Under the pieces are notes generated by a model. That model saw nothing but the letters and a program-made list of their open reading frames with translations. It was not told the DNA's origin and did no database searches. A program made the position numbers and the translations under genes. Shown here piece after piece: positions 1 to 64,000 of a stretch of DNA of 64,000 bases (position 1 is its first letter; every line of letters begins with the position of its first letter). This DNA comes from Bacteroidales bacterium (lineage in GTDB: Bacteria > Bacteroidota > Bacteroidia > Bacteroidales > Muribaculaceae), in NCBI GenBank assembly GCA_015061055.1, contig SUXH01000007.1, positions 1 through 64,000 of the forward strand. Direction: 5' to 3'.

Positions 1-172
1 AGTCTTTTCACCTAAGTTAAGAATCGTTTCTCTGAGAACCGCAGTCCCTTCAGTCTTGTTCTTACCTTGTGCTTACTGTTATCTTTTTTCGTCTATCGCA
101 AATAAGTCAATGTTCGCTCTTTTGCTCACGTAGATCAAACTCCGAAACGGCGTTTCTTTCCGAAAGCGTGTG
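1..172 (-). other. Untranslated leader of an off-window transcript; no gene seen
   Basis: This stretch lies downstream of the minus-strand promoter at 173-204. None of the three minus frames gives a convincing protein: one frame is open from about base 78 to base 1 but has no start codon, and the others hit stops. The string GGAGTTTGATC (minus, 133-143) resembles the 5' start of 16S rRNA, but the flanking bases do not match 16S. It could be the leader of a highly expressed gene or RNA operon outside the window. The stretch 205-399 shows nothing recognisable. Confidence 0.3.
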
Positions 173-204
173 CAAAGTTAATACCTTTTTTCAAACCGAC
201 AAAA
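173..204 (-). promoter_or_regulatory. Strong Bacteroidota-type promoter pointing out of the window
   Basis: On the minus strand a TAACTTTG -7 element (173-180) is preceded by TTTTG at 200-204 with 19 bases between, which matches the Bacteroidota sigma-ABfr promoter closely. Transcription would run leftward past base 1. The 165 bases downstream contain no plausible start codon followed by a long frame, so the transcript has a long leader. Two short hairpins lie near its start: CTTTC/GAAAG and GAAAC/GTTTC, at roughly 147-172. Confidence 0.65.
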
Positions 205-399
205 CATATTTTAATACTTTTATTCACTTTTTTCACTTCAACCAAATAACCACACTGTAACTCAGCCTTTTACACCCTTTGTTAAAATATATTAAAAACA
301 GAAATACCTAAAAACCCTGTTGTAAAACATCTTTTTCAGAGCATTCCTACGTTTCAAAACAAAATTTCAAAGTTTCACTTAGGTACTATTCTATCCTAT

Positions 400-879
400 T
401 TACGACTCAATAATTGGCAAATCGAGACGAAAAACAATGCGTTGTATCCCATCTTGGTATCGAGTGCTCGAAATTCGAAACTTTCCTATCTGTGACGTGC
501 GTTCCACATGAGCACCCACACACAAGCACTCATCATAGTCGCCCACATGCACTATTCTCACTGTTTCGCTCGCGCCATCGGGCAATCGCTGCATATCAAA
601 TCGTTCTTTCACATCTTCTTGAACGGCATATTCCACCGTAACAGACATATCAGCCTCAATTACTTCATTTACTCGATTTTCTATTGCTTGAATTTGTTCT
701 TCCGAGAGTGCATAAGGTAAGATATAATCACATTTCGACTTTTTTCTCTCAATATGTGCATTATCTGCCCTTTTGCACCCTATCATTTTTACCATCGTAC
801 CATTCAATATATGTTCAGCGGTGTGCATTGGCGGGAACTCTTGTTTATTATGTTCGTTTAGTTTGGGTGTTTCGTTCAT
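400..879 (-). CDS. AlaX-like alanyl-tRNA editing domain protein
   Basis: A 159-residue cytosolic protein resembling the stand-alone editing domain of alanyl-tRNA synthetase (AlaX, tRNA-SAD family), which deacylates mischarged tRNA-Ala. The two zinc-binding halves are visible: HTAEH near residues 19-23 (HxxxH) and CVGAH near residues 119-123 (CxxxH). The length fits the short, catalytic-domain-only AlaX class. Its ATG overlaps the stop of the upstream acyltransferase gene by four bases (ATGA), so the two are translationally coupled in one transcript. The coupling is odd, because no functional link between an acyltransferase and tRNA editing is obvious. Family assignment rests on the metal motifs; the actual substrate (Ser- or Gly-tRNA-Ala) is not known. 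Confidence 0.75.
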   Translation of the reverse strand: MNETPKLNEHNKQEFPPMHTAEHILNGTMVKMIGCKRADNAHIERKKSKCDYILPYALSEEQIQAIENRVNEVIEADMSVTVEYAVQEDVKERFDMQRLPDGASETVRIVHVGDYDECLCVGAHVERTSQIGKFRISSTRYQDGIQRIVFRLDLPIIES

Positions 880-1844
880 TTGTTTGTAATATTTCTTGTT
901 ATCAATTTACCTATTTCATTATAAGCAAATATGAATATTGTCGTAAATATAATATTTGCAATAAAGTAAACAATAAAATGTATGTTATTGCTAGGAATTA
1001 ACCACATTATCGGAATATTCAATAAATAATAGAGTAAACTGTTTTTTCCAATGAAGATTAACCATTGTGGATATCTTGTCTTTTTTGATATAACAGAGAT
1101 TATCAATATACAAAAAGCAAGACCACCTAAGATTTGTATTGGTGCTGCCATTATATCATTGATGATACATAAATAAAATACTATAAAGAGGAATGCACTT
1201 ATTATAAAATATTTCCTTTTAGACAGTTGGAAAAATAAATAAAATGCACCCAACACAAAACAGAGGTTGGAAACATAACAATAACTACCTATTCCGCATA
1301 TATACAATATCAAAATCAGAAGCATTTGTGTTATTGCTATGTATATAAATAATCTCTTAAGATTTACGGTTATTTTAAACAACAAGAATGTGCTTATATA
1401 GTCAAATAAAATAATTTTTATGAACCATATATCCGTTCCTTCCGGTAGACTTAACGTTAGTAGATTTAGATGATTTATTGTTATATCATTGTATTTTAAT
1501 GTATGTGGTAAGATAATAGAATTTATTATATAGACTATTGCAACAGGAGTTAATATCTTCTTTAAGATTTTTAGGATAAAGTTGAATGAAGTAAGCATTT
1601 TCCTATTTTTACATAACGAACATAATGTACTATATCCAGACATAAAGAAAAATAAACAACATCCTAATACACCAAAAAATGGAACCAAAAGATGTTTCGA
1701 AATAATAGAATTATAACACTCATATTCATTTATTGAGTGTACAAATATTATCATAATCATAGCAATTCCTCGAATTGCATATCCTTGATCGAATGAAATT
1801 GTTTGCGATATCTTAAACTTCGCTTTGAGCATATTAGCATCCAT
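876..1844 (-). CDS. Membrane acyltransferase, acyltransferase-3 (OafA/WecH) family
   Basis: An approximately 322-residue integral membrane protein with about ten hydrophobic segments. The family hallmarks are a short cytosolic N-terminus followed by a first membrane helix ending in VHS (around residue 37, the likely catalytic His) and FFFMSGY around residue 67. Such enzymes transfer acetyl or other acyl groups to extracytoplasmic sugars or glycans. I chose the ATG at 1844; a GTG directly before it and an ATG four codons later are alternatives. The gene is clearly more AT-rich than its neighbours, which suggests recent acquisition. A TAAATTTG element lies at 1850-1857, almost on the start codon. 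It forms an operon with the AlaX-like gene. The substrate is unknown. Confidence 0.75.
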   Translation of the reverse strand: MDANMLKAKFKISQTISFDQGYAIRGIAMIMIIFVHSINEYECYNSIISKHLLVPFFGVLGCCLFFFMSGYSTLCSLCKNRKMLTSFNFILKILKKILTPVAIVYIINSIILPHTLKYNDITINHLNLLTLSLPEGTDIWFIKIILFDYISTFLLFKITVNLKRLFIYIAITQMLLILILYICGIGSYCYVSNLCFVLGAFYLFFQLSKRKYFIISAFLFIVFYLCIINDIMAAPIQILGGLAFCILIISVISKKTRYPQWLIFIGKNSLLYYLLNIPIMWLIPSNNIHFIVYFIANIIFTTIFIFAYNEIGKLITRNITNK

Positions 1845-1952
1845 CACTACAAATTTATAACTACAATACGTAAAGATACGAAACGAAAAAGGAATAAAAA
1901 GCCTTTCTTTATATCATTACAATATAGATTAACATTTTAGCTACCCAAACAT

Positions 1953-4748
1953 TTATTCGGCGTAATCAACATTTTGAAATGGACAATAAGATGTTTGTAG
2001 AATTGCTTTATCGTTATCAATCTTCCATATATAATTAAAGTCAAATCCTTCATAACTACTTTGTTCTCCAGGATTTGAAAGAGACTTATCATTTATATAA
2101 TTCTGTTCATCTCCATTTGTATAATAGGTGTAATCATCATAACAATCCGGGCCATACTTATATGCCCCAGCAATAGCATAATCGGCACTTCCATAATTAA
2201 CAAGGCACTTGAGATAACAATAACGGTCGGAATAACCTATTATACCACCAGAACTATTACCATCCGTTGTAACCGTTCCCATATTATAGCAGTCGTGTAC
2301 AAACGAATCTTGGTCCTTCCAATCAACAGCACCTTCCTCGGCATAACCTACAATGCCTCCCACTCTCGATTCTCCACTGCTCGACACTTTTCCTTTATTA
2401 GCACACCAACCAATTTCCAAATTTGTCGACTGATATAGCCCACCAGGATCTTTACCCATACTTCCTATGATACCTCCTGTGCGACAACTATTTGAACTGT
2501 AAACCTCGCCATGATTAGCACAATAGTAAACGCGCCCCTTAGTGGTTGGAATTAAGCCAACAACACCACCGGTCGTACTACTGCTACCTGTAATCTTTCC
2601 GTAATTGGCACAAGAGAGTACTTGAATATAATAATCATCATCGCCATGCATATAACCAACAACACCACCTACATCGGTAGAACCCGTAACCGCTCCTACG
2701 TTTACACAATAATTGAAGAAAGTGCGAGTCTGAGAAATATCAGAATAGTTGGCTGCACCTGCAATACCGCCAACGTTTTCACGCCCTACAATCGTTCCGT
2801 AGTTGATACAATAATATAACATTCCGTCCTTATTGAATTTTCCACATATACCACCAACATCTTTACCAGAAGATGCATTTACCTGACCGCCAAAAGTACA
2901 ATCCGATATTTTACAATCGGTTGTGGTCAACTCTGCACTACCCACGATTCCTCCAACACTATCAACACCATTGACTGTAGCTCTCACATTAACGCCCTTG
3001 ATAGACGATTTTATCGAATGTCCGACAGCACCACCCACACGATTTCCTCCTTGAACCGTTCCTTCAAAACAAGGTTTGAAACTATCACTTTTGGGTATTG
3101 AGCCTGATAGGCTGACACTGGACGTGGTTTGGAAAATGACATCATTCATAAAACCAACCAATCCGCCAACACACCAACCGGCAGAAACAGTAAGAGCATC
3201 ATTAAACTCAATGTCCAACATATCCATTTGCAGACGCACTGTATTACCAGCCAATTCGCCGAATAATCCACCCGCAATTTTATCACCCGCAACGATACCA
3301 TTCTCGCCTAACAGCAATCTTATATTTTCGTAAAAATTTACATAGATATCAGTAGCTTTCCCTACAAAACCACCAACATATTCCTTACCATAAATATTTT
3401 TGTTCTTGACAGTACTTGTCCTAGCAAATTCGCAACTACCTCCACCTTCAAGTGCGCCACTAAAACCTCCCACATATCGTCCACCTCTGATATATGAACC
3501 TATTGTACAATCTACGATTTTAAGAGAGCAGTTAGAATCTTCAATTTTAGCATATCCAACTACCCCCCCAATATAATCCTGAACTGCTCTGATTGATGTT
3601 TTCACTTCACAATCTTCAAATTGCACATTACCATTGACCGACAACACAGCTCCAATAACACCTCCTACATAAGAATCAGAAGCATAAATAGGAGCCAACG
3701 ATTCATCGGACACATCGTGATTTATTTCCACATCCTTGATTTCAAAGCGAGAATTACTAAGACACCCTATAAGTCCACCAACATAACGACTTCCACCCAA
3801 GGAAATAAAATCATAGCCTTTGTTTCCTGATGATTTTATTTTTATCACAGAATTCTCAACCCTTCCTATTAAACCACCAACACACTCATTAGATGTAGAA
3901 TTGGAGTAAATTCGAATCTTGTAAAATACTTTGTCCACTTCCACAGATCCACTTGCCGAACCGGCCAATGCTCCAGCATTTTTATTTACATTACCAATAG
4001 AACCATCTATATTGAGATTACAAATTTTAGCACCATCTAAAAGTTCTGAGAACAGACCAATATTTTTATCAATATCGTTATCGCTCGATCCAATATAATC
4101 ATATTCGATAGTATAGTTTCCGCCATCATAATTTCCAGCAAAATCCTCACAGCCATATCCACGATTAGTATTACCATAACTCGGTGCATTAGCCTTAAAT
4201 GACGCAGTTTGCTTAAAATACTGCCCCTTTCCTCTAAACTCATCGGTTGATAGTATATATTTAAATAAATCAAAGTCCTCGGCAGAGCTTATGATATAAG
4301 GATCATCCAGTGTGCCATTACCTTCCGCAAGAGTATATTCAGCCATTACATTGAAAATGCAGTGAAGCATATGTTTGCGAATTTCTACTTCAAGTTTTGA
4401 TTTTCGCAATTTGCCATCGATAGAAAAGCAAGTCATAATATAAGCACCATCGTTCATCTGCCTGATATCGTTCATAGGAATTTCAAGCAGATAGTTAATG
4501 CCACTGGGTTTTATTCTCGCAACGATTTCGTATTCGGTATGTTTCTCGTTTGAAAAGAAACGAAGAAGAATTTCATCTACGCCATCAACCTTATTCATAT
4601 ATTTACGAGGTATAAAACACACCGATTTTTCACCTTGAATATACGATCCGAATTCATTTATTTCGGATTTAAATTCCTCTTTATCTTCACATGATAGCAT
4701 TATAAATATCATTATTAAAGATACTATAACTGATAATATTCTTCTCAT
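1953..4748 (-). CDS. GLUG-repeat surface lipoprotein (downstream copy)
   Basis: A 931-residue predicted lipoprotein. The N-terminus has a hydrophobic signal ending in a lipobox (LSC, Cys about residue 20). After a roughly 110-residue N-terminal region and a second region around residue 145 (sequence GTLDDPYIIS), the protein consists of about 18 repeats built on the GLUG motif, seen as xVGGxxGxx units such as VGGLIG, VGGVVG and TGGIIG. These units are expected to stack as a right-handed beta-helix. GLUG proteins are usually surface adhesins or glycan-associated proteins. The gene starts 32 bases after the stop of the related upstream gene, so the pair is an operon. Ligand unknown. Confidence 0.85.
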   Translation of the reverse strand: MRRILSVIVSLIMIFIMLSCEDKEEFKSEINEFGSYIQGEKSVCFIPRKYMNKVDGVDEILLRFFSNEKHTEYEIVARIKPSGINYLLEIPMNDIRQMNDGAYIMTCFSIDGKLRKSKLEVEIRKHMLHCIFNVMAEYTLAEGNGTLDDPYIISSAEDFDLFKYILSTDEFRGKGQYFKQTASFKANAPSYGNTNRGYGCEDFAGNYDGGNYTIEYDYIGSSDNDIDKNIGLFSELLDGAKICNLNIDGSIGNVNKNAGALAGSASGSVEVDKVFYKIRIYSNSTSNECVGGLIGRVENSVIKIKSSGNKGYDFISLGGSRYVGGLIGCLSNSRFEIKDVEINHDVSDESLAPIYASDSYVGGVIGAVLSVNGNVQFEDCEVKTSIRAVQDYIGGVVGYAKIEDSNCSLKIVDCTIGSYIRGGRYVGGFSGALEGGGSCEFARTSTVKNKNIYGKEYVGGFVGKATDIYVNFYENIRLLLGENGIVAGDKIAGGLFGELAGNTVRLQMDMLDIEFNDALTVSAGWCVGGLVGFMNDVIFQTTSSVSLSGSIPKSDSFKPCFEGTVQGGNRVGGAVGHSIKSSIKGVNVRATVNGVDSVGGIVGSAELTTTDCKISDCTFGGQVNASSGKDVGGICGKFNKDGMLYYCINYGTIVGRENVGGIAGAANYSDISQTRTFFNYCVNVGAVTGSTDVGGVVGYMHGDDDYYIQVLSCANYGKITGSSSTTGGVVGLIPTTKGRVYYCANHGEVYSSNSCRTGGIIGSMGKDPGGLYQSTNLEIGWCANKGKVSSSGESRVGGIVGYAEEGAVDWKDQDSFVHDCYNMGTVTTDGNSSGGIIGYSDRYCYLKCLVNYGSADYAIAGAYKYGPDCYDDYTYYTNGDEQNYINDKSLSNPGEQSSYEGFDFNYIWKIDNDKAILQTSYCPFQNVDYAE

Positions 4749-4780
4749 AAATAAAAGTTTTTATATGTTTACATATTAAT

Positions 4781-7696
4781 TTATTCTCGCATTTCAGACA
4801 TATTTGGTATGGCAAAACTTGCTCCCGATGGAATATCCCAAGCCTTATCGGTACCAACCGGCCAAGGATAAGCAGAAGGATTAGTGAGATCCTCAAATGA
4901 GATTGTAGATCCATCATAAGTAGTGTCGTCAAGAATCACAACATCACTAAGATTTCCACCAAAATTACGATAATATAAGTCAGCAATATTTGACACATTG
5001 CTACTATTTTTCCACACCGAAACACAACGCTTCACCGATGACCTCGACTCCATAGTACCCACAAAGTGCCCACCCTGAACGCCTGCGGTATTAAGACAGT
5101 CATAGACTTGACCATTATCTGCAAGGTGACCCACAAGACCTCCCATATAGTACAACTCCTTATTCTTAGTTGTCACCTCACCGGCATTGATGCATTGCGA
5201 CACAATGACTGCATTATTAGTATTTTCCCAAATCATTTGAGATACAGATGTAGCACCCCCTACTACAGTAGTTGCCATTCCCAAGGCTGTGAATACCAAA
5301 CTCACTCCACCCGTAGCACATGCCGAGGCTACAGAAACAATAGCTGTAGCCAAAATAGCAACACCCGATATTGCTGCGTGTACAATATTCGACACCTTGT
5401 TCACATTACTCACATCATCAGCAAGTTCGTCGCGTTTTTTATTAATATTGGTATTGATAATAGAATCATTAGACTCTGTGGTATAGTAATCAAGTTGAGA
5501 ATTGGTAACATTAGTGTAATTAGTACAAATTGTAGAAGGATTAAGCGAAGTATTATAAAGCGCATACGAACGTCCCTCATCGCTACGCAAGGCGGCAATA
5601 GTACCTTCAACCTGTTTCATATTATCTTCCACTGCCTCACTAACATCGGTTCTGATACTCGCCCATTCTTGTTCGTCATAATGCACAGCAAAAGGATAAA
5701 CGACCAAAGTTCCATCAATGCTCGCTAATATTATAGGTGTAGCCACGTTCACCACTTGTAGCACAAATTTCAAAGCCCCTGCAGCACCATCGATAGCAAC
5801 ACCGATAATAGGACCCACAAAGAATGACGAAGCAACATCGACCACCACCATAATAGTTTGAGCCTTAGCTACGCCCGTTGTTTCGTCTATGTGTCCAAGC
5901 TCACCCACAATGCCACCCACACATCCATTTCCAAGTACTTTAGCGAAGTTCCCACAGTGATGAAACACCGAGTTGTTGGTGGCAATAGCACAAATACCGC
6001 CTGTATGTGTGCTATTATTGCTTTGTGAAGTAACCGTACCGAAGTTCTGAGAAAAAGCAACCGACCCCATCTCAGTTTTTGACACAATACCCGACACATA
6101 ATTTTGCCCCGAAATATTACCTGAGTTGACTGTATTATGCACCACAGCAAGCGACGTGTTCCCCACACCACCCGAGACATAATCACCTGACCCCGTAACA
6201 CTACCAGTATTATAACCTCCATAACATCCGAATTGTGCTTCTCCACACAATCCTCCCACATTATTTGTTCCCTTGATAGTTCCTTCGTTACCGCAATAAC
6301 GCAAATAGGTATTATTATACACATAAGGATCCGACACTGAACCAGAGCCGGCAACTCGTGTAGTACCTATTATACCTCCAACACCTTCATATCCACTCAC
6401 AGAGCCTTGATTAATCGATGCCGTAATGAACGACATAGTAGAACCTCCGCAAATACCTCCGGCACCATATCCAGCTGTTCCGCTTTCAGAAGGTTTATAA
6501 AGTTGTGCCCCAATTATCGTTGCTGCATTTCGGCAACCGTTTACAGTAAGCGTATCGCAACTGCCCACTATACCACCGGCACCCGAATACTCGGATATAA
6601 TTTGGCAAGTAGATGTGGTGTGACAATCGTTAATAGACAAGAACGAGTATATTCCCGTTCCACCCACTATACCACCGGCATTGCAAGTGGCCTGTACCGA
6701 CACATTATCAATCTTACACGATGATATGATAGCCGCCGCATTGGTATCTAAGCCACCCAAGATACCACCCATCATAAGAGTGTTTCGTTTGGTTTCGCTA
6801 TCATAAGCCGACACCGAAGAATTGGAAACAGTACAATTACTAATAGCAGAGGTGACACGATTACCTCCGGTCTGCAACACACAACCGGCAAGTACCCCTA
6901 CCGCACAATCGCCTTTGATAGTACAATTGTCTATATTAAGGCTATCAATCTTAGCATCGACTATATACCCGAAGAATCCTACTCCACTCATATCCTTCGT
7001 ATTCGACCACAAATTCTTAATGGTGTGAACTACTTTATCGGTAGATGCACCAATGTAAGTGCCACGAAACGGATTGGCAGCAGTACCTATTGGTAGCCAC
7101 CCTAAGTTGTTATCGCTTCGATAAGATGCATAATCCATATCAATATCTGCAATCTGTCTATATGTAGAACAAACAGCTTCCTCATCACCATCTTCTATTG
7201 CAAAAGTGAGTTCAAGCAAATGCGAATAGCTGGAAATAATAAAAGGATCTTCCTTTGTTCCACTTCCATACATATTCATCGACGAACTAAAATTATTTAA
7301 TAGTGAGGTTTCTCCATTTTGCAATCTAACCTTGCAACCAAGACCGTAATGAGCTTTCTTATATTTCTCATTTTCCGCGTTATCAAGTTGGTATTCAAGA
7401 TAAAGAATCTGATATTCTCCATCTTTCAATCCATTTATAAGGTTTAGCGTAGGTGTGCCATCTATCTTGTCGAAAATCCCCTCACGCTTGATTATTGTGC
7501 CATCAGGAGCTTTGATAAAACAGGTAAACGAAGGACGGTCGAAACTATGTAATCCGTCAGAAATCCGAATTAATTGATGAGCACCTATATATAAATCGTT
7601 TTCATCTGTAGCATTAGGTGTTTCAAGAGAATCATCACAAGATGCAATTCCCAATATGCAAAATACACATAATAATCGGCTTAGAAATTCTGCCAT
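4781..7696 (-). CDS. GLUG-repeat surface lipoprotein with inserted hydrophobic domain
   Basis: A 971-residue predicted lipoprotein: signal peptide with lipobox (ASC, Cys about residue 20), then an N-terminal domain and GTKEDPFIIS around residue 150, the same layout as the neighbouring paralogue. About 11 GLUG-type repeats follow to roughly residue 605. The repeat array is then interrupted by about 230 residues without GLUG motifs: a long hydrophobic stretch (about 612-665), a polar helical region with Asn/Thr-rich sequence, and a second hydrophobic Ala/Gly/Val-rich stretch (about 769-822) shaped like a helical hairpin. GLUG repeats resume at MGGLVG before the C-terminus. The insert is absent from the paralogue. 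It could be a membrane-interacting module or a passenger domain; this is inference. Confidence 0.85.
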   Translation of the reverse strand: MAEFLSRLLCVFCILGIASCDDSLETPNATDENDLYIGAHQLIRISDGLHSFDRPSFTCFIKAPDGTIIKREGIFDKIDGTPTLNLINGLKDGEYQILYLEYQLDNAENEKYKKAHYGLGCKVRLQNGETSLLNNFSSSMNMYGSGTKEDPFIISSYSHLLELTFAIEDGDEEAVCSTYRQIADIDMDYASYRSDNNLGWLPIGTAANPFRGTYIGASTDKVVHTIKNLWSNTKDMSGVGFFGYIVDAKIDSLNIDNCTIKGDCAVGVLAGCVLQTGGNRVTSAISNCTVSNSSVSAYDSETKRNTLMMGGILGGLDTNAAAIISSCKIDNVSVQATCNAGGIVGGTGIYSFLSINDCHTTSTCQIISEYSGAGGIVGSCDTLTVNGCRNAATIIGAQLYKPSESGTAGYGAGGICGGSTMSFITASINQGSVSGYEGVGGIIGTTRVAGSGSVSDPYVYNNTYLRYCGNEGTIKGTNNVGGLCGEAQFGCYGGYNTGSVTGSGDYVSGGVGNTSLAVVHNTVNSGNISGQNYVSGIVSKTEMGSVAFSQNFGTVTSQSNNSTHTGGICAIATNNSVFHHCGNFAKVLGNGCVGGIVGELGHIDETTGVAKAQTIMVVVDVASSFFVGPIIGVAIDGAAGALKFVLQVVNVATPIILASIDGTLVVYPFAVHYDEQEWASIRTDVSEAVEDNMKQVEGTIAALRSDEGRSYALYNTSLNPSTICTNYTNVTNSQLDYYTTESNDSIINTNINKKRDELADDVSNVNKVSNIVHAAISGVAILATAIVSVASACATGGVSLVFTALGMATTVVGGATSVSQMIWENTNNAVIVSQCINAGEVTTKNKELYYMGGLVGHLADNGQVYDCLNTAGVQGGHFVGTMESRSSVKRCVSVWKNSSNVSNIADLYYRNFGGNLSDVVILDDTTYDGSTISFEDLTNPSAYPWPVGTDKAWDIPSGASFAIPNMSEMRE

Positions 7697-7920
7697 AGTC
7701 GGTTATTTAAAATAATTTACCTAAATTTAGATATTCGTATTAACATTATGCTATACGCACCCACTTATTTTAATAAACTATAACTAAATATTATCCTCAT
7801 TAAAAACTCTTAACCAAATAATCCCTATCTACTAATCATAACATCCACCAAACACTAATATGCAAAGGAACAGAACCTATCGAACAAATATATATTTTTA
7901 CGTAATTTATAGAACTTGTC

Positions 7921-8364
7921 TTAAAACAATTTCCCACAAATCTCTAGAGTCTTACGGCAACGTTTTCCCTCAAAGAAAACATCAAGAACTTCTTCAAAAA
8001 TATCATTTGGGGAAATAATATCAAACAATGTCATCGAAGAACACAATTTAACAGCATCTATTTCGCCATTCATCAACGTATTCGCTTCAATATCTTTATG
8101 CGACAGCACTGCTTGGGTTATTTCTCGTAACCTTGCACCAAGCACATCATCTGCTAAATATTGGCGAGCCTCCTCCAAATCAACCACGCCATATAAACGC
8201 GAATTATAACTCAAGCCAAGCCCTTTCACTTGCGGAAACACATACCATATCCAATGTGAGCGTTTACGACCCGCTTTCATCTCGCTCAATGCCAATGTAT
8301 ATATCTCACAGAATTCTTGTGCCTCAAGAAACCGACCCAAATTGTATTTTCCCTCTTTATTCAC
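7921..8364 (-). CDS. DUF1810 family protein
   Basis: A 147-residue soluble protein carrying the DUF1810 hallmark HWIWYVFPQ near residues 37-45, followed by a conserved LEEARQYLADDVLG segment. The family is widespread in bacteria and often mis-annotated as calpastatin; its biochemical role is not established. There is no signal peptide or membrane segment. The length is typical of the whole family, so the gene looks intact. It lies in the same orientation as the upstream lipoprotein gene, whose stop is about 20 bases away, and may be cotranscribed. Confidence 0.85.
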   Translation of the reverse strand: MNKEGKYNLGRFLEAQEFCEIYTLALSEMKAGRKRSHWIWYVFPQVKGLGLSYNSRLYGVVDLEEARQYLADDVLGARLREITQAVLSHKDIEANTLMNGEIDAVKLCSSMTLFDIISPNDIFEEVLDVFFEGKRCRKTLEICGKLF

Positions 8365-8385
8365 AACTATATCCTATTCAAAATC

Positions 8386-9171
8386 TTATTTATAGAAAGT
8401 AATCCAATTGGTGGTATAACCCGATTCTACCGGGTGAATCTCAACTGCCTCGCCACATGAATGACGCCACCACGAATAGTTCCAGCCTTCACCCATATCC
8501 ATATATATAGCATTAGTTACACCTGCCTTTGACAAATCAGCAACAAAATCTCTAAAATTCACAAAACCATCGGAATCAATCACACACAACTTGCCATCAA
8601 GTTCACACAAGGCACGAAACTCATTCACATCACGAGTGTTTTTAGGATTCACGCGATAGGTTTGTTTCACTTCACCTTTACATATCATCATAGCTTGCGA
8701 ATACGCCATTCCTCCTTTTTCGGCTGCTTTATCGAGAAGTCGGTCATGATCGCCATAAGCAAATTCCCATTCACCACCGCCATAATAAGCAAAACACCCT
8801 GTATTAACCTCACATAAATACCCTTTATGGCGCACTCCACCCGCAACATGGTCGCCTGCTATATTTGAGTGTTTAAATTCATCTAAGTAAGTACCTGTAA
8901 ATGCGGCAGCCGCACAATACACTACGCTTGAATCTTCCTTAGACGGCATTTCATCGACGACAAGGTCTATTCGCGAGAACTGAGGATAATATATTACAAG
9001 CCCTTCGAGCGAATCGATTTTTACATATCTGCAATCATTCACGCCTAACGTATCCACTGCTACTATAGTGTTTTGTTCCTCACCTTCTACAGCCTTAGTC
9101 TCATTTGCACAACTGCTAATTAACATTGCGCCCACTGCGCACATCATTATTATCTTTGTTACGTATTTCAT
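8386..9171 (-). CDS. Lipoprotein resembling phosphodiester glycosidase (NAGPA/DUF2233-like)
   Basis: I place the start at the ATG at 9171 because it gives a clean lipoprotein signal (MKYVTK, hydrophobic core, lipobox SSC); an upstream in-frame ATG at 9204 would add 11 polar residues. The mature protein of about 240 residues has features recalling the NAGPA-type phosphodiester glycosidase fold: an N-terminal AAAFTGTY segment, a central YRVNPKNTRDVNEFRAL segment and, near the C-terminus, YMDMGEGWNYSWW in the place of the glycine-rich catalytic strand. The similarity is by eye only, so the enzymatic assignment is tentative. The safe call is an exported lipoprotein with a possible glycosidase fold. 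Confidence 0.6.
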   Translation of the reverse strand: MKYVTKIIMMCAVGAMLISSCANETKAVEGEEQNTIVAVDTLGVNDCRYVKIDSLEGLVIYYPQFSRIDLVVDEMPSKEDSSVVYCAAAAFTGTYLDEFKHSNIAGDHVAGGVRHKGYLCEVNTGCFAYYGGGEWEFAYGDHDRLLDKAAEKGGMAYSQAMMICKGEVKQTYRVNPKNTRDVNEFRALCELDGKLCVIDSDGFVNFRDFVADLSKAGVTNAIYMDMGEGWNYSWWRHSCGEAVEIHPVESGYTTNWITFYK

Positions 9172-9501
9172 TTCGCCTACTTTTATCTTATTGCAAAATT
9201 GCAATCAAAATTAATGCTTTTTCTTTAAAACTACTACAATGTTGCAGAAAAAAGCGGTTTCTAATAATCTCATATTAAATTTGTGATGTAAAATCATAGG
9301 GGCAAAAAAACTAATACTAAAAACACAACCCAATTAATTACAGCTCAGGGAATAGAGAAAAGAAAAGCACAATATCCCCCTATGATTGATATTGAGATTC
9401 ATATATTACTTATTTTATAGCTACAATTAATTTACAGCCCTACAAAAACACACGAAAGGCAGACGCTGATAAGCATCTGCCTTTCACTATATATTCAACA
9501 A
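9172..9501. other. Intergenic region with distant inverted repeat
   Basis: No gene is visible here. A possible minus-strand -7 element (TAATTTTG, 9206-9213) could serve the lipoprotein gene. A perfect 10-base inverted repeat, ATCATAGGGG at 9293-9302 and CCCCTATGAT at 9377-9386, encloses 74 bases. The topA terminator lies at 9454-9485. Confidence 0.4.
9454..9485 (-). terminator. Intrinsic terminator of topA
   Basis: A 10-base-pair perfect stem, GAAAGGCAGA (9454-9463) with TCTGCCTTTC (9476-9485), begins 17 bases after the topA stop. On the minus strand it is followed by a T-rich stretch. Confidence 0.75.
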
Positions 9502-11841
9502 TCACTTTTTCTTTGTTGTCGCAGCCTTGCGACGAACCACCTTTTTCTTTGGAGCACTACCCTCATCTTCTACAATCTTCAAGCAATCGGCAAGCGTGAG
9601 AGTTTCAATATCTGTACCTTTAGGTATTTTATAATTCTTTTTCTTATAAGCAATATACACACCGAAACGCCCATTTAGCACTTCAAGTTCCGGTTCCTCG
9701 TCAAATGTGCGAAGCACTTTCTTGGCTTCACTCTCGCGCTTATCTACGATAAGTTGTTGAGCCTCTTCAAGGGTGATAGTTTCGGGAGCATACCCTTTGG
9801 GAATTGAAACAAACTTTCCGTCGTGCTTGATATATGGACCGAAACGACCTACAGCTACAGTCACAACCGCACCTTCAAATTCACCCAAATCGCGAGGTAG
9901 TTCAAACAACTTAATCGCATCTTCAAGGGTGATAGTATTGATAGATTGATCTTTCTTGAGCGACGCAAATTGAGGTTTTTCATCGGCTTCGGCACTACCA
10001 AGTTGCACCACAGGTCCGAAACGACCGATTTTCACCGATACCGGTTTTCCGGTCTTAGGATCATTGCCAAGAATACGTTCGCCCACCTTGTGCTCTAAAC
10101 GAAGATTCGACACCTTCAATACATCAGGGTGGAATGTACCATAGAATCGAGCAATACCCTCGTTCCACTTTTCTTCTCCATCAGCAATCTTATCAAAAGT
10201 ACCTTCCACAGTAGCAGTGAAATTATAATCCATAATCGAAGGGAAATACTCTTGCAAGAAATCGTTCACAATCACTCCCATATCGGTAGGTATCAATTTA
10301 CCCTTATCGACACCGGTATTTTCGCTCTTCACAGCAGCTTTCACAGCACCATTTTCGAGAGTTAGTACCGAGTACTCACGTTTCTTACCCGATTTCTCAC
10401 CCTTTTCCACATATTCACGATTCTGAATAGTAGAAATCGTAGGAGCATAAGTTGAAGGGCGACCTATTCCAAGCTCTTCAAGTTTTTTTACGAGAGTAGC
10501 CTCGGTGTAGCGCGGTGGGTGTTGAGTAAAACGTTCTGTAGCAGTAATTCTTTCGGCTGTTACCAATTCACCTACTTTCACCACAGGAAGCATATTTACA
10601 TCAGCATCAACAGTGTCGTCATCGGTCGACTCCATATACACCCTCAAGAATCCATCAAACTTCACCACTTCGCCTGTAGCTACGAAATGTTCGCTACGAT
10701 TCGATATATTGATGTCTACATTGGTTTTTTCCAACTCAGCATCTGCCATTTGAGATGCAATAGTACGTTTCCATATCAGGCTATATAGCTTCTTCTCTTG
10801 AGCAGTTCCCGGAATCTCGTGTTTATTTATATACGTTGGGCGAATTGCTTCGTGAGCCTCTTGAGCCCCCTTAGAATTTGTGTGATACTTGCGTACCTTC
10901 AAGTATTCTTCACCTATTTGTTCCTTGATTTCGGCGCTGATAGTTGCAATTGCAAGCGATGACAAATTTAGAGAGTCGGTTCGCATATACGTAATGTATC
11001 CCGATTCATATAGTTTTTGAGCCACCATCATCGTTTGCGACACAGTAAATCCCAACTTGCGTGATGCTTCTTGTTGCAAAGTTGATGTAGTAAACGGAGG
11101 AGCCGGCGACTTCTTCACCGGTTTCACTGTAACATCACCCACTGTAAACACAGCTTTCTTGCACGCTTCAAGAAGTTCACGAGCTTCAGCTTCGGTAGCC
11201 AAGCGTTTACTCAATTCAGCATTTACTATAGTATTTGCGCTTTCGGGTTTCATCTGAGCCACTACGCGGAAATATGGCTCGCTATTGAACGACTTTATCT
11301 CCTTTTCTCGCTCCACGATAAGACGCACTGCCACACTCTGTACACGTCCAGCCGACAATGCCGGTTTGATTTTCTTCCACAATATAGGCGACAATTCAAA
11401 ACCTACAATGCGGTCGAGTACTCGGCGTGCTTGCTGAGCATCAACAAGGTTTATATCGATATCTCGTGGATTTTCGATTGCGTTAAGAATAGCATTCTTT
11501 GTAATTTCGTGAAACACGATGCGCTTTGTGTTTTCCGCCTTCAATCCAAGCACTTCATATAAGTGCCATGCGATAGCTTCTCCTTCGCGGTCCTCATCGG
11601 ATGCCAACCACACCATCTCGGCATCCTTTGCAGCTTTCTTCAAGGCTTTAACCAATTCTTTCTTATCGGCAGGGATTTCATATTCGGGAGAGAAATCCTT
11701 ATCGGTATCGATGCTAAAGTCCTTCTTGCGCAGGTCGCGTATGTGTCCGTAACTCGACAGAACGGTATAGTCTTTACCCAAAAACTTCTCAATTGTCTTA
11801 GCCTTTGCTGGAGACTCCACTATCACTAAATTCTTTGCCAT
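9502..11841 (-). CDS. topA: DNA topoisomerase I
   Basis: A 779-residue type IA topoisomerase that relaxes negatively supercoiled DNA. The Toprim domain is at the N-terminus, with the catalytic Glu in IVESP (residue 9) and the metal-binding SDEDREGE (residues 81-88). The active-site tyrosine is in ITYMRTDS (Tyr about 285). The C-terminal third carries three repeats of the topoisomerase C-terminal type (GRFGPVV, GRFGPYI, GRFGVYI) in place of cysteine zinc fingers, and a Lys-rich tail ends the protein, as is common in Bacteroidota. A minus-strand -7 element, TAATTTTG, at 11915-11922 probably drives it. Intact and typical in length. Confidence 0.97.
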   Translation of the reverse strand: MAKNLVIVESPAKAKTIEKFLGKDYTVLSSYGHIRDLRKKDFSIDTDKDFSPEYEIPADKKELVKALKKAAKDAEMVWLASDEDREGEAIAWHLYEVLGLKAENTKRIVFHEITKNAILNAIENPRDIDINLVDAQQARRVLDRIVGFELSPILWKKIKPALSAGRVQSVAVRLIVEREKEIKSFNSEPYFRVVAQMKPESANTIVNAELSKRLATEAEARELLEACKKAVFTVGDVTVKPVKKSPAPPFTTSTLQQEASRKLGFTVSQTMMVAQKLYESGYITYMRTDSLNLSSLAIATISAEIKEQIGEEYLKVRKYHTNSKGAQEAHEAIRPTYINKHEIPGTAQEKKLYSLIWKRTIASQMADAELEKTNVDINISNRSEHFVATGEVVKFDGFLRVYMESTDDDTVDADVNMLPVVKVGELVTAERITATERFTQHPPRYTEATLVKKLEELGIGRPSTYAPTISTIQNREYVEKGEKSGKKREYSVLTLENGAVKAAVKSENTGVDKGKLIPTDMGVIVNDFLQEYFPSIMDYNFTATVEGTFDKIADGEEKWNEGIARFYGTFHPDVLKVSNLRLEHKVGERILGNDPKTGKPVSVKIGRFGPVVQLGSAEADEKPQFASLKKDQSINTITLEDAIKLFELPRDLGEFEGAVVTVAVGRFGPYIKHDGKFVSIPKGYAPETITLEEAQQLIVDKRESEAKKVLRTFDEEPELEVLNGRFGVYIAYKKKNYKIPKGTDIETLTLADCLKIVEDEGSAPKKKVVRRKAATTKKK

Positions 11842-11914
11842 CTGCTTTTTATCTTACTTGTATATATGTTTTGTTGCAGTTATCGCCTTAACCGCGTTTC
11901 CATAAAATCGGCGA

Positions 11915-11922
11915 CAAAATTA
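11915..11922 (-). promoter_or_regulatory. Probable topA promoter -7 element
   Basis: TAATTTTG on the minus strand fits TAnnTTTG. It predicts transcription starting near 11908, about 65 bases before the topA start codon. Confidence 0.5.
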
Positions 11923-12023
11923 GACAAAAATTTTTATTCTAATCACCCTATTTCAACTTTTTTTCAACACTCCACACCTTATATATACATATATACCTAT
12001 ATAATAGGTATAAAATTTTATTC

Positions 12024-12054
12024 TGCCAAATCTTTTTTTGGCACAGTATTTGTA
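12024..12054 (+). promoter_or_regulatory. Inverted repeat overlapping a sigma-54-like element before the VWA gene
   Basis: TGCCAAA (12024-12030) and TTTGGCA (12037-12043) form a 7-base inverted repeat. The right arm is part of TTGGCACAGTATTTGTA, in which GG (12040-12041) is followed after exactly ten bases by GT (12052-12053). Sigma-54 promoters use GG-N10-GC, so this is a near match with the C replaced by T. It lies about 77 bases before the start codon. Confidence 0.35.
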
Positions 12055-12130
12055 ATTTCATTTTTAGAGAAAAATAGTTATTCGCTACTACACTCGCAGC
12101 ACATTACAAACAACAAAACAAAGGAAAAAA

Positions 12131-12772
12131 ATGAAAACAAGAATTTTTAATCTAATCATCATCGATGAAAGTGGGTCAATGGAGTACATCAAACACCAAG
12201 CTATCAGCGGACTTAACGAAACTATCCAAACCATTCGCAAGGCTCAAACCGATTTCCCCGATCAAGAACATTTCGTATCGTTAGTGTCATTTAACTCCGA
12301 ATGCATCAAAACTATTCACGACTGTATTCCTGCTTCTTCAATCAATGAAATCGATGCCGAAAAATATTGTCCTAATTATGGAACTCCTCTATTTGATGCA
12401 ATGGGATTTTCTATCAACAAGTTAAGACAACACGTTGCTCCCGACAATAAAGTACTCGTTACAATCATCACCGATGGATACGAAAATACTTCACGAGAAT
12501 ACGACAATAAGGCAATCAAAGCTCTTGTTGAGAATCTGAAAACAAATGGGTGGGTTTTCACTTATATCGGAGCTAACCAAGATGCAATCAACTTTGCAAA
12601 AGGCATTTCGATTAACAATGCTCTTAATTTTGAAGCTTCCGACGAAGGCACAAAAGCAATGTTTATGAAAGAGAGCAAATCAAGAATGAAATTCTTTGAC
12701 TATCTAAGCAAACCTCAAACATCTGCCAAAGAGCAAAACTATCACGTCGACAAAGACTTCTTCTCCGAATAA
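12131..12772 (+). CDS. Von Willebrand factor A domain protein
   Basis: A 213-residue soluble protein consisting essentially of one VWA domain with a complete metal-ion-dependent adhesion site: DESGS at residues 12-16, the Thr in YGTPLFDA near residue 84, and the Asp in ITDGYE near residue 116. There is no signal peptide, so it acts in the cytosol, unlike the surface adhesin VWA proteins. Cytosolic VWA proteins of this sort often accompany tellurite-resistance or AAA-ATPase partners, but no such partner is nearby. It is monocistronic, divergent from topA, and preceded by an AAGGAAAA ribosome-binding-like stretch. Its binding partner is unknown. Confidence 0.85.
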   Translation: MKTRIFNLIIIDESGSMEYIKHQAISGLNETIQTIRKAQTDFPDQEHFVSLVSFNSECIKTIHDCIPASSINEIDAEKYCPNYGTPLFDAMGFSINKLRQHVAPDNKVLVTIITDGYENTSREYDNKAIKALVENLKTNGWVFTYIGANQDAINFAKGISINNALNFEASDEGTKAMFMKESKSRMKFFDYLSKPQTSAKEQNYHVDKDFFSE

Positions 12773-12873
12773 ACTTTTTTGACACTTCAAGTGTCTAATA
12801 TATAAAAGCTCCAACAATAGATGAAAAGTTAAAAAAAGGCCTTATTTTACAGCCCTACTATGAAACACACACA

Positions 12874-12908
12874 AGAGCCGGTGGCAGAATCACCTCGCCA
12901 CCGGCTCT
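12874..12908 (-). terminator. Hairpin terminator after the downstream transglutaminase-like gene
   Basis: A perfect 12-base-pair stem, AGAGCCGGTGGC (12874-12885) and GCCACCGGCTCT (12897-12908), starts 19 bases beyond the minus-strand stop at 12927. A nearly identical hairpin follows glgB (17125-17159). It may also end the converging VWA transcript. Confidence 0.7.
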
Positions 12909-12926
12909 ATCTATTTCATATTTATA

Positions 12927-14807
12927 TTATTTTGTTTCTTTCAATATTATTTTTGACAAATAACTATTATTAATGGTTGAAAAAAATTCATTAAAATATT
13001 CCACTTCACTCTTTGAATATACTCCGGAATTCAGCCAAACACTCTGCTCAATTGTAATCACATTACCATTCATCATTACATTTGAGTAAATTCGACCAAA
13101 ATCATATTCTTTAATATTTTTTTTAGGTAACACTTCTGCTGTAATATTTTGAGGCAATTTTATTTTTATTGTATCGTTTTGAACATATCCATATTTCACA
13201 TCAATATCATATAATCTCGTTTTATCAAGTTTAGAAAATTGCTTGCGGAATGGATTCAACGGCACAAAATATCTTGCTCCTGCCTTGTTTCCATATCTAT
13301 AAGCACTTGCTTTTACTCGCATTTCTATTTTGGGCTGCTGTTCCTCAATTTTTGATACCTTTATATCATTAATCACTATATTAGGTATCGATATCTGCTT
13401 AAGCAAATAAGACTTTCTCTTATCATCATCTATTGTAGCAAGTGCATCAACATAATCATATTCACCCACTTCATTAATAAAATTCATCTCAAATTGAGCC
13501 TCACCGGTCTCATTTATTTCAATTAAAACCGACTGATTACTTCTATTCACACTATCAGGATACTGGGGGAGAGTTGCAATATGGGTATTTTCACCATCAA
13601 TGACGATTGCATCGTGTCCCACAATATCATTATGAATAAAACCAAAAGGCAATTCGGGATTCGTACATTCAAGCCATAAGACTTCGTCTGCAAGTTGAAC
13701 TCTCAATATAGCATGATTCGTTGTAACAAGTGATATTTTATCTTTATTAAGTCGCTTGTTCTCCGTACTTATAAACACCAGATTTGATTTAATTCCTATT
13801 TCTTTAAGCATCGCTCCCAAGAAAAATGACAACCCTTTGCAATCGCCAAACTTTGTTCTATAAACATCTTCTGCGCTCATAGGTTGAATTCCTCCTATTC
13901 CTATTTGAATACTTACATACCTGCAATTAGTCGTCATATATTCATACAATCTTTTCACCTTTGTTCTATCATCCGAAATGCCATTCACCAACTCATGCAC
14001 CTTATTTTTCAGCTCATCACTTAACACATCTCGACCTTCAAACAAAGAATTTAACCAGCTCCCAAATTCAGTCCACGATGACATTCCAAGAATCTTACCA
14101 TTATATTCCAATTTTAAAGGTGTAACATACATCGCTTGTTTCATTTCAGGCATATAATAATCCGCCTTTACAGCCTTAATCCCATATACTTCCCATTTTT
14201 GTATATTTACACCATTCTCCGAAGATACACTATGAGCCAAATCACATCCTACATTCAACGTATTTATCTGCATTTCTTGTGGCAAACAAATCTCATAAGA
14301 AGCTCTTTGCAAGGACTCACCGCCTCTATTGGAAAATATAACAAATGTAGGGTAACTCGCAACAAAATCTTGCAAGCTCTTTTCATACTCAACTTCAACA
14401 GTACAAGGATAGCCATAAGAAGGAAATGAATAGAAATAATGTGCAATATCTGATGCCAAATGAGATGATATTTCACTATATTTCAAATCCGACTTCTTGA
14501 ATTTTCTTATTGGCTTTCCTTCTTTATCATACACTATTGCTCGAAACGACTTCAATGATTCATATTTAGACACAGTTGTCGCAAACGATAATGCACTTCT
14601 CCCAAAATCATTAAGAATCGTAACCGCTTCTTTAAAAACACAATTAGCCTGCGACAGATTCTTCACATTCACCTTATATTCACGACAACGCACTACCTGA
14701 TTGCTATTCTCCAATAACGAGTCGGGAATTAAAGCTATTGAATAATTTTGAGCTATCGATATAATTGCAACAAAACATAAATGAATCAAGAATATACCTC
14801 GTTTCAT
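12927..14807 (-). CDS. Exported DUF3857/transglutaminase-like protein with intact catalytic residues
   Basis: A 626-residue protein with an N-terminal signal peptide (cleavage after about SIAQ, residue 20), a DUF3857 domain over roughly residues 50-230, and a transglutaminase-like cysteine-protease fold at about 280-400. The catalytic Cys is visible in FGDCKGLS, the His in NHAILRV, and an acidic position in WLECTNPE, where Glu stands in place of the more usual Asp. A beta-rich C-terminal domain follows. The family is common in Bacteroidota periplasm; its substrates are unknown. It begins 9 bases after the related gene upstream, so the two are surely cotranscribed. It looks able to be an enzyme, in contrast to its partner. 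Confidence 0.8.
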   Translation of the reverse strand: MKRGIFLIHLCFVAIISIAQNYSIALIPDSLLENSNQVVRCREYKVNVKNLSQANCVFKEAVTILNDFGRSALSFATTVSKYESLKSFRAIVYDKEGKPIRKFKKSDLKYSEISSHLASDIAHYFYSFPSYGYPCTVEVEYEKSLQDFVASYPTFVIFSNRGGESLQRASYEICLPQEMQINTLNVGCDLAHSVSSENGVNIQKWEVYGIKAVKADYYMPEMKQAMYVTPLKLEYNGKILGMSSWTEFGSWLNSLFEGRDVLSDELKNKVHELVNGISDDRTKVKRLYEYMTTNCRYVSIQIGIGGIQPMSAEDVYRTKFGDCKGLSFFLGAMLKEIGIKSNLVFISTENKRLNKDKISLVTTNHAILRVQLADEVLWLECTNPELPFGFIHNDIVGHDAIVIDGENTHIATLPQYPDSVNRSNQSVLIEINETGEAQFEMNFINEVGEYDYVDALATIDDDKRKSYLLKQISIPNIVINDIKVSKIEEQQPKIEMRVKASAYRYGNKAGARYFVPLNPFRKQFSKLDKTRLYDIDVKYGYVQNDTIKIKLPQNITAEVLPKKNIKEYDFGRIYSNVMMNGNVITIEQSVWLNSGVYSKSEVEYFNEFFSTINNSYLSKIILKETK

Positions 14808-14816
14808 AATTGCTTC

Positions 14817-16769
14817 CTATTGACGTTTCAACACAATTTGACTATTAGAGAATTCTGATAAAATATCATAGAAGCCACTTATGTTTGATATTGCACTACC
14901 TGGCAATATCACTTCATTTTCTTTCACTTCCAATACAATAGAAATCTTACCATTACTGTCATTTCTGGTGTAATAGGTTAATGATAATGCATTTTTACAA
15001 GCTGTAACTTTCTTGTTCTCCGGAGCCTCTGCCAAAACATAACCGGCAGGCAATTCAAGTTCTGTAACAAACTTATAAGTACAAGGATAAGCAAATTCCA
15101 CAGGCATAGTCCGTTCCGGATTCTTAAATGGATTATCCTTTATCATTGGAAATGGAAATGAATTTACATATATAAGACTATCCGTTGATATTACATCTTT
15201 AGTAAACGTAATCGTTTCAAGGCAACGAGACGTTTCTCTATTCTTAACATCAATACTATCCACTTTCAATTCATAGCGTTTTTCAACAGATTCACTATAT
15301 TCATCAAGGCTTTTATAATCATCTATATTAGCATTAAAATCATACACAAACTGATTAGTATAAGCCTTTGTAGCCACACCTTTTAATTGACCATTATCGG
15401 TTATTGAAGCCTTTACATAACAAGAGCTGTTATTTTGCACCAATCGAGTAAGATCCAACCACTCTCCATTTCCATTAGGATCATACAAACGCGCTCTATC
15501 TACAAGTAGATTATTAGGCAAAATATTATAATTAGAGAAGATACTTGCACCATCAAGATACACAAACTTTCCATTTGGCAGATTTACACGTAATATAAAA
15601 GTGCGTATTTTATCTTGTGAGGCATGAGTAAGAGGCAAACGCCCTTGCTCTCGAGTACTCATAAGAACTGCCGACACATCATAACCGGCATCACGCAATG
15701 CTCCTGCCAAGACAAAATTCTTATCGGCACTCGAACCTGCACCATCTTTAATCGCTTTTGACACATCTTCTGATATTAATCGGCGTGTTCCGTCCCATTT
15801 TATCTTACCCTGTACCAATTTCAATATTTGCGTAATACATTCTTGGTCATTGCCTTTCGTAGCGGCAACAATTGCTGCTACTTCTTCCTTATACGGATTC
15901 TTAGTCTTAAATTGAGATGCAAAATCGCTTCGCTTTAAGGCATTATTTACATCAGCCCAATCTACCGAAAAATTCTTCTTATAATCAGGCATATCTATTG
16001 CTGTAATTTCATAAACTATACCTGCTCGAAAATCATTCACACACCACACAAAAGGTTCCGCCTTTAATGCCGGCATATCATTTACAAAAAATTTCATCAC
16101 TTCATTTGCATAGGTGATTCGAGTACCGCTCACTGTCGTATTATCCACATCACGCACATAATGAAATTGCTTATGCTCTCGCAATGAAGAATTAAAACGC
16201 AAATATTGAGGAATAGAAACTTCTATATAGCCTGTTTTAACCGGTATATAGTCTTGAAAATACAAAACTGGAACATTATATATATAATCAGATGTGATTT
16301 TATATTTATACTCTATTACCGTACCCACTTTCACCTCCGGTAAAGAAAATTTTCTACGACGACGCACATCCGATAATTTCTCTGTATTTATATATTTCTT
16401 ATCTAAATTAGTCTTTTCTACCTTCCCATTCACTAAATTATAAGAAGCCGCATTAAAGCCTGAGATATATTCTTTAGAATGAGTAGATTCCCAATAGTCA
16501 AACTCCACATCTCCCCATTTTTTACCCGAATCTTTCAATATTTTTATTTTTCTACTTACCTCAGTAACCAACTTAAAATCTCGCACCGAAATATCATAAT
16601 ACACAAGTATTTTTTCATTTAGAACCACTGCTTCTGCATCCGGATCAGCAGCATAGACATCCATTTCAACTTCTTCTTTGGTTACTTTACCATATTTATA
16701 TTCTTCAGTTTGTCCAAATACATAGAGGCAACTTACGCACAAAATCAACAATAATACAATCCGTCTCAT
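14817..16769 (-). CDS. Exported DUF3857/transglutaminase-like protein lacking catalytic residues
   Basis: A 650-residue protein with a signal peptide (about residues 1-19, ending VFGQ), a DUF3857 domain and a transglutaminase-like fold. Aligning it by eye to its downstream neighbour, the catalytic GDCKGLSFFL becomes GSSADKNFVL (Cys replaced by Ser) and NHAILRV becomes RTFILRV (His replaced by Thr); the third position, in VYLDGA, keeps Asp. The fold is probably present but the protease activity lost, so it may act as a binding or scaffolding partner of the intact protein. It is the first gene of the two-gene operon. A minus-strand TAAATTTG at 16872-16879 could be its promoter, giving a leader of about 100 bases. 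Confidence 0.8.
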   Translation of the reverse strand: MRRIVLLLILCVSCLYVFGQTEEYKYGKVTKEEVEMDVYAADPDAEAVVLNEKILVYYDISVRDFKLVTEVSRKIKILKDSGKKWGDVEFDYWESTHSKEYISGFNAASYNLVNGKVEKTNLDKKYINTEKLSDVRRRRKFSLPEVKVGTVIEYKYKITSDYIYNVPVLYFQDYIPVKTGYIEVSIPQYLRFNSSLREHKQFHYVRDVDNTTVSGTRITYANEVMKFFVNDMPALKAEPFVWCVNDFRAGIVYEITAIDMPDYKKNFSVDWADVNNALKRSDFASQFKTKNPYKEEVAAIVAATKGNDQECITQILKLVQGKIKWDGTRRLISEDVSKAIKDGAGSSADKNFVLAGALRDAGYDVSAVLMSTREQGRLPLTHASQDKIRTFILRVNLPNGKFVYLDGASIFSNYNILPNNLLVDRARLYDPNGNGEWLDLTRLVQNNSSCYVKASITDNGQLKGVATKAYTNQFVYDFNANIDDYKSLDEYSESVEKRYELKVDSIDVKNRETSRCLETITFTKDVISTDSLIYVNSFPFPMIKDNPFKNPERTMPVEFAYPCTYKFVTELELPAGYVLAEAPENKKVTACKNALSLTYYTRNDSNGKISIVLEVKENEVILPGSAISNISGFYDILSEFSNSQIVLKRQ

Positions 16770-16871
16770 AATAAATAGTTTTTTATTTAATGAAGGTTCT
16801 ATAAATTCATTTTTTCATTAGCGAGTAGTCAGAACCTATTTAAGACTACCGCTAATGTGATTTTGATTTCA

Positions 16872-16879
16872 CAAATTTA
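16872..16879 (-). promoter_or_regulatory. Probable promoter -7 element for the transglutaminase-like pair
   Basis: TAAATTTG on the minus strand, matching TAnnTTTG; no upstream TTG at the preferred spacing is clear. Confidence 0.4.
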
Positions 16880-17124
16880 GCAAAACTTTTTCTATTTTTT
16901 CACTCAAATTTCAAAGTTTTTCGAGGGAAGGATAACTACCTGACTATCAATGTGGCATATTTTTAGCTTTTACACTATTATACGCTCCTTGTGAATACTG
17001 CCCATCGAACACTCAATAAAGCCAAACACGTATTCCACACGACAACGAATCTTTGATTTTGCGATTTTCCGTATAATCTTACAAGATTTACGCCTGTAAA
17101 TATAAAGACTTATATCAAAACACA

Positions 17125-17159
17125 AGAGCCGGTGGCTGAATCACTTCGCTACCGGCTCT
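17125..17159 (-). terminator. Intrinsic terminator of glgB
   Basis: Stem AGAGCCGGTGGC (17125-17136) with GCTACCGGCTCT (17148-17159), with one G-T wobble, followed on the minus strand by a T-rich stretch. It is almost the same sequence as the hairpin at 12874-12908. Confidence 0.7.
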
Positions 17160-17216
17160 ACCTATTAACCTTAATATATAATTATTAAAACAAAATCTCT
17201 CTACAAGTATCTCTTA

Positions 17217-19331
17217 TCAATTTATTTTGCTCTTATCAGTTACCTTCTTTGTTGGCTTTTTAGCTGTTACCTTCTTTGTTACACCTTTCTTTGTTACAGC
17301 CTTCGTAGCAGCAGGCTTGCGCGACTTCTTCAATCGCAGCACCTGAGCTGTGCGTGCTGGCAGATAAAGTTTCAACCAACTCACACCATATTTGCTGTAC
17401 AACTCATCGTGAAGAGTGAAGTGCTTAACATCATCACTAATATTACCATGACCGCCAAATTCTGGTGCATCGGTATTCATCACTCCGGAATATTCGCCTT
17501 CGGGTGCAAGAATTCCGTAATCAGTAAATGATTTTGACGGATTAAAGTTGAATACAAATACAAGGTCGCCACGCTTGAACGCAAGCACTTGGTCATCGTC
17601 CTTTTCCCACAACTTTTCTACCGGTTGATTTTGGAAATTACGTTTACCACCTATCAATCCTATCATAGCATTATCAAATGCATTCAAGAAGCGATATTTC
17701 AAATCTTCTCGGTCAACCAAATCCCATTGACGACGTGCATATTTATAACTCCAACCATTTCCCTCACGAGGAAAGTCTATCCACTCAGGATGTCCGAATT
17801 CATTACCCATAAAATTAAGGTAACCTCCATTGATAGTAGCACAGGTTACAAGACGAATCATTTTGTGAAGCGAAATACCTCGATCCACGTTCATATTATC
17901 ATCATCAACCATCATATGCCAATACATATCGCTATCGATTAAGCGGAAAATAAGTGTTTTGTCACCCACAAGAGCTTGGTCATGGCTTTCGGCATAACTG
18001 ATAGTCTTTTCATCGGCACGTCGATTGGTAAGTTCCCAATATATCGATGTAGGGTGCCAATCTTCGTCCTTCTTTTCCTTAATCATCTTTATCCAATAGT
18101 CGGGAATGCCCATTGCCATACGATAGTCAAAGCCCATTCCACCCCATTCAAATTTAGTAGCAAGACCGGGCATACCACTCATTTCTTCGGCTATGGTTAT
18201 AGCATTTGGATTCACCTCGTGAATCAACTTATTGGCAAGTGCAAGATAAGTTATTGCATTGGTATCTTGTCCTCCATTGAAATAGTCGTCATATCCACCA
18301 AATGCTTGCCCCAATCCATGATTATAATACAACATTGAAGTTACTCCATCAAAGCGGAATCCATCGAAATGATATTCTTCCAGCCAGAATTTACAATTCG
18401 ACAACAAGAAGTGTATCACCTCGTTCTTTCCATAATCGAAACATAACGAATCCCAAGCAGGGTGTTCGCGACGATCATCACCATAGAAGTATTGGTCGTA
18501 GCTTCCGTCAAATCTACCAAGCCCCTCCAACTCATTCTTTACGGCATGAGAGTGTACTATATCCATTATCACACTTATTCCCATTGAGTGAGCTGTATCA
18601 ATCAAATGTTTCAATTCCTCCGGTGTACCAAAACGACTTGATGCGGCAAAGAAGTTCGACACGTGATATCCAAACGAACCATAATAAGGGTGTTCCTGAA
18701 TTGCCATTATCTGGATAGCATTATAGCCATCAGCCTTCACACGAGGAAGCACTTTTTCGCGAAACTCATCGTAGGTTCCCACTCCTTCTTTGTTCTGACC
18801 CATTCCGATATGGCATTCATATATAAGCAATGGCGACACATTCGATTTGAAATCGGCATCATTAAATTGGTAAGGTGTTTCAGGTGCCCACACTTGAGCC
18901 GAGAATATATACGACACTTCATCTTGTACGACTCGAGTAGCATACGAAGGAATACGTTCGCCACAACCGTCACTCCAATACACGCGTAACTTATACAAAT
19001 CACCATGCTTGATAGCATCGGCGGGTAAAGCCAACTCCCACACACCATTTTCACCTCGTACAAGGCTGTATTCTTCACGTTCTTCCCAATTATTGAAAGT
19101 ACCCACCATATAGATGCAAGTAGCATTGGGAGCCCACTCTCTGAATTTCCATCCGTTCTTGTCGCGATGCAAACCAAAGAAATGATGACCATTGGCGAAA
19201 TCGCTCAACGAATCACCCTCGCCAACCAACTCACGTTCTTTACGCAACACATCTTCATGACGACCTTCAATTGCACCCCTAAACGGTTCCAACCAAGGGT
19301 CATTTTTGAGAATTTGAAGTTTCCTTTTCAT
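17217..19331 (-). CDS. glgB: 1,4-alpha-glucan branching enzyme, GH13_8 (eukaryote-like) type
   Basis: A 704-residue glycogen branching enzyme. The N-terminal CBM48 domain (FREWAPNA, VGTFNNW, about residues 60-95) precedes the GH13 barrel. The nucleophile Asp328 lies in GFRFDGVTSM, a signature of the GH13_8 subfamily shared with eukaryotic branching enzymes; the general acid Glu is in TIAEEMSG and the transition-state HD in AESHDQAL. A C-terminal beta domain follows, and then a roughly 40-residue Lys/Ala/Thr-rich tail made of KKVTAKK-like units, which is not part of the enzyme and may bind nucleic acid or polyanions. It is probably monocistronic, since it has its own terminator. Confidence 0.95.
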   Translation of the reverse strand: MKRKLQILKNDPWLEPFRGAIEGRHEDVLRKERELVGEGDSLSDFANGHHFFGLHRDKNGWKFREWAPNATCIYMVGTFNNWEEREEYSLVRGENGVWELALPADAIKHGDLYKLRVYWSDGCGERIPSYATRVVQDEVSYIFSAQVWAPETPYQFNDADFKSNVSPLLIYECHIGMGQNKEGVGTYDEFREKVLPRVKADGYNAIQIMAIQEHPYYGSFGYHVSNFFAASSRFGTPEELKHLIDTAHSMGISVIMDIVHSHAVKNELEGLGRFDGSYDQYFYGDDRREHPAWDSLCFDYGKNEVIHFLLSNCKFWLEEYHFDGFRFDGVTSMLYYNHGLGQAFGGYDDYFNGGQDTNAITYLALANKLIHEVNPNAITIAEEMSGMPGLATKFEWGGMGFDYRMAMGIPDYWIKMIKEKKDEDWHPTSIYWELTNRRADEKTISYAESHDQALVGDKTLIFRLIDSDMYWHMMVDDDNMNVDRGISLHKMIRLVTCATINGGYLNFMGNEFGHPEWIDFPREGNGWSYKYARRQWDLVDREDLKYRFLNAFDNAMIGLIGGKRNFQNQPVEKLWEKDDDQVLAFKRGDLVFVFNFNPSKSFTDYGILAPEGEYSGVMNTDAPEFGGHGNISDDVKHFTLHDELYSKYGVSWLKLYLPARTAQVLRLKKSRKPAATKAVTKKGVTKKVTAKKPTKKVTDKSKIN

Positions 19332-19390
19332 ATTATGGTTTTATTCGATTAATATCTGCTTATGTTTATTTTTGGGGAACTTACCACAAT

Positions 19391-20068
19391 CTACGTCGAC
19401 AACACTATCGCTCTTGCCCTATCATAAACCCGATTCTTTAAATCTGTTGGAGAAATGAGTATATCAAGTACCCCAAAATCAATAAAATTCAAGTCAAAAT
19501 CATCGCCCGAGAAAGAATCTACCTGAAGTAAAATCTGCCAATCCTCATAAGGAGAATCCCACGTTTCCCATGGACGATGAGTAGGGAGTGCCAATAGAGA
19601 ATGTTCTTCGCTCAATGGCTCTCTTGTGTGACTGAATTCTATCTGCAACTCGCAAGGAGAGCTTGGTTCGTCGTTATCGTCCAACAACACCACCTCTTCC
19701 ATATCGTCACACGTCGGAAAGTACATCACTTTCACAGCATCAGTATCACTAACACCCTCTGTTACACCAACATAAAAATCATCGCAATAACCCATATAAT
19801 AGTCTATCTTGGCAAAAAATGACAACAAGCCACTATGAGGCAACAGGTTATCGGTATCGTAAGGCGCTATATCTTCCAAATTGATTTGGCAAACAAAGAA
19901 ATAAGGATATTCATCTCCTTCAGAATCAATATACATCGGATATTTTACATCTTTAGGCAAATCGGGATTACCCCAAAAACGTGATGCGCCTAACGCAAGT
20001 TTTTCCAATGGTTTTGAGAGAATTAAATTTATCGGTTTCATATCTAACAGTGGTTCAGTCTTCTTCAA
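19391..20068 (-). CDS. YwqG/DUF1963 family protein
   Basis: A 225-residue soluble acidic protein that matches the YwqG (DUF1963) pattern: an N-terminal SRFWGNPDLP segment, FVCQINLEDI, and a LSFFAKID strand in the middle third. DUF1963 proteins are often found next to polymorphic toxins, where some are thought to act as immunity proteins, or as orphan cytosolic proteins; the molecular function is unknown. Its start overlaps the end of the preceding gene by 14 bases, showing translational coupling. No toxin gene is visible next to it. Confidence 0.75.
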   Translation of the reverse strand: MKKTEPLLDMKPINLILSKPLEKLALGASRFWGNPDLPKDVKYPMYIDSEGDEYPYFFVCQINLEDIAPYDTDNLLPHSGLLSFFAKIDYYMGYCDDFYVGVTEGVSDTDAVKVMYFPTCDDMEEVVLLDDNDEPSSPCELQIEFSHTREPLSEEHSLLALPTHRPWETWDSPYEDWQILLQVDSFSGDDFDLNFIDFGVLDILISPTDLKNRVYDRARAIVLST

Positions 20069-20519
20069 TAATATTCTCAGGTTCCCAAATTGTATTCATG
20101 ATGTCGCAAGCTATATCATTGCCTTCTTCGGCTGCAGTAACCAAGATGTCGTAATAAAGATCCATATCCAACATAAATTCTTCAGGATCATTATTTTTTG
20201 TTGCAACCTCAAGCCATTGCCAAGCAAGATCCATATCGGGTTTCAAACAGCCTTTCTCAATTCCTTCCAATAAAATATCTTGGAAAAATCCCATTCTCAC
20301 GATCAAAAATGTAGACCAATTATTCGATGCCACAAGCAACGCCTTTAATGGATACACTTCAATCATTCCAAGCTCTATCACTTTATCCAAGAGGGACAAC
20401 ACTTCTTCTTCCTGTTTCGTCGTATTGTTATATATCGACTTCATTTCTTTTGAGTGTTCATTGCCCACCTCAAGCAACACATCGATCGCCTTGTTATATA
20501 GTTCTATGGCTTCTTGCAT
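20055..20519 (-). CDS. Small acidic helical protein of unknown function
   Basis: A 154-residue, strongly acidic, probably all-helical protein. The N-terminus (AIELYNKAIDVLLEVG) resembles a single tetratricopeptide helix pair, and the later AWQWLEVATKNNDPEEF recalls Sel1/TPR packing, but no full repeat array can be defined. No signal peptide or membrane segment. It sits between two other poorly known genes and overlaps the DUF1963 gene by 14 bases, so the three belong to one transcript. It may be an adaptor or an immunity-type protein; I do not recognise the family. Confidence 0.6.
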   Translation of the reverse strand: MQEAIELYNKAIDVLLEVGNEHSKEMKSIYNNTTKQEEEVLSLLDKVIELGMIEVYPLKALLVASNNWSTFLIVRMGFFQDILLEGIEKGCLKPDMDLAWQWLEVATKNNDPEEFMLDMDLYYDILVTAAEEGNDIACDIMNTIWEPENIIEED

Positions 20520-20544
20520 ATCACGTTCGTTTAATTAATTCCTT

Positions 20545-21126
20545 TTAGTCAAACATAACTCTCGGATTCATCGATCCGGGCGATTTCCAACTAATGCCAT
20601 ATTTTTCCAATACACTTCGCTTGGTGCTCCAATATGAAAAACAGAAGCCCATCCCCTTCGGCTCATCCTTCAATATTTCAGCACATTCCTGTTCTACGTC
20701 ATAGATTACATCTTCCCACTTTTGAGTACGCTCTATCGGGTCAAACTTCAATATTTTTGAATACTTCTTGCAATACTCTTCCATAGGGAAACTTTCATCA
20801 ATAAAATCGCGCAACTGTGTCAATTCTTCATTGTTGCTTTCATCATCGGCATTCAACGAGTGTATATATTCTCGCACTTCTATGCAGAATCGAGGTGTAA
20901 GTGTTTCTTCCATTTGATCAAGCATTTGGCTTAAAATCGAAGCCTTCTCGACCGGCGTAGCATATTCACCTTCTACTACCATAGGTAACTCTTTCATTAT
21001 GGTAAAAGCTTCGCGCGCCAAACTGATATTTTTCCACACCGAATCAAATGTATTATAATTCTCCACCATTGCGCTGAATATCGCGCCTAATCGTTTAACC
21101 TTTTGTTCTATTGATTTTTCGTTCAT
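20545..21126 (-). CDS. Conserved Bacteroidota hypothetical protein
   Basis: A 193-residue acidic cytosolic protein, mostly helical, with a distinct C-terminus (FSYWSTKRSVLEKYGISWKSPGSMNPRVMFD region, residues about 163-193, key residues W, KYGI, SP and NPR). I do not recognise a named domain. It is the first gene of a three-gene minus-strand cluster with 25 bases to the next gene. The long, conserved-looking C-terminal signature argues for a real gene. Function unknown. Confidence 0.6.
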   Translation of the reverse strand: MNEKSIEQKVKRLGAIFSAMVENYNTFDSVWKNISLAREAFTIMKELPMVVEGEYATPVEKASILSQMLDQMEETLTPRFCIEVREYIHSLNADDESNNEELTQLRDFIDESFPMEEYCKKYSKILKFDPIERTQKWEDVIYDVEQECAEILKDEPKGMGFCFSYWSTKRSVLEKYGISWKSPGSMNPRVMFD

Positions 21127-21254
21127 AACTCCAAGCTCAATTATAATTTCAAATACAACGTTATTTTCGTGGTAAGTTTAATTGTTTTATGTTCTCTATC
21201 AACAATACAAATATACTGATTATTTTATGCCCAAACAAATAATACTTTAAAAAA

Positions 21255-22604
21255 TCATTTTAACTCTCCTTTTTCAAGTTCTTTGTAGAAACGTCTCATA
21301 AACAACAATCCTGCCACAAGCAATGCTAAGGCAAACGACAGGAATACACCTATAATTCCTCCACCTATCGGAAATGCAAACACATAGCACATCGGTATAC
21401 CAAGCACTATATACGATATAAATGCATATTTCATAACAGGCATCACACACTTAATTCCTCGCAAAGCATTTGCGTATGCCACTTGAGTGGCATCTCCAAA
21501 CTGATACACTATCCATGGCACTATAAGCGACATTGCTATTCCTATCACTACTTTATCCTCCGTAAACGATGCTATAATCTGCTCTCCAACAAGCAAGAAC
21601 ATCAATGACGCCAACAATGCACTTCCCAAGATTATGACATAACCCGATTTCGCACAACGACGCACTTGTTCCTTATCACCCACACCGGCATAATTCGCTA
21701 TCATTATTGACATACTCGCCCCAAAACAATAATACACCATAAAGCCAAAGGTTCCCATAACTACCACCACTTGATATGCAGCAAGATATTCAGCTCCAAT
21801 CCAACCCACAAACACTGTTGCTATTGTGAATATTGCAGTTTCCATCCCCATCTGCATCGATATTGGAAACGAGAGTCTTGTTACTCGTCGCATTTCGCTA
21901 AATGTTATGAATCCTTCGATGAATCCGTACAAATACTCTCTATAGCGTTTTTCAACTAATATACATATCACGTATGCAACAAGCATAAGTAATCTTGCCA
22001 CAAGAGTGCTCACTCCGGCACCAAACAAGCCCCACTCCGGAAAACCACATTTCCCATATATCAAGAACCAGTTACCTGCTATATTAAGCACGTTACCACC
22101 CAATAAGATTATCATCCCTAATTTTGTATCGGTAATGCCGTCGGTAAATTGACGTAGAGCATTCACGACTACCAACGGAAACATCGACACAAAAATCACT
22201 AAATAATATGGTTTCATAAGCGGCAAAAGATGCTCAGGTTGCCCCATTTCATCGAGAAAAACGTACACAATAAGCATCACCACTCCGCACAACAATCCAA
22301 ATATCACATTAAGTATCAACGCGGTTTTCATCACCGCTCCTAGCTTTCTATCCTCTCCTTTTGCATAATAAGCTCCCACTATTGGAGTAATCCCATAAGA
22401 AAACCCCAAGCACACGATATTCATCAAATTAAAAATGCTGTTCACAAACGATGCCGACGCCAAAGCTTCAGTAGAATAACGCCCCACCATCATCACATCC
22501 ACAAAACCGGTGATTATCACGCCAAGCTGCCCGAGAAGAATCGGAAGCCCTATTGAAAATATTTGCTTATAGTACTTACTATTACCTGATTTACCCTTCT
22601 TCAT
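21255..22604 (-). CDS. MATE family multidrug/Na+ antiporter
   Basis: A 449-residue membrane protein with twelve hydrophobic segments and the pseudo-twofold arrangement of MATE exporters: GLPILLGQLGVIITGFVDVMMVG at the start of the first half and SFPISMQMGMETAIF at the start of the second, each followed by a YLAAYQV- or ALASASF-like segment. Such transporters expel organic cations or metabolites using Na+ or H+ gradients. A minus-strand TATCTTTG at 22612-22619 puts the transcription start within a few bases of the ATG, so the leader is very short. Divergent from the TPR regulator gene. The substrate cannot be deduced. Confidence 0.9.
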   Translation of the reverse strand: MKKGKSGNSKYYKQIFSIGLPILLGQLGVIITGFVDVMMVGRYSTEALASASFVNSIFNLMNIVCLGFSYGITPIVGAYYAKGEDRKLGAVMKTALILNVIFGLLCGVVMLIVYVFLDEMGQPEHLLPLMKPYYLVIFVSMFPLVVVNALRQFTDGITDTKLGMIILLGGNVLNIAGNWFLIYGKCGFPEWGLFGAGVSTLVARLLMLVAYVICILVEKRYREYLYGFIEGFITFSEMRRVTRLSFPISMQMGMETAIFTIATVFVGWIGAEYLAAYQVVVVMGTFGFMVYYCFGASMSIMIANYAGVGDKEQVRRCAKSGYVIILGSALLASLMFLLVGEQIIASFTEDKVVIGIAMSLIVPWIVYQFGDATQVAYANALRGIKCVMPVMKYAFISYIVLGIPMCYVFAFPIGGGIIGVFLSFALALLVAGLLFMRRFYKELEKGELK

Positions 22605-22611
22605 AATTGCA

Positions 22612-22672
22612 CAAAGATAACAATTTTACACAATACTTATATGTCATAAATCAATTATAATTCCTAACTTTG
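22612..22672. promoter_or_regulatory. Divergent promoters between the MATE gene and the TPR regulator
   Basis: TATCTTTG on the minus strand (22612-22619) faces the MATE gene. TAACTTTG on the plus strand (22665-22672) faces the TPR/helix-turn-helix gene, 38 bases before its chosen ATG. Confidence 0.55.
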
Positions 22673-22710
22673 TGATACTATTTCTACTTCATATCGTTTA
22701 TTTTATATAT

Positions 22711-24282
22711 ATGATAAAATACATTCTCCTGTCTTGCTCGATTTTAATGTCGTTAAACATCGCAACGGCTCAAAACTTGCTGTCGCCAAAAGATCTTGAA
22801 CTGCTTGATAACGAAATCTCCCAAAAATCAATCTACGATAAAGTTAAAACTGCACGAATCGACTCTTTAAAGAACAGTGCATTCTCATCAAACAACAACA
22901 ATTATTACATTTTCGAAGCCTGCCTCGACTTAGGCAAAGAATACGAGACATTCATTTCCGACTCGGCTCTTTTCTACTTCGACAAGGCTTTACACGTATC
23001 AAGAATTCTCAACGACTCTTCTTTGATTATTGCGGCCGAACTCGGACGTATCAAAACACTTGCCATACTTGGATATTTTAAGGAAGGTATAACCTCACTC
23101 AATAGAGTAGAAGCAACTTCTATCCCCGAATCTCTTATTACGGAGTGGCTCGACACAAGTCGACAGCTATATGCTTATATGTGCACTTACGCCTACGGCA
23201 ATAAAGAGTTGTACGAAAACTATTCGAAACTGCTCAACTACTACCGCGATAAGCAAATCCAACATCTCGAGGAGAATTCGCCCACTTACAAATTATTCCT
23301 TGCTGAGCACTTCGTAGCCAACCAACAACTCAGCAAAGCTAAACTGCTTTTTAGCGAATTAATCGAGGAAATTCCGGCAAATAGCAACATTTATGCACGT
23401 GCGGCACACAATATGGCTTCAATAAAGAAAAGCGAGGGTAAAAATGACGTAGCAGCTCATTATATGGCACTTGCTGCTATAAGCGACATCAAATGTTCGG
23501 TGAAAGAAACTATGGCCATACAAGAATTGGCTATATATCTATACAACAAAGGTGATATCAAACACGCCTACAACTATATTTCGTCGTCACTTAGCGATGC
23601 GGTATTCTGTAATGCACGCTTACGTACTGCTGAAGTGTCTAAAATCATCCCACTTATCGACGGAGCCTACAAAAAAGAACTTGATAAACAACGTGAAACA
23701 TTGGTTTTCACTAATTTCTTAGTTGGTATCCTTACAGTGGGACTTATCATAATCATCGTTGTCGTAGTGGGACAGTCCAATCGCGCAAAACAAGCTCGCC
23801 AAGAGCTCAAAAAAGCCAACAGCATCAAAGAAGAATATATTGGACACTTCCTCGATATATGTTCCATATATATGGAACGTCTTGACAACTTCAGCAAGAT
23901 AGTTACACGAAAAATCACTGCCGGACAAGTGGAAGAATTGTTGAAAATGGCTAAAACAAACAAATTCACCGAAGGCCAGCACAAACAATTTTACGACATC
24001 TTCGATGCTACGTTCTTACACATCTACCCCACTTTCATCGATGAATTCAATAATCTGCTCATCCCCGAAGAGCAAATAATCATCAAAGAACCCGGACACC
24101 TCACCACCGAACTACGCATATATGCTTTTCTACGAATGGGCGTAGAAGATAGTACCAAAATCGCAAGTTTCCTCAACTATTCAGTAAACACTATCTATAC
24201 TTATAGAAATAAAATCAAAAGCAAAGCGAAAGATCGCGAAACATTCGAAACAAGTGTAATGAAAATAGGTTCATTTTCTTAA
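22711..24282 (+). CDS. DUF6377-type regulator: TPR sensor, membrane helix, C-terminal HTH
   Basis: Start chosen at the ATG at 22711, which gives a signal-like N-terminus (MIKYILLSCS, ending about NIATAQ); the in-frame ATG at 22672 overlaps the promoter. The 523-residue protein has an extracytoplasmic helical TPR-like region (about residues 20-320), one strong membrane helix (LVGILTVGLIIIIVVVV, about 335-355), a short coiled coil (AKQARQELKKANSIKEEY) and a cytosolic part ending in a LuxR-like helix-turn-helix (LTTELRIYAFLRMG, IASFLNYSVNTIYTYRNKIKSKA). The layout fits an anchored transcription regulator; relatives often sit beside SusCD-like nutrient uptake loci. No such locus follows here. Confidence 0.8.
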   Translation: MIKYILLSCSILMSLNIATAQNLLSPKDLELLDNEISQKSIYDKVKTARIDSLKNSAFSSNNNNYYIFEACLDLGKEYETFISDSALFYFDKALHVSRILNDSSLIIAAELGRIKTLAILGYFKEGITSLNRVEATSIPESLITEWLDTSRQLYAYMCTYAYGNKELYENYSKLLNYYRDKQIQHLEENSPTYKLFLAEHFVANQQLSKAKLLFSELIEEIPANSNIYARAAHNMASIKKSEGKNDVAAHYMALAAISDIKCSVKETMAIQELAIYLYNKGDIKHAYNYISSSLSDAVFCNARLRTAEVSKIIPLIDGAYKKELDKQRETLVFTNFLVGILTVGLIIIIVVVVGQSNRAKQARQELKKANSIKEEYIGHFLDICSIYMERLDNFSKIVTRKITAGQVEELLKMAKTNKFTEGQHKQFYDIFDATFLHIYPTFIDEFNNLLIPEEQIIIKEPGHLTTELRIYAFLRMGVEDSTKIASFLNYSVNTIYTYRNKIKSKAKDRETFETSVMKIGSFS

Positions 24283-24423
24283 TATCATTATTTATATTTC
24301 CATAAATTTCGAATATCAGCTATATCCTATATTTCAATGCTTTATAAAAAAATAAGGCCTATTTTTATTTATATTTCACTTATATATTTATTCACACAAC
24401 ATTTTTACTATTTATCTTTGCAT

Positions 24424-24717
24424 TGTCAAAGTACAAAAATTAAATATTTGTCTATTGACACATTGGATTCCTAACCTATGATTCATACTAAGAAAAAGAG
24501 TTTTTTTAGTTATTAGAAATGAAAGTTTTTTGATTCATTTATATAATAGTTGTTGTAATTATCTCAATAGGTAATAAGTAATGTTTATTAGTTGTTAGTT
24601 TTTTTGGGTAATATTTAATTATTGCCCTACAAGGTAAAAAAAGATTGAATTTAGTGTTGGCCGGTTAAATACGGCGACAAACAAATAAAGCACTTCGTGA
24701 TGAAGTGCTTTATTTGT
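24424..24717 (+). ncRNA. Candidate non-coding transcript after the TPR regulator
   Basis: Predicted from a TATCTTTG -7 box (24413-24420) and a 16-base-pair terminator ending at 24717, giving about 290 nucleotides. Its 5' end can fold as TGTCAA (24424-24429) with TTGACA (24455-24460), with an inner ACAAA/TTTGT pairing. It could instead be the orphaned leader of a lost operon. No known RNA family recognised. Confidence 0.3.
24681..24717. terminator. Strong bidirectional terminator
   Basis: Perfect 16-base-pair stem, ACAAATAAAGCACTTC (24681-24696) with GAAGTGCTTTATTTGT (24702-24717), loop GTGAT, T-rich on the plus side. It ends the upp transcript (stop at 24739) and any plus-strand transcript from 24413. 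Confidence 0.8.
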
Positions 24718-24738
24718 TTTATTCACGTAAGATAATAA

Positions 24739-25398
24739 TCACAATTTTTCGCCAAACGACAAGTCTCCGGCATCACCAAGTCCCGGCACTATATATGCGT
24801 GCTCATTTAAAATAGGATCAACAGCCGCCACCCACAAGGTAGCATCAACATCGGCAAATTTATCCTTCACATAATCAATAGCTTGTTTTGATGCTATAAC
24901 CGATGCAATATGCACCTTAGCCGGAGTTCCCTTAGTAAGAAGCGCCCGATAAGCAAGCTCCATCGACGCACCTGTAGCAAGCATAGGATCGGCAATTATA
25001 AGAGTCTTACCATCTAACGATGGTGAAGCTATATATCCTATCTCTATTTCAAAATCTTGATGCTTTTCATCAGTATATTTTCTATACGCCGATACAAAAG
25101 AATTTTCAGCTTTATCAAAATAAGACAAGAAACCTTCATGAAATGGCAATCCTGCACGCAACACCGTTGCAAGTACCACATTATCAGATATTTCAGCACA
25201 TTCCGCCACTCCAAGTGGAGTTTCAACATCTACCGCATCGTAAGCAAGCGTTTTTGAAATTTCATACGACATAATCTCTCCTATGCGTTTCAGGTTTCGA
25301 CGAAAACGCATTGAGTCCTTTTGTACATTCTTGTCGCGTAATTCTTTCACATACACTCCAACAAGCGAATTACATTCGCCAAAGTCAATAACTTTCAT
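24739..25398 (-). CDS. upp: Uracil phosphoribosyltransferase
   Basis: A 219-residue pyrimidine salvage enzyme that makes UMP from uracil and PRPP. The PRPP-binding loop is seen as LIIADPMLATGAS, with the uracil-binding C-terminal part AYIVPGLGDAGD. I chose the ATG at 25398 (MKVIDFGECNS): it gives a protein close to the family length, whereas the longer frame to 25455 overlaps ribF and adds 19 residues not expected for the family. It follows ribF by 16 bases and is the last gene of the HAD-ribF-upp operon, closed by the terminator at 24681-24717. Confidence 0.93.
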   Translation of the reverse strand: MKVIDFGECNSLVGVYVKELRDKNVQKDSMRFRRNLKRIGEIMSYEISKTLAYDAVDVETPLGVAECAEISDNVVLATVLRAGLPFHEGFLSYFDKAENSFVSAYRKYTDEKHQDFEIEIGYIASPSLDGKTLIIADPMLATGASMELAYRALLTKGTPAKVHIASVIASKQAIDYVKDKFADVDATLWVAAVDPILNEHAYIVPGLGDAGDLSFGEKL

Positions 25399-25414
25399 AT
25401 ATCTATCGTTTTTA

Positions 25415-26341
25415 TTATATTCTTTCCAGCACTTTTCTGCACGATTGTGCATCACGCGCCAACTGTTGCTTCAACTCTTCGAGTGAGTTCATCTTCATTT
25501 CCGAACGCATAAACTTCACAAACTGCACTTTCAAAACCTGCCCATACAAATCACCTTCAAAATCAAAGATATTCACCTCAAAAGTTTGATTTCCACCCTT
25601 AACTACTGTAGGGCGCACACCAATATTGGCCATTCCTCCATAACGGTTACCATCTTCAAGTTCGGCAATCACCGTATACACCCCCTTATGTGGTAGAATT
25701 AATTCGGAAGTAATATCTATATTTGCTGTCGGATAACCCAACTTACGCCCATTTTTAAACCCATGCACCACCTCTCCCGAAAGTTCAAATGGCCTTGAAA
25801 GATAGTTTTTTGCCAAGTCCACACGACCCTCTTCGAGCACTTTCCTTATTAGCGAAGAGCTTACAGGACTAAATTCTCCTTGATACTCAACCGCCCTCAC
25901 CACTTCAACTCCTATCGACTTGCCATGAGCCACATAATCTTCAAAATATTCATCTCTCGCACATCCAAATCGATGATTAAACCCCATCAAAAGAGTTTCC
26001 ACACCATAATCACTTTTCAATAGTCTTAAGAAGTCTAACGAATCTAATCGTGATAATTCGGGGGTAAAATCAAGAAGAATCACCACATCTACCCCTTGTT
26101 TTTCAAGCGCTCTAAGACGTTCTTCGAGTGTCATCAACATCTTCAAGCCACATTCAGGACGCAACACCCTCTGCGGATGTTGAGAAAATGTCACCACTGC
26201 ACTTTTAGTCCCCCTTCTCTGCGATTCTTCACGCAGTGACGCAAGCAATGTTTGATGCCCTATATGTACCCCATCAAACATTCCTATTGTAGCAGTTATG
26301 CCAACACTCTTTTCAATATTTTTCCCTCTGATTATCTCCAT
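25415..26341 (-). CDS. ribF: Bifunctional riboflavin kinase / FAD synthetase
   Basis: A 308-residue enzyme that phosphorylates riboflavin to FMN and adenylates FMN to FAD. The N-terminal nucleotidyltransferase half shows GMFDGVHIGHQ (about residues 20-30, HxGH-type motif) and the second-half signature SSSLIRKVLEEG. The C-terminal kinase half shows HGFKNGRKLGYPTANI with the conserved PTAN motif. It lies between a HAD phosphatase gene (27 bases upstream) and upp (16 bases downstream). The length is typical of the bifunctional bacterial enzyme, so both activities are expected. Confidence 0.94.
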   Translation of the reverse strand: MEIIRGKNIEKSVGITATIGMFDGVHIGHQTLLASLREESQRRGTKSAVVTFSQHPQRVLRPECGLKMLMTLEERLRALEKQGVDVVILLDFTPELSRLDSLDFLRLLKSDYGVETLLMGFNHRFGCARDEYFEDYVAHGKSIGVEVVRAVEYQGEFSPVSSSLIRKVLEEGRVDLAKNYLSRPFELSGEVVHGFKNGRKLGYPTANIDITSELILPHKGVYTVIAELEDGNRYGGMANIGVRPTVVKGGNQTFEVNIFDFEGDLYGQVLKVQFVKFMRSEMKMNSLEELKQQLARDAQSCRKVLERI

Positions 26342-26368
26342 TTCATCGATATTTTTTCAGCACATACA

Positions 26369-27001
26369 CTACATTGCGATACACCTTTTCAGAACCTCAA
26401 CAAATTCCTCTCCCGGCTTCACCAAAGCTGTTCCAAATCCACAAGTCGAAGCCGCATCAAGGTTTTTCTGCGAATCGTCTAAAAACAGTGTTTCCTGAGG
26501 TATGATTCCAAGATGCGACATTGCATATTCAAAAATTTTAATGGAAGGTTTTGCCGCTTTAGCTTCATACGACAACACCACTCCGTCAAAATAATCACTC
26601 ATCGACTTGCCACCTGCACCGAAATACTGCTTTATCCTGCCATTAATGTGAATAGGATTTGTGTTGGAAAGCAAATACACATTATATTTTTCTCGCAATT
26701 TCATCAATGCATCAAGTCGTGCCATAGGAATACCCACCAAAAAGCAACCAAAAGCCTCATCTATCTGTTCATCAGTAACTCCGCAAGGTAAATCTTTCTT
26801 CAGTTTAGAGTGAAACTCATCCACCCCTATCTGTCCTTCCTCGAGAGCAAGAAATACTCCTGTTTGAGAATACTCTCCAAACACATTCGCAGCATCAGTC
26901 ATCCCCAATGCTTCAAACGCGCGCACACAATCCTCTCTTTTCAGGTCCAATATCACGCCTCCAAGATCAAACAATAGATTTTTATAACTTGTTTTAGCCA
27001 T
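26369..27001 (-). CDS. HAD-superfamily hydrolase (YihX-like, subfamily IA)
   Basis: A 210-residue soluble phosphatase-like protein with the four HAD motifs: LFDLGGVILDL near residue 10 (nucleophile Asp; its second Asp position is replaced by Gly, as in YihX-type proteins), LLSNTNP, the Lys in AKPSIKIFEYA, and FLDDSQKNLDAA. YihX-type enzymes dephosphorylate sugar phosphates; the position before ribF raises the possibility of a role in flavin precursor dephosphorylation, but this is only context. First gene of the HAD-ribF-upp operon, divergent from rimP. Confidence 0.85.
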   Translation of the reverse strand: MAKTSYKNLLFDLGGVILDLKREDCVRAFEALGMTDAANVFGEYSQTGVFLALEEGQIGVDEFHSKLKKDLPCGVTDEQIDEAFGCFLVGIPMARLDALMKLREKYNVYLLSNTNPIHINGRIKQYFGAGGKSMSDYFDGVVLSYEAKAAKPSIKIFEYAMSHLGIIPQETLFLDDSQKNLDAASTCGFGTALVKPGEEFVEVLKRCIAM

Positions 27002-27217
27002 ATATCACTCAATATTCAAGGTGCCATTCTGCTACAACACCTTTAACCTCTGCAAAGTTAGGCATTTATTGTAATTACTCATCACACCCCGTATTCTTTT
27101 TTATACTTATTTCAAGCAAATGTTATTAATTCTTAAAAGATATTAATTTATCGTTTATTTTTCACTCTCCTTCACCAATTACCACTCACTTATAGCGTAT
27201 TTCTCACAAATATATCG

Positions 27218-27225
27218 TATATTTG
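27218..27225 (+). promoter_or_regulatory. Promoter -7 element of rimP-nusA-infB
   Basis: TATATTTG fits TAnnTTTG. The expected transcription start is near 27231, about 55 bases before rimP and only about a dozen bases before a terminator-like hairpin. Confidence 0.6.
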
Positions 27226-27242
27226 CACTTGGAATGGATGCG

Positions 27243-27270
27243 GAGGGGGCAGGATGCTCCCTCTTTTTTA
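27243..27270 (+). terminator. Attenuator-like hairpin in the rimP leader
   Basis: GAGGGGGC (27243-27250) pairs with GCTCCCTC (27256-27263), with one G-U wobble and a five-base loop, followed at once by six T. This is a textbook intrinsic terminator placed between promoter and rimP start, so it must be passed for the operon to be read. Confidence 0.75.
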
Positions 27271-27285
27271 TAACTTTTACACATT

Positions 27286-27753
27286 ATGATTGAAAAATCA
27301 GAACTAACAAAAGTAATTGAATCTGCTATCGAAGGAAGCGAGCTCTTTCTTGTCGACGTAGCAATAAGTCGAGACAACAACATTGTAGTAGAAATAGATT
27401 CAATGGACTGTGTGAGCATCGACGACTGCGCTAAGCTCACTAAAGCCATCGAAAGCCACTTCGATCGTGACACAGAAGATTACGAACTTGAAGTGGGTTC
27501 GGCCGGACTGACCTCACCTTTCAAGGTAAAACGACAATACGAAAAGTACATCGACGAAGAAGTCGAAGTACTCACAAAGGATGGACGCAAAATCAAAGGA
27601 ATTCTCAAAGAAGTTGCCGAAAACAACTTCGTGATCAGCACAACCAAGAAAGTGAAGCCTGAAGGAGCTAAACGACCGATACAAGTTTGCGAAGACGAGA
27701 CTTTTAATTATGACGAAATAAAATATACTAAATACTTGATTCAGTTTAAATAG
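27286..27753 (+). CDS. rimP: Ribosome maturation factor RimP
   Basis: A 155-residue protein needed for assembly of the 30S ribosomal subunit. It shows the N-terminal alpha-beta domain (VDVAISRDNNIVVEIDS, SIDDCAKLTKAIESHFD) with the conserved LEVGSAGLTSPFK segment (the family usually has EVSSPGL) and a C-terminal SH3-like domain (VEVLTKDGRKIKGILKEV). It opens the classic rimP-nusA-infB operon, with four bases to nusA. The operon leader carries a terminator-like hairpin, suggesting control of the whole operon by transcription termination. Confidence 0.92.
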   Translation: MIEKSELTKVIESAIEGSELFLVDVAISRDNNIVVEIDSMDCVSIDDCAKLTKAIESHFDRDTEDYELEVGSAGLTSPFKVKRQYEKYIDEEVEVLTKDGRKIKGILKEVAENNFVISTTKKVKPEGAKRPIQVCEDETFNYDEIKYTKYLIQFK

Positions 27754-27757
27754 AATT

Positions 27758-29029
27758 ATGGCAAAGAAAGTGGAAACCATCGATATGGTGGATAGATTTT
27801 CAGAGTTTAAAGAGCTGAAAAACATTGACAAGACAACTATGATTAGTGTCTTGGAAGAATCATTCCGTAGCGTAATCGCTAAAATGTTTGGTAGCGATGA
27901 AAACTTCGACGTGATTATGAACCCCGACAAGGGCGATTGTGAAATCTACCAGAACCTTACCATCGTTCCCGATGGTGAAGTTACCGATCCTGCGAAACAA
28001 ATCAGCCTCACCGATGCTAAGAACGACCCCGAAGATCCCGATCCCGATTGTGAGGTGGGCGAAGAACATACCAAGAAAATCGACTTCGCTAAGTTTGGTC
28101 GTCGAGCTATCTTGAATTTGCGTCAAACTCTTGCCAGCAAGATTCTTGATTTGCAAAAAGATGCTATATACTCTAAATTTAAGGAAATGGAAGGCGAAAT
28201 CGTTTCGGGCGAAGTGTACCAACTATGGAAAAAGGAAATTCTTCTTCTCGACGACGACAAGAACGAGCTTCTTCTTCCTAAAGACCAACAAATCCCTACC
28301 GATTTCTATCGCAAGGGCGAAACTGTTCGCGCCGTAATCGAACGCGTCGACAACCACAACAACAACCCTAAGATCATCGTTTCACGCACAAGCGACAACT
28401 TCTTGCGCCGACTATTCGAACTTGAAGTACCCGAAATACACGACGGTCTTATCGTAATTCGTGCTGTTGCCCGCATCCCGGGAGAAAGAGCTAAGATTGC
28501 CGTTGAAAGCTACGACGACCGCATCGATCCGGTTGGAGCTTGCGTAGGTGTAAAAGGTTCACGTATACATGGTATCGTTCGCGAATTGAAAAACGAAAAT
28601 ATCGACGTCATCCCTTACAGCAACAACCCTTACTTGCTTATCCAACGTGCTTTAAGTCCTGCTAAGGTGTCTACAATACGCCTCGACAACGAAACTATGC
28701 GCGCCGAAGTGTTCTTACACCCCGATGAAGTATCTCTTGCTATCGGTAAGGGTGGTTTAAACATCAAACTTGCATCTAAGCTTACAGGATACGAAATCGA
28801 CGTTTATCGCGATCTCGACGAAAACGATATCTATTTGGAAGAATTCAAAGACGAAATCGAACCATGGGTTATCGAAGCTCTTAGAAATATTGGTTGTGCT
28901 ACAGCTATGGCAGTACTCGACACTCCTCGTGAAAAACTAATCGAAAAAGCCGACTTGGAAGAAAGCACTATTGACCACGTCCTTGCTGTGCTTAGAGCAG
29001 AATACGAAGAAGAAACTTCCGAAGAATAA
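27758..29029 (+). CDS. nusA: Transcription termination/antitermination factor NusA
   Basis: A 423-residue RNA-polymerase-binding elongation factor. Visible parts: N-terminal polymerase-binding domain, S1 domain (GEIVSGEVYQLWKKEILLLD, about residues 145-205), two KH domains (DPVGACVGVKGSRI and VSLAIGKGGLNIKLA), and a single helical C-terminal repeat with an acidic end (EYEEETSEE). The domain order is typical, and the C-terminal region is shorter than in enterobacteria. It lies four bases after rimP. The hairpin in the operon leader could be the site where NusA influences its own synthesis, as proposed for other bacteria; for this genome that is inference. Confidence 0.95.
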   Translation: MAKKVETIDMVDRFSEFKELKNIDKTTMISVLEESFRSVIAKMFGSDENFDVIMNPDKGDCEIYQNLTIVPDGEVTDPAKQISLTDAKNDPEDPDPDCEVGEEHTKKIDFAKFGRRAILNLRQTLASKILDLQKDAIYSKFKEMEGEIVSGEVYQLWKKEILLLDDDKNELLLPKDQQIPTDFYRKGETVRAVIERVDNHNNNPKIIVSRTSDNFLRRLFELEVPEIHDGLIVIRAVARIPGERAKIAVESYDDRIDPVGACVGVKGSRIHGIVRELKNENIDVIPYSNNPYLLIQRALSPAKVSTIRLDNETMRAEVFLHPDEVSLAIGKGGLNIKLASKLTGYEIDVYRDLDENDIYLEEFKDEIEPWVIEALRNIGCATAMAVLDTPREKLIEKADLEESTIDHVLAVLRAEYEEETSEE

Positions 29030-29037
29030 AATCTCAT

Positions 29038-29069
29038 CGAAGAGTGAGGGGCGCACCCTCAACTCTTCG
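29038..29069 (+). terminator. Intercistronic hairpin between nusA and infB
   Basis: CGAAGAGTGAGGG (29038-29050) pairs with CCCTCAACTCTTCG (29056-29069), giving a 13-pair stem with one bulge. There is no T-run after it, so it is more likely a processing or stability element than a full terminator. Confidence 0.5.
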
Positions 29070-29131
29070 TTACAATATAGCGTGCGCTCTGTTTCATTAA
29101 AATTGATGTTCAAAAAACTTATTAAAAATTT

Positions 29132-31960
29132 ATGCCAGTAAAAATAAGTAAAGCAGCTAAAGAATTGAACGTAGGAACTCAATCGATAATTGATTTCCTC
29201 AGCAAGAACAACATCACTGTTGATTCTAACCCTAACACACGCATCAGCGACGAACAATACGAGTTGCTCAAAAGTGCGTTTAAGTCCGATCGCGACCAGA
29301 AAATCAAGTCGGAAGACTTCTTCAAAGGTCGTCAAAAGGAGAAAGTAAAACCAGTCAAGACCGAGCCGGTTGCAGAAGAAATCAAATCAACGGCTACTAT
29401 ACAAGCACCTAAGGTGTTAGGAAAAATCGACCTTTCTCAAGCAGGGAAACAAAAACCGGCTCTGGCTCCTCAACAACCTAAGAAAGAAGAGCCTAAGCCT
29501 GCTCCGGTAGCTCAAAAAAACGAGCCACAACCCAAAAAGGAACAACCCAAACCGGCTGAGCCTAAGAAAGAGGTAAAACCGGCTCCGATTCCTCAACAAC
29601 CCAAGAAAGAAACACCTAAGCCTGCCCCTCAACCTAAAAAAGAAGAGCCGGCTGTAGTCATTGAGAAAAAAGACGAAGAAGAAGTATTCTCTTTGGGTAC
29701 TCCTACACTGACCAACACTCCTAAGGTGATTGGTAAAATTGACTTGTCTACTCTCAATCAGCAGACTCGTCCTAAGAAAAAATCAAAGGAAGAAAAACTC
29801 AACGAACGTATTGCAAAAGGCAAGAATCAACAATCAGCACGCGCTGCCGCAAACGGTGAAACTGGCGACCGCAAAAAGCGCAAGCGCATAGGCAAAGAAA
29901 AAATTGACATCGAAAAGAGCGCAAAACAAATCAACAACGAAAATCCACGCAAGGAACAAAAACAAAACAATAACAACAATACCCCTAACCCACAACAAGC
30001 TACTCAAGGCAAGCGAAACAAGGACAAGAACAAGGCTAAACGACCTTTCAAGCCCGAGGTAAGCGAAGAAGATGTACAAAAGCAAGTAAAAGAAACTCTT
30101 GCTCGACTCACTTCTAAGCCAAGCAAGAAAGCAGCTAAGTGGCGTAAAGAAAAACGTGATGCTGTGAACGAACGTGAGCGCGAAGCAGCCGAAATGCAAG
30201 CAGCCGAAGGTAAAATCCTTAAACTCACCGAATTCGTTACAGCCAACGACCTTGCTGTTATGATGGACGTTCCTATCAACAAGGTTATCGGTACTTGTAT
30301 GAGCATCGGAGTAATGGTTTCTATCAACCAACGCCTTGATGCCGAAACTATCAACATCGTTGCCGAAGAATTCGGATTCCAAACCGAATTTGTAAGTTCT
30401 GAAGTAGTAAATGCTATCACTACCGAAGAAGACAAGGAAGAAGACCTCGAACCACGTCCACCGGTAGTCACTGTAATGGGACACGTCGACCATGGTAAAA
30501 CATCGCTACTCGACTACATCCGCAATGCCAATGTTATCGCAGGCGAAGCTGGGGGTATCACTCAGCACATCGGCGCTTACAACGTGAAACTTGCTAACGG
30601 CCGACGCATCACATTCCTCGACACTCCGGGACACGAAGCCTTCACTGCTATGCGTGCTCGTGGAGCTAAAGTTACCGACATCGTTATCGTTATCGTTGCT
30701 GCCGACGACAATATTATGCCTCAAACAGTGGAAGCTATCAACCACGCTTCGGCTGCCGGTGTTCCTATCGTGTTTGCAATCAACAAGATCGACAAACCTA
30801 CTGCCAACCCTGAAAAAATCAAGGAAGGACTTGCCAATATGAACTATCTTGTAGAAGATTGGGGCGGTAAGTACCAATCTCAAGACATCTCGGCTAAGAA
30901 AGGTATAGGCGTCGACGAACTTATGGAAAAGGTGCTTCTCGAAGCCGATATGCTTGAACTGAAAGCCAACCCTAACCGTCAAGCATCAGGTTCAATCATC
31001 GAATCCACTCTCGACAAGGGACGAGGATACGTTGCCACTGTACTCGTTCAAAATGGTACGCTTAAGATGGGTGATATCATTCTTGCCGGTACTCACTATG
31101 GTAAAATCAAGGCTATGTTCAACGAACGTAACCAACGCATACAAAAAGTAGGTCCGGCAGAACCGGTGCTTATACTCGGATTGAACGGTGCTCCTACTGC
31201 CGGTGACACATTCAACGTAATGGACACCGAACAAGAAGCTCGAGAAATCGCCAATAAGCGCGAACAGCTACAACGCGAACAAGGTCTACGTACTCAAAAA
31301 CGTATCACTCTTGAAGATATCGGTCGTCGTAAGGCTCTTGGCAGCTTCAACGAACTTAACATCATCGTCAAAGGTGACGTGGACGGTTCTATCGAAGCTT
31401 TGACCGATGCACTTATCAAACTTTCTACTCCTGAAGTACAAGTTAACGTGATTCACAAGGCTGTGGGTGCTATCACTGAGAGCGACGTTGTTCTTGCTTC
31501 TGCTTCCGATGCCTACATCATCGGATTCCAAGTACGACCTTCACAAGCCGCACGCCGTCTTGCCGAAAATGAAGGGGTCGACATTCGCCTTTACTCTATC
31601 ATCTACTCAGCTATTGAAGATGTCAAAGATGCTATGGAAGGTATGCTTGAACCCGAAACTAAGGAAGAAATCCTTGGTACAGCCGAAGTACTTCAAACCT
31701 ATCGCATCTCTAAGGTGGGTACCATCGCCGGTGCTATCGTACGCGACGGTAAGGTTAAAAAGAACTGTAAGGTACGCGTAATTCGCGATGGTATCGTGCG
31801 CTACACAGGCGATCTTGGTTCATTGAAACGTTTCAAGGACGACGTAAAGGAAGTATCTACAGGATTCGACTGCGGCCTTAGTGTTGCCGGATACAACGAT
31901 ATTATGGAAGGCGATATGATCGAATCATTCGAAATCGTTCAAGTTAAGAAAAAGCTATAA
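29132..31960 (+). CDS. infB: Translation initiation factor IF-2
   Basis: A 942-residue GTPase that brings fMet-tRNA to the 30S subunit. After an N-terminal IF2N module ([22 protein letters not shown] region) there are about 300 residues of low-complexity Lys/Pro/Glu/Gln-rich sequence with repeated [10 protein letters not shown]-like units. The G domain starts at GHVDHGKT (residues 450-457) and continues with DTPGHEAF and NKID; C-terminal domains II-IV follow. Frame and length are typical for Bacteroidota, where the N-terminal linker is long and variable. Separated from nusA by about 100 bases with a hairpin, and closed by a strong terminator at 31985-32020. Confidence 0.96.
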
Positions 31961-31984
31961 GAACTTCTATAACTCAATTATATT

Positions 31985-32020
31985 AAGGCAATATATCATC
32001 AAGGTATATTGCCTTTTTTA
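31985..32020 (+). terminator. Intrinsic terminator of the rimP-nusA-infB operon
   Basis: AAGGCAATATA (31985-31995) with TATATTGCCTT (32005-32015), an 11-pair perfect stem, followed by a T run. It lies just 25 bases after the infB stop and 16 bases before folK. Confidence 0.85.
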
Positions 32021-32035
32021 AAAACCACACACTCT

Positions 32036-32494
32036 ATGAAATATTACCTCAATATCGGGAGCAACCTTGGTGACAGAAATCAAAACCTTCTCTCTGCCAT
32101 TCAAACCCTCGAAAGCAAATTGCAAGCCACAGCACAAGCAAGTAGCATCATCGAGAGTACAGCATGGGGATTCGACAGCGACAACACATTTCTCAATATA
32201 GGAATAGCCATCGATAGCGACATCATTCCCGAAGAAATGCTTCGTATCACTCAGAGCATAGAGAGAAATCTCGGCTCCTCCACACATCGCAACCCTGACG
32301 GCTCCTATTGCGATCGACTCATTGACATTGATTTAATAGCAGTTGACGAAGAAACTATTGAGAGCGAAAATCTCACCATTCCACACCCACGAATGCACTT
32401 ACGTGAGTTTGTGCTTGCACCTATGGCACAGCTCGCACCACATTGGAATCACCCCATTCTTCACAAAACCGCATCACAACTCTTAGATAAGTAA
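32036..32494 (+). CDS. folK: 2-amino-4-hydroxy-6-hydroxymethyldihydropteridine diphosphokinase
   Basis: A 152-residue folate-pathway enzyme that transfers diphosphate from ATP to 6-hydroxymethyl-dihydropterin. The family hallmarks are YLNIGSNLGDR at the N-terminus, the DRLIDIDLI metal-site motif near residue 95, and IPHPRMHLREFVLAPM. I chose the ATG at 32036 (MKYYLNIG); an upstream in-frame ATG lies inside the infB terminator. With that terminator in front, it must have either a nearby promoter, which I could not identify, or depend on read-through. Confidence 0.93.
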   Translation: MKYYLNIGSNLGDRNQNLLSAIQTLESKLQATAQASSIIESTAWGFDSDNTFLNIGIAIDSDIIPEEMLRITQSIERNLGSSTHRNPDGSYCDRLIDIDLIAVDEETIESENLTIPHPRMHLREFVLAPMAQLAPHWNHPILHKTASQLLDK

Positions 32495-32514
32495 AACAAA
32501 CACCATAAACAGAT

Positions 32515-32601
32515 AACCTTTAGTTCGAGAGCAAGCGAGGAATGTGTGTTGAACGCCATCGAAGCGCAAGTTCGGTGAAACCGACCGAGACTTGTCTCAA
32601 C
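32515..32601 (-). repeat. Dispersed repeat A, copy 1 (inverted relative to 46041-46126)
   Basis: The reverse complement of 46041-46126 matches this stretch over its whole length with few differences, including the string GGTGAAACCGACCGAGAC. Both copies lie in intergenic or broken-gene sequence. Confidence 0.8.
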
Positions 32602-32708
32602 CTTCAGTTCGTGGTTTACCGTAACCCCTAAGATGAGCCACGTGAACCTTCATCTCGAGGAAAAACGCCCGAAGGGTATTTTTAATACTTATTTTTTATT
32701 GAGAAAAT

Positions 32709-32803
32709 GGACGAAAAACATCGATGAAATCGTGTTTTTTGAATTTGCGTACTTTTTGCGTACTATTTTTCTTGGTGTTTCCATTGCCGGATTTGTATTT
32801 TTG
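32709..32803 (+). promoter_or_regulatory. Shared upstream block and promoter, copy 1
   Basis: A block (32709-32775) nearly identical to 33688-33751 and 43924-43991. It contains GAATTTGCGTACT followed by a second GCGTACT exactly 11 bases on, and ends in TTGG, where the -33 element falls. The -7 element TATTTTTG is at 32796-32803, 21 bases after the TTG. The spacing is the same in all three copies. Confidence 0.7.
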
Positions 32804-32833
32804 CATCAGTTGAAACTTAAAACGTAATATTTT

Positions 32834-33607
32834 ATGAATACAAAGAAAATGATATTATCGGTGATTATGTTTTGCACAGTCATAATGGTGTCGGCCAATG
32901 TCAACGACACTTGTACACAAATGCCAAGAACACAAGAAATGTTCCAAAAGGATTTGGAAAGATTCGTTGAAGAAACGCAAAAAGATATGTTGGCTCAAAA
33001 GATTATCCCTGTAGATTCGACCCACCTATTAAACGAAGCTCAGAAAAAATCATTGCAAGAAGCTAAGGTTTTGGCAAAAAAGAGACATTACAAAATAAAA
33101 CTTCCTATTGAATTAAATAATATTATTGGCGATTCGTCCAACAATAAACGTTATGAATCTCTTATTAATTTGGAAGATGCATATTTTATTAAGGTTGGAG
33201 ATAGTATCGCAAATCTTGTAATACCTATGCAAGCAAAAGTTGATACTCTAACTATCAACTCAAGTTTGAACATCACAATGAATCTTGATAAAGATAAGTA
33301 TTCTGTTGTACGTACATTTTTCACTCTACAAGGTGAAGGAAGTACAAAATATATGTGTATGCAATCAAGTGTAAACGGTTTCCTTAGCAGTACTTTATTT
33401 TTAGAGGGAGATAGCATTATTGACGAAGTGAAAGGTAAAGATTATGATAAAGCTGGATTATATTCGGAGAAAATAATTCATCAAAACAAATCTATGAATT
33501 TATATATAACTGCAACTCCAAAACCCACTATAGAAGAACTTAATAAAAGTATTTCGAAACAAGTTACAATAAACCCCAAGATTCTTTTGAGTAAAAATCG
33601 ATATTAA
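32834..33607 (+). CDS. Secreted protein of a mosaic family (member 1)
   Basis: A 257-residue protein with a cleavable signal peptide (MNTKKMILSV... ending about VSA, residue 21). The first 45 residues, including the signal and QMPRTQEMFQKDLERF, are nearly identical to those of the gene at 44052, at DNA as well as protein level, but the rest has diverged strongly. A middle segment (LPIELNNIIGD) aligns loosely with LPQELNLLIGD in the other two members. No known domain. The upstream block is shared too, so the conserved unit is promoter plus signal peptide plus N-terminal segment. Function unknown; probably periplasmic or extracellular. Confidence 0.7.
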   Translation: MNTKKMILSVIMFCTVIMVSANVNDTCTQMPRTQEMFQKDLERFVEETQKDMLAQKIIPVDSTHLLNEAQKKSLQEAKVLAKKRHYKIKLPIELNNIIGDSSNNKRYESLINLEDAYFIKVGDSIANLVIPMQAKVDTLTINSSLNITMNLDKDKYSVVRTFFTLQGEGSTKYMCMQSSVNGFLSSTLFLEGDSIIDEVKGKDYDKAGLYSEKIIHQNKSMNLYITATPKPTIEELNKSISKQVTINPKILLSKNRY

Positions 33608-33687
33608 ACGAGTTATAAATAATCAATTATTCAATGGGACTCCAAAAAGAAACGTTTACTAAATAGCTACAACACCCGGAAGAGAGG

Positions 33688-33779
33688 GAGAAAAACATCG
33701 ATGAAATCGTGTTTTTTGAATTTGCGTACTTTTTGCATACTTTTTTCTTGGAAATAAGCATTTATTCATAGTAACTTTG
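33688..33779 (+). promoter_or_regulatory. Shared upstream block and promoter, copy 2
   Basis: The block runs to TTGG at 33751, with one base changed in the second half of the repeat (GCATACT instead of GCGTACT). Sequence identity with copies 1 and 3 stops just after the -33 element, yet the -7 element TAACTTTG (33772-33779) keeps the 21-base spacing. It serves the DUF4251 gene. Confidence 0.7.
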
Positions 33780-33806
33780 TAAAAACAAAACAAAAACATC
33801 TTCATT

Positions 33807-34475
33807 ATGAAAAAAATAATTCTATCAATAATAATGGTTCTTGCGGTAGGAATAAGTGCAATAGCGCAAGAAAATACTGACACTTCAACTCGTAAACTTT
33901 CTAAAAAGGAGCAAAAAGAACTTGAGAAAAAGAAAAAAGCACAAGAAGACTCCATCGCCCACGCAGATGCTGTTGAAGCTATAAATAATGGGGTATATAT
34001 CCTTATTGTTGACAAGACAATGAATAAAGTTATCCACGAAAAAGATCGTCGTTTCAACTTTATAATCGTAGAAAACGATAAGATTCTTATCCAAACCGGT
34101 AGTGAGCTCACCTATGGTGGAAATAATAATCTTGGGGGTATTACCATTATATCTAATATAGTGGGAGACATTAAAACCGAAGAAAAAAAGAATGGACAAG
34201 TGAATTCCAAATTTAGAGTAATCGACGAATACCTATCGGGCGACGTAAAAGTTAAACTTAACAAGAAAAGTAATTATGGAGAAATAAGTGTTCTCGACCT
34301 AAAGACAGGTCAGAACGCAATATTCTTAGGATATTTTTTACCTTTCTCTCAACAGCTCGTAGGCGAAATCATTGAAATAGGCAAGCTGTTCACACCTCAA
34401 GGTTGGGACGCTTTCAGCCTCGGGAAGAAACGTGATGTAGGCTCTTTAATGGACTATCTCACAGGCGCAAGATAG
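33807..34475 (+). CDS. DUF4251 family exported protein (copy 1)
   Basis: A 222-residue protein: signal peptide (MKKIILSIIM..., cleavage about AIAQ, residue 21), a short charged helix (KLSKKEQKELEKKKKAQED), then a beta-rich DUF4251 domain with the typical GGITI and FxPFSQQLVG segments. DUF4251 proteins are small periplasmic proteins found almost only in Bacteroidota, with no known role. A paralogue lies at 40369. The DNA coding for the charged helix is almost identical in the two, while the rest has diverged, which points to recent exchange or strong constraint on that segment. Driven by the shared upstream block. Confidence 0.8.
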   Translation: MKKIILSIIMVLAVGISAIAQENTDTSTRKLSKKEQKELEKKKKAQEDSIAHADAVEAINNGVYILIVDKTMNKVIHEKDRRFNFIIVENDKILIQTGSELTYGGNNNLGGITIISNIVGDIKTEEKKNGQVNSKFRVIDEYLSGDVKVKLNKKSNYGEISVLDLKTGQNAIFLGYFLPFSQQLVGEIIEIGKLFTPQGWDAFSLGKKRDVGSLMDYLTGAR

Positions 34476-34500
34476 CCCAACTGTTAAAGCCCTCTACTTT

Positions 34501-34920
34501 CTACATTAAGCACAACATTTGTCGGAGTTTCGACTCCACACTCCTAACCATCGTAGCATTTCGCGCTACGATGGTTTTTGCTTGCTGTTGTGGTGAATAA
34601 AGTTCCTCCAACACACTACACACCACAAATTCCTCGATGAAATGGTATATTCTGTCCCTGCTACGCTCAGGCACTCTATCGGCGTGCATCACTATTCTCA
34701 CTATATCATCCGATTGTTCCACATCGCTCACATATCCCGCAAACCGACATGAGAAATCTATTATTTTCAACCATATAACTCCATCAACATCGGCATTCGA
34801 CATAGGATTAACTATCGGTGGCAGTGTGGCAAGATTGGTTGTGTCATTCCAAGCACATTGAGCAGCGATTTTCTTTTTGATTGACTCAAAACTAAGTCCC
34901 ACCATAAATATATTTTCCAT
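34501..34920 (-). CDS. Conserved hypothetical protein
   Basis: A protein of about 139 residues. I chose the internal ATG at 34920 (MENIFMVGLSFESIKKK) because the longer frame to 35016 overlaps the end of the gene upstream and adds 32 unlikely residues. It appears soluble, with a mixed alpha/beta sequence and a helical C-terminus. No domain recognised. It follows the next gene by 4 bases and is likely cotranscribed with it. Confidence 0.5.
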   Translation of the reverse strand: MENIFMVGLSFESIKKKIAAQCAWNDTTNLATLPPIVNPMSNADVDGVIWLKIIDFSCRFAGYVSDVEQSDDIVRIVMHADRVPERSRDRIYHFIEEFVVCSVLEELYSPQQQAKTIVARNATMVRSVESKLRQMLCLM

Positions 34921-34924
34921 AGTA

Positions 34925-35323
34925 TTAAGCAATATTATATAGGTATTTGTAACAATATTCGGGCGATAAATAAAACCTACTTGCACGCTTCTCGGCAAGC
35001 ACTCGCGATAGTGCATGCCCCATGTTTAAGTAAGGTCGTTCACGCATTTCAGCCTCAACAAGATCCAGTAACTCCAACCACATCTGCCTACGAAGTGAGA
35101 GTCTAAAACCATTAAACCGATGCCTTCTACCCGATGAAAGCACCTTATAAGCATGTTCATAACTCACGTGAAATCGAGGGTGCGATTCGTGAATCACACG
35201 TTCAACCACCTTACGGCGATTCACTGCACCATTCTTTGCATATTCTTCCTTTAATTTCTTCTTGTAGGAAGCCACAAGCTCTCTGTTTCTCATCTCGAGA
35301 AGTTCATTACTGCGTTGTTTCAT
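34925..35323 (-). CDS. Small basic protein, possible DNA-binding
   Basis: A protein of about 132 residues, strongly basic and helical (RNRELVASYKKKLKEEY, RRKVVERVIHES, RHRFNGFRLSLRRQMW). The repeated pattern HVSYEHAYKVLSSG and YLSPEYCYKYL suggests two related helical hairpins, each ending in a Y-Y/K-L element like a recognition helix. The start at 35323 is preferred over an upstream GTG at 35407. No known family is recognised; binding to nucleic acid is inferred from charge and pattern only. Divergent from aroQ. Confidence 0.5.
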   Translation of the reverse strand: MKQRSNELLEMRNRELVASYKKKLKEEYAKNGAVNRRKVVERVIHESHPRFHVSYEHAYKVLSSGRRHRFNGFRLSLRRQMWLELLDLVEAEMRERPYLNMGHALSRVLAEKRASRFYLSPEYCYKYLYNIA

Positions 35324-35516
35324 AGTATTACAATTATTTTTGGCATTACGCCACAAAGATAATATCATTTTTGGGTATTCACAAACTTTTCTTTGGTATT
35401 TTACCACACATTATCCCTTTTAACCTCTCGCCTAATCTTCTTACTCTTTCACCCACTCTTTACCTTTTCAATCAACTTTTATTCGATATATTTCTCTATT
35501 TCTATCAATTAATCAC

Positions 35517-35524
35517 TAACTTTG
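35517..35524 (+). promoter_or_regulatory. Promoter -7 element of aroQ
   Basis: TAACTTTG, 22 bases before the aroQ start codon. Confidence 0.5.
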
Positions 35525-35546
35525 CAAATTATTAATAGCAACGATT

Positions 35547-35975
35547 ATGAAAATAGCGATTATCAATGGGCCAAACTTGAATCTGCTTGGAGTAAGGGAA
35601 CCTTCAATCTATGGAAACGAGGGATTTGAAAACTTTTTGAAAACCCTTCAAGCGAAATTCTGCGATGAAATCGAGATTTCCTATTTCCAAAGCAACCACG
35701 AAGGAGCTATCATCGACGAATTGCACCGCATTGGCTTTTCCTACGATGGTATAGTGCTCAATGCAGGAGCTTACACTCACACATCGATAGCCATTGCCGA
35801 TGCTATCAGCGCAATAACCACTCCGGTTGTGGAGGTGCACATATCCAACGTGCATAAGCGCGAAGAATTCCGACATCACTCTATGATTTCGGGAGTGTGT
35901 CTTGGCGTGATTGCAGGGTTCGGGCTCGACAGCTATCGCCTCGCTATCGAAGCATTAAAACACAAGACTATATGA
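35547..35975 (+). CDS. aroQ: 3-dehydroquinate dehydratase, type II
   Basis: A 142-residue shikimate-pathway enzyme that dehydrates 3-dehydroquinate. Family motifs: INGPNLNLLGVREPSIYG at the N-terminus with the flexible-loop Arg and catalytic Tyr (Tyr near residue 22), NAGAYTHTSIAI, and EVHISNVHKREEFRHHS with the catalytic His. The dodecameric type II enzyme is typically about 145 residues, so the gene is complete. Its stop overlaps the start of the O-methyltransferase gene (ATGA). Confidence 0.95.
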   Translation: MKIAIINGPNLNLLGVREPSIYGNEGFENFLKTLQAKFCDEIEISYFQSNHEGAIIDELHRIGFSYDGIVLNAGAYTHTSIAIADAISAITTPVVEVHISNVHKREEFRHHSMISGVCLGVIAGFGLDSYRLAIEALKHKTI

Positions 35976-36613
35976 CCGAAGAGTTAGAAGATTACATACT
36001 TTCTCACATCGACAAAGAAGGCGAACACCTCACTCGACTCAATCGCGAGACACACATTTATCATTTGCGCCCGCGTATGTGTTCGGGACACTTGCAGGGT
36101 CGACTGTTGAAGATGTTTGTGAGAATGATCAACCCTAAGAATATTCTTGAATTGGGGACTTTCACAGGCTACTCGGCTCTGTGTCTCGCTGAAGGACTTA
36201 TTGCTCCCGAAGGTGAACTGCACACCATCGAAATCGACGACGAACTTGAGGACTTTATACGCAGCCACTTCGAACAATCGGTTTTGGCTGATCGCATTCA
36301 CCTGCACATTGGCGATGCTCGACACATCCTACCTTCGCTCGGAAAGACATTCGACCTCGTGTTTATGGACGCCAACAAACGTGAATACTGCGAATACTAC
36401 GACCTCGTGTTCCCACTCCTATCTTCCGGCGGATTCATCATTGCCGACAATACATTATGGGACGGAAAAGTAGTCGATTGGGGCAAAAAACTTGATGCAC
36501 AGACCGAAGGAATCCTTCGTTTTAACGATATGGTAGCACATGACTCTCGTGTGGAGAAAGTGATTATACCTCTTCGTGACGGACTCACTATCATATACAA
36601 GAAACCATTATAA
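35972..36613 (+). CDS. SAM-dependent O-methyltransferase (class I, caffeoyl-CoA OMT type)
   Basis: A 213-residue Rossmann-fold methyltransferase. The start at 35972 (MTEELEDY) overlaps the aroQ stop by four bases. The SAM-binding motif is ELGTFTGYSALCLAEGL, with the acidic residue at the end of strand two in HTIEIDDEL, and the metal/substrate-site Asp in DLVFMDANK and IADNTLWDGKV. Members methylate catechol-like or other small hydroxylated substrates with a divalent metal. The coupling to aroQ is a common Bacteroidota arrangement but does not identify the substrate. Confidence 0.9.
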   Translation: MTEELEDYILSHIDKEGEHLTRLNRETHIYHLRPRMCSGHLQGRLLKMFVRMINPKNILELGTFTGYSALCLAEGLIAPEGELHTIEIDDELEDFIRSHFEQSVLADRIHLHIGDARHILPSLGKTFDLVFMDANKREYCEYYDLVFPLLSSGGFIIADNTLWDGKVVDWGKKLDAQTEGILRFNDMVAHDSRVEKVIIPLRDGLTIIYKKPL

Positions 36614-36633
36614 ACAAATTCGAAACACAAAAT

Positions 36634-37005
36634 ATGGAAACAACAAGACAACAAAAAATAGCTCGACTACTACAAAAAGAATTGAGCGAAATATTCCGAC
36701 AAGAAACAGCCAAGATTGGCAATGTTATCGTGAGTGTCAGCACTGTACGCGTATCACCCGACTTAAGCATAGCTCGCGCATATCTAAGCATATTCCCTTC
36801 CGACAAGGCACAAGTACTAATCGAAAGCATCAACAAGAGCGCAAAGCAAATACGATATGAACTCGCTCAAAAAGTTCGTTTTCAATTGAGAAAGACACCT
36901 GAACTTTTCTTCCATATCGATGACTCGCTCGACTATATCGAACACATCGATAACCTACTTGCAAAGACCTCAAAAAAGGAAGAAAACCCCACAAATGAGG
37001 AGTAA
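36634..37005 (+). CDS. rbfA: 30S ribosome-binding factor A
   Basis: A 123-residue KH-like protein that binds immature 30S subunits and helps 16S 5'-end maturation, especially in the cold. Conserved features: RIARLLQKELSEIF-type N-terminal helix, VIVSVSTVRVSPDLSIARAYLSIFP, and the C-terminal LRKTPELFFHIDDSLDYIEHIDNLL. Complete. It lies 20 bases after the methyltransferase gene and 21 bases before the permease gene, in one plus-strand operon beginning with aroQ. Confidence 0.94.
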   Translation: METTRQQKIARLLQKELSEIFRQETAKIGNVIVSVSTVRVSPDLSIARAYLSIFPSDKAQVLIESINKSAKQIRYELAQKVRFQLRKTPELFFHIDDSLDYIEHIDNLLAKTSKKEENPTNEE

Positions 37006-37026
37006 GCCTCAAAAAAAATTATCACA

Positions 37027-38259
37027 ATGAATCTTACCCTGAAAATAGCTTGGAGATACCTCAAAGCCAAGAAAACGCACAATGCGGTAAATATCATATC
37101 CATCATTTCGGTGTGTGGTGTCGTGATTGCCACCACTGCCCTCGTGTGCGTGCTTTCGGTATTCAACGGCTTTTCGGGACTTATGAGCGACAAACTCGCA
37201 AAACTCGACCCACAAATCAAGATTCAACCCGTAAAAGGGAAAACTCTCAACTCCGATAGCATCATAAACACTCTCAATAATATTGACGAGATTGAGATGT
37301 CACTCCCGGTCATCGAAGAACAGGCTCTCGCTGTCTATATGGACAAGCAAATGCCCGTAAACATAAAAGGTATATGCCAGGATTACAACAAGTTAACCGA
37401 ATTTGACGATGTAATCAGATACGGAGCTTTCGAATTGGCGGACAGCTCCCATAACTACGCCATTATCAGCATTTTAGTCGCAAGCAGGCTACAATCGGGA
37501 GCAGGATTCTATGATTTCATACACATCTATACCCCTAAGCGTCAAGGTACTATAAATCTTGCCAATCCAAGTGGTGCTTTCCGCAAAGACTCCCTCCTCA
37601 TCTCCTCAATCTACCAAACCGACCAGAACACCTACGACCGCGATATGATTTTCATACCAATTGAAGTGGCGCGCAAGCTCCTTTCCTACGACAATAACAT
37701 AGCAACGGCAGTAGAAATTAAGTTACGAAAAAACGCCGATGAAACAGCTGTAATAAAGCATCTATCAACACTCTTGGGCGACCAATACACTGTAAACGAC
37801 CGACTTATGCAACAAGAATCAGTGTATAAAATGGTTAATGTAGAAAAATGGGTTACATTCCTCTTGCTATCTTTCATACTTGTCATAGCCTCCTTCAATG
37901 TAATAAGTTCATTATCGCTTCTCATAATCGAAAAAGATGAGAGTATCACCACATTCCGCAATATTGGAGCCACCGACCGACAAATCACACACATTTTCGT
38001 TACCGAAGGTCTTTTGATTTCATTCGTAGGAGCAGTAGCAGGGATTACACTTGGAGTGATTCTGTGTCTTCTTCAACAAGAATTTGGCTTAATAAAACTT
38101 GCAGGCGATACATCGGCGGTAATCATTGACAGCTATCCAGTACGCCTAATATTCAGCGACCTATTAATCGTTTTTGCAATGGTGGGAATCGTCGGATTGC
38201 TAACATCATTTACAACTGCTGTTTTTATGCGCTCGCGACTAAAAAATAAAAAATTGTAA
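37027..38259 (+). CDS. LolC/LolE-type ABC transporter permease
   Basis: A 410-residue inner-membrane protein with the LolCE/MacB layout: one N-terminal membrane helix (NIISIISVCGVVIATTALVCVLSVFNGF, about residues 22-50), a large periplasmic domain, and three C-terminal helices (about 275-300, 330-355, 370-395), with the FtsX-type motif FRNIGATDRQI. In Gram-negatives such proteins extract lipoproteins from the inner membrane together with an ATPase (LolD), which is not encoded here. It is the last gene of the aroQ operon; rbfA followed by a LolCE-type permease is a familiar Bacteroidota order. Confidence 0.88.
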   Translation: MNLTLKIAWRYLKAKKTHNAVNIISIISVCGVVIATTALVCVLSVFNGFSGLMSDKLAKLDPQIKIQPVKGKTLNSDSIINTLNNIDEIEMSLPVIEEQALAVYMDKQMPVNIKGICQDYNKLTEFDDVIRYGAFELADSSHNYAIISILVASRLQSGAGFYDFIHIYTPKRQGTINLANPSGAFRKDSLLISSIYQTDQNTYDRDMIFIPIEVARKLLSYDNNIATAVEIKLRKNADETAVIKHLSTLLGDQYTVNDRLMQQESVYKMVNVEKWVTFLLLSFILVIASFNVISSLSLLIIEKDESITTFRNIGATDRQITHIFVTEGLLISFVGAVAGITLGVILCLLQQEFGLIKLAGDTSAVIIDSYPVRLIFSDLLIVFAMVGIVGLLTSFTTAVFMRSRLKNKKL

Positions 38260-38379
38260 TATAACCACAAAAAAACAGTTTTTTCAATCACATATAAACC
38301 CATATATGCTAAAATTTAACTAACTTAGACACGTTTTTAAAAAATAAGATATTGATTCACTAATTTTAATCTTTAACTA

Positions 38380-40167
38380 ATGAAAAAAATCTACTTTTTA
38401 ACACTCGCAATCTTTTGCGCTTGCATTGCAAACGCTGCTGGGATTATAAACATTTATGCAAAGAAGAGTAATGTTACTACATCTCTTAATCTTTATGCTT
38501 GGACAAGTAATGGTGAATTACTTGGTAACTGGCCTGGAACTCCATTCTCCGAAACTGTAAATATTGGAGGTGTCGACTATTGGAAAATGGCTGTAAACAC
38601 AGGAACAAATGCCACTTGGAACCTTATCTTCAACAACTCTAACGGTCAAACTGTCGATATGAAAGGTCCTTCTACCGACACTTATTACGAAGTGGCAACA
38701 GGAGGTAGCAAAGGTCTTATTGCAACCACAGTAGCCGATATGAATCCCAATTCAACAGGATTCTATCTATATGGAAATGAAATTAACAACTGGAATAAAG
38801 ATAGCAGCTATGAATTTCAAAAGACAACTACCGACAAAGTGTACACACTTGAAAACGTAAAGGTGTGTGGATTCTTTAAAGTAGGAAATTCCGATTGGAC
38901 AGCAAGCTTCGGTCCTATGAACAACAATGCTGCTATCATAGCAAATACTCCCATAACACTCACCAATAGTGCCGATAGTAAAAACTTTTACACTGATGGC
39001 ACATACATTGCGACATTCACTCTTGATATGACAAACGAATCTCCTGTTCTTTCATTCACAGGAAGTAAGTCCAACTCTGAAGTGTATCTAAAAGGTGAAA
39101 TCAATAATTGGAGCGACAACGCCGATTGGCAATTCAACAGCCTCGGGGCAGGAGTTTACACTCTCGAAAAAGCTTTCCAAGCTTCAGCTGGTCAATTCAA
39201 AATCACAGCCAACAGCAATTGGTATGGCATCCCAAGCGAAAACGAACCTGCAATTCTACAATATGGCACCACAACTCTTGGTGATGGCAGAAATATGATT
39301 CTTCCCGAAGGTACTTTTGCTGAGAAAATGACGTTGAATATCAACGAAGACGGCTCGGTCTCTATCAGTGTAGAAGAAGGAGTATTCGTTGAAGGTATTT
39401 TCCTTCGTGGCAACATCAACAATTGGGAAGCTGATTCAGCGTATAAATTCACCGAAACAGCCGAAGGCGTTTACGAACTCAAAAATATTCGTTTGCAAGG
39501 TTATTTCAAGATTGCCGATGCACAATGGGCTAAACACAATTATGGTTCGGCCGATGGTTCAAACATCAAAATTGGTACAGCTAATTATGTTGTAAACGGA
39601 GGAGAAAGTAAAAACTTCACTCTCAATGAAACTTATCAATGCAGTGTTATCAAACTTGATATCTCTGGCGACAGCCCCATACTTACAATTAGTGGCGAAG
39701 CCACCACTTCTGGCATATTTGTTGCTACCAACACTCTCGGTAACGACAACGCCGAATGGGAATTCATCGACAATGGTGCAGGATACTACACTCTTGAAAA
39801 CACTCTTCAAGATGAAGATTTCAACATCATCGTGAATGGAAAATCATATGGTATTGCGGCTAATCATTACACAGATAACGTAATCGGATACGATGAAGTT
39901 ATCGAACTTGTTGAAGGCGGAAACAAGATTGCTATTGCTGAAGAAAGTGCTATCGGTTCATTCGAAGTTACTATCACCGACAACGGAGTTGTTTCTATAA
40001 TGATTATCGAAGGAGAATACACCAATTCATCAGCCATCGAAATAGTTGATGCCGATAACAACGCACCGATCGAATACTTCAACCTACAAGGAGTGAAAGC
40101 AACACACCTTGAAAAAGGAATCTTCATCAAGAAGCAAGGCAATAAGACAACAAAAGTGATTTTTTAA
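38380..40167 (+). CDS. Secreted starch-binding-module protein with C-terminal sorting-like tail
   Basis: A 595-residue exported protein: signal peptide (to about ANA, residue 19), an N-terminal CBM26-like starch-binding domain with conserved Trp (LYAWTSNGELLGNWPGT, about residues 37-54), then about four SusE/SusF-like repeats with the pattern GxINNW...YxL.N (Trp near residues 139, 244, 350). The C-terminus, EYFNLQGVKATHLEKGIFIKK..., matches the type IX-like sorting tail common in Bacteroidales secreted proteins. No catalytic domain is visible, so it is a binding protein, probably for alpha-glucan at the cell surface. No sus operon is nearby. Confidence 0.8.
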   Translation: MKKIYFLTLAIFCACIANAAGIINIYAKKSNVTTSLNLYAWTSNGELLGNWPGTPFSETVNIGGVDYWKMAVNTGTNATWNLIFNNSNGQTVDMKGPSTDTYYEVATGGSKGLIATTVADMNPNSTGFYLYGNEINNWNKDSSYEFQKTTTDKVYTLENVKVCGFFKVGNSDWTASFGPMNNNAAIIANTPITLTNSADSKNFYTDGTYIATFTLDMTNESPVLSFTGSKSNSEVYLKGEINNWSDNADWQFNSLGAGVYTLEKAFQASAGQFKITANSNWYGIPSENEPAILQYGTTTLGDGRNMILPEGTFAEKMTLNINEDGSVSISVEEGVFVEGIFLRGNINNWEADSAYKFTETAEGVYELKNIRLQGYFKIADAQWAKHNYGSADGSNIKIGTANYVVNGGESKNFTLNETYQCSVIKLDISGDSPILTISGEATTSGIFVATNTLGNDNAEWEFIDNGAGYYTLENTLQDEDFNIIVNGKSYGIAANHYTDNVIGYDEVIELVEGGNKIAIAEESAIGSFEVTITDNGVVSIMIIEGEYTNSSAIEIVDADNNAPIEYFNLQGVKATHLEKGIFIKKQGNKTTKVIF

Positions 40168-40200
40168 TTTAAAAAATCTCACACATTATCTATAAAATAA

Positions 40201-40240
40201 ACGGAGCCAAATCGCAATATTTGGTTCTGTTTATTTTTAT
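40201..40240 (+). terminator. Terminator of the starch-module gene
   Basis: ACGGAGCCAAAT (40201-40212) with ATTTGGTTCTGT (40219-40230), with two G-U pairs, followed by a T-rich stretch. Confidence 0.7.
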
Positions 40241-40332
40241 ATCTATATATCTCTTTTAAGCACAACAATAAAAAAACTATACTTTTTTACACTTTTTAAA
40301 CACACTTTCGTACATATCAACTAATTTTATGT

Positions 40333-40340
40333 TATTTTTG
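40333..40340 (+). promoter_or_regulatory. Promoter -7 element of the second DUF4251 gene
   Basis: TATTTTTG. The operator-like block found before the first DUF4251 gene is absent here, so the two paralogues are probably controlled differently. Confidence 0.5.
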
Positions 40341-40368
40341 TGCCATTAAACCAATAATTATACGTATT

Positions 40369-41040
40369 ATGAAAAAAACAATTTTATCAATCATCGCTAT
40401 CGTAGTTGCTTTAATCACTATGACAGCCCAAGCAAGTAGCGAAGCTTATCCTCAAGAACTTTCTAAAAAGGAGCAAAAAGAACTTGAGAAAAAGAAAAAA
40501 GCACAAGAAGACTCTATCGCCCACGCGGAAGCTGTAAATGCTATTAAAAATGGCTCTTACATTCTCATCACCGAAAGAATTTATCCACTAAACATTGCAA
40601 CTAACGGTCAAAAAATCAACTTTGTGATTTTCGACAAAGAACAACTCACCCTACAAACAGGTGTTATTGGAGCTGCTGGTGGTAACAACCTTCTTGGTGG
40701 TATCACAATAACAGCTGCGCTAAAAGATAAACCAAAAATTGAAGAAAAGAAGAATGGTCAAGTAAACTCATCATTCAGTGTGACCGACGAATACATCGCA
40801 GGCAAGGTAAAAGTAAGCCTCGACAAAAAGGATAACTATGCTGAAATAAGTCTTCTTGAAATAAAATCAGGATCAAAAGTAAGTTTCGCAGGACGTATCA
40901 TCCCATTCAGTCAATCAATGGTAGGAAGTGCAATCCAAATGGGTAAGCCATTTATTCCAGACCCAACACAAGGTTTCGGTAAGGGTGGAAGAAACGATGC
41001 GAATCTAATCATAAGTTTCCTAAACGGTTCAAAATTCTAA
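40369..41040 (+). CDS. DUF4251 family exported protein (copy 2)
   Basis: A 223-residue paralogue of the protein at 33807: signal peptide (to about TAQA, residue 22), the same charged helix LSKKEQKELEKKKKAQEDSIAHA, and a DUF4251 domain (GGITI, IPFSQSMVG). The mature domains differ at roughly half of positions, yet the DNA for the charged helix is nearly identical. Function unknown. Monocistronic, with its own promoter and a terminator at 41087-41125. Confidence 0.8.
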   Translation: MKKTILSIIAIVVALITMTAQASSEAYPQELSKKEQKELEKKKKAQEDSIAHAEAVNAIKNGSYILITERIYPLNIATNGQKINFVIFDKEQLTLQTGVIGAAGGNNLLGGITITAALKDKPKIEEKKNGQVNSSFSVTDEYIAGKVKVSLDKKDNYAEISLLEIKSGSKVSFAGRIIPFSQSMVGSAIQMGKPFIPDPTQGFGKGGRNDANLIISFLNGSKF

Positions 41041-41086
41041 TTTGATTTCAATATCACAAAAAATTGATTTTCAACCTTATAACCAT

Positions 41087-41125
41087 AAACTGTGTCAAAA
41101 TGCAATTTTTGGCACAGTTTTTATT
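41087..41125. terminator. Bidirectional terminator
   Basis: AAACTGTGTCAAAA (41087-41100) with TTTTGGCACAGTTT (41107-41120), one G-U pair, then a T-rich stretch. It separates the DUF4251 gene from the convergent PCMD gene. Confidence 0.75.
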
Positions 41126-41142
41126 TATCATTACTATAATAA

Positions 41143-42105
41143 TCAATATTGCAAAGCGATATTGTCGAGCCAAAGGGTCATACCCACTGTACCTTCGTAG
41201 GCTGTTCCACAGCCCGATGATGCCATTATGAGTAAATGTGTGGGTATTGCATTCTCATCATCCCATCCAACTTCCTCCACCGGCACCATTTTTTGGTGGG
41301 AGTTGCGCGCATAATAGGCATTTTCACCCCTAATAAGCCCCATAAACGATTTGTAATCAGAGTGTTGCGAGATGTCCCCGTATAATACAGGAATTTTGTA
41401 AACATTCACCCAGTCTAAAGTGGTGTGATTGAAACGTTTACGCCCTGTTCCCACCCTCTTAGCATATATATTTCCGTCCTTGTCCTCCCAACGCCGTTGC
41501 AGGATGATAAACACTTCGGCATTGTCGCTCTTGTCGAGCTGTTTTTGAGAGCCGAATCCATCGGAGTGAGTCATTCGGTTGTCATCGGGTACTGTTAGTT
41601 TATAGTCGAAAATAAGATGTGTGGGGCGCTTTGTAAATGGGATTCCCATATTCATCTTGCTGTAAGGATTTTTTGTACTCGACACAGGTTCGAGCATCTC
41701 ACCAAGAAAAATACTCCCCGAAACGAGAACTTTGAGGTTTATTATACCTATTGCTCTCACTTTTTCAAGTATGGTGGTCATTTTCACACACTTATCCTTG
41801 TCGCTCCGTATATCGGGAAATACAGCATTGCTGCATTTGGTAATGCCCATCACTTTTGCCATCACATTTGAAGTAGCCCAAGGAGAACCGTCATCATTTT
41901 TGTAAGGTTTATCGCCCACAATTGTCTTGTCCGGTCCTATTTCATAAAGTGTTCTTGTGTTTCCACCTATAACTGCCGATTCTTTTATTTCACGCACCAC
42001 CCATGAATCAAAGTCGCCATAAGGTATTGGTTCGATAGATTGAGAGAAAGCAATTGTGCTCGAAAACACAAGCAATAGATTGGTGTAGATTCGTGTAGGG
42101 CTCAT
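41143..42105 (-). CDS. PCMD (putative carbohydrate metabolism domain) exported protein
   Basis: A 320-residue protein. I place the start at 42105 (MSPTRIYTNLLLVFSSTIAFSQ), giving a clean signal peptide; the frame extends 18 codons further upstream without need. The mature protein is a PCMD-type beta-sandwich: THLIFDYKLTVPDD, VFIILQRRWEDKDGN, THLLIMASSGCG and the C-terminal hallmark LWLDNIALQY. PCMD proteins are Bacteroidota-specific, usually near glycan-use genes, and probably bind carbohydrate. The DUF2851 gene lies just over 100 bases upstream on the same strand; cotranscription is possible. Confidence 0.78.
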   Translation of the reverse strand: MSPTRIYTNLLLVFSSTIAFSQSIEPIPYGDFDSWVVREIKESAVIGGNTRTLYEIGPDKTIVGDKPYKNDDGSPWATSNVMAKVMGITKCSNAVFPDIRSDKDKCVKMTTILEKVRAIGIINLKVLVSGSIFLGEMLEPVSSTKNPYSKMNMGIPFTKRPTHLIFDYKLTVPDDNRMTHSDGFGSQKQLDKSDNAEVFIILQRRWEDKDGNIYAKRVGTGRKRFNHTTLDWVNVYKIPVLYGDISQHSDYKSFMGLIRGENAYYARNSHQKMVPVEEVGWDDENAIPTHLLIMASSGCGTAYEGTVGMTLWLDNIALQY

Positions 42106-42210
42106 CGTTAATCTGTTTATATACACAGAATCAACGATGTGAAAGTCGAAGAAGTTCAAAGAGTGTTACAAACTCACCTCATAAGTGCGTATTTGTACAA
42201 ATGAAGGAGG

Positions 42211-43497
42211 TTAAGGAATTTTGGTGGCTGCTTGTGAAAGTAGTCGGTGCCCGATAGTACAATAAATACATTTTCGTGTGTCGCAGTATTCTCTCTTGGC
42301 TTGAATGAGAGCCTGCGATGTGAGCGCATCCTTACACGTGATACCAGATTTTACAAATGTATCTACGATGGAATTTTTCTCAGCTTTTAACGATTCGAGC
42401 AAATCAACAGCTTTGTCGGCATAGTCGTAATTGCCTGTTATCGAAGCATACGCATAGTATAGTGGAGCTACTGTGTTGATGAGAATGATATCGATTGAGG
42501 CGTTGCTGAGAGCTTTGTGCGAACTTGTAGCTGTATCGGCAAACGAGTAGTGCGTCGCCCAATAGCCTGTGAGTTCAATAGTGAAAAGTTGGCGCAAGGC
42601 ATCCTCGCTTGGAGCATTAAGAATACTCTCCATAAGTCGGAAACCATCGAAAACATAGTGCGCAAGCATCGCTATACGTCGGTGTGGGAAATTCTGCGGA
42701 CGTATGCGGAATGATTTCCACGTTTCGCCCTCCATAGGTGTCAGAGTGAACTTGTTAGCAAGAAAAGAGTATTCCGAACATAGATGCTGATAGTAAGCAT
42801 CGTGGGGATGCAAGTTGCTATCAAGCATACCGGCTTGTCCAAATAGAAGGGCTTCGATTTGGAACAGAGAATCACAATGTTTGTGAAGAAGCCTGAGCGG
42901 GCTGCGTCGAGCAAGACGTTCGAATGCATCGTTATTGATACCAAATCCAAGATTGCGCGACAGTGTAACAAAACACACGTCTTCCCAACTTCCATGAAAC
43001 GAGTCGTACAACTCCCGAATACGTTCGGTCTTGGCTTGCAGGCGCTCAAAGGCGAGAGTTTGCACCCACTCGGATAATGTTAGCGAGGGAGTATCTTTGA
43101 GGTGAGCGGCACAAGGTAATGAATTTGAGGCGTTCACGAGCAAATTATATCTCTCACTGAAATTATGTGAATATCGAAGAACCATTTGTGGAATTAGTTC
43201 GCCGTTGGTACGATACACCGGTGCATCATCTTTCTCCACCACATGCAATATTACCGAGTCGTAGGCTTTATCTTTGTCGTGGTTGTGGCGTTTCCAATCG
43301 GTTGCGCGAACATGAATTTCCACATTGCCCGCCCACACGTTCCCATCGATTTCAATCTTTGCATTGAAAAAGTCGGGGCCGGCATCGGTGTTGAGAGTTC
43401 CAGGATCGATGATGTTGATGCGTCTACCATCCACTGTGGTCATTGCTGATGCGTTCCACAGCCGATGCTGCCATATATATTGCATTAGTTTTTCCAT
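42211..43497 (-). CDS. DUF2851 family protein
   Basis: A 428-residue cytosolic protein with the DUF2851 start (YIWQHRLWN, DGRRINIIDPGTLNTDAGPDFFNAKI, GNVEIHVRATDWKRHNHDKD) and a Cys pair in the tail (CDTRKCIYCTIGHRLL). The family is restricted mostly to Bacteroidota and has no proven function. The gene is complete and has a candidate -7 element, TAAATTTG, at 43537-43544 on the minus strand. Its first 63 bases are duplicated, with some 80% identity and a frameshift, at 46188-46251, next to the GH25 gene. Confidence 0.85.
   Translation of the reverse strand: MEKLMQYIWQHRLWNASAMTTVDGRRINIIDPGTLNTDAGPDFFNAKIEIDGNVWAGNVEIHVRATDWKRHNHDKDKAYDSVILHVVEKDDAPVYRTNGELIPQMVLRYSHNFSERYNLLVNASNSLPCAAHLKDTPSLTLSEWVQTLAFERLQAKTERIRELYDSFHGSWEDVCFVTLSRNLGFGINNDAFERLARRSPLRLLHKHCDSLFQIEALLFGQAGMLDSNLHPHDAYYQHLCSEYSFLANKFTLTPMEGETWKSFRIRPQNFPHRRIAMLAHYVFDGFRLMESILNAPSEDALRQLFTIELTGYWATHYSFADTATSSHKALSNASIDIILINTVAPLYYAYASITGNYDYADKAVDLLESLKAEKNSIVDTFVKSGITCKDALTSQALIQAKREYCDTRKCIYCTIGHRLLSQAATKIP
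43435..43497 (-). repeat. Intact half of a direct repeat: 5' end of DUF2851
   Basis: This stretch (start codon at 43497) is repeated in the same orientation at 46188-46251. Shared strings include TGTGGTCATTGCTGATGCG and TTGCATTAGTTTTT. Confidence 0.8.
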
Positions 43498-43536
43498 TGT
43501 ACAAGCCTTTCAAAACGAATTTCAATGCAAATAAAG

Positions 43537-43544
43537 CAAATTTA
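43537..43544 (-). promoter_or_regulatory. Possible promoter of the DUF2851 gene
   Basis: TAAATTTG on the minus strand, with a TTG 22 bases upstream of it; it would give a leader of about 33 bases. Confidence 0.4.
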
Positions 43545-43610
43545 AAACGATTATTTGCTAATTTTTCAAAAATTATATTGTGTGTGAAAGAATTTTGCCC
43601 ACCCTATATA

Positions 43611-43763
43611 TACTTTTGTGGTGAAAAAAGTTGATAGTTAGTAACAACCAAAGAATCTTAAAAGTGAGAGCCGTGAGGCTGTCCTAATGCATGAAAAACA
43701 CAATGAGAACCATTTAAGGGAAAGGAAATCTGCAACAATCACAGTTGCCGGTTTCCTTTTTTT
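43611..43763 (+). ncRNA. Candidate small RNA with own promoter and terminator
   Basis: A TACTTTTG -7 element (43611-43618) predicts a start near 43625. About 110 bases on, AAAGGAAA (43731-43738) pairs with TTTCCTTT (43752-43759), with an inner GCAAC/GTTGC pairing, followed by a T run. Between them is a short hairpin, AGCC-GTGA-GGCT, and no reading frame. The expected RNA is about 135-140 nucleotides. No known family recognised. Confidence 0.4.
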
Positions 43764-43766
43764 ACC

Positions 43767-43820
43767 TCCGGGAGCTGAAGCACCCGGTTACCTCAAATGA
43801 TGCCCTGTGGCGTGCTCTCT
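43767..43820 (+). repeat. Dispersed repeat C, copy 1
   Basis: Matches 51103-51155 from CTCCGGG through CCCGGTTACC to GATGNCGCCCTG-like sequence. It contains a small GC-rich hairpin (CCGGGAGC / GCACCCGG), like a REP element. Confidence 0.6.
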
Positions 43821-43923
43821 TATCCGACATCTCTACGTCGGCGTGTCGCCTTGCTCTGCGCCGGGCTGTTCTATATATCGCTTTTCAGCGTGTTTTTACA
43901 CTGTTTGTGGTGTGTTGAAAAGT

Positions 43924-44019
43924 GGGCGAAAAACATCGATGAAATCGGCATTTTTTGAATTTGCGTACTTTTTGCGTACTATTTTTCTTGGTATTTTTAT
44001 TGCCGAATTTGTATTTTTG
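43924..44019 (+). promoter_or_regulatory. Shared upstream block and promoter, copy 3
   Basis: Block 43924-43991 with the same GCGTACT direct repeat at 11-base spacing, a TTGG -33 region, and TATTTTTG at 44012-44019, 21 bases on. One base is inserted relative to copies 1 and 2 (GGCATTTTTT against GTGTTTTTT), which breaks any conserved reading frame and supports a regulatory role. Confidence 0.7.
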
Positions 44020-44051
44020 TATCAATTAAAACTTAAAACGTAAAAAAATCT

Positions 44052-44837
44052 ATGAATACAAAGAAAATGATATTATCTGTGATTGCTTTTTGCACAGCCA
44101 TAATGGTGTCGGCTGAAAGTAACGACACCTGCACACAAATGCCAAGAACACAAGAAATGTTCCAAAAAGATTTGAAAAGATTCGCTGAAGAATCAAGAAA
44201 TTATATGTTAGCAGGTGAAAAGAATCAAATTACAAATTTGTTTGAAGGAGACTCCTTAGCCGTATTGAATGAAGAACAGATAAAAATATTAGATTATGCA
44301 GAAAATTTAGTATCTAAAAATAATAGTATTATTGTTCTTCCTCAAGAATTAAATCTGCTTATAGGTGATACAACAAGTGTAAATTATTTTGCATTCCCAA
44401 ATTGGGATAAATCATTTTTTGTAAAATATGATAATGAACATAAAATCGTAATACCTATGTATGTGGAATCACATTTGAGTAACGTTCTTCCGGAATTACA
44501 TATATCATATTATAATAATGGAGAATTTAGTGAAAATGTTTATTCTTTTATTATAGAAAAAGGTGAAGCCGCCGAATGCAAAGGAACTTATTTATGCTCG
44601 TATATACAAGGAGAACTTATTTATGGCAAAATTTATAAGGAAGGTAAATTTGTGTGTAATATAAAAGGGCACAAACTTTATGAAAAAAGCGAAAGAAGAA
44701 GGGAACAAAGGGAATATGAAAACAGAAGGAAGTATAGGAAAAAGAGAGAAAGATATGAGTATGAAAAATATAAATTTACTATATATGGTACTGATAAATG
44801 GGATATAGCAGGATTTGAAAAGAAATACAATAGGTAA
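44052..44837 (+). CDS. Secreted protein of the mosaic family (member 2)
   Basis: A 261-residue exported protein. Residues 1-45 (signal peptide ending about VSA, and QMPRTQEMFQKDLKRF) are almost the same as in the gene at 32834. From about residue 55 on (NQITNLFEGDSLAVLNEEQIKIL, LPQELNLLIGDTT) it matches the gene that follows it, at DNA as well as protein level. The C-terminal part is a charged Arg/Lys/Glu/Tyr-rich segment (about residues 213-247). So the gene is a chimera of an N-terminal module from one locus and a central module from another. Very AT-rich. Function unknown. Confidence 0.7.
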   Translation: MNTKKMILSVIAFCTAIMVSAESNDTCTQMPRTQEMFQKDLKRFAEESRNYMLAGEKNQITNLFEGDSLAVLNEEQIKILDYAENLVSKNNSIIVLPQELNLLIGDTTSVNYFAFPNWDKSFFVKYDNEHKIVIPMYVESHLSNVLPELHISYYNNGEFSENVYSFIIEKGEAAECKGTYLCSYIQGELIYGKIYKEGKFVCNIKGHKLYEKSERRREQREYENRRKYRKKRERYEYEKYKFTIYGTDKWDIAGFEKKYNR

Positions 44838-44948
44838 TATTTGAAACTAAGATTTTATATTAGAGATGGCTTCAAGAATTACCAAATCCTTATTTGTTAA
44901 ATCAATAAATAGTGATTATCTTTATGTTGAATTTAAAAACTTAAGACT

Positions 44949-45623
44949 ATGTCAAGAAGATGGCTTGTATTAATAATGACAGCACTGATATATTGGAGTG
45001 TAACTTCAGCAGGTGAAAATAATCAAATTACAAATTTGTTTGAAGGAGATTCTTTAGCCGTATTGAATGAAGAACAGATAAAAATATTAAATTTTGTTGT
45101 GGTCTTAATATGTAAAAATGATAGTGTTGTTGTTCTACCACAAGAATTGAATATGCTGATAGGTGATACAACAAAAATAAACTATCTGTCTTACCCTGAT
45201 TGGCAATCTGCATATTTTCAAAACGATAACAAGAAAACAAGATTAGTTGTGCCTACTTATGCAGAAACTCCATTGGGTATAGTAAAATCTCAAATCGTAG
45301 TAGAACAAAAAAAGTCTGATAAATATAAATGTTTAATAGAATCCCAAATATCAACAAGTGTAGATAAAACGCCTTTTACCGGTTCATATATAGAATCAAA
45401 TATTCAAGGTGAGTTTTTGAAAGGTAAGTTGTATAACAAAGGGGGTGTTGTAGGTGAAATTGAGGGAGAAAAGTATAATACGATGGTTACCATAAAACAA
45501 AATGAAACAAAAAGGTTGAATTTTGAATTTCCGTCTGGACTTCTTCTCTATAAACCTAAATATTTAAGTGATATTGAAGTGAAAAATATATATGAAAGAA
45601 ATCGACAGAATTATTATAAATGA
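44949..45623 (+). CDS. Secreted protein of the mosaic family (member 3)
   Basis: A 224-residue protein with a short hydrophobic N-terminus (WLVLIMTALIYWSVTSAG) that is probably a signal peptide unrelated to that of members 1 and 2. After it comes NNQITNLFEGDSLAVLNEEQIKIL, nearly identical to member 2, then a diverging region with LPQELNMLIGDTT. No known domain. It follows member 2 by 111 bases and is likely read from the same promoter. The pair looks like a duplication in which the second copy has taken a different N-terminus. Confidence 0.65.
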   Translation: MSRRWLVLIMTALIYWSVTSAGENNQITNLFEGDSLAVLNEEQIKILNFVVVLICKNDSVVVLPQELNMLIGDTTKINYLSYPDWQSAYFQNDNKKTRLVVPTYAETPLGIVKSQIVVEQKKSDKYKCLIESQISTSVDKTPFTGSYIESNIQGEFLKGKLYNKGGVVGEIEGEKYNTMVTIKQNETKRLNFEFPSGLLLYKPKYLSDIEVKNIYERNRQNYYK

Positions 45624-45647
45624 CATATGATAGTTACATATTAATAT

Positions 45648-46085
45648 GTGGATTTAACAAACTATATTAAGCTTGATACCAATAGCGATTTTATGGTAGA
45701 TTTGTTTATGTTCTCAACCACTCAAAATATTAAAAGTACAATAGAATATGGTGTGCCAGTAATAGTGAGATTTGGTAATTGTTACATAACAGTAGTGGGT
45801 ATTCTATATGATGGTGATATTGTCTACGCCAACCATGATAATGGAAATTTGTATGCAGTAGAGAAGGATTATTTTAACAATTATGAAAATATCGTAATAG
45901 GGTGTTTTCAACATCTATTTCTAACTCTCAGTGGGTACGACAAGACGATAGCTAAAGGTTTCTTTGCAAAACGCATTCTGCGTTGTGCTAATGAAACATC
46001 TTCGATGTTTTCTTTTGGTGGTGATACCTTTTCCCTAAGATTGAGGCAGGTCTCGGTCGGTTTCACCGAACGTGTGCTTCGCTGA
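45648..46085 (+). pseudogene. Broken gene fragment running into dispersed repeat A
   Basis: The open frame starts only at a GTG (the nearby ATG at 45646 is out of frame) and has no signal or domain start. Residues about 25-90 (GVPVIVRFG, VVGILYDGDIVYANHDNGNLYAVE) recall the C-terminal strands of papain-like (C39-type) peptidases, but the usual His before the VVG strand and the whole Cys-bearing half are missing. The last 15 or more residues are translated from dispersed repeat A (46041-46126). Most likely the decayed 3' part of a peptidase-like gene; the family assignment is weak. Confidence 0.4.
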
Positions 46086-46126
46086 TGCTCAACACACACT
46101 CCTCGCTTGCACTCGAACTAAAGGTT
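46041..46126 (+). repeat. Dispersed repeat A, copy 2
   Basis: The inverted counterpart of 32515-32601. It forms the end of the broken reading frame at 45648-46085. Confidence 0.8.
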
Positions 46127-46144
46127 CGCTATCGCTCATCTCAA

Positions 46145-46180
46145 GGCTTCCATTGCGAAACACCCTTCGGGCGTTTTCTC
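46145..46180 (+). repeat. Dispersed repeat B, copy 1
   Basis: GCTTCCATTGCGAAACACCC followed by TTCGGGCGTTTTCT is identical at about 51190-51224. The upstream TCGCTCATCTCA is shared as well. Confidence 0.8.
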
Positions 46181-46187
46181 CGGGAGC

Positions 46188-46251
46188 TGTGGTCATTGCT
46201 GATGCGTTCCACAAGCGATGCCACCATACGACATTGCATTAGTTTTTTCAT
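46188..46251 (-). pseudogene. Relic of the DUF2851 gene 5' end
   Basis: On the minus strand it reads ATGAAAAAACTAATGCAATG and continues in parallel with the true DUF2851 start (ATGGAAAAACTAATGCAATA) for about 63 bases, with a one-base insertion that shifts the frame. It begins 23 bases after the GH25 stop codon, a normal operon distance. This is the second half of the direct repeat that bounds the cassette. Confidence 0.75.
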
Positions 46252-46274
46252 AATGCATATAAATCAATGAGAAC

Positions 46275-47249
46275 TTATGGTGTTGCGAGTGTGCTTTTGA
46301 TACTGTGTGCCGAAGATGGCATATAGTCGTCCTCATCATCGATGTCGCTTCGTCGATGTCGTTTCGAGTTCTTTTTGTTGCGTTTTCTCGCTACTTTTTC
46401 CTCGTGTTGACGCTGTTTTTTCTGCTCTTTCATTATCTTTTCGCTTCTACGGTTCTTGATACTTGCAGGATTCTGCATATTCATCGATATGATGGGTTTT
46501 GTCATTCGTGTGATGGCTATGAAATTGGAATCTCGATGCGCCGGATTGAAAAGAATGTTATTGAGCGACTTCCCTATGTTAAAACGACTTTGATCGACTT
46601 CGGTGTAGATGCCATCGACCTCGCCACAATCGGTGAATTGCCATAAGGTATAAGGCACATTGTTGGCAAGAACGGGTTCTTCATCGGAATATTTGGCAAT
46701 GAACAATTCATAACCTTCACTGAAGCTGCCTGCCAAATATCGATTAAAAAAATGTGTTCCGGTATAGATAACGGGACGCACACCGTAATGCTGTTCGAGC
46801 AAATCGGCAAAGAGCATCACACTATCGGCAACTTGTTTGGCTGACCAATGTCCTCTTACTTCGATGTCGATGAGAGGAGCAAGATCTTGTTCGTCGATAC
46901 GGCATCGTTCGATAAAGTTTTTATATTGGTCGTGAATATAAGAAGTGGCACGCAAGAAGTGGTAACACCCCACCTTAAGTCCCGCCTTGCGTGCCTCTTG
47001 AATGTTTTGTTCGAATGTGGGCGACACATAAGTGGCACCTTCGGTAGCTTTGATGTAGACAAATTGCACATTTTCATCGGTTGCAACTTTGCTCCAATTG
47101 ATTACTCCTTGATGATTGGACACATCGATACCATGATATCCTAAAAAGGCATCATCATAGAGCTCGGCTTGTGCATAGGAACAAAGTGCCATCAATGACA
47201 GCATAGCCGAAAGGGCCGTTTTCAGTAATGTGTCGCCATTAGAGAGCAT
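46275..47249 (-). CDS. Exported GH25 lysozyme-like muramidase
   Basis: A 324-residue protein. A signal peptide-like N-terminus (to about YAQA) precedes a complete GH25 barrel (about residues 35-225): YHGIDVSNHQGVINW with the conserved Asp, FVYIKATEG, GCYHFLRA, the catalytic pair in APLIDIEV, PVIYTG and LWQFTDCGEVDG. GH25 enzymes cleave the MurNAc-GlcNAc bond of peptidoglycan. The C-terminal 70 residues are a highly basic, Lys/Arg-rich tail (RRSEKIMKEQKKQRQHEEK...), not part of the fold. The gene starts 6 bases after metK, so it is cotranscribed with it. Confidence 0.88.
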   Translation of the reverse strand: MLSNGDTLLKTALSAMLSLMALCSYAQAELYDDAFLGYHGIDVSNHQGVINWSKVATDENVQFVYIKATEGATYVSPTFEQNIQEARKAGLKVGCYHFLRATSYIHDQYKNFIERCRIDEQDLAPLIDIEVRGHWSAKQVADSVMLFADLLEQHYGVRPVIYTGTHFFNRYLAGSFSEGYELFIAKYSDEEPVLANNVPYTLWQFTDCGEVDGIYTEVDQSRFNIGKSLNNILFNPAHRDSNFIAITRMTKPIISMNMQNPASIKNRRSEKIMKEQKKQRQHEEKVARKRNKKNSKRHRRSDIDDEDDYMPSSAHSIKSTLATP

Positions 47250-47255
47250 AACCGA

Positions 47256-48548
47256 TCAGATATTGAAAGAGTCTTTGATTGCTTGAACGAAATCGAGTTT
47301 TTCCCAAGTGAACAACTCAACCTCAATAGACTTGTTACCTTCGTAATTGGAACGGAATTCTTTCACTATTGTACGAGGAGTGCGTCCCATGTGTCCGTAG
47401 GCAGCGGTTTCTTCGTAGATAGGCAGTCGCAACTTCAAGCGTTTTTCGATAGCAGCAGGTCGCATATCGAAAATAGTTTTTAGTTTTTCGGCAATTTCAG
47501 AGTCTTCCATATCTACGTGCTTTGTGCCATAAGTGTTGACATATAGGCTCACCGGCTGAGCTACACCGATAGCATAGGCCACTTGTACGAGCATTTCATC
47601 GGCAACACCTGCCGCCACAGCATTTTTAGCGATGTGTCGGGCAGCATAAGCAGCCGAACGGTCCACCTTTGAAGGGTCTTTACCTGAGAACGCTCCCCCG
47701 CCATGAGCACCTTTACCACCGTAAGTGTCAACAATGATTTTACGTCCTGTCAAACCGGTGTCGCCATGAGGACCACCGATAACAAATTTTCCGGTAGGAT
47801 TGACGTGAAGTATCAGTTGGTCATCGAAAAGAGCACGAGTGCTGTCGTTTAACTTTGCAAGAACACGAGGAAGAAGAATGTTTTGCACATCATTGCGAAT
47901 GATAGCAAGCATTTCACAATCAGCCTTAAGTTGCGCTTCCTTGCTGTCGTCGGCAGGAACGATAAAATCATCGTGCTGAGTACTTATCACAATAGTGTGA
48001 ATACGTTCGGGCTTGTTGGTGTCGCCATTGTATTCCACTGTAACCTGGCTTTTCGCATCGGGACGAAGGTAAGTCATTACTTTGCCTTCGTTGCGAATGG
48101 CAGTAAGTTCGATAAGCAAAGTGTGAGCAAGAGAAAGCGATATAGGCATATACTCAGGTGTTTCGTTAGAAGCATAACCGAACATCATACCTTGGTCGCC
48201 AGCACCTTGTTCGTCGGCATTTTCTCGGTCCACACCACGATTGATATCTTGAGATTGTTCGTGTAAAGCAGAGAACACACCACACGATTCAGCATCAAAT
48301 TTATACTCGCTCTTATTGTATCCAATGCGCTTAATAACATTACGAGTCACCTCCATCAAGTCGATGTAAGCATTTGATTTTACTTCACCCGCTACTACAA
48401 CCTGTCCGGTAGTAACAAGAGTTTCGCAAGCAACTTTAGAGTTAGGATCATAAGCCAAAAAGCGGTCGAGAATAGCATCGCTGATTTGGTCGGCAACTTT
48501 GTCGGGGTGTCCTTCCGACACCGATTCAGAAGTGAATAAATAATTCAT
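47256..48548 (-). CDS. metK: S-adenosylmethionine synthetase
   Basis: A 430-residue enzyme making SAM from methionine and ATP. Motifs: [16 protein letters not shown] at the N-terminus, [12 protein letters not shown] (about residue 115), and the phosphate-binding [22 protein letters not shown]. The domain content and length are normal for the Bacteroidota form. The promoter (48702-48732, minus) is followed by a roughly 147-base leader that contains a SAM-II-like pseudoknot. It is the first gene of the metK-GH25 operon, which may once have continued directly into DUF2851. Confidence 0.97.
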
Positions 48549-48624
48549 ATTTCCAAGATTTAACGTGGAAAAATGCAGGGCTTTCTACCTCAAAAATGTG
48601 TTGGTTGAATTGTTGTAGAACGCA

Positions 48625-48672
48625 GTTTTAGCATTTTTTTGTGTGGTTGCAAGCAGCCAAATTTTTCCACAG
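48625..48672 (-). promoter_or_regulatory. SAM-II-like riboswitch candidate in the metK leader
   Basis: On the minus strand TGTGG (48671-48667) can pair with CCACA (48646-48642), and the loop TTTGGC (48661-48656) with downstream GCTAAA (48632-48627), forming an H-type pseudoknot. The loop and 3' sequences TTTGG, CTTGCAA, AAAAAATGCTAAAA resemble conserved parts of SAM-II RNAs as I remember them. Position before metK fits control by its product. Assignment is by eye. Confidence 0.5.
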
Positions 48673-48701
48673 AGTTAATAATCAGTTTTAAAAATCGAGT
48701 G

Positions 48702-48732
48702 CAAAGATAGTGCAATTGAGAAGTATATACAA
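48702..48732 (-). promoter_or_regulatory. metK promoter
   Basis: TATCTTTG (48702-48709, minus strand) with TTG at 48730-48732, 20 bases apart; predicted start near 48695. Confidence 0.65.
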
Positions 48733-48751
48733 GTAAAAACATAGTTAAATT

Positions 48752-48783
48752 TTTGTGAGGTATACAAAAAAATGGTATCTTTG
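48752..48783 (+). promoter_or_regulatory. Promoter of the PpiD-like foldase gene
   Basis: TTTG ending at 48755, 20 bases, then TATCTTTG (48776-48783). Divergent from the metK promoter. Confidence 0.65.
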
Positions 48784-48869
48784 CGTGCTTATATTCCGCA
48801 TATATTATATATGTGGGACGTTTTATTGATTGAAATAACGGAAACAAAAACAAAAAATTAAATAACTAA

Positions 48870-50927
48870 ATGGCTGCATTAGAAACAATTAGAAAGAAAG
48901 CTGTGCTGTTGACAGTAGTCATCGGTTTGGCTCTATTGGCATTTATCTTGGGTGACTTGCTTAACTCAGGACAAGCATTTTTTGGCGATGGTAACACTAT
49001 CGTGAAAGTGGGTGATGAAAAAATCGACGCTATTGAATTCCAAAAGCGTTATGAAGAAGTGAGTGCTCAATATCAAAACAGTGGCGCTCAAATGCCTGAT
49101 GGTGCATTGATTCAAAACAATGTAATCGAAGGTATGATTACAGAAAAACTTCTTAACAAGGAACTTGAAGCTGTGGGCGTGTATGTTACCGACGCTGAGT
49201 TGACAGAAGCGATGACAGGAAAGAACGCAAGTCCGATGATGGTTCAATATGCTCAACAAATGGGATTTGAATCGCCTGCTCAAATGTATGATTTCTTGTT
49301 CAATCCTTCAAAATATGGTGTTACAGCCGACCAAGTGGTAGAAGCTAAGGCTAACTGGTTGCGCCTTGAAAAGGATATGGAAATGATGCTTAAGCAAGCA
49401 AAACTTCAAACACTCTTGATGGGTGCATTCCAAGCTAACGAATTAGATAAGAAAGCGTTGTTTGAAGAAAACGCAGTTACATCGGAAGTAGCATTCGTTA
49501 AGGCAGGTGTTGCAGAACTAAACGACTCTGAATATGCAGTTACTGATGCTGAATTGAAGGCTAAGTACAACGAAACAAAGAATCTTTTCAAACTTGACAA
49601 CGAATTGAGAACAGGTGTTGTGATTTCAGTTGACGTAGTACCTTCAGCTCAAGACCAAGCAGAATCAAAGGCGTTGATCGATACAACAATGGTTCTTCTT
49701 AAGGGTAAATCAGGTGTAGATGATGTGCGCAACAACAGCGAACTTGTGATCCTTGAAAACACAATGAGACTTAACGATATCACTGATGCTCAAATCAAAG
49801 CATTCATCGAAAAAGCTAAAGTGGGTGAAGTGAGCGAACCTAAGTTTGTATCAAACGAATACACAATCGCTAAGTTGCTCGGCAAGGAAATGGCTGTCGA
49901 CTCAGTGCAAATGAACTTCGTAACAATACAAGGTGACAAGAAGGCACAAGATTCTATTATGACAGCACTAAACTCAGGCAAGAACTTAGCTGAAGTTGTT
50001 GACGGCAAGATGGTACAAGGTCAAGAAAATATGTGGCAAGTACTTATCGGTGCTGCCGACTCTATTAAGACTAAGGTGCTTAATGCAGGTGTAAAATATT
50101 TCGTACTTAGCTCAAACGATCAAATGGCTTACCTTGCTAAGGTAAATAAGAAAGTAGCTCCAAAGCAACTTTACAACGTAGCTATCATCTCACACAAGGT
50201 TCTTCCAAGTGTTAAGACTATCAACGATCTTCGCGACAACTTGCAAGCATTTATCAACACAAATAACACTCTTGCTGCAGTAGATTCAAACGCAGTGAAG
50301 ATGGGTTATCAACCAATGCCTTTCGAACTCACAAGCACAACACCACAAATCAATGGTATTGCTAACACTCGCAAGGCAGTACAATGGGTGTTTGGCGCAA
50401 GCAAAGGTTCGGTATCTCCTATCTTTGATAAGGAAAACAAAGATAAAATGGTGGTTGTGGCTCTAAGAGATGTGTTTGACGGCGAATATATGCCATTGAG
50501 CGACTCTAACGTGAAGTCACTTGTGTCAATGCAAGCACTTACTGAAAAGAAAATTGATGCTCTTGTAGAAAAATATAATGGTAAGGCTAATGACTTGGCA
50601 GGCTATGCACAATTGATGAACAGCAAAGTAGATACAGCTCAAGTAACATTCGGTCAAGCATTCATTCCAGGAATTGGAATGAGCGACAACGGATTTGTTG
50701 CTGAAGTATGTAGTGCTGATGAAAATGTGGTGAAGGGTGTTGTGAAAGGTAACAACGGCGTGTATGCGTTCCAAGTTATCAAGCACAATCATAGCGGACG
50801 TACTCCAGGTGCTGAAGTAGAACGTCAATTCAACTCTACTCGCGGAGCAAATGCTGTGATGCAAAACATCGATGCAATCCTTCGCAAATCAACAACTGTA
50901 GAAAACGAAATGATTAAGTTCTTCTAA
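48870..50927 (+). CDS. PpiD/SurA-like membrane-anchored peptidyl-prolyl isomerase
   Basis: A 685-residue foldase. It starts with a single membrane anchor (LLTVVIGLALLAFILGDLL, about residues 13-31) and a SurA-type chaperone domain (VGDEKIDAIEFQKRYEEVSAQYQ, ITEKLLNKELEAVGVYVTDAELTEAM). Parvulin-like segments follow in the middle (about residues 225-350), without an obvious complete set of catalytic residues. The layout is that of Bacteroidota PpiD-like proteins, which help fold outer-membrane and secreted proteins in the periplasm. It has its own promoter and terminator. Confidence 0.85.
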   Translation: MAALETIRKKAVLLTVVIGLALLAFILGDLLNSGQAFFGDGNTIVKVGDEKIDAIEFQKRYEEVSAQYQNSGAQMPDGALIQNNVIEGMITEKLLNKELEAVGVYVTDAELTEAMTGKNASPMMVQYAQQMGFESPAQMYDFLFNPSKYGVTADQVVEAKANWLRLEKDMEMMLKQAKLQTLLMGAFQANELDKKALFEENAVTSEVAFVKAGVAELNDSEYAVTDAELKAKYNETKNLFKLDNELRTGVVISVDVVPSAQDQAESKALIDTTMVLLKGKSGVDDVRNNSELVILENTMRLNDITDAQIKAFIEKAKVGEVSEPKFVSNEYTIAKLLGKEMAVDSVQMNFVTIQGDKKAQDSIMTALNSGKNLAEVVDGKMVQGQENMWQVLIGAADSIKTKVLNAGVKYFVLSSNDQMAYLAKVNKKVAPKQLYNVAIISHKVLPSVKTINDLRDNLQAFINTNNTLAAVDSNAVKMGYQPMPFELTSTTPQINGIANTRKAVQWVFGASKGSVSPIFDKENKDKMVVVALRDVFDGEYMPLSDSNVKSLVSMQALTEKKIDALVEKYNGKANDLAGYAQLMNSKVDTAQVTFGQAFIPGIGMSDNGFVAEVCSADENVVKGVVKGNNGVYAFQVIKHNHSGRTPGAEVERQFNSTRGANAVMQNIDAILRKSTTVENEMIKFF

Positions 50928-50956
50928 GCCATAGAAGATAAATTTCAATAATCACA

Positions 50957-50995
50957 ATGGGGTTACATATAATAATGTAACCTCATATTTTTTAT
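50957..50995 (+). terminator. Terminator of the PpiD-like gene
   Basis: ATGGGGTTACAT (50957-50968) with ATGTAACCTCAT (50975-50986), one G-U pair, then TATTTTTTATA. Confidence 0.75.
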
Positions 50996-51102
50996 ATATT
51001 TATTGGTGACCGAAAAAAGTTTTTTTTGGGGATGCCAATAATTTTTTGTAGGGTTATATAGGTGGTGTACCTAAACGGCACACTCTCTTGTGGTTATGCT
51101 TT

Positions 51103-51155
51103 TCTCCGGGCGCTAAAGCTCCCGGTTACCACAGATGACGCCCTGCGGGCATTTT
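51103..51155 (+). repeat. Dispersed repeat C, copy 2
   Basis: Contains CTCCGGGCGCTAAAGCTCCC and GGTTACC, and matches 43767-43820 in the same orientation. Confidence 0.6.
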
Positions 51156-51225
51156 TCCTTGAGTTAAAGGTTTGTTTCGCTCATCTCAGGGCTTCCATTG
51201 CGAAACACCCTTCGGGCGTTTTCTG
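51155..51225 (+). repeat. Dispersed repeat B, copy 2
   Basis: Matches 46118-46180; the stretch from GGCTTCCATTGCG to GGGCGTTTTCT is identical. Confidence 0.75.
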
Positions 51226-51390
51226 CAGGCGAGCTCAACTTCTTTATTTGTATTGAATATCTGATAGCCCAATCTTTGAAGAAAGTAAAATGACTTGATT
51301 TTTATGATTTTGAGGTGCAAAAGGTTTGTCATTATGGGAAAATTAAAAAAAAATGTGTATTTTTGGAGTTGAAATTGTAAAATGGGCTAA

Positions 51391-51819
51391 ATGAGTGCTA
51401 TAAACAAAGTACAAGACGAAATTATTGAAGAATTTTCAGACTTTAGCGACTGGATGGACAAGTATGCCTATATCATAGAACTTGGCAATTCGGTTGAACC
51501 TATTGAAGATAAATTTAAGACTCCGGATAACATCATTGAAGGCTGTCAAAGTCGAGTGTGGCTTGTTGCCGATGAGAATGAAGGGAAGATTGATTTTCGC
51601 GCCGACAGTGATGCAATCATCGTAAAGGGTCTTATTTCATTGCTTATTCGAGTGCTTTCGGGGCATACTCCACAAGAAATTTTGGATTGCGATTTGTATT
51701 TCTTGAAAGAAATAGGCCTTCAGGAACATTTGTCGCCCACTCGAAGCAATGGTTTGCTTGCCATGATAAAGCAAATGCGCGTATATGCTTTTGCTTACAA
51801 GGCTAAACTCGGAAATTGA
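51391..51819 (+). CDS. sufE: SufE-like cysteine desulfuration protein
   Basis: A 142-residue sulfur acceptor for the SufS cysteine desulfurase in iron-sulfur cluster assembly. Visible features: FSDWMDKYAYIIELG, the active-site Cys in IEGCQSRVWL (about residue 52) and the LSPTRSNGLLAMI segment near the C-terminus. Complete and typical. Other suf genes are not in the window. A TATTTTTG at 51358-51365 is a possible promoter. The following transporter gene starts 38 bases downstream. Confidence 0.92.
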   Translation: MSAINKVQDEIIEEFSDFSDWMDKYAYIIELGNSVEPIEDKFKTPDNIIEGCQSRVWLVADENEGKIDFRADSDAIIVKGLISLLIRVLSGHTPQEILDCDLYFLKEIGLQEHLSPTRSNGLLAMIKQMRVYAFAYKAKLGN

Positions 51820-51857
51820 AATTTCAAAATTTATATTAACTAATAATACTATTAATT

Positions 51858-53366
51858 ATGTTCAAAAACCATCCTAAAGGTCTTATCCCTGCGGCTCTTG
51901 CCAATATGGGTGAACGCTTTGGTTATTACATTATGAACGCCGTTCTTGTGCTGTTCTTATGTTCTAAATTTGGCGTTAGTGAAGAGACAAGTTCGTTGAT
52001 TTATTCATTCTTCTATGCCGGTATCTATGTGTTGAGCTTGGCCGGCGGTTTCATTGCCGATAAGACTCAAAATTACAAAGGCACTATTATGTCGGGTCTT
52101 ATTGTGATGGCATTGGGTTATGTTGCATTGTCAATTCCAATCCTTGCTACAGCTCAAAACTCAACTTGGTTGCTTGCTCTAACTTGCGTGGCATTGTTCC
52201 TTATCGCATTTGGTAACGGTTTGTTCAAGGGTAACTTGCAAGCAATCGTAGGTCAAATGTATGACGATCCTAAGTATTCAAGCCAACGCGACTCAGGTTT
52301 CCAAATTTTCTATGTATTCATCAACATCGGTGGTCTTGTGGCTCCATTCGTAGCTCCATTGTTGAGAAGCTGGTGGTTGGAATCACACGCAATGGTTTAC
52401 AATGCAGGTCTTCCTGCACTTTGTCATCAATTCATCGCTGAAGGTGAAGCAATGGCAAACCTTGCCAACTTGCAAGCACTTATGGCTCAATGTGGCGGCG
52501 ATGTAGCAAACTTGGCAGATTCATGCGCAAAATATCTTCAAGTTTTCAATGAAGGTATCCACTATTCATTTATGGCTTCGGTGGCTGCAATGTTCATTTC
52601 TTTGATTGTGTTCATCTGCACTAAGAAGATGTTCCCAACTCCAGGAAAGAAAGAAGCTGCTGCAATAGTAGACTATACTCCTGAAGAAAAGGCTGCTATG
52701 GCACAAGAAATCAAACAACGCATCTATGCACTTCTTGCAGTGCTTGGCGTGGTAATCTTCTTCTGGTTCTCGTTCCACCAAAATGGTACTTCATTGTCGC
52801 TTTTTGCTCGCGACTTCGTAGATACATCAACTATTGCTCCTGAAATTTGGCAAGCAGTTAACCCATTCTTCGTGATCGTGCTTACTCCAGTAGTAATGTG
52901 GATTTTCGGTGCACTATCGGCTCGTGGTAAGGAAATTTCTACACCAAGAAAGATTGCTATCGGTATGTTCATCGCAGGTCTTGCTTACTTGTTCTTGGCG
53001 GTTTATTCATTGTATATGGGTTATCCATCAGCTGATACTTATCGTGCACTTCCAGTAGCAGAACAAGTGAAGGCTGGTGCATGGGTACTTATCGCTCTAT
53101 ACTTCTTCTTGACAGTTGCTGAGTTGTTCATCTCTCCTCTTGGTTTGTCATTCGTATCTAAGATCGCTCCAAAGCACTTGCAAGGTCTTTGCCAAGGTTT
53201 GTGGCTAGGTGCAACTGCACTAGGTAACTTGCTATTGTGGATTGGTCCTCTTATGTACAACGCAATTCCAATATGGCAATGCTGGACAGTGTTCCTTGTA
53301 GTATGTCTTGTATCAATGGGCGTAATGCTTGGAATGGTTAAGTGGCTTGAAAGAGTAGCTAAGTAA
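51858..53366 (+). CDS. POT/PTR family proton-coupled oligopeptide transporter
   Basis: A 502-residue membrane protein with about twelve to fourteen hydrophobic segments. The N-terminal signature is ANMGERFGYYIMNAVLVLF (the ERFGYY motif of POT transporters, though the usual ExxER proton-site pattern appears here only as MGERFGYY); FYAGIYVLSLAGGFIADK and GNGLFKGNLQAIVG correspond to the family's PTR2 signatures. It imports di- and tripeptides using the proton gradient. A roughly 50-residue loop around residues 185-225 is unusual for bacterial POTs but seen in Bacteroidota members. It follows sufE by 38 bases and ends at a strong terminator. Confidence 0.88.
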   Translation: MFKNHPKGLIPAALANMGERFGYYIMNAVLVLFLCSKFGVSEETSSLIYSFFYAGIYVLSLAGGFIADKTQNYKGTIMSGLIVMALGYVALSIPILATAQNSTWLLALTCVALFLIAFGNGLFKGNLQAIVGQMYDDPKYSSQRDSGFQIFYVFINIGGLVAPFVAPLLRSWWLESHAMVYNAGLPALCHQFIAEGEAMANLANLQALMAQCGGDVANLADSCAKYLQVFNEGIHYSFMASVAAMFISLIVFICTKKMFPTPGKKEAAAIVDYTPEEKAAMAQEIKQRIYALLAVLGVVIFFWFSFHQNGTSLSLFARDFVDTSTIAPEIWQAVNPFFVIVLTPVVMWIFGALSARGKEISTPRKIAIGMFIAGLAYLFLAVYSLYMGYPSADTYRALPVAEQVKAGAWVLIALYFFLTVAELFISPLGLSFVSKIAPKHLQGLCQGLWLGATALGNLLLWIGPLMYNAIPIWQCWTVFLVVCLVSMGVMLGMVKWLERVAK

Positions 53367-53396
53367 TAGCTTCTAAGATTTAGAATATAAATAACG

Positions 53397-53430
53397 AAAG
53401 AGTCGCAACCCTCGTGGATTGCGACTCTTT
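53397..53430. terminator. Bidirectional terminator
   Basis: AAAGAGTCGCAA (53397-53408) with TTGCGACTCTTT (53419-53430), perfect 12-pair stem, loop of ten. Ends the peptide transporter gene and the converging metallophosphatase gene. Confidence 0.85.
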
Positions 53431-53452
53431 GTTTTCGATGAATGGGAGGGTT

Positions 53453-54721
53453 TTAGTTCTTTTTTGTTTTTGCTTTCACGATTACGTTATCGAGGGCTTT
53501 GCCATAACGGTCGTAAAGAGTTAGTGACAGTTTGTTGCTGTCGGCTTTTAGTAAAATACCACTTACAGTTTTACCTCCTTCGCTCCAACGGTATTTGATG
53601 ATGTCTTTATTATCGGTCCATTCCTTTAGAGCTTGACCGCGTTCGTTGTCGCTTGATGAAGTCTGAAGATAGACTGTACCTCTTGAGCCATCGGTTTCAA
53701 CACCATTATATAAGGCGTTAGTGCGAGCATATACGTGATTATTTGCGCTTATGGCAAGGTCTACACCACATTCGTCGAATAGCGGTTGCCAACGGCTGTA
53801 TTGAGAGAATTTTCCGTTTGTGCCATAAAACCATTGATAGTGCTCCATAACTACTACAAAGCGTTTTTTATTGCGTTTGATAACATTTCTCACCCATTCT
53901 TGAGCAGCCGCAAGCCCTTCATCGGAACGCATTTCTTCATTGTTGAGCATAACGAAAAGTACGTCGCCATAAGTGAAGTGATAGCACACTCCTTCTTGCC
54001 CATTATAACCATTGAGAGGATTGTTGTTGACATTACGGAAGAATTCTTTTGAGTTGCGCTTATTGGTGCGGTCCATATTGTCGTGGTTGCCGTTTACACC
54101 CGCCCAAAGGTTGTTCTTGAAATGGTCGTTATCGTAAAGGTCTTTCCAAAACGAATAACTACCACCCCAAGCTATAATGTCGCCCACGTGAAGGATTACA
54201 TCGAAATATGAGCCATTACGAGCTTCGAGAGTGTCGAGCATAGCCATAGCACTTTTCACTCGTTTAGGCAGTGGCGTATAGGCGTGAAAATCGGAGATTA
54301 TGGCTGCCGACCACTCGCCACATTCGGGTGCTGTGTGGAAATAACGTGTTTCGCCGTTTTGTGCATTTGTTCCAATGCGATACATATATCGAGTGCCCGG
54401 CTTGAGCTTCTTGAGTTCAACGGTATTACGAATAAAGCGTGCTTGCTCGTAGATGTTTTCACCTTGAGGTGTTTTTGAATACATACTATCGAAGGCAGTG
54501 CAAAGTTCTTGGCGAGGAGTAATCTTTTTTACTCTCGCCCAATGAATGTCACTGCACTCGGTGTAGAAACAGAAAGTGTTTTCGTTATACAGGTTGGAAT
54601 GCCAATTAAGACGAACGCTCTTAGAGGCATTTTCTCCGGGGTTGGCTATTACGGTGTATACGTCGCCTGCCCATACTGAGACACATAGGAGTGATGCTAA
54701 AATAAAAGATGTTATTCTCAT
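53453..54721 (-). CDS. Exported metallophosphatase (purple-acid-phosphatase-like)
   Basis: A 422-residue protein with a signal peptide (to about VWA, residue 18), an N-terminal fibronectin-III-like domain (to about residue 125) and a calcineurin-like metallophosphoesterase domain. Metal-binding motifs in order: ISDFHAY, VGDIIAWG, GNHDN, the His in VVMEHYQWF and the final ANNHVYAR (GHxH is usual; here NNHVY). Purple acid phosphatase-like proteins hydrolyse phosphomonoesters outside the cytoplasm. A minus-strand TAAATTTG at 54749-54756 is the likely promoter, back-to-back with that of the LysO-type gene. Confidence 0.85.
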   Translation of the reverse strand: MRITSFILASLLCVSVWAGDVYTVIANPGENASKSVRLNWHSNLYNENTFCFYTECSDIHWARVKKITPRQELCTAFDSMYSKTPQGENIYEQARFIRNTVELKKLKPGTRYMYRIGTNAQNGETRYFHTAPECGEWSAAIISDFHAYTPLPKRVKSAMAMLDTLEARNGSYFDVILHVGDIIAWGGSYSFWKDLYDNDHFKNNLWAGVNGNHDNMDRTNKRNSKEFFRNVNNNPLNGYNGQEGVCYHFTYGDVLFVMLNNEEMRSDEGLAAAQEWVRNVIKRNKKRFVVVMEHYQWFYGTNGKFSQYSRWQPLFDECGVDLAISANNHVYARTNALYNGVETDGSRGTVYLQTSSSDNERGQALKEWTDNKDIIKYRWSEGGKTVSGILLKADSNKLSLTLYDRYGKALDNVIVKAKTKKN

Positions 54722-54748
54722 AATAAAAGTTATAAAGATAGTTTTTTA

Positions 54749-54787
54749 CAAATTTAGTGATAAATGAGTTTTAAATTGATAATTTTG
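54749..54787. promoter_or_regulatory. Divergent promoters for the phosphatase and LysO-type genes
   Basis: TAAATTTG on the minus strand (54749-54756) and TAATTTTG on the plus strand (54780-54787). Confidence 0.5.
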
Positions 54788-54807
54788 CAAGAAATTTCCC
54801 GAAAAAT

Positions 54808-55719
54808 ATGTTCACTTTTATAGCATTAATGCTTGTGGGTGGATTATGCGGATATATTCTGCATAATCGAGCCATACCGAATGCAATGATGATAATTACT
54901 TGGCTTGTGTATGCCCTATTGCTTTCACTTGGCGTGGAAGTGGGAGCTAACAAGATATTGATGTCGTCACTTCACACTATTGGCATATATGGGGCTGTGA
55001 TAGCTGTGGCAAGCACCCTTGGGAGTTGCTTGTGTGCTATGCTACTATGGCACCGGGTAGGAAATAAGGTTAAGCAAGGTAAAGGAAAACGTGATGTTGA
55101 TATGCCGAAGGAAAATTCTTCTCTGAAAGGAAGTGTAGTGATAATAGGCTTCTTTGCTATGGGAATCATCCTCGGTGTAAGTGATGTGGTTGCCGAAACC
55201 TATGTGCGTGATGTGAGTTTTGCAGTGCTGTGTGTGATGCTATTTTTTGTAGGGTTTGGACTTGGCTCTAAACCAGCGATGCTTAAGCGATTTCGGTCGC
55301 TCAATCCACGTCTTATGTTGTTGCCGTTGGCAACCATTGTGGGTACATTATCGGCTTGCATATTGGTTTCTTTCTTTATGAGATACAGTGTAACAAATGT
55401 GATGGCTGTAGGCTCCGGATTTGGCTACTATTCATTAAGCAGTATCTTGATTTCGCAGAGTCTCGGAGCCGAACTCGGCACAATGGGATTGTTGTGTAAT
55501 ATCGTGCGTGAACTGATAGTGCTTCTTGGTGCGCCATTGCTTGCTCGTATATTTGGGCCACTTGCTCCTATAGCTGCAGGAGGAGCCACCACTATGGATT
55601 CTACATTGCCTGTGATAATGCGTACATTAGGAGAGGATTTCGTGTTGCTGTCGATGTTTCATGGATTTTTAGTGGATTTCAGTGTTCCTTTTCTTGTGAC
55701 ATTCTTTTGCTCATTGTAA
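54808..55719 (+). CDS. lysO: LysO-type lysine exporter
   Basis: A 303-residue membrane protein of the LysO (YbjE, DUF340) family, which exports L-lysine and protects against toxic analogues. It has a small N-terminal helical part (VGGLCGYILHNRA, WLVYALLLSLGVEVGANK), a charged loop (about residues 92-110, KQGKGKRDVDMPKEN) and the second domain with the conserved GSGFGYYSLSSILI, ELGTMGLLCNIVREL, GAPLLARIFGPLAPIAAGGATTMDSTLP and FHGFLVDFSVPFLV segments. The C-terminal region is the best preserved. Monocistronic. Confidence 0.9.
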   Translation: MFTFIALMLVGGLCGYILHNRAIPNAMMIITWLVYALLLSLGVEVGANKILMSSLHTIGIYGAVIAVASTLGSCLCAMLLWHRVGNKVKQGKGKRDVDMPKENSSLKGSVVIIGFFAMGIILGVSDVVAETYVRDVSFAVLCVMLFFVGFGLGSKPAMLKRFRSLNPRLMLLPLATIVGTLSACILVSFFMRYSVTNVMAVGSGFGYYSLSSILISQSLGAELGTMGLLCNIVRELIVLLGAPLLARIFGPLAPIAAGGATTMDSTLPVIMRTLGEDFVLLSMFHGFLVDFSVPFLVTFFCSL

Positions 55720-55803
55720 TAGAAAAATAGGAGTAGATGCAAAAATATCATCTTTATGCTGATAAAGATGTGATAAAAAAACAAGATACTAATATTTTTT
55801 ATC

Positions 55804-55811
55804 TATTTTTG
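55804..55811 (+). promoter_or_regulatory. Promoter -7 element
   Basis: TATTTTTG, 70 bases before the start codon of the secreted protein at 55882. Confidence 0.5.
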
Positions 55812-55881
55812 TAATAGTTCTCATAATATGGGATCTACTTCAAATATTGAAGAAATTTTTTAAGAATAAAAAGAAAGTCTT

Positions 55882-56799
55882 ATGAAAAGAGGAAGTTTAG
55901 CATTGCTGTGCATATTGATATGGCTTACAAGTGTAAATGCTGTGGAACGAGTGGTGTATGGAGAAAATTCTCGGTTGGAACGAGTTAATGAGCCTGTTCA
56001 GTTTTTCAAAGGAAAGCCCGATGCATCACTTTCAGGTCGAGAGTTTATGATAAGTATCGACACGATGGAGTTTTGGAAACGCGAAGATATGATAGTCGAG
56101 GCTATTTTATCGGGGAATATGCCAAGTGAGTTGAAACAATTTCAGAAGATTGTGTTTACTACTCCTATAGTGGATTCGGTGGAGATATTACGCAAACCTC
56201 ATAAGGTGGAAATGCTTGTGTTACCGGACTATCTTTCGGTGGGTAGTGATGATGATTTTGTGCGTATGCCAATGGGCCCGCTTGCGGCTCAGCAAATAGC
56301 CGACTCACTGAATTGCATTTTGCCTACCACATATCTTGTGGATAGAATTGCCGAAGTGTCGGAAGGCCATATCGACATTTTTCCTTTTCGTCCATTGGGA
56401 GGTAGGAATATGCAACCAATAGTGTTTCAAGATAGCGATAATGCCATAAAAGCATTATATAAAGCAAAGGGGTATGAGTTTGGCCAATTTATATCCGGTC
56501 TTAAGAAAGAAGTTGTGATTACGTATAAAATACAATCACGCAACGAAATGAACAAATATGAGGCTATCTATGGTTGGTTTCATCCCGATGGCAGGATTCA
56601 ACAGCCATTGTTTATTCGCCATGGCAATTTCTACGTGGATTACAGCCATGGAATAAGGCTGATTAATCGTACAGTGGTGGTAGATGGTAAAAAACTAGAT
56701 GCAAAGGCCATATTGGAATCACCTACACTTTATCGCTTGCTTAGCGATGAACCGGAGCCATTGAAAAAAGCCTCTTATGCAGGAAACCCCAAATGGTAA
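55882..56799 (+). CDS. Exported conserved Bacteroidota protein of unknown function
   Basis: A 305-residue protein with a signal peptide (to about NAVE, residue 21). The mature part contains recognisable, probably conserved stretches: FPFRPLGGRNMQP near residue 170, YKAKGYEFGQFISGLKKEVVITYKIQ and, near residue 245, FIRHGNFYVDYSHGIRLINRTVVVDGK. These give a compact alpha/beta domain with several His/Asp residues (RHGNFYVDYSHG) that could bind metal, but no named family is recognised. Monocistronic, with its own promoter and a shared terminator. Confidence 0.6.
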   Translation: MKRGSLALLCILIWLTSVNAVERVVYGENSRLERVNEPVQFFKGKPDASLSGREFMISIDTMEFWKREDMIVEAILSGNMPSELKQFQKIVFTTPIVDSVEILRKPHKVEMLVLPDYLSVGSDDDFVRMPMGPLAAQQIADSLNCILPTTYLVDRIAEVSEGHIDIFPFRPLGGRNMQPIVFQDSDNAIKALYKAKGYEFGQFISGLKKEVVITYKIQSRNEMNKYEAIYGWFHPDGRIQQPLFIRHGNFYVDYSHGIRLINRTVVVDGKKLDAKAILESPTLYRLLSDEPEPLKKASYAGNPKW

Positions 56800-56803
56800 A
56801 GAT

Positions 56804-56828
56804 AAAGGAGTGAAAAAATCACTCCTTT
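56804..56828. terminator. Bidirectional terminator
   Basis: AAAGGAGTGA (56804-56813) with TCACTCCTTT (56819-56828). It overlaps the stop codon of the minus-strand gene at 56827. Confidence 0.75.
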
Positions 56829-57405
56829 ATTTATCTTTGTCGATCACTTCGACACCTGTGATAATGCGATGGGAATTACCTCGCCAGAATACTGTACCTT
56901 GATATTCTTGATAGATAAGATTCACTCGCTTTCCGGAACCTTTTAGTCGCATAATCTGTCGGGCAACAGAGTCGCTTTCCACTGAAAATGGGAAATCGTA
57001 TTCAAGCCATTTATCGGGATAGTCGACATATTTCTCTGAGAGTAATATCCCTTCATAGGTTTTAAATAATCTTCCTTGACATTTCATTTCCATAATGCGC
57101 CCCGACTCTACAGCTTCAGTAGTATAGGGAGAGAAATATCTCAACCATAACCAAGTGACCAACGAAATCACAATCAGGGCAACAATGCCATAAAGAGTGA
57201 GACGCAAACGATTGTAACCTCGAATAATAGTGTCGCGCTCAAGATCTCGCTCTTCTTTGTCTTCGGGAGTATCTTCCTTTTTGTTTTGTGAAGTGGAATC
57301 ATTATTTGTGAAATCGATAGTCGTATTATCGTTGTTTTCTTCATTATCCTCAATGATATCGTCTTCAAAATCGTCGTCGAAGTAGTCGGTTTTTTCTTTT
57401 GCCAT
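56827..57405 (-). CDS. Single-pass membrane protein with acidic cytosolic N-terminus
   Basis: A 192-residue protein: an extremely acidic, Asp/Glu/Asn-rich cytosolic N-terminus (about 60 residues, DDDFEDDIIEDNEENND), one membrane helix (LTLYGIVALIVISLVTWLWL, about residues 69-88), and a roughly 100-residue extracytoplasmic beta-rich domain (SGRIMEMKCQGRLFKTYEGILL; TVFWRGNSHRIITGVEVI). The family is not recognised. It starts 30 bases after the flippase-like gene, so the two act in one operon, perhaps at the inner membrane. Confidence 0.65.
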   Translation of the reverse strand: MAKEKTDYFDDDFEDDIIEDNEENNDNTTIDFTNNDSTSQNKKEDTPEDKEERDLERDTIIRGYNRLRLTLYGIVALIVISLVTWLWLRYFSPYTTEAVESGRIMEMKCQGRLFKTYEGILLSEKYVDYPDKWLEYDFPFSVESDSVARQIMRLKGSGKRVNLIYQEYQGTVFWRGNSHRIITGVEVIDKDK

Positions 57406-57435
57406 ATTTAGTGTAGTTGATAATATGTGATTATG

Positions 57436-58479
57436 TTAAAGACTCATTTTGTCGCCTGAAGTGTGTACTATTGTTTTACCCGAAGCGATACGTTGCTTGT
57501 CAATAGCCACATATATTGCAGTATATATGCCAAGAAATACAAGCATTACGGTTTGCAATCCCCATTCAAGCATAGCAAATGCCGATGCCTGTGGGTCAAA
57601 ATTTGATGTATCGAAAGTGCCAACGCCATAGAGCGACAGCCCAAATATAATTGCCACATGGTAAGCACCTAATCCCCCGTTGGTGGGAAGCCCCATACCG
57701 ATACTGCTAAGAACAAACAGCACAAGCATTGCCACAACACTTAGGTCGTGAGTGAAACTGAATGCGTATTTGGCCAGATATAGTTGTATGAAATAACACC
57801 CCCATATAAGCACAGTGTAGATGATGAAAGTCCATTTGCCTTTCATCTTTGTGATGGCATAGAATCCGTCCCACAAATTGCGAGCCATTGTGTGCAGATG
57901 AGCGATGAATCTGTTCTGCGATTTACTCTTGAAAAGCCAAATTGCCACTGCAATGAAAGCAACACACAGAATCCACGTGTAAGGAGATGAAAGTATTGCT
58001 AAAAGTTTCTCTTTTAGTTGTGGATAGGCATCGAGAAATGTGTAGAAAGCGTCCTGCGCCAAGAAAAATGTAAAAATGGTGAGCAGGAGTACGGTGACAG
58101 TATCGGTGAGTCGGTCGGCTACCATTGATCCTACTACTTGTGTGAACGAAGCCTTCTGTCGGCCGGCAATGTATCCGCAACGCCACACTTCACCGAGTCG
58201 AGGAAAAATAAGATTTACTGCGTATGTTCCAAAAATAGAACACACAAGAGGGTGAATAGGAGCATCGATGTTGATTGCACGAAGTTGCAACTGCCAACGC
58301 AAAGCACGAAACACATGACTCCAAATACTGATGAATGCAATTAGCACAAACCACCAGTAATTGACATCGTAGCGCATACAATCGAGCAGTTGTTCGGAGT
58401 CGACATTAACCCATAAAAAATAGAACAATCCTACGCCGATGATCAATGGAATCAAATATGTAAGTATTTTCTTTAGCAT
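57436..58479 (-). CDS. YbhN/AglD-type flippase-like membrane protein (UPF0104)
   Basis: A 347-residue membrane protein of the lysylphosphatidylglycerol-synthase transmembrane (UPF0104/YbhN) family. The start at 58479 (MLKKILTYLIP) is preferred to an ATG 14 codons upstream that falls among promoter sequence. About eight helices are visible, with the family segments RALRWQLQLRA, LIFPRLGEVWRCGYIA, VGSMVADRLTDTVT and GLPTNGGLGAYH. Members are thought to flip lipid-linked molecules or synthesise modified lipids; no catalytic cytosolic synthase domain is attached here, so a flippase-like role is more likely than a synthase one. Confidence 0.82.
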   Translation of the reverse strand: MLKKILTYLIPLIIGVGLFYFLWVNVDSEQLLDCMRYDVNYWWFVLIAFISIWSHVFRALRWQLQLRAINIDAPIHPLVCSIFGTYAVNLIFPRLGEVWRCGYIAGRQKASFTQVVGSMVADRLTDTVTVLLLTIFTFFLAQDAFYTFLDAYPQLKEKLLAILSSPYTWILCVAFIAVAIWLFKSKSQNRFIAHLHTMARNLWDGFYAITKMKGKWTFIIYTVLIWGCYFIQLYLAKYAFSFTHDLSVVAMLVLFVLSSIGMGLPTNGGLGAYHVAIIFGLSLYGVGTFDTSNFDPQASAFAMLEWGLQTVMLVFLGIYTAIYVAIDKQRIASGKTIVHTSGDKMSL

Positions 58480-58561
58480 AATAATAGCAATAGATATGTG
58501 TCGCCTCGGCATAAAAAACAAAAAACTCCGTTTTTTATTTTGTTCTCCGCTCGGCTTGCAC

Positions 58562-58584
58562 TATCTTTGTATTTTGCAAAGATA
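58562..58584. promoter_or_regulatory. Overlapping opposed promoters between flippase-like gene and rsmA
   Basis: TATCTTTG on the plus strand (58562-58569) and TATCTTTG on the minus strand (58577-58584) form an inverted repeat, CTATCTTTG with CAAAGATAG. The plus promoter also has TTG 19 bases upstream. The two start sites would overlap, so only one polymerase could sit there at a time. Confidence 0.55.
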
Positions 58585-58674
58585 GGTGATTTTATCCGTT
58601 TTGCGTAATATCCGGAGCATTTTCGTTGAAAGAATGCAGAAAATTGCAAAGAAACAGAATTAAACGCAAGAATT

Positions 58675-59466
58675 ATGCAGCAAGTAAAAGCAAAAAAGAA
58701 TTTAGGTCAGCATTTTCTAACCGACTTGAGTGTGGCGCAAAAAATTGCAGATACACTTATCGATTACAAGGAAAAACCTGTACTTGAAATAGGTCCCGGT
58801 ATGGGAGTGCTTACGCAATACCTCATCGCCGATGGACACGACTTGAAAGTTGTAGAGCTTGATCGTGAAAGTGTGGAATACCTCGGCGAACATTACCCCG
58901 AACTTGAGGGTAGAATAATCGCTGCCGACTTCTTAAAATTGGATTTGAAAGAGGTGTTTGGTGATAATGAATTTTGTGTAATCGGAAATTACCCATATAA
59001 CATTTCATCTCAAATCTTGTTTAAGGTGTTGGATTACAAAGACCAAATACCTTGCTGTAGCGGAATGTTTCAACGAGAAGTGGCACAGCGCGTGGCGGCA
59101 CCTCCAGGTTCGAAAACCTATGGTATATTGTCGGTGCTTCTCCAAGCGTGGTACGATATAGAATATCTGTTTACAGTACCCGAACACGTGTTTAATCCCC
59201 CACCAAAGGTTAAAAGCGGTGTAATAAAACTCACTCGCAACGGGGTGACCGATTTGGGTTGTGATGAGCACTTGCTGAAAACAGTAGTAAAGACCTCTTT
59301 CGGTCAACGAAGAAAGACTTTGCGCAACTCGTTGCGCGGAATGGTGGGCGGGAATGCCGAAGTGTTGTCGAATTCGATATTCGGAATGCGCCCCGAACAA
59401 TTGAGCGTTGCTCAATTTATAGAGTTAACAAACATTATAGATGCAAACCGTGTTCAAATAAAATAA
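58675..59466 (+). CDS. rsmA: 16S rRNA (adenine1518/1519-N6) dimethyltransferase
   Basis: A 263-residue methyltransferase (KsgA) that dimethylates two adenines at the 3' end of 16S rRNA. Motifs: KKNLGQHFLTD at the N-terminus, the SAM site LEIGPGMGVLT (about residue 40), VVELDRESVEYL, the catalytic NYPYNISSQILF (NxPY-type), and the C-terminal helical VKTSFGQRRKTLRNSL. Complete, in an operon with mgtE (9 bases between) and a hydrolase gene. Confidence 0.95.
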   Translation: MQQVKAKKNLGQHFLTDLSVAQKIADTLIDYKEKPVLEIGPGMGVLTQYLIADGHDLKVVELDRESVEYLGEHYPELEGRIIAADFLKLDLKEVFGDNEFCVIGNYPYNISSQILFKVLDYKDQIPCCSGMFQREVAQRVAAPPGSKTYGILSVLLQAWYDIEYLFTVPEHVFNPPPKVKSGVIKLTRNGVTDLGCDEHLLKTVVKTSFGQRRKTLRNSLRGMVGGNAEVLSNSIFGMRPEQLSVAQFIELTNIIDANRVQIK

Positions 59467-59475
59467 TAAGTCGTT

Positions 59476-60840
59476 ATGAAAGAATACGATAAGGAGTTTA
59501 TGGAAGACTTGAGGGAGATAATAGCCCACAAGGATGTAGAACTTGGTCGCAGGTTGCTTAGAGACTTGCACCCTGCCGATATTGCAGAGCTGTTTGAGGA
59601 ACTCGATGTAGCCGATGAGGAATTCTTCGAGAGTCTTCTTGATGAAGAAGTTGCAGCCGAAGTTCTTATGGAGTTGGATGAAGACGATCGCCGTCGCCAA
59701 CTCGAACAGATGCCTCCAAAAGAGATTGCCGAGACTCTCGAACTTCTTGACACCGACGATGCGGTTGACCTTCTACAAGAACTCGATGAATCGGAACGAG
59801 ATGAGATTATCTCTCACATTGAGAACGTAGAGCAAGCAGGCGACATTATCGACCTGTTGAAATATGACGATGATACAGCGGGCGGTCTTATGGGTACCGA
59901 AATGATCATCGTGAATGAAAATTGGAGTATGCAAGAGTGTGTGAAGGAAATGCGCACACAAGCCGAAGAAGGGAATATCGATGAGGTGTATAATGTGTAT
60001 GTGGTAGACGATGACAATAGATTGAAAGGAGTGTTTCCACTACAAAAGATGATTACTCACCCATCGGTGTCGAAGATTAAACACGTAATGGAAGATGACC
60101 CAATTGTAGTGAAGACAGATACTCCGATAGAAGATGTGGCACGCGACTTTGAAAAGTATAATCTTGTAGCGATGCCTGTAATCGACTCAATCGGTCGACT
60201 TGTGGGACGTATTACAGTCGATGACGTGATGGACGCAGTGCGTGAACAAAGCGAACGTGATTACCAATTGGCATCAGGTATCTCGCAAGACGTGGAAAGT
60301 GATGACAATATATTCACACAGACAAAAGCTCGTATGCCTTGGTTGCTTATCGGTATTGGTGGAGGTATCGCAAATGCAATGATTTTGGGTAATTTCGAGA
60401 AAGGTTTTGCCACAAATCCTGCTATGGCACTGTTTATTCCGCTTATCGGAGGAACAGGAGGAAGCGTGGGAATACAATCGTCGGCTATTATTGTGCAAGG
60501 TCTTGCCAATGGTAGTCTTGATATTAAAAATTCAGGAAAACAATTACTGAAAGAGTTTGGCGTGGGCATTGTGAATGCGCTAATAATCTCTTTAATTGTA
60601 TTTATTTATAACGTGTTTTCTTTCGGTCCAAAGGATGTAACCACAATAGCTGTAACATTATCTTTGTTTAGTGTAGTTTTGTTTGCTTCCTTGTTCGGAA
60701 CATTTGTACCTCTTACTCTCGAAAAACTGAAGATAGACCCGGCATTAGCTACAGGTCCGTTTATCACGATTACAAGCGATATTGTAGGTATGGTGATATA
60801 TATGCTTGTAAGTTCGTCGTTAATAGAAGCTTTAAGTTGA
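59476..60840 (+). CDS. mgtE: MgtE-type magnesium channel/transporter
   Basis: A 454-residue Mg2+ channel. An acidic MgtE N-domain (LHPADIAELFEELD, LEQMPPKEIAETLELLDTDDAVDLLQELDE, about residues 30-125) is followed by two CBS domains (VYNVYVVDDDNRLKGVFPLQKM; NLVAMPVIDSIGRLVGRITVDD) and then five membrane helices, with the conserved PLIGGTGGSVGIQSSAIIVQGLA segment. The cytosolic domains sense Mg2+ and gate the pore. Complete. Located between rsmA and the hydrolase gene, in one operon. Confidence 0.93.
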   Translation: MKEYDKEFMEDLREIIAHKDVELGRRLLRDLHPADIAELFEELDVADEEFFESLLDEEVAAEVLMELDEDDRRRQLEQMPPKEIAETLELLDTDDAVDLLQELDESERDEIISHIENVEQAGDIIDLLKYDDDTAGGLMGTEMIIVNENWSMQECVKEMRTQAEEGNIDEVYNVYVVDDDNRLKGVFPLQKMITHPSVSKIKHVMEDDPIVVKTDTPIEDVARDFEKYNLVAMPVIDSIGRLVGRITVDDVMDAVREQSERDYQLASGISQDVESDDNIFTQTKARMPWLLIGIGGGIANAMILGNFEKGFATNPAMALFIPLIGGTGGSVGIQSSAIIVQGLANGSLDIKNSGKQLLKEFGVGIVNALIISLIVFIYNVFSFGPKDVTTIAVTLSLFSVVLFASLFGTFVPLTLEKLKIDPALATGPFITITSDIVGMVIYMLVSSSLIEALS

Positions 60841-60846
60841 TTGAAG

Positions 60847-62190
60847 ATGAAAAGGTTTGTTTTTGGTGTAATAAGTTTGTTTTTTGCGCTTGCTGTGAGC
60901 GCAGAACGCATTTCCGGCTCATGGAATGGCAAATTGCAAATGGGTATTAAAACACTCACAATAGTTTTCCATATCGAAGGCGATAGTTGCACAATGGATA
61001 GCCCAGACCAAGCAGCATTTGGCATACCGGCACAGCTAAACGTGTGTACCAACGACTCTCTTACAGTGGAAATACCCAAATTGAAGGTTGTTTTTGAAGG
61101 TATAAAAAACAGTAATGAGATAAAAGGCTCATTTATTCAGAATGGATACAGCATACCATTGATATTAAAGCCCGGGGAAATAATATATAATCGCCCACAG
61201 ACCCCCCAAGAACCATTCCCCTATAAGACAGAGGAAATTACTTTTGCAAATCCTAATGACAAAGCTATTCTTAATGGGACATTGTCATATCCAGTAAATT
61301 ATGAGAAAGGGAAAACACCTGTAGTATTGATGGTTACCGGCAGTGGTCTACAAAATCGTGATGAGGAAATATTTGGACATCGCCCATTTGCTGTAATTGC
61401 CGACCATTTGGCTCGCAACGGAATAGCTACTTTGAGATATGACGACCGCTCGGTAGGCAAGTCAACCGGCGATGCAAAAAATGCCACTACATCTGATTTT
61501 GCTGCCGACGCTGAAGCAGGTTTGGCTTATTTACGTGCGACAAAAGCATTTGGTAAAGTAGGTTTGCTTGGTCACAGTGAAGGAGGAACTATTGCTTTCA
61601 TCCTTGCCGGAGCAGGTAAGACAGATTTTATAGTGAGTCTTGCAGGTACAGCCATTAGAGGCGATCGTGTGCTTGTGGGACAAAACCGATTGATCTTGCC
61701 GACACAAGGTGTTCCTGATAAAATAACCGATGATTATTGTAAGGCACTCGAAAAGATGTATTCCTACAAAATAGCTTATGGACCAATGGCAAAGGCAAAT
61801 TCTCAAATGCTCGTGAGCATGGCAATAGCTGAATCAGGAGCCAATATTCCCGAATCGTTTCGAGAAAATCTTGTGCAGTTGATATCGACAGATAATGCGT
61901 GGTTGAACTACTTTGTATCGTACGACCCGGCATTGGCTATTAAGGCTATAACATGCCCTGTAATGGCTGTTAATGGCACTAAAGATACTCAGGTGATATT
62001 GTCGGACAATCTTGATGCGTTGAGACAATTGCTTCCACCCAAAGAGGGAGATGTGATAAAGGAATACGAAGGGCTTAATCATCTATTCCAACATTGTAAG
62101 ACAGGAGCCTTAACCGAGTATCTAAAGATTGAAGAAACAATTTCCCCAGAGGTGCTTGATGACATAGTGAAATTTATTTCAAACAATTAA
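60847..62190 (+). CDS. Exported alpha/beta hydrolase (S9-like esterase/peptidase)
   Basis: A 447-residue protein. Start at the ATG at 60847; a TTG two codons earlier abuts the mgtE stop. It has a signal peptide (to about VSA), an N-terminal beta-rich domain of about 120 residues (ISGSWNGKLQMGIKTLTIVFHI), and a C-terminal alpha/beta hydrolase: oxyanion region VTGSGLQNRDEE, RYDDRSVGKS, nucleophile Ser in LLGHSEGG (about residue 244), and a late His in EGLNHLFQHC with a preceding Asp in NGTKDTQV. Likely an extracytoplasmic esterase or peptidase; substrate unknown. Third gene of the rsmA operon. Confidence 0.85.
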   Translation: MKRFVFGVISLFFALAVSAERISGSWNGKLQMGIKTLTIVFHIEGDSCTMDSPDQAAFGIPAQLNVCTNDSLTVEIPKLKVVFEGIKNSNEIKGSFIQNGYSIPLILKPGEIIYNRPQTPQEPFPYKTEEITFANPNDKAILNGTLSYPVNYEKGKTPVVLMVTGSGLQNRDEEIFGHRPFAVIADHLARNGIATLRYDDRSVGKSTGDAKNATTSDFAADAEAGLAYLRATKAFGKVGLLGHSEGGTIAFILAGAGKTDFIVSLAGTAIRGDRVLVGQNRLILPTQGVPDKITDDYCKALEKMYSYKIAYGPMAKANSQMLVSMAIAESGANIPESFRENLVQLISTDNAWLNYFVSYDPALAIKAITCPVMAVNGTKDTQVILSDNLDALRQLLPPKEGDVIKEYEGLNHLFQHCKTGALTEYLKIEETISPEVLDDIVKFISNN

Positions 62191-62260
62191 ATCAAGCGTG
62201 AACCATATAAAGTGTGTCATTGTTTTAATCAAGTGTGACAAAATGTCAAAAGTTTGATTT

Positions 62261-62276
62261 TGGCACGTAATATGCT
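62261..62276 (+). promoter_or_regulatory. Sigma-54-like promoter of groES-groEL
   Basis: TGGCACG (62261-62267), TAAT, ATGCT. The GG (62262-62263) and GC (62274-62275) are separated by exactly ten bases, as in -24/-12 promoters; consensus TGGCACG-N4-TTGCT, with only one base differing. The start site would be near 62287, 47 bases before groES. No TAnnTTTG element is seen nearby. Confidence 0.5.
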
Positions 62277-62333
62277 ATTGATTTAACAGAAACATAGAAA
62301 TAAATATTAATAAACTTAAAATACAGGAAAATT

Positions 62334-62606
62334 ATGACAATTAAACCATTGGCAGACAGAGTGCTAATCACTCCAGCTGCAGCAGAAGAAGTAACATTGG
62401 GCGGTATCATTATCCCAGATTCTGCAAAAGAAAAACCTCTAAAGGGTACTGTTACAGCAGTTGGTAACGGAACAAAGGATGAAGAAATGGTAGTAAAAGT
62501 GGGCGATACAGTGCTATATGGCAAGTATTCAGGTACCGAACTTGATGTGGAAGGCGTAAAATACTTGATGATGCGCCAAAGCGACATTCTTGCTATTGTG
62601 GAATAA
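62334..62606 (+). CDS. groES: Co-chaperonin GroES
   Basis: A 90-residue lid protein for GroEL. Family features: [36 protein letters not shown] with the mobile loop in the middle, [26 protein letters not shown], and the C-terminal QSDILAIVE. Full length. First gene of groES-groEL, with 39 bases to groEL. Confidence 0.97.

Positions 62607-64000
<1,394 letters not shown>

What the first reader, a model, noticed from the sequence alone, without database searches (positions are those of the whole stretch)
4781..7696. Hydrophobic helical hairpin inserted into a GLUG-repeat lipoprotein
Seen: in the 971-residue protein, GLUG repeats are interrupted by about 230 residues with two long hydrophobic, Ala/Gly/Val-rich stretches (about residues 612-665 and 769-822) separated by polar helical sequence, after which repeats resume. 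The tandem paralogue lacks it. Known: alpha-pore-forming toxins and colicins carry such hydrophobic hairpins flanked by amphipathic helices. Inference: a membrane-acting passenger or anchor displayed on a beta-helical surface protein.
Basis: partly seen in the sequence, partly recalled or inferred. Interest (0 to 1): 0.6.

Follow-up and report, generated by a model that had tools for sequence, protein, structure and literature searches.

The report
Gut surface protein pair with membrane-hairpin
A large surface protein of gut Bacteroidales carries a conserved all-helical insert that looks built to push a hydrophobic hairpin into a membrane, and it was found beside a partner surface protein wherever the neighbourhood could be read, which suggests an undescribed two-part membrane-acting system, though no function has been tested.

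Summary
The 971-aa lipoprotein A (minus strand, 4781-7696) is a GLUG solenoid interrupted by a ~234-residue helical insert (aa 602-835). The insert is not a one-off: it sits in the same place in about 60 related gut Bacteroidales proteins (Muribaculaceae, Parabacteroides, others). All 57 aligned inserts keep both hydrophobic blocks despite ~24-38% mean identity. The paralogue B is a true partner: wherever the neighbourhood is readable B adjoins A, and among 148 genomes A and B occur strongly in exactly the same nine. A 62-sequence AlphaFold model (pLDDT 72) of a homologue shows solenoid rungs on both sides and six helices between, one of 51 residues running into a glycine-rich hairpin. Sequence and fold searches point, always below significance, to two-helix-tongue alpha-pore-forming toxins (MakA, AhlB, SmhB, HBL-L1, NheB) in the same register; a reversed-sequence control loses most of this signal. 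Best reading: an undescribed two-gene surface system whose A component presents a membrane-inserting helical module. Membrane action is inferred; toxin-family membership is not established.

The parts
4781..7696 (-). Protein A: 971-aa GLUG solenoid lipoprotein carrying the helical insert
   Evidence: orthologues in about 60 named loci
7640..7696 (-). Lipoprotein signal peptide, aa 1-19
   Evidence: Hydrophobic N-terminus; Cys20 invariant in A2
7628..7639 (-). Lipidated Cys20 followed by acidic residues (CDDS), resembling the Bacteroides surface-export signal CS(D/E)2
   Evidence: motif from PMC6222051
5894..7261 (-). N-terminal GLUG-type beta-solenoid, aa ~146-601
   Evidence: Repeating GGI-G / N-G pattern with invariant glycines; rungs flanking the insert superpose on a solenoid stretch of IgA1 protease (7jgj, Z 6.8, 83 residues, rmsd 1.6)
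5192..5893 (-). Helical insert, aa 602-835
5678..5875 (-). Hydrophobic block 1: two helices, aa ~608-638 and 643-673, broken by a mostly conserved acidic residue and Gly-Pro
   Evidence: Model helices of homologue L101 mapped onto the window; low-confidence part of the model (pLDDT about 46-63); conservation
5480..5674 (-). Polar helical middle, aa ~675-739 (two helices and a loop), least conserved part (24% mean identity)
5585..5587 (-). Near-invariant Arg704 (56 of 57) at the end of a helix, before a loop; structural or cleavage residue (speculative)
5228..5470 (-). Long polar helix running into the hydrophobic hairpin, aa ~743-823; hairpin proper aa ~769-823 with Gly-Gly turn 796-797 and conserved G806, G813, G814
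   Evidence: best conserved part of the insert (41% mean identity)
4784..5191 (-). Solenoid resumes, then C-terminal end, aa 836-971
   Evidence: Strands after the insert in the model; Pfam GLUG trace at 5096-5152
1953..4748 (-). Protein B: 931-aa GLUG lipoprotein partner without the insert, 32 bp downstream of A
   Evidence: PF07581, 5e-13; co-occurrence with A

Best explanation
A and B form a conserved two-gene surface system of gut Bacteroidales. Both are lipoproteins with an acidic motif after the lipidated Cys, so probably shown on the outer surface (motif shown, location inferred). Their GLUG repeats form long beta-solenoid rods. In A, at about two thirds of the length and so probably near the membrane-distal end, a ~234-residue helical bundle leaves the rod and returns to it. 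Its core is a long polar helix that continues into a Gly/Ala/Val-rich hairpin; at rest the hairpin is probably shielded by block 1 and the other helices. On contact with a target, probably a neighbouring bacterium, the bundle opens and the hairpin inserts into the target membrane, with B as co-receptor, scaffold or second pore component. This is how the two-helix-tongue components of ClyA-family tripartite toxins (AhlB, MakA, SmhB) work, here mounted on a surface rod. Shown: conserved module, predicted helices, pairing with B. Inferred: surface location, membrane insertion, target, role of B.
For: Conserved architecture: the insert is present in every sufficiently complete A protein in named genomes; 57 of 57 aligned inserts have both hydrophobic blocks and only 2 of 57 a hydrophobic middle. 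The hairpin, the membrane-relevant part, is the best conserved part of the insert with a fixed glycine pattern. AlphaFold model with 62 sequences, pLDDT 71.8: six helices between solenoid rungs, hairpin at the end of a 51-residue helix. PDB profile search: MakA entries rank first (E 0.014-0.019), profile positions 84-214 aligned to MakA ~112-244, covering most of MakA's reported 198-246 membrane segment (PMC8617504); AhlB aligns through its tongue (182-229). NCBIfam: weak hits to HBL-L1 (5 members), NheB, MakA, XaxA, MakE, and to Ssp4 (7) and SipB. Foldseek over 350,542 PDB chains: SmhB pore first, MakA third, both insignificant; VIA-align top row SmhB, Z 8.4. Reversed-sequence control: no alpha-PFT in the PDB list, and 1 versus 5 ClyA-family NCBIfam member-hits for the same 20 sequences. 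A and B co-occur exactly in 148 genomes and their pairwise identities correlate at r = 0.92 (no species-tree control). Two-component and lipoprotein pore-forming weapons are known in this phylum (CDCL PMC11169675, BSAP PMC12853789).
Against: No search reached significance; every alpha-PFT resemblance is sub-threshold and partly driven by composition (the reversed control still gave one NheB and one RTX hit). Some unrelated proteins score as well (an ice-binding protein at 0.003; chemoreceptor and ExbB/TolQ long helices). VIA Z 8.4 with rmsd 12.5 is within what unrelated helical models give. The model is of a homologue (L101), not of the window protein, and block 1 and the hairpin are at pLDDT ~46-71. 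No third gene that could be an immunity gene is conserved; B could serve but nothing shows it. Exporting such a hydrophobic hairpin through Sec to the outer surface is a problem the hypothesis must solve.
Confidence: 0.45

Rival explanations
1. Docking or oligomerisation module: the insert is a stable helical bundle whose hydrophobic helices are permanently buried, used to hold A to B or A to A on the surface (adhesin or assembly part), with no membrane insertion.
For: A and B always co-occur and their sequences change together; a glycine-rich hairpin also suits tight helix packing; no significant toxin match.
Against: Does not explain why the long uncharged hairpin is the best conserved segment of the insert, nor the recurring weak matches to membrane-hairpin families in the same register.
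Confidence: 0.32
2. Extra anchor in the producer's own outer membrane: the hairpin tucks back into the cell's own membrane to lay the rod flat or hold it.
For: Hydrophobic hairpin in a lipoprotein.
Against: The protein already has a lipid anchor and the insert lies ~450 residues of solenoid away from it; alpha-helical hairpins are unusual in outer membranes (general knowledge).
Confidence: 0.1
3. Host-directed: the same membrane-inserting module acts on host cells rather than on bacteria.
For: ClyA-family relatives act on eukaryotic cells (PMC8617504, PMC6602965); carriers are gut commensals of many animals.
Against: Patchy presence inside commensal families (37 of 397 genomes) and precedent in the phylum favour bacterial targets (PMC11169675).
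Confidence: 0.1

Closest known systems
ClyA-family alpha-pore-forming toxins, two-helix-tongue components (AhlB, SmhB, MakA, HBL-L1, NheB)
   Same: Long helices ending in a ~50-residue hydrophobic two-helix segment; work as multi-component systems; top but sub-threshold sequence and fold matches in the same register.
   Different: Those are free-standing ~340-400 aa proteins with a five-helix tail; here ~234 aa are inserted into a beta-solenoid lipoprotein, the partner is a GLUG solenoid, and no homology reached significance.
Bacteroidota CDC-like (CDCL) two-component toxins
   Same: Two-gene system of Bacteroidota in which one component is a membrane platform and the other inserts (PMC11169675).
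   Different: CDCLs are CDC/MACPF relatives and one described operon has a lipoprotein immunity gene; here helices, no such domain, no conserved third gene.
Bacteroidales secreted antimicrobial proteins (BSAP)
   Same: Surface lipoproteins with an export signal, receptor-guided killing of relatives (PMC12853789).
   Different: BSAPs have a MACPF domain; none was found here.
GLUG-motif surface proteins (PF07581)
   Same: Scaffold of A and B; five GLUG stretches in B, flanking rungs of the insert match a solenoid stretch of IgA1 protease.
   Different: B and the rest of the solenoid have no helical insert.
SseC/SipB/YopB translocators, ApoL, RTX N-terminal hydrophobic domains
   Same: Hydrophobic helical hairpin after an amphipathic coil; weak recurrent hits (SseC 12 of 57 members, best E 1.7e-4).
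   Different: Below every curated cut-off; different secretion routes and contexts.

Membership tests
ClyA-family alpha-pore-forming toxins (HBL/Nhe/Ahl/Mak) | Significant profile match to a family member or curated model | tested here: not met
   Best PDB E 0.014; NCBIfam best 6.4e-4 (NheB), far below curated cut-offs
ClyA-family alpha-pore-forming toxins (HBL/Nhe/Ahl/Mak) | Same fold: five-helix tail plus head with hydrophobic tongue | tested here: inconclusive
   Foldseek E 1.5 (SmhB), VIA Z 8.4 at rmsd 12.5; rows span mainly model residues 95-259
ClyA-family alpha-pore-forming toxins (HBL/Nhe/Ahl/Mak) | Membrane insertion and pore formation | not testable with these tools
   Needs liposome or cell assays
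GLUG-motif surface proteins (PF07581) | GLUG repeats over the gathering score | tested here: inconclusive
   Met by B (48.9 bits); A gives only a sub-threshold trace, but the A profile scores B proteins at ~50-145 bits
Bacteroidota surface-exposed lipoproteins (LES type) | Lipobox Cys followed by an acidic export motif, C-S-(D/E)2 or similar | tested here: met
   CDDS in the window; Cys-X-(D/E)-(D/E)-like sequences in most A and B where the Cys was located. Surface location itself was not tested
CDCL / BSAP (MACPF-type) toxins | MACPF/CDC domain | tested here: not met
   No MACPF match in A or B in Pfam at E <= 5
SseC/SipB translocators | Curated model match | tested here: not met
   PF04888 15.8 bits against cut-off 30.2; SipB 20.2 against 828

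The most novel reading that the evidence does not exclude
A new class of two-component, surface-anchored alpha-helical pore-forming weapon of gut Bacteroidales: a ClyA-type two-helix tongue inserted into a beta-solenoid lipoprotein (A) that acts on neighbouring cells together with an obligate solenoid partner (B), possibly unlocked by cleavage at a near-invariant arginine as CDCLs are by a surface protease.
Probability: 0.28. Interest if true: 0.8.

Novelty: new variant of a known kind. Interest (0 to 1): 0.6.

Why it matters
No library searched names this insert or this pair (Pfam, NCBIfam, PHROGs, PADLOC) and no paper found describes it. It occurs in cultured gut strains (Parabacteroides distasonis NM39_I3, P. 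massiliensis SN4, Parabacteroides sp. ZJ-118, Muribaculaceae Isolate-037), so it can be tested. If it acts on membranes it adds an alpha-helical, rod-mounted mechanism to the known beta-barrel weapons by which gut Bacteroidales decide which strains live together.

Tried and rejected
Plasmid and phage collections: no full-length relative; viral contigs: none. PADLOC: none. Whole-protein profile and the N-terminal 600 residues against PDB: no sequence match. First AlphaFold run with 10 sequences on the window insert: helical but pLDDT 44.5, not used for conclusions. BFVD fold search: only tape-measure and unnamed helical proteins, insignificant. Matches at E ~0.001-0.01 in other Bacteroidota (e.g. 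L185, L186, L187) lie in proteins with no A or B similarity. I first read 6ezv as an independent HBL-L1 hit; the paper shows it is MakA, so the top three PDB hits are one protein. Absence of a fold from the VIA list is not evidence. A single-scale whole-protein shuffle was weak; a two-window test replaced it.

Full report
What is there. The finding's ORF is on the minus strand, 971 aa, intact. It has a lipoprotein signal with Cys20, an N-terminal domain, GLUG-like repeats, an insert at aa ~602-835, more repeats and a C-terminal end. Two hydrophobic 50-aa stretches starting at 617 and 768 are beyond chance (0 of 2000 shuffles) and absent from the paralogue. No Pfam model claims the insert; the best sub-threshold hits for the window protein are SseC, ApoL and Goodbye at E ~0.01.

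The insert is a family trait. A single-sequence search of 148 related genomes found nine loci in eight other genomes, full-length ~960-1000-aa relatives, at E 1e-11 to 1e-21. With a profile, 37 of 397 genomes of the same family have it strongly (leaving out two weak rows), plus members in a second family that includes Parabacteroides. A scan of named genomes gave 61 loci: Muribaculaceae, Parabacteroides distasonis and P. massiliensis, and MAGs labelled Prevotella, Marinifilaceae, Alistipes and Mediterranea. In an alignment of 57 inserts all have a hydrophobic first block and a hydrophobic last block; the middle is polar in 55. Mean pairwise identity over 52 proteins is 44% in the N-terminal solenoid, 31% in block 1, 24% in the middle and 41% in the hairpin. 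Gly797 is invariant there, and Gly806, 813 and 814 are at 92-96%. Arg704 is present in 56 of 57 inserts, alone in an otherwise variable stretch.

The neighbour is a partner. In 57 of 61 named loci both genes were found on the same strand, in nearly all with less than 100 bp between them; of the other four, L120 has B next to an A cut by the contig end, and three (L091, L103, L111) are cut by contig ends where B could lie. Order is occasionally B-A (L108, L148) and one locus is A-B-B (L146). Among 148 relatives the nine genomes with B (E < 1e-60) are exactly the nine with a strong A match, own genome included. Flanking genes differ between lineages; the commonest recurring upstream neighbour, in about a dozen loci, is a TPR-transmembrane-AraC-type regulator. 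The pair therefore behaves as one unit with a scattered distribution. No phage, plasmid or viral record holds it.

Structure. The first AlphaFold run was poor. The second used 62 sequences, a central homologue (L101) as query and about 36-42 flanking residues each side: mean pLDDT 71.8, pTM 0.53. Strands flank helices 43-72, 78-110, 112-142, 154-172, 176-226 and 229-256. Mapped to the window these are aa 608-638, 643-673, 675-705, 721-739, 743-793 and 796-823. The last two are a hairpin whose first arm extends some 26 polar residues beyond the membrane-like part. Rungs from both sides superpose together on one stretch of IgA1 protease (7jgj 934-1028, 83 residues, rmsd 1.6, Z 6.8), so the insert appears to interrupt an otherwise continuous solenoid.

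What it resembles. A profile of the inserts against all PDB sequences ranks MakA first (E 0.014-0.019, three entries of one protein) and includes AhlB (E 2.5) through its tongue. The aligned hairpin falls on the segment the MakA paper gives as two transmembrane helices, 198-246 (PMC8617504), and on AhlB's tongue G191-A222 (PMC6602965). NCBIfam members hit Ssp4, HBL-L1, NheB, SipB, MakA, XaxA and MakE, all weakly. Foldseek over all PDB chains puts the SmhB pore first and MakA third at E 1.5 and 2.8; VIA's top row is SmhB with Z 8.4, within the range of unrelated helical models. As a control, 20 diverse inserts read backwards gave no alpha-PFT in the PDB list and one ClyA-family NCBIfam hit, against MakA in the PDB list and five such member-hits forwards. 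So the resemblance is directional and in register but not significant, and part of it is composition.

Mechanism. The anatomy fits a rod that holds a latent hairpin module away from the cell: lipid anchor at the N-terminus, acidic export-like motif (CS(D/E)2 in Bacteroides, PMC6222051), about 450 residues of solenoid, then the insert. I rate membrane insertion into another cell, with B as second component, at 0.45, and a purely structural docking module at 0.32. Known Bacteroidota precedents for paired or lipoprotein pore formers are CDCL (PMC11169675) and BSAP (PMC12853789); both are MACPF/CDC types and that domain is not found here. The conserved Arg704 invites the thought of Arg-specific activation as in CDCLs (cleavage sites R70 and R62), but this is speculation.

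Limits. No experiment, no A-B complex model, a model of a homologue rather than of the window protein, limited confidence around block 1 and the hairpin tip, and co-variation of A and B without a species-tree control.

Noticed in passing
L064, L068, L071, L073, L078, L080, L083, L086, L100, L107, L112, just upstream of A (about positions 4000-5900): A TPR-transmembrane-AraC-type regulator lies just upstream of the pair, same strand, in about a dozen loci including Parabacteroides; none is upstream of A in the window.
   Followed up: partly
L085 and L086 (Parabacteroides massiliensis SN4): One genome carries two separate A-B pairs.
   Followed up: no
L180:4841-7663: A strongly diverged A whose first hydrophobic block is much more polar while the hairpin is kept; a diverged B precedes it.
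   Followed up: partly
L179:5491-7330 and L121:3195-6304: Broken copies: A disrupted in one Parabacteroides-family genome, B split into two frames in one Muribaculaceae MAG; intact copies exist elsewhere.
   Followed up: no
G000:C42:58438-58767 (window's genome, outside the window): A third GLUG protein (open frame 1066 aa), over the Pfam cut-off.
   Followed up: no
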